36,021 nt of DNA. Source: a virus. Position 1 is the stretch's first letter; every line of letters starts with the position of its first letter. Shown piece by piece: positions 1 through 36,021 of this stretch. Under the pieces are notes generated by a model. That model was not told where the DNA came from. It did no database searches and saw only the letters and a list, made by a program, of their open reading frames with translations. The DNA lies in the IMG/VR virus record IMGVR_UViG_3300037245_000312, positions 1 through 36,021 of that record; one strand, given 5' to 3'. The translations under genes were made by a program, and so were the position numbers.

Positions 1-2
1 TA

Positions 3-995
3 ACCAGACCAAGAGACTTGAATAAGCAGGCAGGTTCAGGCAATAAGGCAATGCCGTTCGAGTCTATCTATATTTCTCGTACTGACAGTGTAATAGTAAG
101 AGAGCAAGGGTATGAAGAATTTCCGTTCCAGGTTCCACGCTGGTCGAAGTCCTCGAGAGAAAAGTGGGGTCGCGGGGTTGGTACATGGGCTATTGGGATT
201 GTCAATGCTTTACAGGTAAAGAGCCGTGACTTGAATGAGGTTGGTAACTTACATAACAATCCTCCAAAAGAAGTCCTTGAATCGTTCGAGGGCGAGGTGA
301 GAGTTTCTCCGGGCGACCTTAACTTCGTTACAGAGATGGGTTCTATCAAGGCTATTCAATCTACAGCACTAGGTGACTTTAATGTAACTCTTAAATCAAT
401 AGAGATCGACCAACGCATAGTAAGGAAGATGTTCTTTAATGATGCGTTTAATCAGCTTGAAGATTTGAAGGGCGACCGCAGGAACGAACTAGAGATACGC
501 TCACGGCTTGCTGAGGGATTACGCAAGTTAGTCATGCCAGTAGGTAGAATACAGACTGAGTGGCTTACAGGACAGGTTACACGGGACATTGGCTTACTAA
601 TGCGGAATGGTGAGTTTGGCGAACTACCCGAGGAGATGCAGGGCAAGAACTTCAAGATAGAATACGTTGGCAGACTTGCCCTTGAATTGCAGGCAGCACA
701 GTCGATGGGATGGTTAAGATGGGTTCAGGAAGGCGTAGAGATTGAGGCGTCAGTACCTGGCACACTAGACAATGTGGATATTGACGGTGGTTACAGACGC
801 AGAGGTATTACTCTTGGTGTTAGCGTTGACGACATGGCATCAGAAGACGAAGTATTAGAAAAGAGACAAGCCAGATTGGATGCCCAACAGGCACAAAAAG
901 AAATGGAATTAGCAACCTTGGCGGCACAGAATTATCCCGGAGCGACTAAGGCTCCAGAACCAGGTAGTCCAGCAGAGGCTTTAAGTAAAGGATAG
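3..995 (+). CDS. Head-tail connector (portal) protein, 5' end missing
   Basis: This frame is open through the left edge of the window, so the N-terminus of the gene is missing and 330 codons remain; T7 gp8 has 536 residues. The conserved head-to-tail connecting protein signature of T7-like phages is visible near the start: a PFESIYIS segment, then EEFPFQVPRW and a G-R-G-V-G run, and NPPKEVL further on. The C-terminus (last ~50 residues) is charged, Gln/Ala-rich and probably extended, as in other podoviral portals. The dodecameric portal would form the DNA channel at one capsid vertex and nucleate head assembly. Scaffold and capsid genes follow downstream, which fits. The TTG at 18 is not taken as the start because coding sequence continues upstream of it. 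Confidence 0.9.
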   Translation, partial: TRPRDLNKQAGSGNKAMPFESIYISRTDSVIVREQGYEEFPFQVPRWSKSSREKWGRGVGTWAIGIVNALQVKSRDLNEVGNLHNNPPKEVLESFEGEVRVSPGDLNFVTEMGSIKAIQSTALGDFNVTLKSIEIDQRIVRKMFFNDAFNQLEDLKGDRRNELEIRSRLAEGLRKLVMPVGRIQTEWLTGQVTRDIGLLMRNGEFGELPEEMQGKNFKIEYVGRLALELQAAQSMGWLRWVQEGVEIEASVPGTLDNVDIDGGYRRRGITLGVSVDDMASEDEVLEKRQARLDAQQAQKEMELATLAAQNYPGATKAPEPGSPAEALSKG

Positions 996-999
996 AGAA

Positions 1000-1467
1000 A
1001 TGAATATAACAATTGACATTAGAGAAGTAAATGAGATATGCAGGCAAGCCCTACTCGACCATGCCGTCACGCTGGGACTGAAAGATGCTTCCATTGAGGG
1101 ATGTATAGAGAGGCTCATTAGAAAGAATACATTTATAAACTGCAAGCGTAGAGGCGTTGTGATTACAGGACTATCGCAGGTAACAGTAGATCCACCAGTA
1201 GCATTAGAAGACTTGCCTTACAAAGAGCTACAGTCACATGCTAAATCTATTGGCCTTAAAGCGGATGGAACAAAAGAAGTTATATTAGAGAGAATAGGAA
1301 AACGAGATGCCGACATTAAAGCAGGAAAAGGAAGCGAAGCAGAAGAAACAAGTGAAACAGAAGGCAGCGGAAGCGAAAGCACTGACGTTGACGTTTCAAG
1401 CGACATTCGAGACTCCGAACGGACAGATAGTCCTGAAGGAGATGAAAAAACTGGCGGGGTTCAATAA
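1000..1467 (+). CDS. SAP/HeH-domain-like protein between portal and scaffold
   Basis: The product has 155 residues. Residues about 68-100 read as a SAP-type helix-extension-helix (LEDLPYKELQSHAKSIGLK followed by a KEVILERI helix), a fold that often binds DNA or acts as a small adaptor. The N-terminal 60 residues are unrecognised. The last 45 residues are a low-complexity Glu/Ser/Thr/Asp tail. The ATG follows the portal stop after 4 nt with an AAAGGA ribosome site. Its position suggests a head or connector accessory role, but that is inference. The acidic tail is encoded by the same DNA that encodes the start of the next gene in another frame (1307-1467), so either the two genes truly overlap or the tail is a by-product of a frame change. 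Confidence 0.6.
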   Translation: MNITIDIREVNEICRQALLDHAVTLGLKDASIEGCIERLIRKNTFINCKRRGVVITGLSQVTVDPPVALEDLPYKELQSHAKSIGLKADGTKEVILERIGKRDADIKAGKGSEAEETSETEGSGSESTDVDVSSDIRDSERTDSPEGDEKTGGVQ

Positions 1468-1609
1468 CTCGGTTGTTCCCGTAGATAACCACGGCAGGAT
1501 AGACCCGTATGAGGTTATGCGGAATGAAGGAAAGCGAGCGGTAATAGTACATATTGAGAAGCAACTAAATAAAACATTTGAATCTAAACAAGAAAAGGCA
1601 GAAATCTAA
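1307..1609 (+). CDS. Bbp19-like small phage protein
   Basis: The product has 100 residues. From about residue 25 it has the pattern of the Bbp19 family of small podoviral proteins: a hydrophobic stretch with TFETPNGQIVLKEMKKLAG, an Asp/Pro region, then MRNEGKRAVIVHIEKQL. The family lies beside the portal and scaffold in many podoviruses and has no settled function. The first 24 residues are Lys/Gln/Ala-rich. The only ATG before the domain is at 1307, with AGGAAAA upstream, so the gene overlaps the preceding SAP-like gene by 161 bp in a different frame. The stop codon TAA shares a base with the ATG of the scaffold gene, the tight coupling seen through this operon. Confidence 0.6.
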   Translation: MPTLKQEKEAKQKKQVKQKAAEAKALTLTFQATFETPNGQIVLKEMKKLAGFNNSVVPVDNHGRIDPYEVMRNEGKRAVIVHIEKQLNKTFESKQEKAEI

Positions 1610-2475
1610 TGGAAGAAGTAACAGGGACACCCGAACCGATCACTACAGAAGTGACACCCGATCCGACCCCGACAGAAACTCCTCAGTCATTTATTGACAA
1701 CGCAGGGAACTTTACTAAGGGATGGGAAACAGCATACTTAACAGAAGACCAGAGAGCTAATGCAAGAGTTACAGGTGGACGGATAACAAGCGTACAGAGC
1801 ATGTTAGATACAATAACCAACTCCGATAAGATGATTAGTGGCGACAAGATTCTGAAACCGTCTGAAAGTTCTGGCGATGACGAATGGAATGAGTATCACA
1901 AGGCAGGTGGTTGGACGGGCGAAGTAATACCGATGGCCGCACCGGAAGGATTGCCAGACGGGCTGTGGAGCGAAGAAAGAGGTACTGCGTTTTCTGCTTT
2001 GTTCAATGACCTTAAATTGTCACCAGCACAGCAGGCAGGTATAGTAGAGGCTTATAACGCAGACTTGATGAGCCAGGTCAATAACAACAGTATGAATATC
2101 GAAACATCGAGCAAGGAAACGAAAGCCGAACTCTTAGCAGAGAAAGGTAATTCCTATACTCAGTTCATGCACAATGGCGACTTTGCAGTAGAAAAAGGTA
2201 TGGACGATGCTGACCACAAGCAGAGGGTTATTGACAAGTTCGGTAAGGACGTTGACTTTATCCGCTTGATGGGTAATCTCGGCAGTGGAATGAATGAAGC
2301 TGGTTCAGTATCGACAGCAGCAATGGCTCCGTCACCAACAGACATGCAGGGGCAGATAAACGAACTAATGAGCTCGCCTGCGTTTATGGAGCCGATGCAC
2401 CCAGAACATAAAACAACAATGGCAACTATAGCTAGATTACATAAAGAAAAAGCAAGTATAGCAGTACCTGCATAG
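1609..2475 (+). CDS. Capsid assembly scaffold protein
   Basis: The product has 288 residues, near the 307 of T7 gp9. It is acidic and Pro/Thr/Glu-rich at the N-terminus (residues 1-25), has a central segment rich in Lys, Gln and Asn, and ends in a short basic helix (LHKEKASIAVPA), the part that contacts the coat protein in known scaffolds. It carries no enzyme motif. The gene lies directly before the major capsid gene, as in T7-like phages. The protein would line the procapsid interior and leave before DNA packaging. The call rests on position, size and composition rather than a strict motif. Confidence 0.75.
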   Translation: MEEVTGTPEPITTEVTPDPTPTETPQSFIDNAGNFTKGWETAYLTEDQRANARVTGGRITSVQSMLDTITNSDKMISGDKILKPSESSGDDEWNEYHKAGGWTGEVIPMAAPEGLPDGLWSEERGTAFSALFNDLKLSPAQQAGIVEAYNADLMSQVNNNSMNIETSSKETKAELLAEKGNSYTQFMHNGDFAVEKGMDDADHKQRVIDKFGKDVDFIRLMGNLGSGMNEAGSVSTAAMAPSPTDMQGQINELMSSPAFMEPMHPEHKTTMATIARLHKEKASIAVPA

Positions 2476-2507
2476 TGCAGGAACATCTTTAGTGGGACAC
2501 CCCAGAA

Positions 2508-2606
2508 ATGGACCCCGAAGATGACAGTATTCTGTCCGCGTACCAGCGTAAGGCAGAGAAGAACTCACAAGAGTTACCCTTCTCGATTAACAGTAAAATA
2601 ACTTAA
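2508..2606 (+). CDS. Possible 32-residue protein between scaffold and capsid
   Basis: A short reading frame of 32 codons fills most of the 148-bp gap between the scaffold and capsid genes. It is hydrophilic: an acidic start (MDPEDDS), then Lys/Gln/Ser-rich, with no membrane segment or Cys. The upstream bases give only a weak ribosome site, and it stops 17 nt before the capsid ATG. Nothing is recognised in it. It may be a real small head protein or a chance frame in the capsid leader. Confidence 0.35.
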   Translation: MDPEDDSILSAYQRKAEKNSQELPFSINSKIT

Positions 2607-2623
2607 TCAGAAGGAAAATTATC

Positions 2624-3592
2624 ATGGGTAGAGCACTAGGAGCACCAATACCAACGGGTTTTGTCGATCAGTTCGACAACACTCTGTACCATCTGCTACA
2701 GCAGAAGGATTCAAAGTTTCAACAGGCGGTTGACATCAAACCTATCACTAACGCAGAAGACAAAGCGTTCGATGCAATAGGCAAGCTGGCGTTGACCGAG
2801 AAAACAGAACGTAATCCGAAGACACCGATTACAGAAATTAACACTGAAAGGCGTTGGGTTAATACCACTCCTTTCCACGAAGCCGTACTTATCGACCGTG
2901 ACGATGACCTTAATAGGATTGTTGAGCCTACGTCCGATATTATGACTGAGTTTGTAAACGCAGTGAACCGCAAGAAGGATGACATAATCCTTGAGTCTAT
3001 TGATGCTGATGTAGTATCTGGTAGAACGTCTAAGGGTGGAACTGTAATATCGTGGGCGTCTCAGGACGGTAATGTTAAGTATACCGACAAAGACACTGGC
3101 CGTACTATTGCATGGGACACCGCAGTAGGTAATGCAAATGCAGCCGACACAGGCTTAACAGTTGAAAAAGTCGAACTTGTTCGTGAGTATTTCGCAAACA
3201 ACGACGCAGACGAAAGTACACCAATCTGGGGTGCTATCAGTCCTCGTCAAGCAACCAACCTGTTCGGTCAGGAAGAGTACGTCAACAACGATTACAGTAA
3301 TGGCAAACCTCTTACCACTGGTCGTATCATCATGGGCTGGCATGGTGTCAACTGGATTGTATCGACTAAGATTGTTGGCGGAACAAACAATGATGTTGAT
3401 GGTGACAAAGACGTAGTTCGTTGTCCGTTCTGGTTGCAGAGTGGTTTGATTCTTGGCGTTCAGGATATGATCTCTACTGAGATTAGTATTCGAGCAGACC
3501 TGTCATACTCTAAGCAGATTTATGTTCACATGAACATGGGTGGCATGAGACGTGACGAAGACCGAATTGTATACGTTGAAACAGTAGCATAA
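2624..3592 (+). CDS. Major capsid protein
   Basis: The product has 322 residues, a normal size for an HK97-fold podoviral coat protein. It resembles the phage capsid family typified by IPTGFVDQF near the N-terminus, a RRWVNTTPFHEAVLIDRDDD segment at about residues 83-102, and the C-terminal block in which an R(C/A)PFW segment, ISIRADLSYSKQIYVHM and GGMRRDEDRIVYVE follow each other. The gene has a good ribosome site (AAGGAAAA) and is followed by a hairpin at 3601-3635. It would form the icosahedral shell with the portal and scaffold encoded just upstream. This is the most confidently placed head gene in the window. Confidence 0.9.
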   Translation: MGRALGAPIPTGFVDQFDNTLYHLLQQKDSKFQQAVDIKPITNAEDKAFDAIGKLALTEKTERNPKTPITEINTERRWVNTTPFHEAVLIDRDDDLNRIVEPTSDIMTEFVNAVNRKKDDIILESIDADVVSGRTSKGGTVISWASQDGNVKYTDKDTGRTIAWDTAVGNANAADTGLTVEKVELVREYFANNDADESTPIWGAISPRQATNLFGQEEYVNNDYSNGKPLTTGRIIMGWHGVNWIVSTKIVGGTNNDVDGDKDVVRCPFWLQSGLILGVQDMISTEISIRADLSYSKQIYVHMNMGGMRRDEDRIVYVETVA

Positions 3593-3600
3593 ATACTAAC

Positions 3601-3635
3601 AGGGCGGCGGTTAATTAGTTTGCCGGTTAAGCCCT
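3601..3635 (+). terminator. Hairpin after the capsid gene
   Basis: AGGGC at 3601-3605 can pair with GCCCT at 3631-3635, and GGC at 3606-3608 with GCC at 3622-3624, with a bulge of about six bases on the 3' side. AT-rich sequence follows, but there is no strong T-run. It may be a partial terminator or RNA-processing hairpin that raises capsid mRNA, the role of the hairpin after T7 gene 10. Confidence 0.35.
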
Positions 3636-3653
3636 AAATTTTAAGGAACAATT

Positions 3654-4463
3654 ATGAGTTATTCAAATTACAGCCAGACACATAGAAGGTCGATTAACTG
3701 CGAGCCTTCTCAAATGACAGCCGAATCTAATCTCTGGACGCCTACAGCGGATCAGAAAAATATGCTTGGTATGATTTTTGAAACCGATGACGGTAGAACA
3801 TTTCGGTATTGCAAGAATATTGCAACCGAGATAGGTAAGAACCTTATGGTTCAAAGCGAAGTTCCCGACGCACAGCAGTATGACAATCTCCAGAACGTCA
3901 CATCTCCAACCCAGACAGCAGGATTGGTTAGGTTTGATGTTGACATTGTTACTGGAAGCGGCCTTGTCGATGGCGACTTAGTTGATGGCTATATGGTTGT
4001 CAATGCAAGTGCAGGTGCTACAGGCGAAGCTGGCGACATGTATACAATCAAGAGCAACGTATACACTGTTGGTGATACTGTTATGCGTCTTGAGATTGCT
4101 GATGCTGGCGGGCTAAGGAACGCTATCACGGCAACATCGAATGTATCGTTCGTCAAGAACAAGTATCGTGACCTGAAAGTTCAGCCAACGACCGTAGATG
4201 GTTTTGTAATTGGTTCGACACTTACAGTTGTACCGGCTAGTTATTACTTCTGGGCGCAGACTAAAGGTGTTGCATCGGTTATCATTGATACTGGCGACAC
4301 CGTTATTATTGGCGACCCTGTTGGAACACTGTCTACTGGTAACGGTACGGCTGGCTCTGTTGGTTTGGTTGCTACGTTTGCAACTGACCTCGTATGGGGT
4401 TATATGGTAATGGTAGCGGCTGGTGCGGACTATGGCCTAGTTAATTTCACTAATCTGGAATAG
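3654..4463 (+). CDS. Probable head decoration or structural protein, unknown family
   Basis: The product has 269 residues and I do not recognise the family. The N-terminal third is mixed (a CEPSQMTAESNLW stretch, then DGRTFRYCKN). The rest is rich in Gly, Val, Thr and Asp with alternating hydrophobic residues typical of beta-sandwich virion proteins, including an YYFWAQTKGVASVI strand region at about residues 199-212 and a GDTVIIGDPVG turn. There is no signal peptide. It directly follows the capsid gene with an AAGGAACA ribosome site, which suggests a capsid-cementing or decoration protein. Mass spectrometry of virions would decide. Confidence 0.6.
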   Translation: MSYSNYSQTHRRSINCEPSQMTAESNLWTPTADQKNMLGMIFETDDGRTFRYCKNIATEIGKNLMVQSEVPDAQQYDNLQNVTSPTQTAGLVRFDVDIVTGSGLVDGDLVDGYMVVNASAGATGEAGDMYTIKSNVYTVGDTVMRLEIADAGGLRNAITATSNVSFVKNKYRDLKVQPTTVDGFVIGSTLTVVPASYYFWAQTKGVASVIIDTGDTVIIGDPVGTLSTGNGTAGSVGLVATFATDLVWGYMVMVAAGADYGLVNFTNLE

Positions 4464-4475
4464 AAAGGCACTATT

Positions 4476-5066
4476 ATGACAACCATAGATTCAAAAAATG
4501 TAGACGTTCAACTTGGTGCTTATACAGGCCCAGAATCAGGGATTGCCCAAGACGATAATGTTAAGGCTGCTAATGACCTGATAAAGACTGATACTGAGTT
4601 GATTCTTGCTAACCAGAACAACACTGGCGACCTTCTTGTAGGGCAGGTTTATTCTTTGTCTAAGGCGGCTGCAACCACAGCCACTACAGATGAATTATTT
4701 ACCGTAGCCGGTGGTGCTATCGAGATAATCTCTTGCTTTGGGCAGGTGACTACAATCATAGCTGGAGCACCTGGCAATGTTAGTCTAGGTGTGAACGCTA
4801 CGGCTGGAGCAACGCATGATGCAGATTTTACCGCAGTCGTAGCCCTTGCCGACAACATGTTTGGTGATGTAATCACTATGGACGCTTTGTCTGGCGGAGA
4901 AAACACACAGGATGCCACGGTTAATACGAATGCCGGTATTCCTCTGAGTTGGTTCTGTCCAGCAGGTGTTATAGAGCAGACATTGTCAAGCACTGGTACT
5001 GGCGTAGTAACTTGGTTCATTAGTTTCAGACCTCTTGAAACTGGCGTCACAGTAGTAGTAAGTTAA
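4476..5066 (+). CDS. Probable virion protein, unknown family
   Basis: The product has 196 residues and belongs to no family I recognise. It is Ala/Thr/Gly/Val-rich and acidic, with predicted beta-strands throughout (for example VVALADNMFGD and GVVTWFISFRPLETG). Residues 1-45 look extended, and the remainder looks like a single beta-rich domain. It has no catalytic motif, signal peptide or Cys cluster. The ATG lies 12 nt after the previous stop with GAAAGG upstream, so it is probably co-translated with its neighbours. Its place between capsid and tail genes points to a head-surface or head-tail joining protein. A strong hairpin follows its stop codon. Confidence 0.6.
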   Translation: MTTIDSKNVDVQLGAYTGPESGIAQDDNVKAANDLIKTDTELILANQNNTGDLLVGQVYSLSKAAATTATTDELFTVAGGAIEIISCFGQVTTIIAGAPGNVSLGVNATAGATHDADFTAVVALADNMFGDVITMDALSGGENTQDATVNTNAGIPLSWFCPAGVIEQTLSSTGTGVVTWFISFRPLETGVTVVVS

Positions 5067-5073
5067 TTTTAAC

Positions 5074-5097
5074 GGGAGCGGGTTTCGGCTCGCTCCC
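5074..5097 (+). terminator. Strong GC hairpin inside the virion operon
   Basis: GGGAGCG at 5074-5080 pairs perfectly with CGCTCCC at 5091-5097 around a 10-nt loop. No T-run follows; the sequence goes straight to the AAGGAATATAAC leader of the next gene. It could be a weak terminator, an mRNA-stabilising 3' end, or a nuclease-processing site that sets the relative output of head and tail genes. Confidence 0.5.
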
Positions 5098-5116
5098 ATA
5101 TCTTAAGGAATATAAC

Positions 5117-5500
5117 ATGGCTATAACGCTAGCTACTCCAGAAATACTGAACGAGAAAACAGCAAGGGGCGGCACTCCGTTTGTTGTTACCGGCTTTAGT
5201 GCCGACACATCAACAGCCAATGAATTGAAGGCTGCGCCAGGTGCAGGGTTCTCGATACTTATTGACCACGTAATAATCACAACTAATGTAACAACAGTTG
5301 ACCCTTGGCTACAGGACGAAGACGACAAGGTAATCTTTGGAAGGTTCTTTGGTACTATAGGAGCAGCAGGTGGGCCGCTGGTTATCAATAAGCATTTCCC
5401 TAATCCATTGAAACTTATATCCAATAAAGCATTAGAACTTAAAGCATCAGCCTCTGGCGATGTATCAGTGTACGTCGAAGGAAGAATTAAAGCAGACTAG
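5117..5500 (+). CDS. Small beta-rich probable virion protein
   Basis: The product has 127 residues with no recognised family. It has alternating hydrophobic strands (SILIDHVIITTN, DKVIFGRFFGTIG, DVSVYVEGRI), one PWLQDEDD acidic turn and no Cys, consistent with a small one-domain beta-sandwich. It is preceded by an AAGGAATATAAC ribosome site just after the 5074-5097 hairpin and ends 9 nt before the tail tubular A gene. A decoration, stopper or tail-completion protein would fit this slot. I assign no specific role. Confidence 0.55.
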   Translation: MAITLATPEILNEKTARGGTPFVVTGFSADTSTANELKAAPGAGFSILIDHVIITTNVTTVDPWLQDEDDKVIFGRFFGTIGAAGGPLVINKHFPNPLKLISNKALELKASASGDVSVYVEGRIKAD

Positions 5501-5509
5501 GAGTAAACG

Positions 5510-6139
5510 ATGGCTATTAGCAACACATCAATCTGTAATATGTCACTAGACAAGATAGGAGCGGCACGTATCAATGACCTTGATACTGACCAATCTCCAC
5601 AGGCTATTAAGTGCAGGACTCACTATGTGCAGACTAGGGACGCCTTAATACGATCTCATTACTGGCGTTTCGCTTCTACAAGGGCTGCATTATCTCAGGA
5701 CACGGTAGACCCAGACTTCGAGTACGACAGCCAGTTTATTCTGCCAACCGACTTCATGCGTCTCAAGAACGTATATGGCGGCAATGGTTTTGGCAATGCA
5801 AATCTTAGGACTACATACGCCATCGAAGGCGATAGAATCCTGACAAACGAGACTGCCATCAATCTAAGATACATTAAGAGGGTAACTGACCCGACAAAGT
5901 TTGATGAACTGTTTACTGAGGTCTTTATATTAAAACTTGCCCTTAAGCTAGTAGCCTTATCAGGTGCGAACCCGAAGATGACAGTAACGATTGGACAAGA
6001 ACTCGCTGGCATTATGCCACAGGTGAGGGCGTTGGACAGACAGGAAACGAATACGGTTGGCCGTGAGGCTCACGTACCGTGGGTAGAATCACGGGTTAGT
6101 GCAAGAAGTGCTACAATAGGAGATACGGTCGTTGGCTAA
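5510..6139 (+). CDS. Tail tubular protein A (T7 gp11-like)
   Basis: The product has 209 residues, close to T7 gp11 (196). The N-terminus matches the family closely: ICNMSLDKIGAARINDLD, then a conserved Ala/Cys segment, YVQTRDALIRSHYWRFASTR at about residues 38-57, and DSQFILPTDFMRLKNVYG. The protein forms the ring between the portal and the tail nozzle. The rightmost 50 residues are less conserved. It overlaps the next gene by 8 bp. Its position before the gp12-like gene supports the call. Confidence 0.88.
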   Translation: MAISNTSICNMSLDKIGAARINDLDTDQSPQAIKCRTHYVQTRDALIRSHYWRFASTRAALSQDTVDPDFEYDSQFILPTDFMRLKNVYGGNGFGNANLRTTYAIEGDRILTNETAINLRYIKRVTDPTKFDELFTEVFILKLALKLVALSGANPKMTVTIGQELAGIMPQVRALDRQETNTVGREAHVPWVESRVSARSATIGDTVVG

Positions 6140-6524
6140 CGAAATACAAGCAGACTATAAGACAGGCGAAACGCTATACGCCACAAGGTTCCAGCCCACC
6201 GGGAATGTGTTCATTACTTCCGGTGCGTCTGACCAGGTATGGTCTGATCCTACTCTGTACGATGTAACAATGGCTGAGAACGGCAATGGTGGTCATTACG
6301 AGGGCGACTTCGATGCGTCTGCTAATATCGCCGCTGGTACGTATCAGGTTACTATTTTCTTGCAGACAGGCGGAAGCCCAGCTAACGGTGATCCTCAATT
6401 ATACAAAGGTGAGATTTACTGGGATGGCACAGCAGAAATAAGCATATTTACATTAGACAATAGCATAAACATACTCACTGCTGCTGGCAGTAGGGTATTA
6501 AACGTATATGGAGTCGGCGAATAA
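6132..6524 (+). CDS. Conserved small tail-region protein, Ig-like
   Basis: The product has 130 residues and starts at a TTG (6132) preceded by AGGAG at good spacing; the reading frame overlaps the end of the tail tubular A gene. It shows the pattern of a small beta-sandwich: a Y-K-T-G-E-T-L-Y start, GGHYEGDFDASANIAAGTYQ at residues 54-73, then strand VTIFLQTGG and YKGEIYWDG at about 91-99. Proteins of this pattern occur between the gp11- and gp12-like genes in many uncultured podoviruses; their role is not known. A structural or tail-associated role is inferred from position. Confidence 0.6.
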   Translation: MANEIQADYKTGETLYATRFQPTGNVFITSGASDQVWSDPTLYDVTMAENGNGGHYEGDFDASANIAAGTYQVTIFLQTGGSPANGDPQLYKGEIYWDGTAEISIFTLDNSINILTAAGSRVLNVYGVGE

Positions 6525-9010
6525 TGGCAAACGTACCAGTTATAAAAATGAATAAAGGCAAGGCCACTAAGCTGATCGACGCTCGCTCAGACGTAGAGGC
6601 GTACAGCGGCCTGTGTAGGGAACTCCAGAACATGATCCCTCGCATCTACGGCCCTGTCGAAAGACGGCCCGGCTTTAAGTACATAGCAGACTGCGAAGAT
6701 AACGATGTAAAATCCCGCATGGTTCCGTTTGTATTCTCTTCGGAGATTGCTTATGATATAGAGTTCTCTGACTTAAAGATAAATGTATATTTCGACGGTA
6801 CGCTTATTGAGGCTGACATAACGACTCCGTATCTCGAAGCAGACCTATTCCAGTTGCAGTTCAATCAGTCAGCGGACGTAATGTGGATAGTTCATCCAGA
6901 CTATGCTCCCCGCAAATTATCAAGAGTAGCTGTAGATGACTTCTCGCTCGACAAAATATCATTCACTAATGGCCCATTCATTAAGAGGAATGACCTTGCT
7001 AATAACGACAAGGTGACAATCAAGGCTACTGGTTATACAATAGCTACCGCCACTCTTGGTGCAGTCGAATCTGGCGAGTTCACAATAGCCAGCACGACCG
7101 ATATATCAGGTCAGTTCCCAGTAAACCATAGATTCTATGTCACTGACTCAACAGGCAATGATAAGGCTTATTCTGTATTCACCTCGTCATGGGTCGCCAA
7201 CGCACTTACAATAGTTCCCAACGAAACCGTAGCTACAAGTGACAATGATGGCGAGATAATGGTAGATGACGCCACTGTCACCCTCACAGCGTCCTCTAAT
7301 ACGTTCCAGACTGCTCATGTGGACGCCTTATTCAAACTTACGCATAAACGGGCCGAAGTAGTAACAAGTGGCTCAGTGACCGCTACAGGGGTCATGGGCG
7401 AAGCGATAGACGTTAAAGGGTCTTGGACATTTACTACGACAGGAAACTGGGATGCTACAGTAGAGATTCAAAGGTTGGCTGATGGGACTAATTGGGAGAC
7501 ATTCAGGTCTTATGTGTCAACTATAACAGACGGGCAAGGTTCTAGGAACGTACAAAAGTCTGACATAGAGGATGCAGATGGCGTCCAGTATAGAATGAAT
7601 GTAGTGTCCTACAATAGTGGAACTTTGGTTGCTGACATTACCGTTGACAGTAGTACACAAGAAAGCATATTCAAGATCACATCACTCACAAGCCCTACTA
7701 TAGTAGAGGCCACAGCCTTAGTAGCAGCACCAGAGAACGGAACTACCGTGAGATGGGCTGAAGGTTCATGGTCGGATGTGCGTGGCTGGCCTACTACAAT
7801 AGCATTCTTTGAAGAGCGGGCTATTTACGGATTCACCACAGAAGATGCCCAGAATATATGGTTAAGTGGAACGAATGATTTTGAAGACTTCGAGGCTGGG
7901 GTTATTGATGATAACTCATTTGCCTTAAGAGTCCCTACGGCTAATAGGGGCAGGTGGATAAGTGCATTAGATGAACTTGCGGTTGGAATGAGCGGAGACG
8001 AATGGGTGATACGAACATCCACTGTAAACAAACCTTTGACTCCAGACCCAATACCAACTGTCAAGCGACAGACGAAATTCGGCAGTACAAATATACAGGC
8101 TATGGCAGTTAATGAGGCTATAATCTTTATAGATTCTGTTGCTAGGAAAATACGTGAGTACACATTCAGCGATCAGAAACAAAAATTAGTATCGCCTGAT
8201 TTGACTGCTTTGGCTGAGGATATAACTACTGGTGGAATTACTAGCATGGCAGTCCAGGGTAATCCAGATAATGTCGTTTGGTTTACTATCGCAGACAATC
8301 CTTATCTTATCTCAATGACTTATGAACGAGAGCAGAATGTAGTGGCTTTCGCAGAACATCCTGCCGGTGGTGATGGAATAGTAGAGTCTATCTCTATTAC
8401 CCCAAGCACTTCCGAAGATGTGATAACATGCTCAATAAAGAGAATTATAGACAGCTTGCCTAAGCGTACAATAGAGCAGATGCAACCGAGAAACTACGGA
8501 GCAGACACTGACATATTCTTCGTTGATGGCGGAATCATCGACACTGGTGGTACTACGACTATAACTGGACTAAGCCACCTTGAAGGCGAAACAGTGCAGG
8601 TCATGGTTGATGGAGCACAGCAGTCAGATAAGGTGGTTCAGGCTGGCCAGATAACCATAGACAAGGCTGGTACGAGAGTTATTGTCGGATTGCCTTATGA
8701 ATACAGGGTATCGCCGATGAGACTTGACGTTAATGGCTCGACCTATGGCACAATAAAGAAAATACACGAACTTGTAGCTAGTTTCTATAAGACACTGAAT
8801 GCCAAGTACGGCGACGGCACAACTCAGTACGATATTAACTGGCGTACAACAGAGAACTACGATAGCCCACCAGACCTGTTTACAGGCGACAGGACGCTAG
8901 TATTTGACGGTGGGTTTACTACAGAAGATAACTTAACAATTTCAGGCTCAGACCCATTCCCTTGTGTTCTGCGAGCTTTAATACCTAAAATAGATAAGAC
9001 AGGGCGGTAA
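6524..9010 (+). CDS. Tail tubular protein B (T7 gp12-like nozzle)
   Basis: The product has 828 residues, similar to T7 gp12 (794). The N-terminus has the family start, with short basic residues, an SGLCRELQNMIPRIYGPVER segment at about residues 29-48 and RRPGFKYIA next to it. Two motifs typical of this family follow in the middle: GWPTTIAFFEERAIYGFT at about residues 421-438 and the ISALDELAVGMSGDEW region. The hexameric nozzle forms the distal tail tube and binds fibres. The ATG shares bases with the preceding stop (TAATG). The tailspike gene follows after 2 nt, as expected for the protein that docks to this nozzle. Confidence 0.88.
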   Translation: MANVPVIKMNKGKATKLIDARSDVEAYSGLCRELQNMIPRIYGPVERRPGFKYIADCEDNDVKSRMVPFVFSSEIAYDIEFSDLKINVYFDGTLIEADITTPYLEADLFQLQFNQSADVMWIVHPDYAPRKLSRVAVDDFSLDKISFTNGPFIKRNDLANNDKVTIKATGYTIATATLGAVESGEFTIASTTDISGQFPVNHRFYVTDSTGNDKAYSVFTSSWVANALTIVPNETVATSDNDGEIMVDDATVTLTASSNTFQTAHVDALFKLTHKRAEVVTSGSVTATGVMGEAIDVKGSWTFTTTGNWDATVEIQRLADGTNWETFRSYVSTITDGQGSRNVQKSDIEDADGVQYRMNVVSYNSGTLVADITVDSSTQESIFKITSLTSPTIVEATALVAAPENGTTVRWAEGSWSDVRGWPTTIAFFEERAIYGFTTEDAQNIWLSGTNDFEDFEAGVIDDNSFALRVPTANRGRWISALDELAVGMSGDEWVIRTSTVNKPLTPDPIPTVKRQTKFGSTNIQAMAVNEAIIFIDSVARKIREYTFSDQKQKLVSPDLTALAEDITTGGITSMAVQGNPDNVVWFTIADNPYLISMTYEREQNVVAFAEHPAGGDGIVESISITPSTSEDVITCSIKRIIDSLPKRTIEQMQPRNYGADTDIFFVDGGIIDTGGTTTITGLSHLEGETVQVMVDGAQQSDKVVQAGQITIDKAGTRVIVGLPYEYRVSPMRLDVNGSTYGTIKKIHELVASFYKTLNAKYGDGTTQYDINWRTTENYDSPPDLFTGDRTLVFDGGFTTEDNLTISGSDPFPCVLRALIPKIDKTGR

Positions 9011-9012
9011 CT

Positions 9013-11490
9013 ATGACTGTATCGAATGAGAGTAACAGAACATCAGCGGTAGGGACAGGTGCAGAACAGACTGTGCCGTTTACGTTCCCAATAACAGCCA
9101 ACAGTGACATCGTGGTTACTTCACGGATCATAACCACTGGCGGTGAAGTCACAATGGTAGAGACTACAGATTATACAGTGGTTAATAATGGTTCGTCTGG
9201 TGGTTCTATAACTACAGTCACTCCATTCATTGCGTCTACTTTGGAGATACATATCGTAAGAGACACGCCAAATACGCAGATAACAGACCTGCAAACTGGC
9301 GGTGCGTTCAATGCTGATAATGTTGAGGATATGTCAGATAAGACCACGAAGCTCACTATTGAGAACGTGGATGCCCTCAGTAGGATTCCACAGTTCCCAA
9401 CAACTGACCCTGCATCTTCTATCGGCGACTATCCGAACTCAGTAGACAGAGCCGGGCTTGTTTCAGGTTGGGATGCTAATGGCAAGCCCACTGCACTATC
9501 TGTTATTCCAGAAGGAAGTGTGGCTTTCAGTGCGATAGGGATTGCAATAGCAGAAGCCTCAGACGCAGCTTCCGAGCGTAATATTCTGGAGGTTGGAACT
9601 GCTGACGATGTAGAGTTTGCTGAAATTACAGGGTCTGATCTAATTGTTAAAAGCCCGTGGCATGATGTTCGTGCTTATGGTGCAGTAGGCGACGGATTGA
9701 TAGATGATCAAGCGGCTTTTGTTGCAGCAATCGCAGCAATGTCAGCGAATGACACGTTATATATCCCAGACGGAACATACTTACTGGATTCAACTGTACC
9801 GATTACAAAGAGCATGAAGGTCAGGGGCAATGGAAAAGGTAGTATTGTAAAGTCTGGCTCTGCTGCTGCGTCATTTACGGTGACTGGCGGAACCGAACTT
9901 GTGTGGGAAAACTTCGTTTGTGACGGTGCTAGCACAGGCGGTGCTATTTCTGTCCAGGCCGACTTAGAGTTATTCAGAATGGATGTTGTTACTGTCCATG
10001 ATGCTGGGATTGTGGCGGTTCATGCTACTCTAGCAGGTACATTTGATAGGCTGGAAATAATAAACTGTACCCTAAAGGATTGCTTTGACGGTATTCGGTT
10101 GCAGGTGGATATTGACAGTGCTTTGGTTTCAGGTAATCTTATTGATACTATAACAAGTACCGGCATAGCAAGTGGAATATGGCTTGGCAATAACACTTTT
10201 GCACTGCAAGACAATTACAAGAAAATGATTATCACAAATAATGTCATCAATAATGTGACCTCAACTGCTGTAGGCGCGGAGACTCATGCGATCATCTGTT
10301 ATGGCAGAGAAGTGATAATTAAAGACAATATTGTTGATACTGTAAGTAATGCAACTGCGGGGGTTGGCGGAGATGAGGCTATTTATGGCAAGGCAAGGTT
10401 CTGCACAATCAAAGGAAATATAGTAACTGACGGAGGCCGTGGCCCAAATGGAGCTATTGCTATCAAGGGATCAATGAGAGGCGTTGTAACATCCCCGAAT
10501 GGATATGCCAGAAAAGTCATTGATAATGTCATACTAGAAGTCTCCAACGTACATGAAGTTGGTATATTTATACAAAATGAAAATGTACTTGTTGAGGGAA
10601 ACTACATCGAAGGATTGAGCGGGGTTGCTATCCAGATGTCACAAAACGATACAATAGAATGGGATGATATAGCTGTAAATGGCAACACAATTATCAATCA
10701 CAAAGGAGCTATTGCAATATCGCTTGCCGGTCAAGGTGAGGGTATTGTAGTAAAAGACAATATAATACGAGGCTTCGGGTTAGCTTCAACCGATACATCG
10801 AGAGGTATATCCGTAATAGCTATATTTGACCCATTCACGGATATTTGCATTAGCGGCAATTACATACAATCGAACGATGATTCTACATCTACGGTAGATG
10901 TTACTGCTATATACATAGGAATACAAGAACCTTCAGGTGCTCCAGAAATTAACAACCTTACGATACAGAATAATGTTTGTGCTATTGTAAGTACAACTGT
11001 TGACGCCGAGGGGATTACTTTTGATATTAGATCTGACGTAACGGCAGACCCGGCAATAACTGGCTTAGTTCTATCTGGTAATAATATGTCATTGCTGTCC
11101 GGTCATAACGAAGGTGGTACTCAGCCTCTTAAGTTCAACACTGGCGACGAAGCTCTAATATCAGCATGGATAGTTAAAGACAACGCCTACCCAGTCCCAA
11201 CGCTGACGGACGCATCTGCTACTCCGAGTGTGCTTTCAAATGACAGGTTCATTTCAGGGACAACGGGAGTAACTATTACCGATCTTCTCAATGGATGGCC
11301 TGGACAGAGATTGACAATATTATCAAAAGGGGCAATAGTTTTTGACAAAGACGGAGCTAATATCAATTGTGGCTCGGCGGATATTACAACGGCGGCAGGC
11401 GACATAACTACATGGTTTACTGACGACGGAACTGCGTGGTATCTTACTGGCTTCGTAGATATAAGTGCTGATAACTCAGGCGGTGCATAA
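9013..11490 (+). CDS. Tailspike: T7 fibre-type anchor plus pectate-lyase-like beta-helix
   Basis: The product has 825 residues. Residues 1 to about 125 match the T7 tail fibre N-terminal anchor: a VPFTFPI strand, DYTVVNNG, IHIVRDTPNTQITDL and the NVEDMSDKTTKLTIENVDALSR segment. After a linker, residue ~213 begins a pectate-lyase superfamily module (WHDVRAYGAVGDG, DDQAAFVAAI, then IPDGTYLL), followed by about 400 residues of repeated short strands with N-N-V-I/GN turns, a right-handed parallel beta-helix. Such proteins bind and often cut surface polysaccharide. The last 80 residues form a separate cap with DGTAWYLTGF. The host receptor cannot be read from sequence. It lies directly after the nozzle gene and overlaps the next gene by one base. 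Confidence 0.87.
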   Translation: MTVSNESNRTSAVGTGAEQTVPFTFPITANSDIVVTSRIITTGGEVTMVETTDYTVVNNGSSGGSITTVTPFIASTLEIHIVRDTPNTQITDLQTGGAFNADNVEDMSDKTTKLTIENVDALSRIPQFPTTDPASSIGDYPNSVDRAGLVSGWDANGKPTALSVIPEGSVAFSAIGIAIAEASDAASERNILEVGTADDVEFAEITGSDLIVKSPWHDVRAYGAVGDGLIDDQAAFVAAIAAMSANDTLYIPDGTYLLDSTVPITKSMKVRGNGKGSIVKSGSAAASFTVTGGTELVWENFVCDGASTGGAISVQADLELFRMDVVTVHDAGIVAVHATLAGTFDRLEIINCTLKDCFDGIRLQVDIDSALVSGNLIDTITSTGIASGIWLGNNTFALQDNYKKMIITNNVINNVTSTAVGAETHAIICYGREVIIKDNIVDTVSNATAGVGGDEAIYGKARFCTIKGNIVTDGGRGPNGAIAIKGSMRGVVTSPNGYARKVIDNVILEVSNVHEVGIFIQNENVLVEGNYIEGLSGVAIQMSQNDTIEWDDIAVNGNTIINHKGAIAISLAGQGEGIVVKDNIIRGFGLASTDTSRGISVIAIFDPFTDICISGNYIQSNDDSTSTVDVTAIYIGIQEPSGAPEINNLTIQNNVCAIVSTTVDAEGITFDIRSDVTADPAITGLVLSGNNMSLLSGHNEGGTQPLKFNTGDEALISAWIVKDNAYPVPTLTDASATPSVLSNDRFISGTTGVTITDLLNGWPGQRLTILSKGAIVFDKDGANINCGSADITTAAGDITTWFTDDGTAWYLTGFVDISADNSGGA

Positions 11491-11900
11491 TGAATTTCAG
11501 GGAAGCAACAAAAGAAGACTTTGATTTCGTAGCCGACCATAGCGTAAGCCGTGGTAAGGTGCATCCAGAGTGTACTGACTTCGTATATACGCTTGAGCAT
11601 GACGGCCAGCCCTTGTGTATTGGTGGGTTCAAGATGCTCAACTACGACACGGCATGGTGTTGGATAGATATTACTGACGTTGCAGGTAAGCACACTATCG
11701 CCATGTATCGCGTGATAAGAGATTGGATTGATAACTTTACTGAAGAAAAACAGTTGACAAGAATACAGGCTACAGTGGAATGTGATTTTGAAGAGGCTAT
11801 TAGGATGGTTCAACACCTTGGCTTCAAGAAAGAAAGTATTATGAAACGATACGTAAACAATAAAGATGCCTTTTTATATGTAAAACTAGGAGACGAATAA
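11490..11900 (+). CDS. T7 gp13-like internal virion protein with GNAT-like fold
   Basis: The product has 136 residues, close to T7 gp13 (138). The layout is that of the gp13/DUF2833 family, which has a GNAT acetyltransferase-like fold: MNFREATKEDFDFVADH at the start, a central beta region around LCIGGFKML, an AWCWIDIT strand at about residues 51-58, and a C-terminal HLGFKKESIMKRYV that resembles the end of the GNAT fold. Whether it acetylates anything is unknown. In T7, gp13 is needed for virion assembly and ejection. The three genes downstream are also ejection-type, which strengthens the call. Confidence 0.7.
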   Translation: MNFREATKEDFDFVADHSVSRGKVHPECTDFVYTLEHDGQPLCIGGFKMLNYDTAWCWIDITDVAGKHTIAMYRVIRDWIDNFTEEKQLTRIQATVECDFEEAIRMVQHLGFKKESIMKRYVNNKDAFLYVKLGDE

Positions 11901-12466
11901 TGGCTCCATTGTTATTAGGATCAGCAGCTACAGGACTTGGCGGTGCATTCGGAATAGGAGCAGCCGCTACCACAGGACTAGTTGGTACAGCAGGTGCTTT
12001 CTCTCTTGCAACAGCGGCAACTACAGCAGCTACAGGGTTAGGCGTCTTAGGTACGATACGGGCAGGGCAAGGTGCTGATGCAGACGCAATATCAAGGCAG
12101 AACTTAGCTAACTTCAACGCTCAGGTGCAGAAGCAAGAGGCTATTGCTAAACGAACAGGAACAAAGTTCGCAAGCAAGCGACAGGCAGATGCCGCAGCAA
12201 GGATTAAGGGTTCACAGAAGGTAAACATAGCTGCTGCTGGAGGCACGGGCTCACCTGTAGCAGAAGACCTCGCAGCCGAACAAGCCTCAGAGCTCGAGCT
12301 TGAAAACCTCTTAATAGGATTTGAGGGTGAAGTTGCTGCAACGCAGGCAGAGCGACAAGGCGCTTTAGATATAGCTGGCGGTAAAGCTGCACGAAAAAGA
12401 GGCAAGAACCTAAAGACGGCCTCACGAATACAGGTAGGAACAACACTACTTCGGGGGTTCGCATAA
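11900..12466 (+). CDS. gp14-like internal virion (ejection) protein
   Basis: The product has 188 residues, near T7 gp14 (196). Residues 1 to about 52 are very rich in Ala, Gly, Leu and Thr (hydrophobic, membrane-inserting). Residues 55-110 become polar (R-Q-N-L-A-N-F-N-A-Q-V, then KRTGTKFASKRQ), and the rest is an amphipathic Glu/Ala/Leu helix region ending in a basic tail. T7 gp14 forms the pore in the outer membrane during ejection. The TAATG overlap links it to the gene before and to the gp15-like gene after. The assignment comes from composition, size and order. Confidence 0.7.
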   Translation: MAPLLLGSAATGLGGAFGIGAAATTGLVGTAGAFSLATAATTAATGLGVLGTIRAGQGADADAISRQNLANFNAQVQKQEAIAKRTGTKFASKRQADAAARIKGSQKVNIAAAGGTGSPVAEDLAAEQASELELENLLIGFEGEVAATQAERQGALDIAGGKAARKRGKNLKTASRIQVGTTLLRGFA

Positions 12467-14100
12467 TGGGAACATTTCCAGGTGGCATACAAAGATCACA
12501 AAGAGGACTAACTGCTTCATCGGGCAATGTACGTGCGGGGTTTGACCCTAGCACGGGTGCAGGTGCGGTAGGGCAGGCTGTGGCTGGGCTTGGACTAGAA
12601 GGTGCGAAAGTAATTAAGGACAGACAAAGAGAACAAGCAATCAAAGACCAGAAGCTTTCTATTCTCAACTCTAAAACAGAACTTACGCAAGGGAAACTAC
12701 AGTCGTCTAATGCAGAGAGAGAGTTCTTTGATAAGTTGTCTGTAAATGATGACGTAAGTACTTACGGGACAGAGATAAATACTTTATTTGGGACACTTGA
12801 TAGTTTAACTCCAAAAGACCCTGCTGCGGCAGCGGCTTATGGTTCTTTACTTGCCACGAAAAAGCTAACTATTGCTAGAGAAGTTAGAGATGCAAAAGAA
12901 GTTAAGATAAAAGACCTATCAAAAAAAGCCGATTTTCTTTTATTGCAAACAGCTAAAGATTCTGGTGAATTGAAGGATTTCACAGAGTATAAAGCTGCTA
13001 TAATAAGTGGAGTTAAACTTGATGCTTATACACCAGAACAGGGCGAAGCACTGCTAGATGATGCCGACAAAGAAATTAAACAGGCACACAAGAACACCGT
13101 GCTTGGCTTGGCATCCTCACAGAGAGGTGAAGATGGCATGATTGACACTAAGGCTGCTGATGAAGAAATAGAAGCAAGCGGTTTAGATGTTAATGACCAG
13201 GTTGACCTAAAGAACCAGATAGAGAATGAACACAATAGAGAGATAAAGCGAAGCAATGAGCAGTTCGCTGATAGAACTGGCGAGGAAGATGCTCGACTTA
13301 ATGAGTTACTATTAAACACCCAGCTAACAGACCAAGAAATTGACTTAGTGGACCTTGGAGCAGTGGGCGACCAAAAGACAGTCGAGAAGAACTTTAAAGC
13401 TAATTGGAAGAAAGACCTCCATAAGATCAATGCTCTGTCTGAGCCCGGAGTAAGTAATGAATCTATATATGACAGCCTAGTTGCTGGCAGTGCATCTGTA
13501 GAGCGAGGTGCGTTACCTCCCGCTGAATGGGAGACTAGTTTCAGGAACGCTTGGGCTAATGGCGACCTAGAAAAAGAAGACAGAAGGAGTCTACGTTCTA
13601 AAGACATTGTAGCGACAAAGACAATGCAGAATAGGGCATTTCTTGCTCAGACTGATGGGGCTAGTGACGCAAGATTTTCTTTGGTAGAATCGTCTGAAGA
13701 CCAGATAGCAAAGTTTACCACAGCGAGAGACTTAAGTGCTAAGAACAAAGACTTCAAGGGTGCAGAAGCACTGAATAAAGCAATACAAAAGAATCAGATA
13801 CAGAGATGGAACTTCGGCAGGTACAGAAACTCACTTAGAACCCAGATGAGCCAGAATGAAGATTGGTCACAAGAACAGATATTCGTAGCCAGTGACATTC
13901 TCAAGGAGGAGTTTAACAAAGACTTCGATGTACTTGTCAAGGAGTTTGATGCAGCTAACCCATCTAAGGCCATAACTAATACGCCACCAGACGCAGAGTT
14001 TAAGGATGTATGGGAGAAGCTCTCTGTTGACGACAAGGCGAAGATATGGGAATTACGGATGCTTGGCGAAAGCGTTGATTCTATAATTGGAGAACTCTAA
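12466..14100 (+). CDS. gp15-like internal virion (ejection) protein
   Basis: The product has 544 residues, shorter than T7 gp15 (747). It starts with a Gly/Ser segment (GTFPGGIQRSQRGLT) and continues as a long, charged, mainly helical protein rich in Glu, Lys, Asp and Ala, with no enzyme motif and no Cys. A YTPEQGEALLDDADKEIK segment at about residues 186-203 and the KIWELRMLGESVDSIIGEL end are typical helices. In T7, gp15 is part of the core and of the periplasmic tunnel. It abuts the gp16-like gene (stop codon next to its ATG). The role is inferred from order and helical character. Confidence 0.65.
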   Translation: MGTFPGGIQRSQRGLTASSGNVRAGFDPSTGAGAVGQAVAGLGLEGAKVIKDRQREQAIKDQKLSILNSKTELTQGKLQSSNAEREFFDKLSVNDDVSTYGTEINTLFGTLDSLTPKDPAAAAAYGSLLATKKLTIAREVRDAKEVKIKDLSKKADFLLLQTAKDSGELKDFTEYKAAIISGVKLDAYTPEQGEALLDDADKEIKQAHKNTVLGLASSQRGEDGMIDTKAADEEIEASGLDVNDQVDLKNQIENEHNREIKRSNEQFADRTGEEDARLNELLLNTQLTDQEIDLVDLGAVGDQKTVEKNFKANWKKDLHKINALSEPGVSNESIYDSLVAGSASVERGALPPAEWETSFRNAWANGDLEKEDRRSLRSKDIVATKTMQNRAFLAQTDGASDARFSLVESSEDQIAKFTTARDLSAKNKDFKGAEALNKAIQKNQIQRWNFGRYRNSLRTQMSQNEDWSQEQIFVASDILKEEFNKDFDVLVKEFDAANPSKAITNTPPDAEFKDVWEKLSVDDKAKIWELRMLGESVDSIIGEL

Positions 14101-17100
14101 ATGAGCCTTGACGACCTTCTACAGAAGCATAGAAAGACTGAAATAGAGATAGATAAAGAGCCGTCTGCTGAAAAAGTTAGGCGGCCACAGAGGATATTCT
14201 CGTCCGCAACCAAGCAAGGTGTGGACATACAGACAGCAACAGCACAAGAAACAGTTAAGGAGTTTGTTGACTGGGACAACGACCGTGGAGATAGCCCTAC
14301 ATTCGAGGACGTTAATGGGCTGATTGATGTGTTTGATCCAAGCGAACCTCCAGGTGGAGTCAGCCCTAGACCAGATCCGGTAGTAGAACTACTCAAAACT
14401 GAAATGAACATCGTTAAGCCTATCGCTAAGGTCGGAATGAAGGGGATGTCTTATATATATGCTCCTCTTAACAGGGGCTTTAAGTTTATGACCAATGCGT
14501 TAATGTATGATCCACTAACTAAGTCCGCTACGGGGCCAGTAAGAAGGTTTGCTGTAGATCAGGCAGTGTGGAACGAAAAAAATAGGCAGGTACAGGCAGA
14601 GAGGAAAAAACGAGGTCTTGGGTTTGGACAGCAACTCACAGAAGATGAAGTTCAGGTCATCAGCGACAGAGTAGATGCGGACGCAGTCAGCCTAATAAAG
14701 AGAGCTAACGGAGAAACAGAAGAGGGCGAACAGGTAACTGCTGGTGACTTCGCTGAGTCTGGGCTTAATGCCCTCAAGTCTCTAATCCCTTGGCCTGGTG
14801 CAGCAGATGAAGTGAAGACATTCGGCGATATAAGTGCTGATTCATTTGAAAGAATAGTAAAGCGAGAAGCCCCCTTTTATTACGCCCCAGTAGCGGATGT
14901 AGTCGCTGAGACGATAGCTATGGGAGGGCTAGTGAAGATAGCATCTGCGTCAGAAGCCGCTGCTGCTGCGGGTGGCAGCATTAAGGATATAGCCGCCGCT
15001 GCAAAGCTCACCGTTAGTGAGATGAACGCAATAAGGAAACTACATAAAGCCGGTTCTAGAGTTAAACCTATTGGGCCTGCTGTTGCTGGAGTACCTACGG
15101 CAGACCAAGCTGCTACTGCTACGACTAAGTTAGTGAGGTTAATAAGAGAGGCTAAGTCTTTAAGGAACAAGAAAACCCTATTAGTCCACAGAGATAGACA
15201 GGCGAAGGCAAGGAAGCTTGCACAAATACAGGGCAATGTTCAAGGCAAAAGACTTCTTGGTGCTTCAAAGAAAACATTAGGCGGCAAATCTCCGTCGCCA
15301 GACTTTACACCAATAGGCCCAGGCTTCTCAGAGATAGAGGTTGACACTCTGTTTAATATGATAAACACATCATCTCTTGCTGGGGGATTCGACAAAGGCA
15401 CAGCTTTTATATTTCTCGATAAACTATTTAAAGGCGAGTTGCTAGTAAAGAGTGAGATAGCAATGCTAGAGAAAGTGTTCGGTAGCTCTCTAACTAAGGC
15501 GTTAGCTAGCAAGAAGTCCATAGCGTCCATAATCCAGGACGTATCTTTTGAGGTCATTAACCTACCGCGAGCAATACTAGCATCTTATGACTTATCTGCA
15601 CCTGGTAGGCAGGGTATTATCTTTACAGTTTCCCATCCAAAGGCGTCTATGAAGGCGTTTGGGAGAATGGTTAAGGCTGCTACTCCATTTTCGGGTGCTA
15701 AGTACGCAGACGAACTCGAAGCGGCTACCAGGACTACGAGGTTCGGTAGGATGGCAGACGACTTTGGTGTTCATTCATCTCCTACTGGCTTTGCAGCGAA
15801 CATATCAGCCAAAGAAGAGCAATACCTGTCAAGGCTAGCAGAGAAGATACCAGGCATTGCGCAATCAGAAAGAGGATTCACTACGTTCCTTAACCAACAG
15901 AGGCGGTTAGTGTTTGAGGCTCAAGCCAAGCAATGGATAAGAAAAGGCATAACTCCAGAGAATAACGCAAAGGCATTTGAGCAGTATGCTAAATTCATAA
16001 ATCATGCGACTGGCAGAGGTTCTCTTGAGAGCTTGCAGCCGGGTGCGTTAACAGCTATGAATGCGGTCTTCTTCTCGCCTAGGTTACAGTTCTCAAGGGT
16101 GCAGGTTATAGGTGACTTAATAAGTCCAGCTACCACAGGTGCGGCACGTAAGGTTATTGCACGGGACTTAGCAGAGTTCTATTCAACTGGGCTTGGTATA
16201 ATGGCTATGGCTAAGATGGGCGGTGCTGATGTTGAAATGAACCCACGCTCGTCTGACTTCGGCAAGATCAAAGTTGGAAACACACGATATAATTACTGGG
16301 GGCCATTCCAACCATTAGCTACTCTCGCTGGCCGTATGTACACTGGTGAGATAAAATCTACCGGAACAGGTAAGATTAAGAAGGCTGACAGAATAAGCCT
16401 TGGCATTGACAATACGCTAGTTAATTTCCTTAGAGGTAAACTTGCACCAGTCCCAGGGAAGTTTGTCGATGTCGGAATAGGCTCTGACATTTTAGGTAGG
16501 CCAGTAGAGCAAACTAAGGAGTTTGCACAGAGAGCAGCATTTGAATCACTTACGCCTCTTTTCGTTCAGGACTCTATAGACGCATGGAAGTTTCGGGAGA
16601 TAGACGGCCAGTTCCCTATCAGTGCAGGTCTGGCGTTTACAGGTATAGGAGTGCAGACATGGGAGCTTTCTCCGTCTGCTGAGTTACAACTTCAGAGAGA
16701 CTCATTGTCACGCCAAACATTCGGCAAGAACGCAGACGAATTAAACTTTGACGAAGCTAACGCCCTTGATGCTGACATTACAGTCAACCAACCAGGAATG
16801 AAGGAACTCGAAAGAGAATCTAAGTTCGACAAGAACAATGTCGCATCTGCAAATAGAGCCGCTAAGGAACTGAGGAAGTCAGAATTATTCCTTGAAAAAA
16901 ACATAGACAGGAAGTTGCTTGAAGACTTAAGTGAGGCTAAGATTCGACTCGGTGGGGTTGATAGGATTTTTGGTAGCTGGAGATTAAATGACGCACAATA
17001 CAAAGAGTATCAAGGGTTAGTAGTGAAGAATATCAATGAGATGTTTGAGGACTTCAGGCCAATATGGGACACAAAAGGTGACGATACTGACTTTAGAGCT

Positions 17101-17175
17101 AATACTATCACGCAGATATTAAGCTCTGCAAAGCAAAAGGCTGCGATTGAAATGAAAATAGGGAGTATGGAATAA
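14101..17175 (+). CDS. Large gp16-like internal virion protein, no lysozyme domain seen
   Basis: The product has 1024 residues, shorter than T7 gp16 (1318). The N-terminal 120 residues are polar, and the transglycosylase (lysozyme-like) motif of T7 gp16 is not visible. A hydrophobic Ala/Gly stretch at about residues 262-300 could be a membrane helix. From about residue 495 to 855 it carries a block also seen in large polyvalent phage and plasmid proteins: DLSAPGRQGI, FLNQQRRLVFEAQAKQWI, NHATGRGS, FFSPRLQFSR, RSSDFGKIKVGNTRYNYWG, and FLRGKLAP. T7 gp16 enters the cell with the DNA end. The role here is inferred from position and this block. Confidence 0.7.
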   Translation: MSLDDLLQKHRKTEIEIDKEPSAEKVRRPQRIFSSATKQGVDIQTATAQETVKEFVDWDNDRGDSPTFEDVNGLIDVFDPSEPPGGVSPRPDPVVELLKTEMNIVKPIAKVGMKGMSYIYAPLNRGFKFMTNALMYDPLTKSATGPVRRFAVDQAVWNEKNRQVQAERKKRGLGFGQQLTEDEVQVISDRVDADAVSLIKRANGETEEGEQVTAGDFAESGLNALKSLIPWPGAADEVKTFGDISADSFERIVKREAPFYYAPVADVVAETIAMGGLVKIASASEAAAAAGGSIKDIAAAAKLTVSEMNAIRKLHKAGSRVKPIGPAVAGVPTADQAATATTKLVRLIREAKSLRNKKTLLVHRDRQAKARKLAQIQGNVQGKRLLGASKKTLGGKSPSPDFTPIGPGFSEIEVDTLFNMINTSSLAGGFDKGTAFIFLDKLFKGELLVKSEIAMLEKVFGSSLTKALASKKSIASIIQDVSFEVINLPRAILASYDLSAPGRQGIIFTVSHPKASMKAFGRMVKAATPFSGAKYADELEAATRTTRFGRMADDFGVHSSPTGFAANISAKEEQYLSRLAEKIPGIAQSERGFTTFLNQQRRLVFEAQAKQWIRKGITPENNAKAFEQYAKFINHATGRGSLESLQPGALTAMNAVFFSPRLQFSRVQVIGDLISPATTGAARKVIARDLAEFYSTGLGIMAMAKMGGADVEMNPRSSDFGKIKVGNTRYNYWGPFQPLATLAGRMYTGEIKSTGTGKIKKADRISLGIDNTLVNFLRGKLAPVPGKFVDVGIGSDILGRPVEQTKEFAQRAAFESLTPLFVQDSIDAWKFREIDGQFPISAGLAFTGIGVQTWELSPSAELQLQRDSLSRQTFGKNADELNFDEANALDADITVNQPGMKELERESKFDKNNVASANRAAKELRKSELFLEKNIDRKLLEDLSEAKIRLGGVDRIFGSWRLNDAQYKEYQGLVVKNINEMFEDFRPIWDTKGDDTDFRANTITQILSSAKQKAAIEMKIGSME

Positions 17176-18549
17176 ATGAACCTTACAGCCCTAACCGACA
17201 TTCAGCTTGACCGTGGCACGGCCACCAACCAGATAGCGGTCTGGAACGACACTAGCAAGCGGTACGTGCCTACGCTCAATCCCTCCGGCCCGGCAGACGG
17301 CATCTTCGGCCACTGGACTAGGGACAGCGGGACTACGACCATAACCAGTGCGGTATCTGGCGACGACCTCACCCTAACCGGCAACCTAACTCTCCCCGAC
17401 CTCGGGACTATCAGTGCTGTTGGTGGGCTTGGTAGCGGCCTTATCACTCTTAGCGGCACGCTGGGCGAGGTTACTGTTGATGGGGATTTGACTGTTAATG
17501 ATGATATAAATGCTAACGAAGACATCAACCTAATCGACACAACAAGCGACTCGCCGTTTGGGATAATCACCAAAGGAAATGTGAGATTTATACATAACTT
17601 TAAACACAGCACAGGCAGCACAGCTATTCCTTTTGGTGGCAATGTTTTTGTGGGTGACAGTGCCGGAAACCTAAGTATGGGCAGTACAGCAACAAGCACC
17701 TCTCAGGCAAGTCTAAATACGGGCGTAGGCTCAGAAGCTTGTAGTAGCATTACGCTTGGCCAAAAGAACAATGGTATTGGTACACGGGCATTAAGAGACG
17801 TGGAAGATGGTGATGAGAATAATGCTATGGGCTACTCTGCTCTTAGGCAGTTAATTGGAGCGAACGGTAACTGTGCTATGGGTTCTCTAGCGTTATTGCA
17901 AAATCGCAACGGAAACCAAAATACAGCAGTGGGAACAAACGCTGGTCAAGGGGTTGGAGCGGACTCGCCATTTGGTAATACACTCATTGGTTTCAGGGCT
18001 GGGTATAGAATCGAAGATGCACAGCGTAATATCTGCATTGGACACCATGCCGGAAGTCGTATATCAGACGAAGACAATGTCCTACTAATTAGCAATCAGA
18101 CCGAGGCATCATTCGCAGACGAACAATTAAACGCTATTCTGTATGGAGTCATGAACGCCGACCCTGCAAACCAGACCTTTCGCATTAACGGTCAAGTAGA
18201 GATAGGCAACACCACAACCGCACAGCCCTTAGTAGTTAGAGGTACTTCTGATCTCATAGGCGTGGTCAAGAGCGAGTCAGGGCGGATAACTAAAGACCAT
18301 CTGCTTATAGCCAACACAACGATAGACGAAACATACGATGAGGTATTCTGCGATACAGACAGTGCTGGGTTTACTGTAACGTTACCAGCTACGCCAGTTG
18401 GACAAAGGTATAGGATAATAAACTGCGGTAGTAATACGCTTACAATAGACCCTAACGGCAATAATATTGTAGGATCAGCTATCAACGTTACGTTAAACGC
18501 AGGAGATGTTTTGATAATTAAATGGAACTCTACGAAAGGCTGGTACTAA
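17176..18549 (+). CDS. Second tail fibre or appendage protein with YadA-like head repeats
   Basis: The product has 457 residues and abuts the preceding stop. Residues 1 to about 95 are a short anchor-like segment (MNLTALTDIQLDRGTATNQ, then a Gly/Thr-rich strand region). Residues ~165-300 contain repeats such as NTGVGSEAC, NNGIGTRALRD, NCAMGSLALLQ, NTAVGTNAGQG and NTLIGFRAGYR, the left-handed beta-roll pattern of YadA/Hia heads and many phage fibres. The C-terminal 90 residues resemble a fibre tip with TVTLPATPVGQRYRIINCG and TLTIDPNGNNI. Such fibres trimerise and bind host surface. The first 280 bp are far richer in G+C than the rest (see findings). Confidence 0.7.
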   Translation: MNLTALTDIQLDRGTATNQIAVWNDTSKRYVPTLNPSGPADGIFGHWTRDSGTTTITSAVSGDDLTLTGNLTLPDLGTISAVGGLGSGLITLSGTLGEVTVDGDLTVNDDINANEDINLIDTTSDSPFGIITKGNVRFIHNFKHSTGSTAIPFGGNVFVGDSAGNLSMGSTATSTSQASLNTGVGSEACSSITLGQKNNGIGTRALRDVEDGDENNAMGYSALRQLIGANGNCAMGSLALLQNRNGNQNTAVGTNAGQGVGADSPFGNTLIGFRAGYRIEDAQRNICIGHHAGSRISDEDNVLLISNQTEASFADEQLNAILYGVMNADPANQTFRINGQVEIGNTTTAQPLVVRGTSDLIGVVKSESGRITKDHLLIANTTIDETYDEVFCDTDSAGFTVTLPATPVGQRYRIINCGSNTLTIDPNGNNIVGSAINVTLNAGDVLIIKWNSTKGWY

Positions 18550-18550
18550 T

Positions 18551-19321
18551 ATGAGTAGGTTTGGATCAACAGAATACTATCTTGAGGTGGCTAGAGGTAA
18601 CGTAGAAGGTGCTTCAATCATCAACAAGTTCGGACACAATCCACTTGTGCCGACTACGGGTGCAGATATTTGGGGTGGCCTTGGCACTTATGCGTTCTAT
18701 CCAACAACACCACAATCAATGGAAATAGTAAGCACTTCTGTCAATGACGATGGCGCACCATTAGGCACAGGGGTCAGAACTGCTATCGTGTTAGGGCTTG
18801 ACGGGTCTGGACTAGAAGTGGATGAGATTGTTACGCTAAACGGCACGACAGCAGTTCCATTAACGGCTCATACGTATACGGCTGTTTATAGGGTTATTTG
18901 CCTGACGGCGGGATCAAGCACGACAAACGAAGGTGCTATATCTGTCCAGATAAGCGGCGGCGGAACTCTGGCTGCTTTTATTGGGATAGATGATGGACAA
19001 ACACAGATGACCCACTATACAGTTCCGGCAGGCAAGACAGCCTTCTTCATAGAAGGATATGTTGCGATGGGTAATGATAACAAGAACGGTGTCGATGCGA
19101 CATTTCAGTGGATGGCTCGCCCACCTAACGGCGGCAATGGGGCATGGCAAGTAAATGGGCAAGTAACCCTTGTTAATATCGGTAGCTCCCATTTCATATA
19201 CAGATATGGCGCACCAGCAGGGCCGTTGCCAGAGCTTACAAACATAAAAATAAGAGTCACTACAGCCGACGAAATCATTGACGGCATCGGCGGGTATGAT
19301 TTGATAATGTTCGATAACTAA
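18551..19321 (+). CDS. Conserved probable structural protein, aquatic-phage type
   Basis: The product has 256 residues. It resembles a recurring uncultured-phage protein with the pattern YYLEVARGNVEG, NKFGHNP, a GLGTYAFYP segment at about residues 45-53, a VNDDGAPLGTGVRTAIVLGL block, then YRVICLTAGSSTTNEG and TVPAGKTAFFIEGYVA. The family has no settled function; its Gly/Thr-rich beta character and its place after the fibre gene suggest a virion surface or tail protein. No signal peptide or catalytic motif is visible. It starts 1 nt after the fibre stop. Confidence 0.6.
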   Translation: MSRFGSTEYYLEVARGNVEGASIINKFGHNPLVPTTGADIWGGLGTYAFYPTTPQSMEIVSTSVNDDGAPLGTGVRTAIVLGLDGSGLEVDEIVTLNGTTAVPLTAHTYTAVYRVICLTAGSSTTNEGAISVQISGGGTLAAFIGIDDGQTQMTHYTVPAGKTAFFIEGYVAMGNDNKNGVDATFQWMARPPNGGNGAWQVNGQVTLVNIGSSHFIYRYGAPAGPLPELTNIKIRVTTADEIIDGIGGYDLIMFDN

Positions 19322-19331
19322 GGAGAATAAC

Positions 19332-19628
19332 ATGGCAGACGTAGAAGTAACATTAGGCCCAATACCAGAAGAAGACTTTGCAGTAGTAGCAGACTGCTTC
19401 TGTGCAGCAAGCCCAATCCCACAGCAGCAGGTGGAAGTTGACGGTGTGCCACAGTTCGATGACGAAGGCAAGGCAATAATGGAAAACACTTGCACTGTAC
19501 TGGAACATGTGGTAAAAGGTATGATAGATTATGTCAGGGCGGTGTCAGAAAAGGGATATAAGATCAAGGTGCTGGCAGGCAGCCCTATGGATAGCGAACT
19601 AATTAACCGAGTATTAGATAACCTTTAA
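19332..19628 (+). CDS. Hypothetical protein at end of virion operon
   Basis: The product has 98 residues, acidic, and I do not recognise it. It has a DVEVTLGPIPEEDFAVVADC strand-helix start, two Cys at residues 20 and 22, and two helices in the C-terminal half (KGMIDYVRAVSEKGYKI and ELINRVLDNL). A good AAGGAGAATAAC ribosome site precedes it. It starts 10 nt after the previous gene and is followed closely by three more small genes that form the end of the rightward operon. Confidence 0.55.
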   Translation: MADVEVTLGPIPEEDFAVVADCFCAASPIPQQQVEVDGVPQFDDEGKAIMENTCTVLEHVVKGMIDYVRAVSEKGYKIKVLAGSPMDSELINRVLDNL

Positions 19629-19638
19629 GGAGAGAAGC

Positions 19639-19812
19639 ATGGCAAAAGAAAGAATCATCGAAGTAGGGAAGGCGACAGACATAGAGCTTGCTCAGATATT
19701 GGGCGAGAGCTATACGATGCTAATGAAATTAAAATCACAGATCGCACTTACCGAGCGAGAAGTAAACAAGAGACTATTGGAGTTAGATAAACCTAAGAAA
19801 AAGGAGAAGTAA
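19639..19812 (+). CDS. Small coiled-coil protein (57 residues)
   Basis: A 57-codon gene with a clear ribosome site (AAGGAGAGAAGC) 10 nt after the previous stop. The product is helical and charged: residues 18-50 give heptads such as LAQILGESYTMLMKLKSQ, and the end is a Lys-rich KPKKKEK tail. There is no membrane segment. Tight spacing (1 nt before the next ATG) supports it as real. It may pair with the membrane-anchored coiled-coil protein encoded next, but that is a guess. Confidence 0.6.
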   Translation: MAKERIIEVGKATDIELAQILGESYTMLMKLKSQIALTEREVNKRLLELDKPKKKEK

Positions 19813-19813
19813 C

Positions 19814-20134
19814 ATGGCACGAGAACAATGGCATAAATGGGGGCAGACAGCGGCTACAATAGTAACGCTGGTATTTGTATGTGGCCTTACATACAGTAAC
19901 ATTGAGCACAACACAAATGACATAAGGGACGTAAAGGATGATGTTAAGGTTGTTAAGGTAGACATACATGACCTACAGTTAAGGCAGGAGAGGGACATAT
20001 CATTGAAAGAAGCCCTCTTGAAGACTGCTACCCGTATGGAATTAAAGATGGACGCTATGAGCAAAGAGCAGAACGAAATAAAACTAGATGTAATGTCAAC
20101 CAAAGTAAAAGTAGATACTCTAATTAAGGACTAA
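19814..20134 (+). CDS. Membrane-anchored coiled-coil protein, possible spanin or lysis accessory
   Basis: The product has 106 residues. One N-terminal transmembrane helix is visible at about residues 11-28 (AATIVTLVFVCGLTYS), preceded by basic residues, followed by about 75 residues of heptad-type coiled coil (NDIRDVKDDVKVVKVDIHDL and later KMDAMSKEQNEIKLD). This layout is that of an inner-membrane spanin, or of a holin/lysis accessory protein of the XhlA kind. No partner outer-membrane lipoprotein gene is embedded in it or next to it on this strand. It lies in the last part of the virion operon, where lysis genes commonly sit. Confidence 0.6.
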   Translation: MAREQWHKWGQTAATIVTLVFVCGLTYSNIEHNTNDIRDVKDDVKVVKVDIHDLQLRQERDISLKEALLKTATRMELKMDAMSKEQNEIKLDVMSTKVKVDTLIKD

Positions 20135-20137
20135 GCC

Positions 20138-20233
20138 ATGCCAACACACACACCAGCAGAACGCAAGAAGAACAAAGTTAAGCAGAAGAAGACTCCAGTT
20201 AAACAGAAGAGAACCAGAGTTAAAAGGAAATAA
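20138..20233 (+). CDS. Tiny very basic protein (31 residues)
   Basis: A 31-codon gene closes the rightward operon, 3 nt after the previous stop. More than half the residues are Lys or Arg (for example KNKVKQKKTPVKQKRTRV), preceded by a Pro/Thr start. There is no fold signature. A nucleic-acid-binding or condensing role is possible. It ends 21 bp before the stem of the terminator. The overlap of its codons with no other frame and the tight spacing make it plausible, but it could be a chance frame. Confidence 0.5.
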   Translation: MPTHTPAERKKNKVKQKKTPVKQKRTRVKRK

Positions 20234-20254
20234 TATTCTCCATCCTCCTCCTTT

Positions 20255-20289
20255 CCCCTGCGTGCTATCTGGTGCGTGGGGGTTTTTAT
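20255..20289 (+). terminator. Intrinsic terminator of the rightward virion operon
   Basis: The 11-base arm 20255-20265 pairs with 20272-20282 around a 6-nt loop, and TTTTTATT follows at 20283-20290. Four of the pairs are G-U, and on the opposite strand these become A-C mismatches, so the hairpin is built for plus-strand RNA. It lies directly after the last plus-strand gene and ends where the convergent minus-strand genes finish. Confidence 0.85.
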
Positions 20290-20417
20290 TCTAGGATGTG
20301 CATTAAGGAATGTAGCCACACACATGCAGTCCATGAAGCAAATAGAGCTGCTCCCACTCCAAGCCCACCTATTAGTAGTATCATTATTACATTCTCAAAT
20401 GATTTTGAAGTCTTCAT
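20286..20417 (-). CDS. Single-transmembrane-helix small protein (43 residues)
   Basis: A 43-codon minus-strand gene with a near-perfect AAAGGAG ribosome site 7 nt before the ATG. After a short polar start (MKTSKSFEN) residues 10-33 are a strongly hydrophobic helix with VIMILLIGGLGVGAALFA. The C-terminus is short (WLHSLMHILE). The layout suggests a small membrane protein such as a holin-like or antiholin-like peptide, but no family is recognised. Its stop codon overlaps the T-run of the convergent terminator. Confidence 0.6.
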   Translation of the reverse strand: MKTSKSFENVIMILLIGGLGVGAALFASWTACVWLHSLMHILE

Positions 20418-20484
20418 ATCTATTCTCCTTTAATTACAACCCCGCCCCCATCGCCGCATGAGGAACAGGGCTGTGTGTGGGCTG

Positions 20485-21726
20485 CTATTTGAATAAGCCG
20501 CAAGCGTCTTCTGCTTCTCGAATCCGCTTCTTTGCGATCTCGTAGTATTCTGGGTTCATTTCAATTCCAATAAAGCCCCTGCCTGTATTAACGCAAGCTA
20601 TACCAGTAGTTCCAGACCCCATAAATGGGTCTAAAACAGTACCGCCCGTTGGTGTTTTGGTTAGAGTGCAGAGATATTCCATCAGAGCTATTGGTTTCAC
20701 TGTTGGGTGGTGGTTCCTCATTTTACTTGTAAATCTTTCAGAACCCTTACTTGTTTCTCCTGTTCCGTTTGCGGTAGCCCTATATCTCTTTTCCTTTTCT
20801 TCTATATCGTCACACCCTGCATTACGTTCTTTCTTGCTGGCTTTGGCACAGTAGAAGAACCTTGAGGCACCACCGGAGTCACCTGCAGCCTTGACTTGCC
20901 TGACATACTGCTTGCCATAGCAATTAAATGTTTCTGGGTCGTGGCCTTTGGTGGTACTATTCATTGCCCCGCTGGTAAGCTGGCCTGTTTGCTCGTCCAG
21001 CATACGCCCAGCTTCTTCGTCAAGTATTACGTTGGCAGGGAAACGACCCCCCGTTGGTCTGTCTACTCCCTTGGTTGCTCCAAAAGTCCCATCACCAGAG
21101 TTGCCACCACTTACCCTGTCACTACCTGTACCTATCCGCCCCCCATCAATATTCAAGCCCGACACGCCATGCATAAGGGCATTGTTGGCATAAGTACCAT
21201 CATTAGGCTTCATTGCTACAAGGATAGGCTCATAGGCTGGTTTAAGGCCGTGGGACTTCCAGCCGTTCCAGAGGATTGCTTCGGGGGTGGCTGGCGCGGT
21301 AATAGGTTGCACGGTAATTGGTGCGGCCATCGACCTTGTTTGCTTGCCTGCACAATTTGGCCTATTGTTCGGATTGTCACCTATAACTTCCCGCTTATGC
21401 CCCTTATCTAACTGCTTAGATATATCAGTAGCTTTCGGGAAACCTGAGCCATACAACCACATAATGCAGTCTTTCAGTATAAATCCAGCGTCCTCTACAT
21501 TAACAGCCATTCGGTGCTGAGTTCGTGACCCTGCAAAACAAAGCAATGTACCGCCCGGCTTCAAGACCCGTAAAGCCTCAGTCCAAATCTCAACAGCAGG
21601 AACATCATAGTCCCACTTCTTACCCATAAAAGATAGGCCGTATGGTGGGTCTGTGATGATTGTATCAACCGAGCCGTCAGGAATCTTATCCATTTCTTGT
21701 AAGCAATCGCCTTTGTATAGCATCAT
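20485..21726 (-). CDS. DNA adenine/cytosine-N4 methyltransferase (N6_N4 MTase, beta-type order)
   Basis: The product has 413 residues. The catalytic motif IV, DPPYG, is at residues 26-30 and the SAM-binding motif I, DPFMGSGTTG, is near the C-terminus at 366-375; this DPPY-first order is the beta class. An RMAVNVEDAGF region and PTVKPIALMEYL just before motif I also fit the family. The target-recognition region (residues 110-330) is long and Gly/Asn/Arg-rich. It would methylate N6-adenine or N4-cytosine and has no restriction partner beside it, so it probably protects phage DNA. The adjacent upstream gene overlaps it by 4 bp (ATGA). Confidence 0.9.
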   Translation of the reverse strand: MMLYKGDCLQEMDKIPDGSVDTIITDPPYGLSFMGKKWDYDVPAVEIWTEALRVLKPGGTLLCFAGSRTQHRMAVNVEDAGFILKDCIMWLYGSGFPKATDISKQLDKGHKREVIGDNPNNRPNCAGKQTRSMAAPITVQPITAPATPEAILWNGWKSHGLKPAYEPILVAMKPNDGTYANNALMHGVSGLNIDGGRIGTGSDRVSGGNSGDGTFGATKGVDRPTGGRFPANVILDEEAGRMLDEQTGQLTSGAMNSTTKGHDPETFNCYGKQYVRQVKAAGDSGGASRFFYCAKASKKERNAGCDDIEEKEKRYRATANGTGETSKGSERFTSKMRNHHPTVKPIALMEYLCTLTKTPTGGTVLDPFMGSGTTGIACVNTGRGFIGIEMNPEYYEIAKKRIREAEDACGLFK

Positions 21727-21983
21727 TCCCCGCTTTCTATTACAACCGGCACTCCGCCAATCACGGCAGTACCTTTGATCTTGTCATTCTCTGTTTTAGT
21801 ATCGCCCGACCCTATCCTCGTGCTATTCGGGTCAGCTACGAAGCCAAGCCCCTTAGCGTCCACTGTCTTTGCAAAGGTGTATATGAAGGCGTGGTCAGTC
21901 CAGATGATGGTGCACCCGTAATTCAGGAACACGCTAATGGCTACCCATGCTATTACGAGGGCTATCTTTATTGATTGTCTCAT
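21723..21983 (-). CDS. Small membrane-anchored or lipoprotein-like protein
   Basis: The product has 86 residues. Residues 6-23 form a hydrophobic segment (IALVIAWVAISVFLN) after a basic start, immediately followed by YGC. This resembles a signal peptide with a lipoprotein cysteine at position 24, although the residues before the Cys do not match a canonical lipobox. The rest is a small polar domain with Gly-rich turns (GSGDTKTENDKIKGTAV). It overlaps the methyltransferase gene by 4 bp and is preceded by AAGGAG. An outer-spanin or exported-protein role is possible but unproven. Confidence 0.5.
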   Translation of the reverse strand: MRQSIKIALVIAWVAISVFLNYGCTIIWTDHAFIYTFAKTVDAKGLGFVADPNSTRIGSGDTKTENDKIKGTAVIGGVPVVIESGE

Positions 21984-22087
21984 TGCTTCTCCTTGTATTT
22001 CTTAAGCTTATATTGCCTGTTCTGTTTCTTTTCAACCTCGTCTGCTGGTGTACGCCTTGTCTTTTCTTTCTTGATCGTTCTGCTCAT
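21980..22087 (-). CDS. Tiny basic protein (35 residues)
   Basis: A 35-codon gene that overlaps its neighbours by 4 bp on each side (ATGA overlaps) and has an AAGGAG ribosome site. It is dominated by Lys, Arg and Glu, for example KKEKTRRTPADEVEKKQ and YKLKKYKEK, and is predicted helical. The three-way translational coupling supports it. Nothing about its function can be read. Confidence 0.55.
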   Translation of the reverse strand: MSRTIKKEKTRRTPADEVEKKQNRQYKLKKYKEKQ

Positions 22088-22611
22088 GGCCGCTCCTTAT
22101 TAGGTGGTGTATTGGTCATAGCTACCCTGCGATACATCTCAATAAACAAATCCAACGGATCGAATGTATCTGGCTTGAAATCTTCTCCGTACCCGTATGA
22201 CTCTTTGATTATCTCTGCTACGTCCTCAGAACACCATAGGGCATTAGGGTTTGGTTTAATTATATTCCATCCCGTCGCAAGGCTGGTTACGCCTACGGTA
22301 TCATAAGGCATACCGTCTAATACTTTTGCCATATTGTACCCTCGATCTTCTTGCTCGTTTGTCATAGGCAGAATTAAACTTATCCATCTTTCTGGATGCT
22401 TTGAGTAGTCGATAGGCAAGAACCTAGCTCCGTCAAAGTCACCTTGCATTGTTGCAGAATGGCTTACGTTGTCGTGCCTACTAGAAAACTCAAATTCCGA
22501 ATGAGCAAACGGGTCAGATACAATCATAATTATCTTCTGAACATTCGTCATTTCCTTGCCGTGCTTCAATGCGTTTACTGCGTCATAACTTCTTAATATA
22601 CAATTTGCCAT
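22084..22611 (-). CDS. Permuted NlpC/P60-like (YiiX-type) cysteine hydrolase, putative
   Basis: The product has 175 residues. The pattern fits a circularly permuted NlpC/P60 papain-like fold, with His before Cys: H37 in AHSEFEF, a GARFLPIDY strand at about residues 61-69, a YDTVGVTSL segment, then WCSEDVAEIIKE with C127. In this group the His, an acidic residue and Cys make the catalytic centre, and members cut amide bonds in peptidoglycan or lipids. It has no signal peptide. Its place beside small membrane proteins is compatible with a cell-wall or membrane role. The exact substrate is not known and the fold call is by motif only. Confidence 0.5.
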   Translation of the reverse strand: MANCILRSYDAVNALKHGKEMTNVQKIIMIVSDPFAHSEFEFSSRHDNVSHSATMQGDFDGARFLPIDYSKHPERWISLILPMTNEQEDRGYNMAKVLDGMPYDTVGVTSLATGWNIIKPNPNALWCSEDVAEIIKESYGYGEDFKPDTFDPLDLFIEMYRRVAMTNTPPNKERP

Positions 22612-22979
22612 TATACTATTTCCTTTCCGTTCTTAGTAACACCTTCGTTAGATTCAGTTGCATCGCCCATATACCAGTCATCAGTATAGACGCCATCCAT
22701 AAGACCGCCATTGCCACAAGCCTTCATTGCAGCATCAATGCGGGCAAGGGCTTGGAGTGGGCCGTCGTACACCTTTTCTCGGCAAGCCACATTGTTCTCG
22801 TCTAATAGCTTATCGAAATAAGCATCATGGTCAAGCCAAGCCGAGTCTGTATCGGGGTTATTGCGAAAGTCTGAAGCTTCAATCCACCAATGTCCATCGG
22901 ACGTGCTTAATCTCACGCCCATATAATTAGCGGCAAGCAACATCTTAAAGGCTTTTTCATAGTCTACTTCGTCTGCCAT
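22611..22979 (-). CDS. Hypothetical acidic protein
   Basis: The product has 122 residues, acidic, and is not recognised. It starts with DEVDYEKAFKMLLAANYMG (helix) and has paired Trp (HWWIEASDF) and two Cys, with Gly/Asp-rich turns near the C-terminus (NGGLMDGVYTDDWYMGDA). There is no membrane segment. It abuts the previous gene (1-bp overlap) with AGGAG upstream of its ATG, so it belongs to the same transcript. Confidence 0.5.
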   Translation of the reverse strand: MADEVDYEKAFKMLLAANYMGVRLSTSDGHWWIEASDFRNNPDTDSAWLDHDAYFDKLLDENNVACREKVYDGPLQALARIDAAMKACGNGGLMDGVYTDDWYMGDATESNEGVTKNGKEIV

Positions 22980-23002
22980 TATAATACTCCTTTAAATTAA
23001 AA

Positions 23003-23497
23003 TTATCTATTCAGTTCGTGATAAGCCAACTCGTAATCAAACGGCTGGTAGTGCTTGTCGTTCTTATGTTCTGCATACCAGCAATGCACACCCTCTCTCT
23101 CCATTATAATAAACGAGAAGAACGCTAGCACCGCAGGCAGTACACCATGCGGGCATATGTCAAGATTCCATTTGTGGTGATGCGAACATAAGCATATGCC
23201 GTTAGTCAAGTCACGGGACAAGTGAGTCCAGACGGTTTTCTCAAGCAAGTGGTGGCCTTGGAGGTCTTCGGTTTTCCCGCAGCCTGGTATCTCGCACATC
23301 CCAACAGCCACGATCTCTTTCGACCACAACTTCATTGATTCCTTTTTGAACTTACGCTTTGCATAGGCTGTTATGGCCGCCTTTGTATAGCCAAGAGCCT
23401 TGCCTATATCAGCGTGACTTTCGCCCTTTAGAAGCATGTCCCATGCCCGTGCTGATGTATTAGACTTTAGCTTACTGCTTGTTTTTCGCTTACCCAT
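23003..23497 (-). CDS. HNH endonuclease-like protein with N-terminal HTH
   Basis: I choose the ATG at 23497 because it follows the upstream stop by one base (TAGG-ATG) with GAGAGGGA before it; a longer frame would overlap the upstream gene by 53 bp. The product has 164 residues. Residues ~24-50 read as a helix-turn-helix (SHADIGKALGYTKAAITAY). The C-terminal half is HNH-like with Zn ligands: MCEIPGC (C68, C73), LQGHHLLEK (H82, H83), NGICLCSHHHKW (C102, C104, H106-108) and ICPHG (C115, H117). It may be a homing endonuclease or a DNA-resolving nuclease. The HTH suggests that it binds a defined site. Confidence 0.75.
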   Translation of the reverse strand: MGKRKTSSKLKSNTSARAWDMLLKGESHADIGKALGYTKAAITAYAKRKFKKESMKLWSKEIVAVGMCEIPGCGKTEDLQGHHLLEKTVWTHLSRDLTNGICLCSHHHKWNLDICPHGVLPAVLAFFSFIIMEREGVHCWYAEHKNDKHYQPFDYELAYHELNR

Positions 23498-23498
23498 C

Positions 23499-23801
23499 CT
23501 ATATTCCCTCTCTTGGTCTAAGGTCGTCAACTTCTTGCTTAAGCCCGGCATTCTCTTGCCTTAAGTCATTAGCCTCTGTCTTGGAGGCGGCGAGGTCGAC
23601 CTCAAGCTTACGAATCTTACAAACCGTACAAGTCTCCTCGCCCGCCTGCTTGTAGTAAAGCCCACACCCGCATTGCACCATAGAGTGAGGGCAGTTGTCT
23701 ACAATTGCCTGTTTAAGCCTAGTAATCTCAGCATTAGCCCTGCAAGCAGCTTGCAGATGACCCTCTGCACGGTCTGTTTCGCTTCCAAATGATTCGCTCA
23801 T
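23499..23801 (-). CDS. Coiled-coil protein with four-Cys motif
   Basis: The product has 100 residues, unrecognised. Residues 30-65 hold a likely zinc-binding cluster (CPHSMVQCGCG and then CTVC), and residues 68-95 are a heptad-rich coiled coil (LEVDLAASKTEANDLRQENA). It overlaps the next gene's stop by 4 bp. A small regulator or adaptor is possible; no family is assigned. Confidence 0.45.
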   Translation of the reverse strand: MSESFGSETDRAEGHLQAACRANAEITRLKQAIVDNCPHSMVQCGCGLYYKQAGEETCTVCKIRKLEVDLAASKTEANDLRQENAGLKQEVDDLRPREGI

Positions 23802-24256
23802 TTCGTCCCCTTTTCTGCGTTAAGTTTCGCTATTGCTGCGGCTTGGAGGTAGTGCTTTGGTTTAATGTAAATTGATAGCCATGAAGTAATAGTCATGAAG
23901 TCATGTATCTCCTCTCCATCGCTTTCGCATTCAGACCAGCAAACATCTTCTATTAAGCACCGCATGAATTGAGTGCCACCATACTCCTTAACAGCCCAGT
24001 CGCGCCAAGCCATTGCGATATTGAAGTCGTCGAGGGCGATGGGGTCAAAAGGAGATTCTTTCAGGTACATTTCGTAAAGCTGTCGCTCATTGGCAGGAGT
24101 CCTTAATTTGCCCATATCCTTATAGCCAAGCAATCTATCCTCAGCACGAACTTCGGTCTTCCATTGCTCAAAGCTTTCCTTGTTATGCAACACCTCGCCA
24201 AGCAACCTACTCAGTTCTTCGCCCTCAGCCGCTAATATTTGTTCTACTGTTACCAT
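23798..24256 (-). CDS. Hypothetical protein, phage ABA-sandwich-like
   Basis: The product has 152 residues. The middle (LDDFNIAMAWRDWAVKEYGG) and the C-terminal segment WLSIYIKPKHYLQAAAIAKL resemble the small phage ABA-sandwich domain, in which a variable front is followed by a short Pro-containing strand and a final Ala-rich helix. The N-terminal 60 residues are helical and charged. No function is known for the domain. A GGAG site lies 9 nt before the ATG. The similarity is weak and needs a profile search. Confidence 0.4.
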   Translation of the reverse strand: MVTVEQILAAEGEELSRLLGEVLHNKESFEQWKTEVRAEDRLLGYKDMGKLRTPANERQLYEMYLKESPFDPIALDDFNIAMAWRDWAVKEYGGTQFMRCLIEDVCWSECESDGEEIHDFMTITSWLSIYIKPKHYLQAAAIAKLNAEKGTK

Positions 24257-24270
24257 TGTTCATTCTCCGG

Positions 24271-24879
24271 TTAAAGTTTAGTTTCCGTATCTATCATGCC
24301 ATCCACAAACAGGGGCATTTGCTTCATGTTTGTCTTTGACCCAGTTGCACAGTTTAAAATATGCAGGCCTATTTCCGGGTCAACCATATTACGAATCCTC
24401 TTATCTCTTTTCGATGTACCGGAAAGTTTTCTTATGTCGCTCGACTTATGCTCGATGTATGGAATATCAAAGTTCGCCCATATTAGATGCCTTCCAAGCT
24501 CAATGGCTTCAATAAGTACCTTATAATAGGGTTTAACATTTTCAACTACCCATTTATAATTACCCTTACAATGATGCTTTAAGAATAATATTTCCTGGTA
24601 CAGACTCATGTCTGGATAAACAGGCCGTTTTTTACTCCAACCCCAGAAGCGGGCCCGGCTATGCGTAGGGCATGGTGGACTTGACCAGATAAAATCAAAC
24701 TCACTGTGGTGATCTATTAAATACTGATGTGCGTCTGCAATAACCAAAGTGTCACCTGGGAAAGCATTAGCGTAAATATCAGCCGTTTCTTTGTCGATCT
24801 CGACAGATGTAATTTCATGTTCCGGGCCCCACAATTTACGATTACCGCCAATACCTGCATATAAATTCAATATCTTCAT
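24271..24879 (-). CDS. Short C5-cytosine DNA methyltransferase
   Basis: The product has 202 residues, shorter than typical C5 enzymes (300+). The catalytic core motifs are intact: motif I NLYAGIGGNRKLW (residues 5-17), motif IV SSPPCPTHSR with the catalytic Cys at position 70, motif VI VVENVKPYY at 111-119 (ENV 113-115), and a GRHLIWANFD segment downstream. The target-recognition region is reduced. It resembles the short Dcm-like enzymes common in uncultured phages. It would transfer a methyl group to cytosine C5, probably against host restriction. It overlaps the gene upstream by 4 bp. Confidence 0.85.
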   Translation of the reverse strand: MKILNLYAGIGGNRKLWGPEHEITSVEIDKETADIYANAFPGDTLVIADAHQYLIDHHSEFDFIWSSPPCPTHSRARFWGWSKKRPVYPDMSLYQEILFLKHHCKGNYKWVVENVKPYYKVLIEAIELGRHLIWANFDIPYIEHKSSDIRKLSGTSKRDKRIRNMVDPEIGLHILNCATGSKTNMKQMPLFVDGMIDTETKL

Positions 24880-25235
24880 TGCAATGCCTCCTTAGCTTTC
24901 TCTATAGCCGTTTCTGCCATCAATGCCATACCGTGCATATCTTGGCTATTGGCTGGATTAGCAATATCCTCCAACACCGCTATTAACTCCGCAACGAGAT
25001 CGTCCTCGCTGTTTTCTTTTAATAGCTCTTTTTGTCTTTCAATCACATAAGTCAGACTTCCCACAGTTCCATAAACCTTATCCAGCCGCTCATACAAATC
25101 CTTAAGCGTATAATTCAATGAATGCTGCTGTGTTTTAGAAGTCTCTTGCTCTAGATTAGAAATCACATTGTTTATGCGTCCTATTTCAAACTGTGCTTCC
25201 CGTGCCATTTCTGCTGTCGATTCTGTTTTGCTCAT
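24876..25235 (-). CDS. Small coiled-coil protein, unknown
   Basis: I prefer the ATG at 25235 (119 residues) over the ATG two codons upstream at 25241, because AAAGGGA lies seven bases before it. The product is helical throughout (EMAREAQFEIGRINNVISNL, YGTVGSLTYVIERQKELLKE), with a final AETAIEKAKEALQ helix. It has no enzyme motif or membrane segment. It overlaps the C5 methyltransferase by 4 bp. It may be an accessory to the neighbouring DNA enzymes, but nothing shows this. Confidence 0.5.
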   Translation of the reverse strand: MSKTESTAEMAREAQFEIGRINNVISNLEQETSKTQQHSLNYTLKDLYERLDKVYGTVGSLTYVIERQKELLKENSEDDLVAELIAVLEDIANPANSQDMHGMALMAETAIEKAKEALQ

Positions 25236-25237
25236 AA

Positions 25238-25435
25238 TCATTCCCTTTCTATAGTTCCATCCACAAGGTTATACGCCCATATATCGTACAAGTCCTGCCA
25301 GCTACACCCTTTGCCATGCGATGAGGCGAAAGAGGCTTCAAGGGCAGCTCTGAGGCCCACAGTGCAGTCGAAGATGACCTTCTTGCCCTTCCATGGCTGT
25401 TTAGTTACTTTGTGTCGTGCTATGTATGCTTTCAT
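25238..25435 (-). CDS. Hypothetical small protein (65 residues)
   Basis: The product has 65 residues, basic at the N-terminus (KAYIARHKVTKQPWKGKK) with a short hydrophobic strand and a Cys, then Ala/Ser-rich and a WQDLYDIW helix. It overlaps the replication-type gene by 4 bp, so it is likely co-translated with it. No family is recognised. Confidence 0.45.
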   Translation of the reverse strand: MKAYIARHKVTKQPWKGKKVIFDCTVGLRAALEASFASSHGKGCSWQDLYDIWAYNLVDGTIERE

Positions 25436-26148
25436 AGTTCTACCTTCCTGTATTGAAGTTCATCTTTAATGCGAGACATGAAAAGCGCAATTGGCTTAGT
25501 ACCCTTCATGCACTCATTAGCAACATTCCATGCTTTCGAGAAAATCTTATCATCAAACTCGTATTTAGTCGATAAGAACCTTGCTACGTTCTGGATTGTT
25601 GTCCTGTCAGATTGCTTCTTTAACTTGAAAAGCCCTATTGTAATATCATAAAACTTAAGCTCGCACGAAGCGACCGAAGAACAATTCCCTTTAGGGAAAG
25701 GCGAGCGGATCGATACGTATTTCTTTACTTCCCTTTCCTTGTCTTTCCTTCCCTTCGCTTTCCTTTCCTTAGTTATATCAGTCTTAGGTGTGGGTGTTAT
25801 AACGCTGTTATAACGTTGTTGCATCCCTTTTTTGCCAGCTAAACTCTTTTGTTTAATAGACTTACGGGCTTTTGCAAGTTCCTCATTTACTCTTTTGTGC
25901 GAAATTTTTCCGTCCTTAATGACAAACTTGTGTGAGTATTTTTTTAGAAAAGTTTTCAGCTTATCAATATTTATATTACACAAACCGCAAAGGCTTTCGG
26001 GTTCATTTGGAATATAACCGTCACTACAAGCAAGGAATATTATCAGTGAATGATAACAGCCTCTTTCTTCGGCGGTCATCATCTGCCAGTCAATGTCTTT
26101 CGGGTAAGCTCCCGGTTCATGTTGGATGTAAAGGGGTTTTTTAGCCAT
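25432..26148 (-). CDS. DUF1376-type replication protein
   Basis: The start is taken at the ATG at 26148 (238 residues). A GTG at 26172 and an ATG at 26160 are in frame, but the GTG lies inside the hairpin arm at 26165-26185; GGGA precedes 26148. The N-terminal 90 residues match the DUF1376 helix-turn-helix-like module of phage replisome proteins: WQMMTAEERGCYHSLIIFLA at about residues 22-41, GYIPNEPESL, then a helix ending in KISHKRVNEEL. The middle is Lys/Arg/Ser-rich (linker). The C-terminal helices could bind a helicase or primase partner. It is the only replication gene in the window and is placed behind its own promoter and hairpin. Confidence 0.65.
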   Translation of the reverse strand: MAKKPLYIQHEPGAYPKDIDWQMMTAEERGCYHSLIIFLACSDGYIPNEPESLCGLCNINIDKLKTFLKKYSHKFVIKDGKISHKRVNEELAKARKSIKQKSLAGKKGMQQRYNSVITPTPKTDITKERKAKGRKDKEREVKKYVSIRSPFPKGNCSSVASCELKFYDITIGLFKLKKQSDRTTIQNVARFLSTKYEFDDKIFSKAWNVANECMKGTKPIALFMSRIKDELQYRKVEL

Positions 26149-26161
26149 GGTTGATCCCATT

Positions 26162-26246
26162 AAAAAATCCACATGGTTTGGTATTTGTGCAGCACTTCAC
26201 AGCCGTGCGATCCTCTCGGAGACGCAATACCAAACCACATGGATTT
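26162..26246 (-). terminator. 21-bp hairpin with U-tract in the leader of the replication gene
   Basis: The arm at 26226-26246 pairs with 26165-26185 around a 40-nt loop. On minus-strand RNA all 21 positions pair, two as G-U; on plus-strand RNA these become A-C mismatches. Six A on the plus strand (T on minus) at 26162-26167 run from the end of the stem. The hairpin lies 44 nt after a promoter (26292-26319) and 14 nt before the chosen ATG. It works as a terminator for upstream transcripts or as an attenuator of the replication gene. A GTG start at 26172 would lie inside the stem. Confidence 0.7.
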
Positions 26247-26291
26247 GTCAATTCGTATTCAATTATGCTATTTGAAGTTTTCACAACCACA

Positions 26292-26319
26292 AGTATACCA
26301 TCTTTCCGCTAAATTACAA
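26292..26319 (-). promoter_or_regulatory. Sigma70-type promoter for the replication cluster
   Basis: On the minus strand, TTGTAA (-35) and TATACT (-10) are separated by 16 nt; TGG precedes the -10. It lies in the 182-bp AT-rich gap before the 26165-26246 hairpin. The start of transcription would be near 26285, so the RNA leader is about 120 nt long with the hairpin in it. Confidence 0.6.
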
Positions 26320-26353
26320 GAACTATTTTTAAATTATTAAAAGAAAGTTAAAA

Positions 26354-26671
26354 TTAACTCATCCAAGCTTTACCTTTACGCTCAGGTTCTGGTTTTATCA
26401 CCGCGGGGGATTTTGTATCCCCTTGGGGGATTTTATCCGGCTCCCGTGGAATCCGGCAATGTATCGCATAGATCACGTTAGACTCGTGCTGGGTGTAATA
26501 CCTGAGATTCTTACATAAGGTACTTTTGCACTCGCTACCCTTGCAGGAATCCCGACACCTGACCAGGAGGTGCTTTTCGTTGTCAGTGTAAAGCTTCGGC
26601 CCCGCCGCTGAGATTTCCCGGAGGCACTCCCTGAGCTTAACGCTTTCGTCTTGGCTTACAAATCCGTACAT
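26354..26671 (-). CDS. Hypothetical Cys-rich protein
   Basis: The ATG at 26671 is chosen because AGGAG lies six bases before it; a longer frame starts at 26701 without a ribosome site. The product has 105 residues with four to five Cys grouped as CRDSCKGSECKSTLCKN at about residues 39-55, likely a zinc-binding or disulfide motif. The C-terminal 30 residues are Pro/Lys-rich. No family is recognised. It ends the long leftward operon before the promoter gap. Confidence 0.5.
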   Translation of the reverse strand: MYGFVSQDESVKLRECLREISAAGPKLYTDNEKHLLVRCRDSCKGSECKSTLCKNLRYYTQHESNVIYAIHCRIPREPDKIPQGDTKSPAVIKPEPERKGKAWMS

Positions 26672-26728
26672 GATCACTCCTGAGATAAAAGATGCCCCCA
26701 CGGAAACGATCCGCAGGAGCTTAACGGG

Positions 26729-27160
26729 CTATCGGTGACGTGGGTACATTTTCTGTTTCCATAGCTTGCCATCTGGGTCACTCCACCGTAGAATGCCCTC
26801 CTTGTTTAATATCCTGCAATTATCGACAGCGTCTGCCTTGGACGCTATAACTTTGACGCTATCGTCCCAGCAACAATGATTAGTGTTATCCATTTGGTAT
26901 CGCTCGTCCCTATTCTCACTATTGACATTGATAGATATTCCGGCAACGGTATGGCTCTTAATGAAATATGCAAATTGCTGATGTGTTACACCTCTAGTTT
27001 TGCGTCCCTCACAGAATGGGCATTTCACATCGCCCTTATTTTTTGTTTCTATTGTCCCAACGCCTTCGCAATCAACACAGTTCTCTCTAATGATATAGGT
27101 ACATATTGCGTCTATTTTGTATACCCGCTGACCTAAGTCAAGCCTTGTTTCTATTTTCAT
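26729..27160 (-). CDS. Zinc-finger-like protein with DnaJ-type CxxC motifs
   Basis: The product has 143 residues. Two CxxC pairs, CVDCEGVG and CPFCEGRKTRG, are spaced as in the DnaJ Cys-rich fold, at about residues 28-54. The remainder is beta-rich and has an NHCCWDD pair. The ATG has AAAGGA upstream. A nucleic-acid-binding or chaperone-like adaptor role is possible; only the Zn motif is visible. Confidence 0.5.
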   Translation of the reverse strand: MKIETRLDLGQRVYKIDAICTYIIRENCVDCEGVGTIETKNKGDVKCPFCEGRKTRGVTHQQFAYFIKSHTVAGISINVNSENRDERYQMDNTNHCCWDDSVKVIASKADAVDNCRILNKEGILRWSDPDGKLWKQKMYPRHR

Positions 27161-27184
27161 CTTTCTAATCCTTTCATAAAAGTA

Positions 27185-27361
27185 TTATTTCATATCGCCG
27201 TATTTACGGGCGTCCGGCGCTTCCAGTAGTTTGCCAAACCTTGATTTCTTGTGGGCTAAGAACTTACCCTCTGGTTCCATGCTCAATATCTTCTCGATCT
27301 CGGCAGGCTTAAAGCAATGCAGGTTTTCTGTCAGCATACGGCTTGGTGGAATCTTTCTCAT
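27185..27361 (-). CDS. Hypothetical small basic protein (58 residues)
   Basis: The start at 27361 is preferred to 27367 because AAAGGAG is then 7 nt upstream, the normal spacing. The product is basic with two KPAEIEKILSMEPEGKF-like helical segments and a short basic loop (HKKSRFGKLL). No motif is recognised. It lies 18 bp from the next gene and may be co-transcribed. Confidence 0.4.
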   Translation of the reverse strand: MRKIPPSRMLTENLHCFKPAEIEKILSMEPEGKFLAHKKSRFGKLLEAPDARKYGDMK

Positions 27362-27379
27362 TGCCATGCTCCTTTAAAG

Positions 27380-27952
27380 TTATTTGGTTTCTAATTCAGG
27401 CGGATCGTGCTTTTTGAACCATTCAGGGTCGGGCCTCTTAATCAATGGATAAGCCTCCCAGATGGTATCATTCCACGCCTTAATTCTGGACACGGCCACG
27501 TCGTTTATGCTCTTGATAGATATTGGGTGGAGAATTGAATGACAATTCGGACACAGCCTTTTATTAACTGCGGATATAGCATTGTGAGGATGTACGATTG
27601 CCCGGCAAGCAGTACACCTGCACTCCCAAAAGAAGTGACCTTTTAACTTACTGCAATTCTCGTCCGTCATATCTCTAACGAATATCTTCCGTCCATACTT
27701 AACCTTGAGGAATCGCTTTGCTTCGTAGAAATCCCAACCCTCGCCGACAAGGTACATTATAGGCCCGTCCTTGCAGTGTAGCCAGCCGTTCTGCTTTTCT
27801 GATATACAACTCTTGGAATCGTGCTTAATCGTCTCTATGCCCTCGCCAAGCTTGCATGATAAGAGCAGGTCTGAGTATTCTCGCACTAACTGACCGTATG
27901 GCTTTTCGTATGTTGGCTGGACACCCACCATGCCTTTTACTTCGTGTATCAT
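27380..27952 (-). CDS. Hypothetical protein with zinc-ribbon
   Basis: The start at 27952 (190 residues) is preferred to 27970, because AGGAG precedes it and it follows the upstream stop by one base. Residues ~107-140 hold two CxxC pairs (CRCTAC and CPNCHSI), a zinc-ribbon layout. The N-terminal half is polar with several Cys and a YEAKRFLKVKYG helix. The C-terminus is helical, with an AWNDTIWEAYPL segment. The function is not known. Confidence 0.5.
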   Translation of the reverse strand: MIHEVKGMVGVQPTYEKPYGQLVREYSDLLLSCKLGEGIETIKHDSKSCISEKQNGWLHCKDGPIMYLVGEGWDFYEAKRFLKVKYGRKIFVRDMTDENCSKLKGHFFWECRCTACRAIVHPHNAISAVNKRLCPNCHSILHPISIKSINDVAVSRIKAWNDTIWEAYPLIKRPDPEWFKKHDPPELETK

Positions 27953-27953
27953 A

Positions 27954-28205
27954 TTACAATCTCCTGTCAATTATACTGTATAAATATTCTTTCAATAATT
28001 CCTTGCCCTTAACTTTTCCATGAGCAATGTCATGGCAATGGCTGCATAAAGCAATCAGGTTTTTAATTTCATTAGTACCGCCCTGGCTCTTGAATCTTAC
28101 GTGATGTATTTGGCACGGCGACGACGAACAAACTTCGCACAACACGGAATCTCTGTCCTGATCTCCAATGTTGAATGCCTTACGATAGGTGTCTATATGA
28201 TTCAT
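27954..28205 (-). CDS. Small HNH endonuclease
   Basis: The product has 83 residues, the length of a free-standing HNH nuclease. Zn ligands and catalytic residues are in place: CEVC (C23, C26), the HH pair at 34-35 in CQIHHVRF, SQGGTNEIKNLIALC with N49 and C54, then SHCHDIAHG (C57, H58, H62). It resembles the McrA-like HNH domain. It could be a homing nuclease or a replication- or packaging-associated nuclease; HNH proteins in phages serve both. AGGAG precedes the ATG by 8 nt. Confidence 0.8.
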   Translation of the reverse strand: MNHIDTYRKAFNIGDQDRDSVLCEVCSSSPCQIHHVRFKSQGGTNEIKNLIALCSHCHDIAHGKVKGKELLKEYLYSIIDRRL

Positions 28206-28255
28206 TTATCTGCTCCTAATTATTGCCAAGACCAACAGGCATATTATAACTGTAT

Positions 28256-28471
28256 CTATTTCGATTGTAGCTCCATCGTTAAAGCCAAATCAGTAGCAGG
28301 CCCAAATTTGCCATCAACTGTAAGATCGTGACCACGCCTGTTAAGCTCCTGCTGTTGCTGGACTACAGACATTAACACGGCCTCGGCTGGCTTAATATCT
28401 TGAGGCCACCAAACAGCGACCGCACAGAGCATGCTTGCTATTGTTAGTATTGTTAAGAATCCGTATTTCAT
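28256..28471 (-). CDS. Membrane or exported mini peptidoglycan-binding protein
   Basis: The product has 71 residues. Residues 4-22 are a signal-anchor or signal peptide (GFLTILTIASMLCAVAVWW). Residues 43-60 (LNRRGHDLTVDGKFGPAT) match the core of PG_binding_1, a domain that binds peptidoglycan, but only about half of it is present. No catalytic domain is attached. It overlaps the preceding tiny membrane gene (TAATG). It may act at the cell wall, for example in superinfection exclusion or lysis, but that is inference. Confidence 0.6.
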   Translation of the reverse strand: MKYGFLTILTIASMLCAVAVWWPQDIKPAEAVLMSVVQQQQELNRRGHDLTVDGKFGPATDLALTMELQSK

Positions 28472-28554
28472 TAGAATGCCCCCAATAACATGCCTACGAT
28501 TGCGATTGCCGTTGCTATTACTACTGCCTGTTTTGATATGTTTGATATGTTCAT
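28471..28554 (-). CDS. Tiny membrane peptide (27 residues)
   Basis: A 27-codon gene with AAAGGAG before its ATG, ending in a TAATG overlap with the peptidoglycan-binding gene. Residues 9-26 are a hydrophobic helix (QAVVIATAIAIVGMLLGA), with a polar start. Coupling to an envelope protein suggests a membrane role, for example toxin-like or holin-like. No family is recognised. Confidence 0.5.
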   Translation of the reverse strand: MNISNISKQAVVIATAIAIVGMLLGAF

Positions 28555-28565
28555 TTTATCTCCTT

Positions 28566-28724
28566 TTAATTTGGCATACATCCGCAATAATGAGCGACGT
28601 ACTCGTGTCTATTCTTTGCAAGTTTTGGTTTCTTTGTAAACATCCGTATTCTGCATTGCGAATCCATACCACAAACGGGACATTCCCAGTACTCTATGAA
28701 ATACCAGTGCTTCTTACGCTTCAT
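28566..28724 (-). CDS. Small zinc-finger-like protein (52 residues)
   Basis: A 52-codon gene with AAGGAG before the ATG. The product starts with a basic/aromatic stretch (KRKKHWYFIEYW), has CPVC followed by another Cys (DSQCRI), a Lys-rich middle, and CGC at the end. These Cys could bind zinc. A 9-bp hairpin (28739-28766) precedes the ribosome site. It is not recognised as a known family. Confidence 0.5.
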   Translation of the reverse strand: MKRKKHWYFIEYWECPVCGMDSQCRIRMFTKKPKLAKNRHEYVAHYCGCMPN

Positions 28725-28738
28725 GCTATCTCCTTATA

Positions 28739-28766
28739 TCCCACCGCCGTAGCTCTAGCGGTGGGA
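28739..28766 (-). terminator. 9-bp hairpin between genes
   Basis: TCCCACCGC at 28739-28747 pairs with GCGGTGGGA at 28758-28766 around a 10-nt loop. On the minus strand it lies between the HNH gene stop (28771) and the ribosome site of the next gene. No T-run follows, so it may be a processing or stabilising hairpin rather than a strong terminator. Confidence 0.45.
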
Positions 28767-28770
28767 GGGG

Positions 28771-29199
28771 TTAAAATGTATCTCTATGTAATTGCTTATG
28801 GCAAGGCTGGCAAAGCCAGATAACGTCAAGAGGTTTATTGTAGTCGTGGTGATGGCCAATTACCTTTCCTTTTGTGCTGCATTTATCGCATTTCACTGGC
28901 CTAACTAACCTGCCAGACTTAATTGCACGAGCTACTTTACTGTGAGCAGCTACACATTTAGGGTTGTCGCTTCTGAATTTCTTTAAATACCTAGCAGTTG
29001 CAGCCTTCCTATGCGGCAGTTTACCGCGTTCCCTATCGTACTGCCTTATCCTGTCGATATTCTCATTGCGGTTCTTGGTCATAGCAGCCTTATGGCACTC
29101 TTTGCATTTATCTAAATACCCATCTGACGTTTTGCTATGAACATAAAATAACACGACCTTCTTACGTTTACCACACTTGTTACATACTTTTGTCTTCAT
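28771..29199 (-). CDS. HNH homing-type endonuclease
   Basis: The product has 142 residues. Three zinc groups are visible: CNKC (6-9), CKEC (32-35) and CDKC (104-107). The HNH core is GHHHDYNKPLDV (115-126) followed by CQPCHKQLH (130-138). The N-terminus with two CxxC pairs and a basic helix (RNENIDRIRQYDRERGK) resembles phage homing nucleases. It has its own promoter just upstream (29240-29268) and a hairpin downstream, the layout of a self-contained inserted gene. AGAAGGG precedes the ATG. Confidence 0.82.
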   Translation of the reverse strand: MKTKVCNKCGKRKKVVLFYVHSKTSDGYLDKCKECHKAAMTKNRNENIDRIRQYDRERGKLPHRKAATARYLKKFRSDNPKCVAAHSKVARAIKSGRLVRPVKCDKCSTKGKVIGHHHDYNKPLDVIWLCQPCHKQLHRDTF

Positions 29200-29239
29200 T
29201 ATAAACCCTTCTAATACGGCACAATTGCCTTCTATTTTA

Positions 29240-29268
29240 ACTATACCATATTAAAAGGGGTTTGTCAA
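29240..29268 (-). promoter_or_regulatory. Near-consensus sigma70 promoter before the HNH gene
   Basis: On the minus strand TTGACA and TATAGT are separated by 17 nt, a near-perfect sigma70 consensus, with TGG before the -10. Transcription would start near 29233, about 34 nt before the HNH ATG at 29199. Confidence 0.8.
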
Positions 29269-29280
29269 GTTAATTCCGTT

Positions 29281-29712
29281 CTAAAAGGGAATATTATCCG
29301 TAGGACTAAATGGAGCATCTGGGTCGTACTGTGGTGGAGCAGGCTGTTGCGGTGGAGCCTGCTGCTGGGGAGCCTGATTCCCCTGCTGTGGCTGCTGGTA
29401 TTGCGGTTGCTGCTGTTGCTGGGCAGGCTGCTGGTTCTGCTGCTGAGGTGGGTAGTTAGTTTGCCCTCTCTGCTGGAAGCCCTGCTGTGGCGGTGCTTGC
29501 TGCTGGTTTGGCTGCCAGTTGTCGATCTCTACATACAGTACGCCTTTTTGAGATACCTTCATATCTACATTGACCCAGCCATTGTTGTTGTTCTGCTGGA
29601 GGCACTGAATGAAATCATCCACTTTGAACGATAGTTTGCATTTTACAAAACTGGGTGCGTTCTGGTGTGGCTTCTTTACTATTAGTCCGTTTGGAAAGTT
29701 TGCGTCTGACAT
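29281..29712 (-). CDS. Single-stranded-DNA-binding (SSB-like) protein
   Basis: I take the ATG at 29712 (143 residues), one base after the upstream stop with AAGGAG before it; a longer frame overlaps the ERF gene by 240 bp and its N-terminus is a shadow. Residues 1-68 form a small beta-rich domain (SFVKCKLSFKVDDFIQCL, YVEIDNWQPN) of OB-like size. Residues 69-130 are a Gln/Pro-rich tail (for example QQPAQQQQQPQYQQPQQ) and the last residues are an acidic tip ending DNIPF, as in the SSB C-terminus that recruits partner enzymes. It is coupled to the ERF gene. It binds ssDNA in recombination or replication. Confidence 0.72.
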   Translation of the reverse strand: MSDANFPNGLIVKKPHQNAPSFVKCKLSFKVDDFIQCLQQNNNNGWVNVDMKVSQKGVLYVEIDNWQPNQQQAPPQQGFQQRGQTNYPPQQQNQQPAQQQQQPQYQQPQQGNQAPQQQAPPQQPAPPQYDPDAPFSPTDNIPF

Positions 29713-29713
29713 T

Positions 29714-30223
29714 TTACCATGCTCCTTGATTTTGATTTTCATTATTGTTATTTTGCTGATTGCCTTGTGGCGTCTGATTATTATACTCGTCTGTGTCTGC
29801 GTCCTTCTCGTCATCAATACAGAACAGGCCACACAGAGCGTACTTCCTTGCGTAACTACTGGCTGTACCTGTAAGCTTTGGTGCGTCCGTACCTTTCTTG
29901 CTGAATGGCTCTCTAGCACAAGCTGAACAGGATATTGATTCCGTACCGTCACTTAGCGTTACGGTCGCTTCAATGTAATACCGTGAATCGGGAAAGTGCG
30001 TTACTGTTGTCTTGCCTTGCCTGTCAGTCACCTGTGTTACGTTGTCTCTTACGCCATTGCCGAGCATTATTATTTTATCGCTCATTACTAGCGTGCCAAG
30101 CCCAAGTAAGGGTTTAACGGCTTCAAGAATACCCTCACAACTGCGGTACTTATACCCTTGTGCGGAGTTGTCTTGATCTTTACCAGCTTTCAATTTCTGC
30201 TGTATCTCATTTAATAGCTTCAT
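29714..30223 (-). CDS. ERF-family single-strand annealing recombinase
   Basis: The product has 169 residues. The family signature near the end is clear: GTASSYARKYALCGLFCIDD (residues 119-138) followed by EKDADTD. The upstream part has YKYRSCEGILEAVKPLL and the YYIEATVTLSDG strand, as in P22 Erf-type proteins. Residues 147-169 are an Asn/Gln-rich tail. Such proteins anneal complementary strands for phage recombination and genome circularisation. It is followed directly by the SSB-like gene and overlaps the small gene upstream (ATGA). Confidence 0.88.
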   Translation of the reverse strand: MKLLNEIQQKLKAGKDQDNSAQGYKYRSCEGILEAVKPLLGLGTLVMSDKIIMLGNGVRDNVTQVTDRQGKTTVTHFPDSRYYIEATVTLSDGTESISCSACAREPFSKKGTDAPKLTGTASSYARKYALCGLFCIDDEKDADTDEYNNQTPQGNQQNNNNENQNQGAW

Positions 30224-30333
30224 TTCTTCTTTACTCCTTTCTTCTGGTCAGTTTCAATTTTATCCCAATCCTGTGTAGAGTGTCGGGTTGGCTGTTTAAT
30301 TTCCGGGTTATTGTCGGCGTTTGCATTGCTCAT
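30220..30333 (-). CDS. Small hydrophilic protein (37 residues)
   Basis: A 37-codon gene overlapping both neighbours (TAATG upstream, ATGA downstream), a sign of translational coupling in the recombination module. It is polar with ANADNNPEIKQPTRHS, then an IETDQKKGVKKK basic end. No motif is recognised. It may be a small partner of ERF or the coiled-coil protein; that is inference. Confidence 0.5.
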   Translation of the reverse strand: MSNANADNNPEIKQPTRHSTQDWDKIETDQKKGVKKK

Positions 30334-31205
30334 TAGTACACCATCTGAATATTCGGAATATTGCCTTTTACGATTTCTGTCACGATTGCTATGCTTAGTT
30401 CTGTATTCTGCGTGACGAGAGCATCAAGTGCATCTACCGCTATGTTATTAAATTCTTTCCGATGCTCCACGTCCTGCTGCCTTGCCAGAATATCGGCGTC
30501 GATCTTGCGTTGCTCTGCCTGCTCTTTTTCGTACAAGTCGACGGCTTTCTTTGCGAGGGCGTCTGCTTCGGCCTTCGCTTTGCGTTTGACTTCGGCTACT
30601 GCGTTAATCTTTTCCTGTTCAGCAATACCCTTCGCCAGCAAAGCGGCCTGCTCTGCCTGTATCTTCTCATTCTGTGCTGCCAGCAGTGCGGCGGCCTCAA
30701 GTTCTTCCTTGCGTTCAGCGGCGTCACGGGTGGCTTGTGCGGCATCATCTTTTGCCTGCTGCTCGGCCTCCTTAGCTGCCATCTTCGCCTCACGTTCTTC
30801 AAGGTCGGCAAGGCGTTTATCTTCAATAGCTTTCAATTCCGCTTGCTCTTTTTCCCGTGCTTCTAATACCTCGGCGATGCGTTTGTTTTCAAGCTCCTTA
30901 AGCGGTACGCTATAAACGGCGTCTATCTCGGCAATCATAGCCTGGTATTCTTTTGCTTCTTTGTCAACAGCCCTACCTTTTTCGAGGAACTCGCTCTTGA
31001 TAGAAACTCTGAGTTTCTCAACGCCATTTTTCATCTTGGCAATCTTTGCGATGAATTTTTTACAGGCAGTCTCGCCTTCGTAAGTAGTAATGTCGAATTT
31101 CTGCTTGGAACTAAGTTCTTTGAGTTCTGCGATAGGATCAACCCACGCCTCAAATAGACTTATTTCTAACTTCGGTGCTTCTACTAATTCTTGTCCATCT
31201 TTCAT
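30333..31205 (-). CDS. Long coiled-coil protein of the recombination module
   Basis: The product has 290 residues. About residues 100-245 are an uninterrupted, highly charged Glu/Lys/Ala coiled coil (for example LADLEEREAKMAAKEAEQ, KRKAKAEADALAKKAV). Flanking parts have mixed hydrophobic helices, and the N-terminus has a short acidic-hydrophobic segment (LEISLFEAWVDPIAELKE). A coiled-coil protein of this kind often precedes the ERF gene in phage recombination operons, as with DUF1351-like proteins. A partner or structural role for annealing is likely but not shown. Confidence 0.55.
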   Translation of the reverse strand: MKDGQELVEAPKLEISLFEAWVDPIAELKELSSKQKFDITTYEGETACKKFIAKIAKMKNGVEKLRVSIKSEFLEKGRAVDKEAKEYQAMIAEIDAVYSVPLKELENKRIAEVLEAREKEQAELKAIEDKRLADLEEREAKMAAKEAEQQAKDDAAQATRDAAERKEELEAAALLAAQNEKIQAEQAALLAKGIAEQEKINAVAEVKRKAKAEADALAKKAVDLYEKEQAEQRKIDADILARQQDVEHRKEFNNIAVDALDALVTQNTELSIAIVTEIVKGNIPNIQMVY

Positions 31206-31222
31206 TGTACTATTCTCCTGTA

Positions 31223-31408
31223 TTAAAAGTCACTAAAAGTCGGCTTACTCACAGTTATAACCCTGCAAGGGCCATTATTTACATCCTTAAGCTGAGTTAT
31301 CAGGTTGTGGATGGACGCCTCTGCCGCAACACTACCCGTATTGTCGGTGTATTCGTCTGACATCTCAACCACTATCTCCACGGCTACTGATTTCTTTATT
31401 CGTCTCAT
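31223..31408 (-). CDS. Small hypothetical protein (61 residues)
   Basis: The start at 31408 is chosen because it overlaps the upstream stop (ATGA) and has an AAGGGGG ribosome site; an upstream frame reaches 31456 but only as an overlap shadow. The product starts with basic RRIKK, then a VAVEIVVEM strand and an ASIHNLITQL helix. No family is recognised. Confidence 0.45.
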   Translation of the reverse strand: MRRIKKSVAVEIVVEMSDEYTDNTGSVAAEASIHNLITQLKDVNNGPCRVITVSKPTFSDF

Positions 31409-31896
31409 TTTGTAGCCCCCTTGAACAGTACTGCGGTGGGAGTGAGGACTTCCCATTTATCATCTTCAGATAGCGTCTCGTGGTTTATAGTATAATGAAG
31501 ACTTCCGCCCATCCCATCGCCAAATCTGTATATCCTCGGCAATGGCGACACGCATCCACTATCATACTTAAATCCCAAGAAGTCGGCATAATTAGGTGCG
31601 CTTGCAAGCGCTCTCATTCCCGCAATGCCTTGGTAATGTAAACTGCCTTGGTATATCCTGACTGGAATCTCCACCACCTTCGGCTTCTCGACGTAATCAG
31701 GGCGGAGGCGGTAGGTCAATTCTTGGCTGAAATTATATTCATCAAAGATAGCAAGCTTTCCCCATTCAAATTTTTCGCTATTCTCGTAACACTCAAACTC
31801 GAGCTCGCCAATTACCCTAGCCCTAGCCCGCATTTTGCCAGACATAAGGCCGAAAGGCTTCTCGTTTTCTTTCAATGCTTGTATTAAGTCACTCAT
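31405..31896 (-). CDS. Hypothetical beta-rich protein
   Basis: The start is taken at the ATG at 31896 (163 residues), 1 base after the stop of the AP2-HNH gene; the GTG at 31905 lies inside that stop. The product starts with a short helix (DLIQALKENEKPFGLMSG) and then beta-strands with aromatic residues (LTYRLRPDY, IYQGSLHYQ, RIYRFGDGMGG). Two Cys are present. No family is recognised. Confidence 0.5.
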   Translation of the reverse strand: MSDLIQALKENEKPFGLMSGKMRARARVIGELEFECYENSEKFEWGKLAIFDEYNFSQELTYRLRPDYVEKPKVVEIPVRIYQGSLHYQGIAGMRALASAPNYADFLGFKYDSGCVSPLPRIYRFGDGMGGSLHYTINHETLSEDDKWEVLTPTAVLFKGATK

Positions 31897-31897
31897 A

Positions 31898-32389
31898 TTA
31901 CTCACTCACTTTCTGCTGCTTGCGGTTAAAATTCAAATATGCAAATTCTCCAAAATACTTTTTAGCGGCCTCGTCATAAGCCTTCGCTGCTTTAACTAAA
32001 CAGAAGAAAGACCCTAAGAATATATCCTTATTGTCCACTCTTATGCCAGATCGCCATTTATTCGACCTCTTATTCCAGCATACGCCCTTATACCCAGACT
32101 TATTATTGCTATTCATGGGTCGGTTCTGTTGGTTTTGTTTGCGATTACATATACGTAGGTTACTTTTTTGATTATTAAGCCCATTACCGTCGCGGTGGTC
32201 AACCAGCATTCCGCTTGGTGCATTCATGATAACGCGGTGCATTTTCGACGTCTTAGTCCGAGCGTAAGATGTGTATTTTTTATTGTTTACATACCACTTA
32301 ACAGTGACTATTTTTTCGTAATCTTCGTCGTCTACTAATGCGTGCAGGTTTGAATATTTACTTTTTGAATGTAGCTTTATTTGCCTCAT
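31898..32389 (-). CDS. HNH-AP2 homing endonuclease
   Basis: The product has 163 residues. The N-terminal half is HNH-type: HRVIMNAPSGMLVDHRDGNG with H51 and DH at 64-65, followed by LNNQKSNLRICNRKQNQ. The C-terminal half (about 99-152) is an AP2 DNA-binding domain with SGYKGVCWNKRSNKWRSGI, IFLGSF, AAKAYDEAAKKYFGEFAYLN. This architecture is typical of HNH-AP2 homing endonucleases in phage genes. It overlaps genes on both sides by 1-4 bp, so it seems well fitted to the operon or was inserted between two genes with overlapping ends. Confidence 0.88.
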   Translation of the reverse strand: MRQIKLHSKSKYSNLHALVDDEDYEKIVTVKWYVNNKKYTSYARTKTSKMHRVIMNAPSGMLVDHRDGNGLNNQKSNLRICNRKQNQQNRPMNSNNKSGYKGVCWNKRSNKWRSGIRVDNKDIFLGSFFCLVKAAKAYDEAAKKYFGEFAYLNFNRKQQKVSE

Positions 32390-32988
32390 TGCTCAATAAC
32401 CCCTCTCTGGTTATTCCAGTAACGGACCAAGCTTCCCAGTGTACTTTTAATTTCATTCTGAGTTATACGGTGTGTGTCCCGAACTTCAACAGCACCGTTC
32501 CAGCACTCGCCAGTAGCAAGTCGAACTAACGATACCATCTGCCTGTCATCATGCTCCCCAAGCCAAACACGGCCAAGCATAACCTTTTCTTTAGAATGCT
32601 GGCTATATTTAAACCTATCCCCTATAGAGTAAGTCACCTCGGCGTCTGCGATCTGGCGTTTAAGCTGGCCAATCCAGACTTCTAAATCGTGGCCAGAAGT
32701 TGCCAATGCACTTATATCACTTTCGTTCTGTTCTAATTTAGCTTCTACTTGTTTTAGTGTGTCCTGTAATTCACTCATTGTGTCTCCTGTGTTTATTATT
32801 GATTTTGCGTAAACTGTTTCGTATGGTCCCATGTGGCTAATGGGTATGCTTGTCGTGCCATCAGCCCATATCATTGTGCCATTTCGCATTATCCGCCCTG
32901 ATACGGCCTTGCCTACTTCTCGAGAATTGTACCAAAACCGTTGCCCTTCCTTTAAATCCTTGACTTTTATTTCTATACAATCATTCAT
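32386..32988 (-). CDS. Hypothetical protein, possible internal start
   Basis: The product has 200 residues and is unrecognised. The first 65 residues are basic with a small beta-domain feel (EGQRFWYNSREVGKAVSGRI, GPYETVYAKSI). After about residue 70 it is a different, helical and then beta region (ELQDTLKQVEAKLEQNESDI, VTYSIGDRFKYSQHSKEKVM). The DNA before codon 71 (32778) has a full AGGAG ribosome site 6-7 nt from an ATG, so a 130-residue shorter product may also be made. The AAAGGAG site before 32988 supports the longer product too. Confidence 0.5.
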   Translation of the reverse strand: MNDCIEIKVKDLKEGQRFWYNSREVGKAVSGRIMRNGTMIWADGTTSIPISHMGPYETVYAKSIINTGDTMSELQDTLKQVEAKLEQNESDISALATSGHDLEVWIGQLKRQIADAEVTYSIGDRFKYSQHSKEKVMLGRVWLGEHDDRQMVSLVRLATGECWNGAVEVRDTHRITQNEIKSTLGSLVRYWNNQRGVIEQ

Positions 32989-33022
32989 TGTATTGCTCCT
33001 TTATAGCCCGTGTGGGGGCTGG

Positions 33023-33190
33023 TTAAATGGCTTCAATATCACCGCAATAGTCATCGCTTGATGTAGTAGGCCAATCGGTAGAGAAATCCCCGTTCGTGTC
33101 TGCTGCTACAACAGGACTATGCTTGCGGCAACTACCTTTAGTGCGGTCATTTTTCCATTGATCCCAAAATACACATTCTTTGCATATCAT
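33023..33190 (-). CDS. Four-Cys small protein (55 residues)
   Basis: A 55-codon gene with AGGAG before its ATG. The Cys pattern is ICKEC near the start, C at about 21, and YCGD close to the end, with a TDWPTTSSDDY segment before the last. It matches a recurrent small phage protein type with these spaced Cys and a WP motif, without a known function. A zinc-binding role is likely from the Cys spacing. Confidence 0.5.
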   Translation of the reverse strand: MICKECVFWDQWKNDRTKGSCRKHSPVVAADTNGDFSTDWPTTSSDDYCGDIEAI

Positions 33191-33217
33191 TGCTTCTATC
33201 TCCTATTAAATTACTGT

Positions 33218-33577
33218 TTATTTCAGTCTTCCAATAACCCTTGCAAGCTTACGGGCCTTGGCTTGGAACTTCTTGAAGTTGGTGGCGGTGGGGTTGTCTT
33301 CCCATGTCCACAGAGCCATAACAGTTCCACCGTACAGGTCCCTAGATATAGCACAGTAACCGCCTTGGTGTTTAAATAACGGGCAGTTGGTGCAATTAGG
33401 GAAAGCTACGCACAAGGCGCAATTTCTAGCTAACCCATAGCTGGCGTAACGACTAAACTGCTTCTCCGTACAAGTCCCAAAGAACCACCACTTATCAGAA
33501 GCGCACTGAATCACTGCTTCCCTGCCTTGCTTTACGGCCTTGTCAACCATTTTGGCGGTGCAGTATTTATACGTCAT
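33218..33577 (-). CDS. Cys-rich hypothetical protein
   Basis: The product has 119 residues with about ten Cys, in groups like CALCVAFPNCTNC and GYCAIS, suggesting zinc or disulfide clusters. A short aromatic segment (DKWWFFGTC) lies before them and a basic helix (FKKFQAKARKLARV) ends it. It overlaps the first gene of the operon by 4 bp. No family is recognised. Confidence 0.5.
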   Translation of the reverse strand: MTYKYCTAKMVDKAVKQGREAVIQCASDKWWFFGTCTEKQFSRYASYGLARNCALCVAFPNCTNCPLFKHQGGYCAISRDLYGGTVMALWTWEDNPTATNFKKFQAKARKLARVIGRLK

Positions 33578-33726
33578 TTCGCCACACCTCCACCCTTTTC
33601 TTCCTCGATCTCGGCAAGACGTACTTTACAGAGGTGTTTGATTTCCCCCTCTTGTGATCTTGAATCCTCAAAACTTGCTTCCACGAGAAGCTCCTTTGTG
33701 CTGTCTGAGATATAAATTTGTGCCAT
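33574..33726 (-). CDS. Possible ribbon-helix-helix regulator (50 residues), first gene of leftward operon
   Basis: A 50-codon gene with AAGGA 8 nt before the ATG, 36 nt after the likely transcription start. The layout is one short strand (AQIYIS) followed by two helices (STKELLVEASFEDSRS and GEIKHLCKVRLAEIEEE), the pattern of the MetJ/Arc ribbon-helix-helix fold. It lies first after the leftward promoter and could regulate it, but the fold is only inferred from pattern. It overlaps the next gene by 4 bp. Confidence 0.5.
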   Translation of the reverse strand: MAQIYISDSTKELLVEASFEDSRSQEGEIKHLCKVRLAEIEEEKGGGVAK

Positions 33727-33768
33727 GTCCTGATTCCTTAAAAAGTATTATCATTGTTATCTATTACA

Positions 33769-33796
33769 AATATAACACATAAATCGAACAATGCAA
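33769..33796 (-). promoter_or_regulatory. Leftward early promoter
   Basis: On the minus strand TTGCAT and TATATT are separated by 16 nt. Transcription would start near 33762. It is 43-70 nt before the first minus-strand gene. The hexamers resemble those of the promoter at 34710 (shared TTGCATTGT). Confidence 0.6.
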
Positions 33797-33833
33797 ACTA
33801 TTTCTTTAATATTTCTCAAATAAAAAATAAAAG

Positions 33834-33861
33834 TTGACTTTCGCCCGATCCGTGCTATACT
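33834..33861 (+). promoter_or_regulatory. Rightward promoter of the structured RNA
   Basis: TTGACT at 33834-33839 and TATACT at 33856-33861 are separated by 16 nt, with TGC before the -10. Transcription would start near 33868, exactly at the left edge of the structured region. It points away from the leftward promoter 38 bp to its left. Confidence 0.75.
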
Positions 33862-33867
33862 GTTAAT

Positions 33868-34120
33868 AGTGTTTCAGGCAACATCGCAGGTGCAAGCCGG
33901 TCATCTTCGGAGGGCTGGCAATATCCATCGGGCGGCGAAAGCTTACGGACGGGCGTGTAGGTAGCTCTGGATAACCGAGTCCTCGACTATGCTTGACTAG
34001 CGGCGATAAGGCTAGCAACAGTCAGAGTGCCTGGTGGATATTTACGGGGCAGCGGGTTTCCGGCAGTAGCGTAAGCGAAGATCGGATTAAATTATTGGAG
34101 TAAGCCTTGCTGCTCTTTTT
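33868..34120 (+). ncRNA. Putative structured RNA (~250 nt), unknown class
   Basis: No credible reading frame lies between 33727 and 34170, and a strong promoter sits just before. Helices that can be read: a 7-bp stem 33896-33902/33913-33919 whose top is C(UUCG)G; a 10-bp long-range helix 33920-33929/34033-34042; a CTAGC hairpin 33997-34001/34011-34015; CCGG/TCGG 34060-34063/34082-34085 with a GC-GUAA-GC tip at 34069-34076; and an 11-bp 3' helix 34046-34056/34106-34116 (four G-U) followed by UUUU, resembling a terminator. CAGGCA at 33875-33880 can also pair with TGCCTG at 34028-34033, crossing the long-range helix (pseudoknot). I recognise no known RNA family. Confidence 0.65.
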
Positions 34121-34149
34121 ATCAACCCTTAAAGGGGAAACTTTAATTT
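34118..34149 (+). repeat. 32-bp perfect repeat, copy 1
   Basis: This 32-bp element is identical to 34405-34436. It holds the inverted repeat TTAAAG-GGGAAA-CTTTAA (6-bp stem, 6-nt loop) and an overlapping CCCTTAAAGGG that cannot form at the same time. It lies 21 bp before the ATG at 34171. It may be an operator, a phage RNA polymerase promoter or an mRNA element. Confidence 0.8.
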
Positions 34150-34170
34150 ATGAACAAAGGAGTATGACAG

Positions 34171-34404
34171 ATGCTAAAAGACTTAATTAAAAGCAGTGAC
34201 GTGATTAAGGACGAAACCGAACTCTCTCAGAGGGAGGCAGGTGACAAAGTTGAGGCGTATATCCTTGCCCAAACAGTCACCGTCCAAGAAATGTTTGATG
34301 TAGTAAGTAAGGAATATGACCACAGATCATCAAGGGACGGACAAATATCTACTTGGGACATTCTAAACACTGCTAAAAAGGTCCTATTAAAGAGAGAAGG
34401 CTAA
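34171..34404 (+). CDS. Small acidic protein, unknown (77 residues)
   Basis: The product has 77 residues and is not recognised. It is helical and charged (LKDLIKSSDVIKDETEL, VQEMFDVVSKEYDHRSS, ILNTAKKVLLKREG) with no Cys or membrane segment. The ribosome site AAAGGAG is at good spacing, and the 32-bp repeat lies just upstream, so the element probably controls it. Its stop precedes the second repeat copy by 1-2 bases. Confidence 0.55.
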   Translation: MLKDLIKSSDVIKDETELSQREAGDKVEAYILAQTVTVQEMFDVVSKEYDHRSSRDGQISTWDILNTAKKVLLKREG

Positions 34405-34436
34405 TTTATCAACCCTTAAAGGGGAAACTTTAATTT
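34405..34436 (+). repeat. 32-bp perfect repeat, copy 2
   Basis: The second copy of the 34118-34149 element, 255 bp downstream and right before another small gene (ATG at 34449). The two copies are identical over 32 bp. Sequence outside the 32 bp differs, so selection or recent duplication keeps the element itself. Confidence 0.8.
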
Positions 34437-34448
34437 TGGAGATGTATA

Positions 34449-34649
34449 ATGGCTAATATGTGGTATGAATCGAATTGCCCTGAATGCGGCAAACAGAATT
34501 GGGTATGTGATGGTGATCCAAGCGATCTATCAGGCATGGACATTGAGGGGCTGAAGTGCTGGAACTGTGGTGCTGTTTATGATATAGGCACAGGTGAATT
34601 ATTGGCTGATGACAATTTCTCTGACGAAGGCCAGCAGTACCCAATCTAG
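34449..34649 (+). CDS. Zinc-ribbon small protein (66 residues)
   Basis: The product has 66 residues. CPECGK at residues 10-15 and LKCWNCGAVY at about 35-44 form a CxxC...CxxC zinc ribbon. Between them is a short acidic stretch; the end is acidic. A GGAG site precedes the ATG, and the second 32-bp repeat lies just upstream. A transcription or nucleic-acid adaptor is plausible for this fold, but no specific role is visible. Confidence 0.6.
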   Translation: MANMWYESNCPECGKQNWVCDGDPSDLSGMDIEGLKCWNCGAVYDIGTGELLADDNFSDEGQQYPI

Positions 34650-34709
34650 CTCCCCCCGCCCAGGGCCGGAAAGAATTTTATTTATTTTCGGGAAATTGGG
34701 ATTATTTGG

Positions 34710-34737
34710 TTGCATTGTCGAAAATCGGTGGTATACT
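34710..34737 (+). promoter_or_regulatory. Promoter of the attenuator-like leader
   Basis: TTGCAT at 34710-34715 and TATACT at 34732-34737 are separated by 16 nt, with TGG before the -10. Transcription would start near 34744, just before the leader hairpin. Confidence 0.7.
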
Positions 34738-34743
34738 TGCAAT

Positions 34744-34842
34744 AGATAAACCCTTGGAAAGCCAGATCGACATTATTTACATACTCAACGATTCACAGCG
34801 AACTGCTTTCCAAGGGCTATCGCAAGTGGATCGTTTTTTTTT
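34744..34842 (+). ncRNA. Attenuator-like RNA leader or small RNA
   Basis: A 12-bp perfect stem pairs 34751-34762 with 34805-34816 (CCCTTGGAAAGC and its complement). A second hairpin pairs 34788-34801 with 34820-34834 (13 bp, one U-G, one A/AA internal loop) and is followed directly by eight more T, an excellent intrinsic terminator. The right arm of the first stem lies in the loop of the second, and the two cross, so they form a pseudoknot or exclude each other, the logic of an attenuator. The U-tract is adjacent to a GGAG ribosome site for the gene at 34854. It could be a leader that controls this gene, or a terminated small RNA of ~100 nt. Confidence 0.7.
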
Positions 34843-34853
34843 GGAGTAATATA

Positions 34854-35000
34854 ATGGGCAACGCAGACACCGCAAAGCTATGGAAGATAATTGATGGGCG
34901 AGATAGAGCTATTCGATGGTATAAAGCAGACAGGAAAAGACTAGTAAAAGAGGTTGAAAAACTGGAACAAGAAATAAGAAATAGGAGAACTTACCAGTGA
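34854..35000 (+). CDS. Small charged helical protein (48 residues)
   Basis: A 48-codon gene directly after the attenuator-like leader, with GGAG 9 nt before the ATG. It is helical and charged, with KLWKIIDGRDRAIRWYKA and a long Lys/Glu/Arg helix (KRLVKEVEKLEQEIRNRR). The stop overlaps the next gene (GTGA). No family is recognised. Confidence 0.55.
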   Translation: MGNADTAKLWKIIDGRDRAIRWYKADRKRLVKEVEKLEQEIRNRRTYQ

Positions 35001-35200
35001 ACCAAGCACGGAAAGGTGAGATAGTTCAATTGAAGTTGCTAAGCAAATTTAAAAAGCTTAGATGTTGCATAAACTGCAAATGGTACTCACCTGCAACTCC
35101 CGATACTTGGAATACCGTAGACGAGTGTACGCATAAAAAGATGCTTTCCGTCTGCGTACCCCCACATGGAAAATGCAAATACTACCGGAGTCCTAAATAA
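34997..35200 (+). CDS. Cys-rich zinc-binding-like protein (67 residues)
   Basis: The gene starts at a GTG (34997) that overlaps the stop of the previous gene, with AGGAG 8 nt upstream. The product is basic at the N-terminus (LKLLSKFKKLR) and has CCINCKWYS, then DECTHKK, CVPPHGKCKYY. The Cys/His set suggests a small zinc fold. It overlaps the next gene by one base. Confidence 0.5.
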   Translation: MNQARKGEIVQLKLLSKFKKLRCCINCKWYSPATPDTWNTVDECTHKKMLSVCVPPHGKCKYYRSPK

Positions 35201-35376
35201 TGGCCGGTATACTTAAAAGAATGCGTAAGAAATACAAATCAACATATTACGGCGGTACATGGATGAAGTGGTTCAAGCGAAGGGTAAAAGGCCATAATGA
35301 AGAATTTGAAGAGTTCTCAGAAAACTATCTCAGGGCTTTAGATAAAATAGAACACAACAAAAAAAGAGCAGACTAA
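35200..35376 (+). CDS. Small basic/aromatic protein (58 residues)
   Basis: A 58-codon gene coupled to the one before (TAATG). The first 30 residues are very basic with Tyr and Trp (KRMRKKYKSTYYGG, KWFKRRVKG), followed by an acidic helix (NEEFEEFSENYLRALDKI) and a Lys-rich end. A nucleic-acid or membrane-contact role is possible but not shown. Confidence 0.5.
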   Translation: MAGILKRMRKKYKSTYYGGTWMKWFKRRVKGHNEEFEEFSENYLRALDKIEHNKKRAD

Positions 35377-35487
35377 CACCCAAATCGGCAAAGGCAAGTG
35401 GCCTCGCACCGTTCAAGTCGGTAATGTCGAATTTTAAGAAATAAAGCGGGTTAAGAAATCAATAGCTTTCGCCCAGGCATTACGAAA

Positions 35488-35652
35488 ATGACCGAAAAAG
35501 ACTATAATTGCAATATACTGACAAATACCGTCATACAAGAGGCAAAATTCAAAGCAATCTGGGAATATTATACAAGGGTTGTCGCGGGGCTTGCTGACGG
35601 ATTGCCAAAACATACGCATATAACAAACATGGCGATAGAGTATAACAATTAA
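35488..35652 (+). CDS. Possible small protein (54 residues)
   Basis: A 54-codon frame with a weak ribosome site. The product is helical (QEAKFKAIWEYYTRVVAGLA) with two His near the end and one Cys. Between 35377 and 35487 and between 35653 and 35752 I see no gene, only mixed sequence without a clear hairpin or promoter. The frame could be real or chance. Confidence 0.35.
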   Translation: MTEKDYNCNILTNTVIQEAKFKAIWEYYTRVVAGLADGLPKHTHITNMAIEYNN

Positions 35653-35752
35653 AACCAAAGCTTAATAAATAATAGAGTGACTAACCTGTAATATGCGGGT
35701 TTAAACTTGGTACGGATAGAACAATAATAGTACACAAGAAAGGAAGTAAGAC

Positions 35753-36001
35753 ATGAACAGAAAAAGAGAGCTTAAGAAAATAGAACCAAAGTGGTACATT
35801 ACTCGTGATAAGTATGGTGACTCTATGAGAGTTTGGAGGATGTATCATGGCCCTGTAAAGAAGATACAAGGCAGTTGGTGTCAACATAGGGATGGTGCAT
35901 ATAATCAATCGTCGTGTTTTATGATAACAAAATGGACATTTAAAGAGCTTTTTGGTTACACTTTGAGGCACGGCAAATGTGTCGAGACTGGGCCTATATA
36001 A
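35753..36001 (+). CDS. Hypothetical protein at right edge (82 residues)
   Basis: The product has 82 residues and AAAGGAAG precedes its ATG. It is basic with several Trp/Tyr/His (EPKWYITRDKYGDSMRVWRM, KIQGSWCQHRDG) and three Cys. It may be a small nucleic-acid-associated protein. No family is recognised. It ends 20 bp before the window edge. Confidence 0.45.
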   Translation: MNRKRELKKIEPKWYITRDKYGDSMRVWRMYHGPVKKIQGSWCQHRDGAYNQSSCFMITKWTFKELFGYTLRHGKCVETGPI

Positions 36002-36021
36002 CTAACGCAATAATAACCCAA

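Follow-up and report, generated by a model that had tools for sequence, protein, structure and literature searches.

A candidate untranslated leader RNA between a conserved promoter and a small-gene operon in an uncultured podovirus

The textbook example of a phage operon preceded by a terminated leader is the PR' late leader of lambda. Phage small RNAs that act in trans are also known in general, and GOLLD and ROOL represent large noncoding structured RNAs, some of which come from phage or prophage settings. In phage HK022, putL is found just downstream of the PL promoter, and put RNA, composed of two stem-loops, measures about 70 nt (PMC9378689); GOLLD and ROOL, on the other hand, have been described as ornate large RNAs (PMC12286853). 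The gene-free stretch that we describe here, positions 33868-34120 of a virus record, shares with attenuators and PR' leaders a strong promoter, a putative untranslated leader in the range of 100-300 nt and a terminator-like hairpin, followed by an operon. It differs from the PR' leader in that no Q-type protein was found here with PF06530 and PF03589, and in its terminator-like stem, which is large and branched and represents a predicted terminator. Like putL and putR, it lies just downstream of a phage promoter, but in size and layout, by which we compared them, it is distinct from put RNA, with 250 nt, a 15-bp long-range helix and a terminator-like end of its own. Unlike GOLLD and ROOL, it has no Rfam match to families of that kind. 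We tentatively interpret it as an untranslated leader RNA that controls the rightward operon by regulated termination, and consider the chances of this interpretation to be slightly less than even.

The window, i.e. the whole stretch of DNA analyzed, is a linear IMG/VR virus record of 36,021 bases (G000). It belongs to a podovirus-type phage: a portal-type head-tail adaptor is encoded at its left end, 2624-3592 encodes the major head protein, and 6524-9010 a tail protein with 27-28% identity to those of BcepC6B and SPN1S. The genes between 20485 and 33726 point leftward and include DNA methyltransferases, an Erf-like annealing protein, a primosomal protein and HNH endonucleases, while small rightward genes extend from 34171 up to the record end. 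The region 33868-34120 is placed where these two blocks diverge. The first two genes of the rightward operon encode proteins of 77 aa (34171-34404, plus strand) and 66 aa (34449-34649, plus strand), the latter with two CxxC pairs reminiscent of a zinc ribbon; neither belongs to a known family. Two further similarities were noted in this part of the record. An inverted pair of 40 nt (33757-33796 and 34710-34749, 75% complementary) relates the presumed leftward promoter to a second rightward promoter, and 25 nt spanning a ribosome-binding site and start codon (33185-33209) are identical in the closest relative (L014 4349-4373), although the genes behind them differ.

The promoter at 33834-33861 (plus strand) is of the sigma70 type, TTGACT-16-TATACT, with 10/12 matching positions and an extended -10 element (TGC), and ranks best among the promoters of the region. 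It had already been proposed, with its end at 33861, in a preliminary description of this DNA, and our reading of the sequence confirms it. The closest relative (G001), with 96% identity in the major head protein, has retained it: there, 61 nt align with 70% identity (L014 4099-4039, minus strand; TTGACT...TATACTGTTA), and both hexamers as well as the downstream GTTARTARTG are kept. In this relative, the promoter drives small genes via a short leader, without a long RNA. In the window, it is followed by the candidate untranslated RNA (33868-34120, plus strand), the start of which was set by the promoter and the end by a T tract. As the preliminary description had stated, this stretch is free of genes: no ORF of at least 60 aa overlaps it, and the longest stop-free frame inside it, at 51 codons, is no longer than those in shuffled sequences (p = 0.83), for which reason we rejected a coding explanation. 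Its G+C content is 53%, compared to 45% record-wide, and only 2% of 253-nt windows are equally rich.

The preliminary description had further taken the many helices of this stretch as evidence for a structured RNA, yet most of them proved to be at chance level when compared with 300 dinucleotide shuffles. The C(UUCG)G tetraloop is located at 33905-33910 and caps a hairpin (33896-33919, plus strand) with a pairing probability near 1; the 7-bp stem assigned to it is present, but continues beyond an A.G mismatch with another 2 bp. CTTCGG itself occurs in 9% of the shuffles. Likewise, the proposed 10-bp long-range helix exists, with AATATCCATC at 33920-33929 being complementary to 34033-34042, but in that form it is unremarkable, as 52% of the shuffles contain a helix of at least 10 bp with a span of at least 100 nt. 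It extends, however, to 15 bp (three of them G-U; 5' arm 33920-33934, 3' arm 34028-34042, plus strand), and helices of at least 14 bp were found in only 2.3% of the shuffles. The pseudoknot suggested between CAGGCA (33875-33880) and TGCCTG (34028-34033) has to be abandoned: both motifs are there, but the latter is contained in the 3' arm, so that the pseudoknot would need to break the 15-bp helix, and a 6-bp helix crossing one of at least 10 bp is seen in 58% of the shuffles. Inside the long-range helix, we find a further hairpin, GGC(GAAA)GCU (33934-33943, plus strand), whose first base is also claimed by the last pair of that helix. The letters of a GUAA-capped hairpin at 34060-34085 are present as described, but the minimum-energy fold does not include this hairpin.

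At the 3' end, the terminator-like helix with a T run that had been placed at 34106-34120 retains its T tract, but not its stem, which is really formed by 34046-34059 and 34102-34116. Together they make up an intrinsic-terminator-like domain (34046-34120, plus strand), in which TTTTT (34116-34120) abuts the basal stem. With about 42 nt enclosed, the loop of this stem is unusually large by the standards of intrinsic terminators, and termination may therefore be weak or partial. We also considered antiterminator alternatives, for instance 33930-33938 with 34107-34115 (9 bp, 3 G-U), and set them aside as possible but chance-like. With regard to folding energy, the full-length region 33868-34120 is ordinary (MFE z = -1.17), and sliding 150-nt windows with fixed borders yield z values between -1.05 and +0.45, which do not stand out from the background of the record. 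The core (33894-34042) has a z value of -2.70, matched by 1/200 shuffles, and the 3' domain (34044-34120) one of -2.09, but these values carry a selection effect, because the borders were chosen from the fold and windows without such a choice are ordinary. Given the full-length and sliding-window values, we regard a structure of this RNA as suggested rather than shown.

The preliminary description had found no known RNA class to fit the region, and our searches agree. Rfam 15, which includes group I and II introns, RNase P, tmRNA, 6S RNA and riboswitches, yielded no match at the gathering threshold and, up to an E value of 10, only chance-level matches to 33868-34120, and ARAGORN called no tRNA or tmRNA gene in the region. 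In isolated phages and plasmids, blastn returned only chance matches of 20-40 nt. An exact-pattern search in genome contigs revealed no relative of the RNA, and no relative was confirmed in IMG/VR scans with the neighbouring genes or in searches with the translated frames of the RNA as degenerate patterns, run on both strands of IMG/VR and on one strand of GTDB genomes. As the degenerate-pattern and neighbour-gene scans detect only fairly close relatives and may skip records that are very near, we consider the RNA an orphan in the searched collections, rather than proven unique. From two scans with the head protein, we obtained 24 related IMG/VR records, with two very distant ones set aside. 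Neither blastn of these 24 records nor a local search of most of them, including all long ones, uncovered a copy of the RNA; many are short fragments, so that only the longer records are informative on its absence. A covariance model built from the single core sequence recovered solely the window itself from 446,588 bases of related records and window. Since no homologue was found, the claim of a new structured RNA cannot be established, and 33868-34120 has the status of an orphan candidate rather than that of an established RNA class.

The same position is occupied differently in related phages. One of them (G020; 57% head-protein identity), whose terminase and portal genes lie on the same strand in the late operon, has TTGACT-16-TATTTT at the head of this operon, followed by about 250 gene-free nt (L066 ~5195-4940, minus strand) and a small hairpin. 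Neither an Rfam match nor a similar phage record was found for this leader, our covariance model gave only noise on it even with filters off, and its sequence similarity to the RNA of the window is not significant (p = 0.11). Homology between the latter and the gene-free regions of G020, G010 and G001 was rejected altogether (p 0.11 to 0.92). Unlike G020, the relatives G001, G018 and G010 lack a long leader at the equivalent position, which in G018 and G010 is the head of the late operon; a long leader is therefore optional here, and its sequence unconserved.

A smaller leader in the neighbourhood is backed by comparison. It follows a second promoter (TTGCAT-16-TATACT, 34710-34737, plus strand), about 590 nt past the end of the candidate RNA, and comprises two helices, S1 (34751-34762/34805-34816, plus strand) and S2 (34787-34796/34826-34835, plus strand). 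S1 and S2 are mutually exclusive nested stems, and S2 runs into a T tract and then a ribosome-binding site. The same design is found in three places, at 34751-34850 of the window, in G011 (L022 15827-15740, minus strand) and in G001 (L014 5478-5390, minus strand), and in each helix the letters of both arms differ, which amounts to compensatory changes. All three leaders directly adjoin promoters, forming units at 34710-34850 of the window, L022 15871-15734 and L014 5517-5390 (both minus strand). When we scanned 446,588 bases for this architecture, we obtained these three and one other case, compared to two in one shuffle of the same bases, so that the scan alone is not decisive. Predicted folds prefer S1 for the window as well as for G011, and S2 for G001. 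Judged by its sequence, the pattern at 34710-34850 looks like a terminator/antiterminator switch, and it suggests that this phage group may use terminator-bearing leaders. Given its compensatory changes in three places, it is a better-supported example than 33868-34120, and one that can be tested directly.

If 33868-34120 acts as a leader as well, the host RNA polymerase would start at the conserved promoter, and the transcript of about 250 nt would fold into the UUCG hairpin, the domain closed by the 15-bp helix and the 3' terminator-like stem with its T5. The polymerase would then either stop and release this RNA or, possibly upon some switching signal, read through into the genes that start at 34171 and 34449, perhaps even beyond them. 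In this way, the leader would set or time the transcription of the operon, as other leaders of the phage group appear to do. On the level of sequence features, an adjacent promoter, a gene-free stretch and an intrinsic-terminator-like end before an operon indeed occur together. Our preference for this interpretation is based on the promoter kept in G001, on the gene-free and G+C-rich nature of the region, on a helix that exceeds about 98% of the shuffles, domain z values of -2.7 and -2.1 and the T5 after the stem, and on the terminator-bearing leaders in the window, L022 and L014, together with the stretch of about 250 nt in G020. Against it stand the ordinary fold of the whole region, the plain sliding windows and the lack of a homologue, as well as G001 with the same promoter but without the RNA, G018 and G010 without a long leader, and the p value of 0.11 for G020. 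Of the regulatory, packaging or anti-host roles envisaged in the preliminary description, position and neighbouring leaders argue for control of the operon in cis, whereas nothing positive speaks for the other two. Should it be a working leader, it would mean that uncultured podoviruses control operons with RNA elements right behind their promoters.

Its own promoter, the terminator-like end, the domain-level stability and the capped tetraloops would also suit a stable small RNA, a terminated transcript of 250 nt that binds host or phage RNA or protein in trans. We nevertheless consider this unlikely, if credible, as no target suggests itself, the searched collections yielded no homologue, the position at the head of an operon suggests a function in cis, and no reverse transcriptase, TnpB/IscB or Ro60 that could serve as an RNA-dependent partner was found among the genes scanned. 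An RNA acting in trans would represent a new phage RNA class, a claim that needs homologues or transcripts. That the region represents such a class of about 250 nt, with a compact fold in which the 15-bp helix closes a domain of several hairpins, acting in trans or on RNA polymerase and being one of several unrelated operon-head RNAs in this podovirus group (compare G020), seems distinctly improbable to us. The stretch could also be a remnant, G+C-richer DNA left over between the promoter and the first gene, with helices that formed by chance. Its absence in the closest relatives, a full-length z value of about -1, sliding windows without excess and several helices at chance level agree with this, but one helix ranks in the top 2-3%, and G020 keeps a stretch of similar size in the same place. 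Moreover, 250 nt of idle DNA are rarely kept in phage genomes, which we counted against a remnant; it, too, is an unlikely explanation, albeit one to be taken seriously.

The leader interpretation includes as a special case a late leader of the lambda PR' kind, which would constitutively yield a short terminated RNA until a phage Q-type protein allows the polymerase through. The location between leftward early-type genes and a rightward operon would fit, as would the analogue in G020, which heads a late operon. However, two of the three known Q families (PF06530 and PF03589) were unmatched in eight records, possibly fragments, comprising the window and seven relatives, and whether the operon reaches the terminase is out of view, with the record ending at 36021. 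Q families are very diverse (PMC7171158), and the missing match therefore only lowers the chances of this very unlikely variant. Processive antitermination as in HK022, where the nascent RNA would stay on the polymerase and carry it past later terminators, is in line with the location right after a promoter where two operons diverge; the size of 250 nt, the different layout and the terminator-like stem at its own end make it highly improbable. Finally, a packaging RNA like phi29 pRNA is barely conceivable. Beyond being a phage-encoded candidate for a structured RNA, the region offers nothing in favour of this: there is no match in Rfam, pRNA covariance model included, the RNA is missing from close relatives with 85-96% identity in the major head protein where their records are long enough to judge, and the closest relative has a terminase matching phrog_675, a large-subunit family.

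The end of the candidate RNA overlaps an exact 32-nt repeat (TTTATCAACCCTTAAAGGGGAAACTTTAATTT), with one copy upstream of the first gene (34118-34149, plus strand) and another that immediately precedes the next ribosome-binding site (34405-34436, plus strand). No exact repeats of this length are expected by chance, and the two copies precede unrelated small genes. The window contains no further copy at up to 3 mismatches, and IMG/VR none of the exact core. Judging from its letters, the repeat could form a small H-type pseudoknot (CCC/GGG, TAAAG/CTTTA) or serve as an operator. A lambda-type nut site at 34111-34135 was rejected, because the boxA-like GCTCTTTT is missing from the second copy.

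Several other gene-free stretches came to our attention. At 35374-35443, the window is 80% conserved with G011 (L022 15950-15881, minus strand) and resembles a branched terminator, CGGCA...TGCCG, followed in G011 by a T tract. G020 has a gene-free stretch of 455 nt (L064 4502-4956) with a fold z value of -3.3 on the plus strand. It has a short GCAATCCCGTGC in common with an RNA of G010 (uncorrected p = 0.015). The latter (L020 1770-1885), which neither ARAGORN nor Rfam calls, resembles tRNA-Leu, with an acceptor of 8 bp (GCCAGTAG/CTACTGGC), a D-arm-like GGCGGAATATAGACGC, a T-arm-like GCAGGTGGAAATCCTGC and an odd, long anticodon arm.
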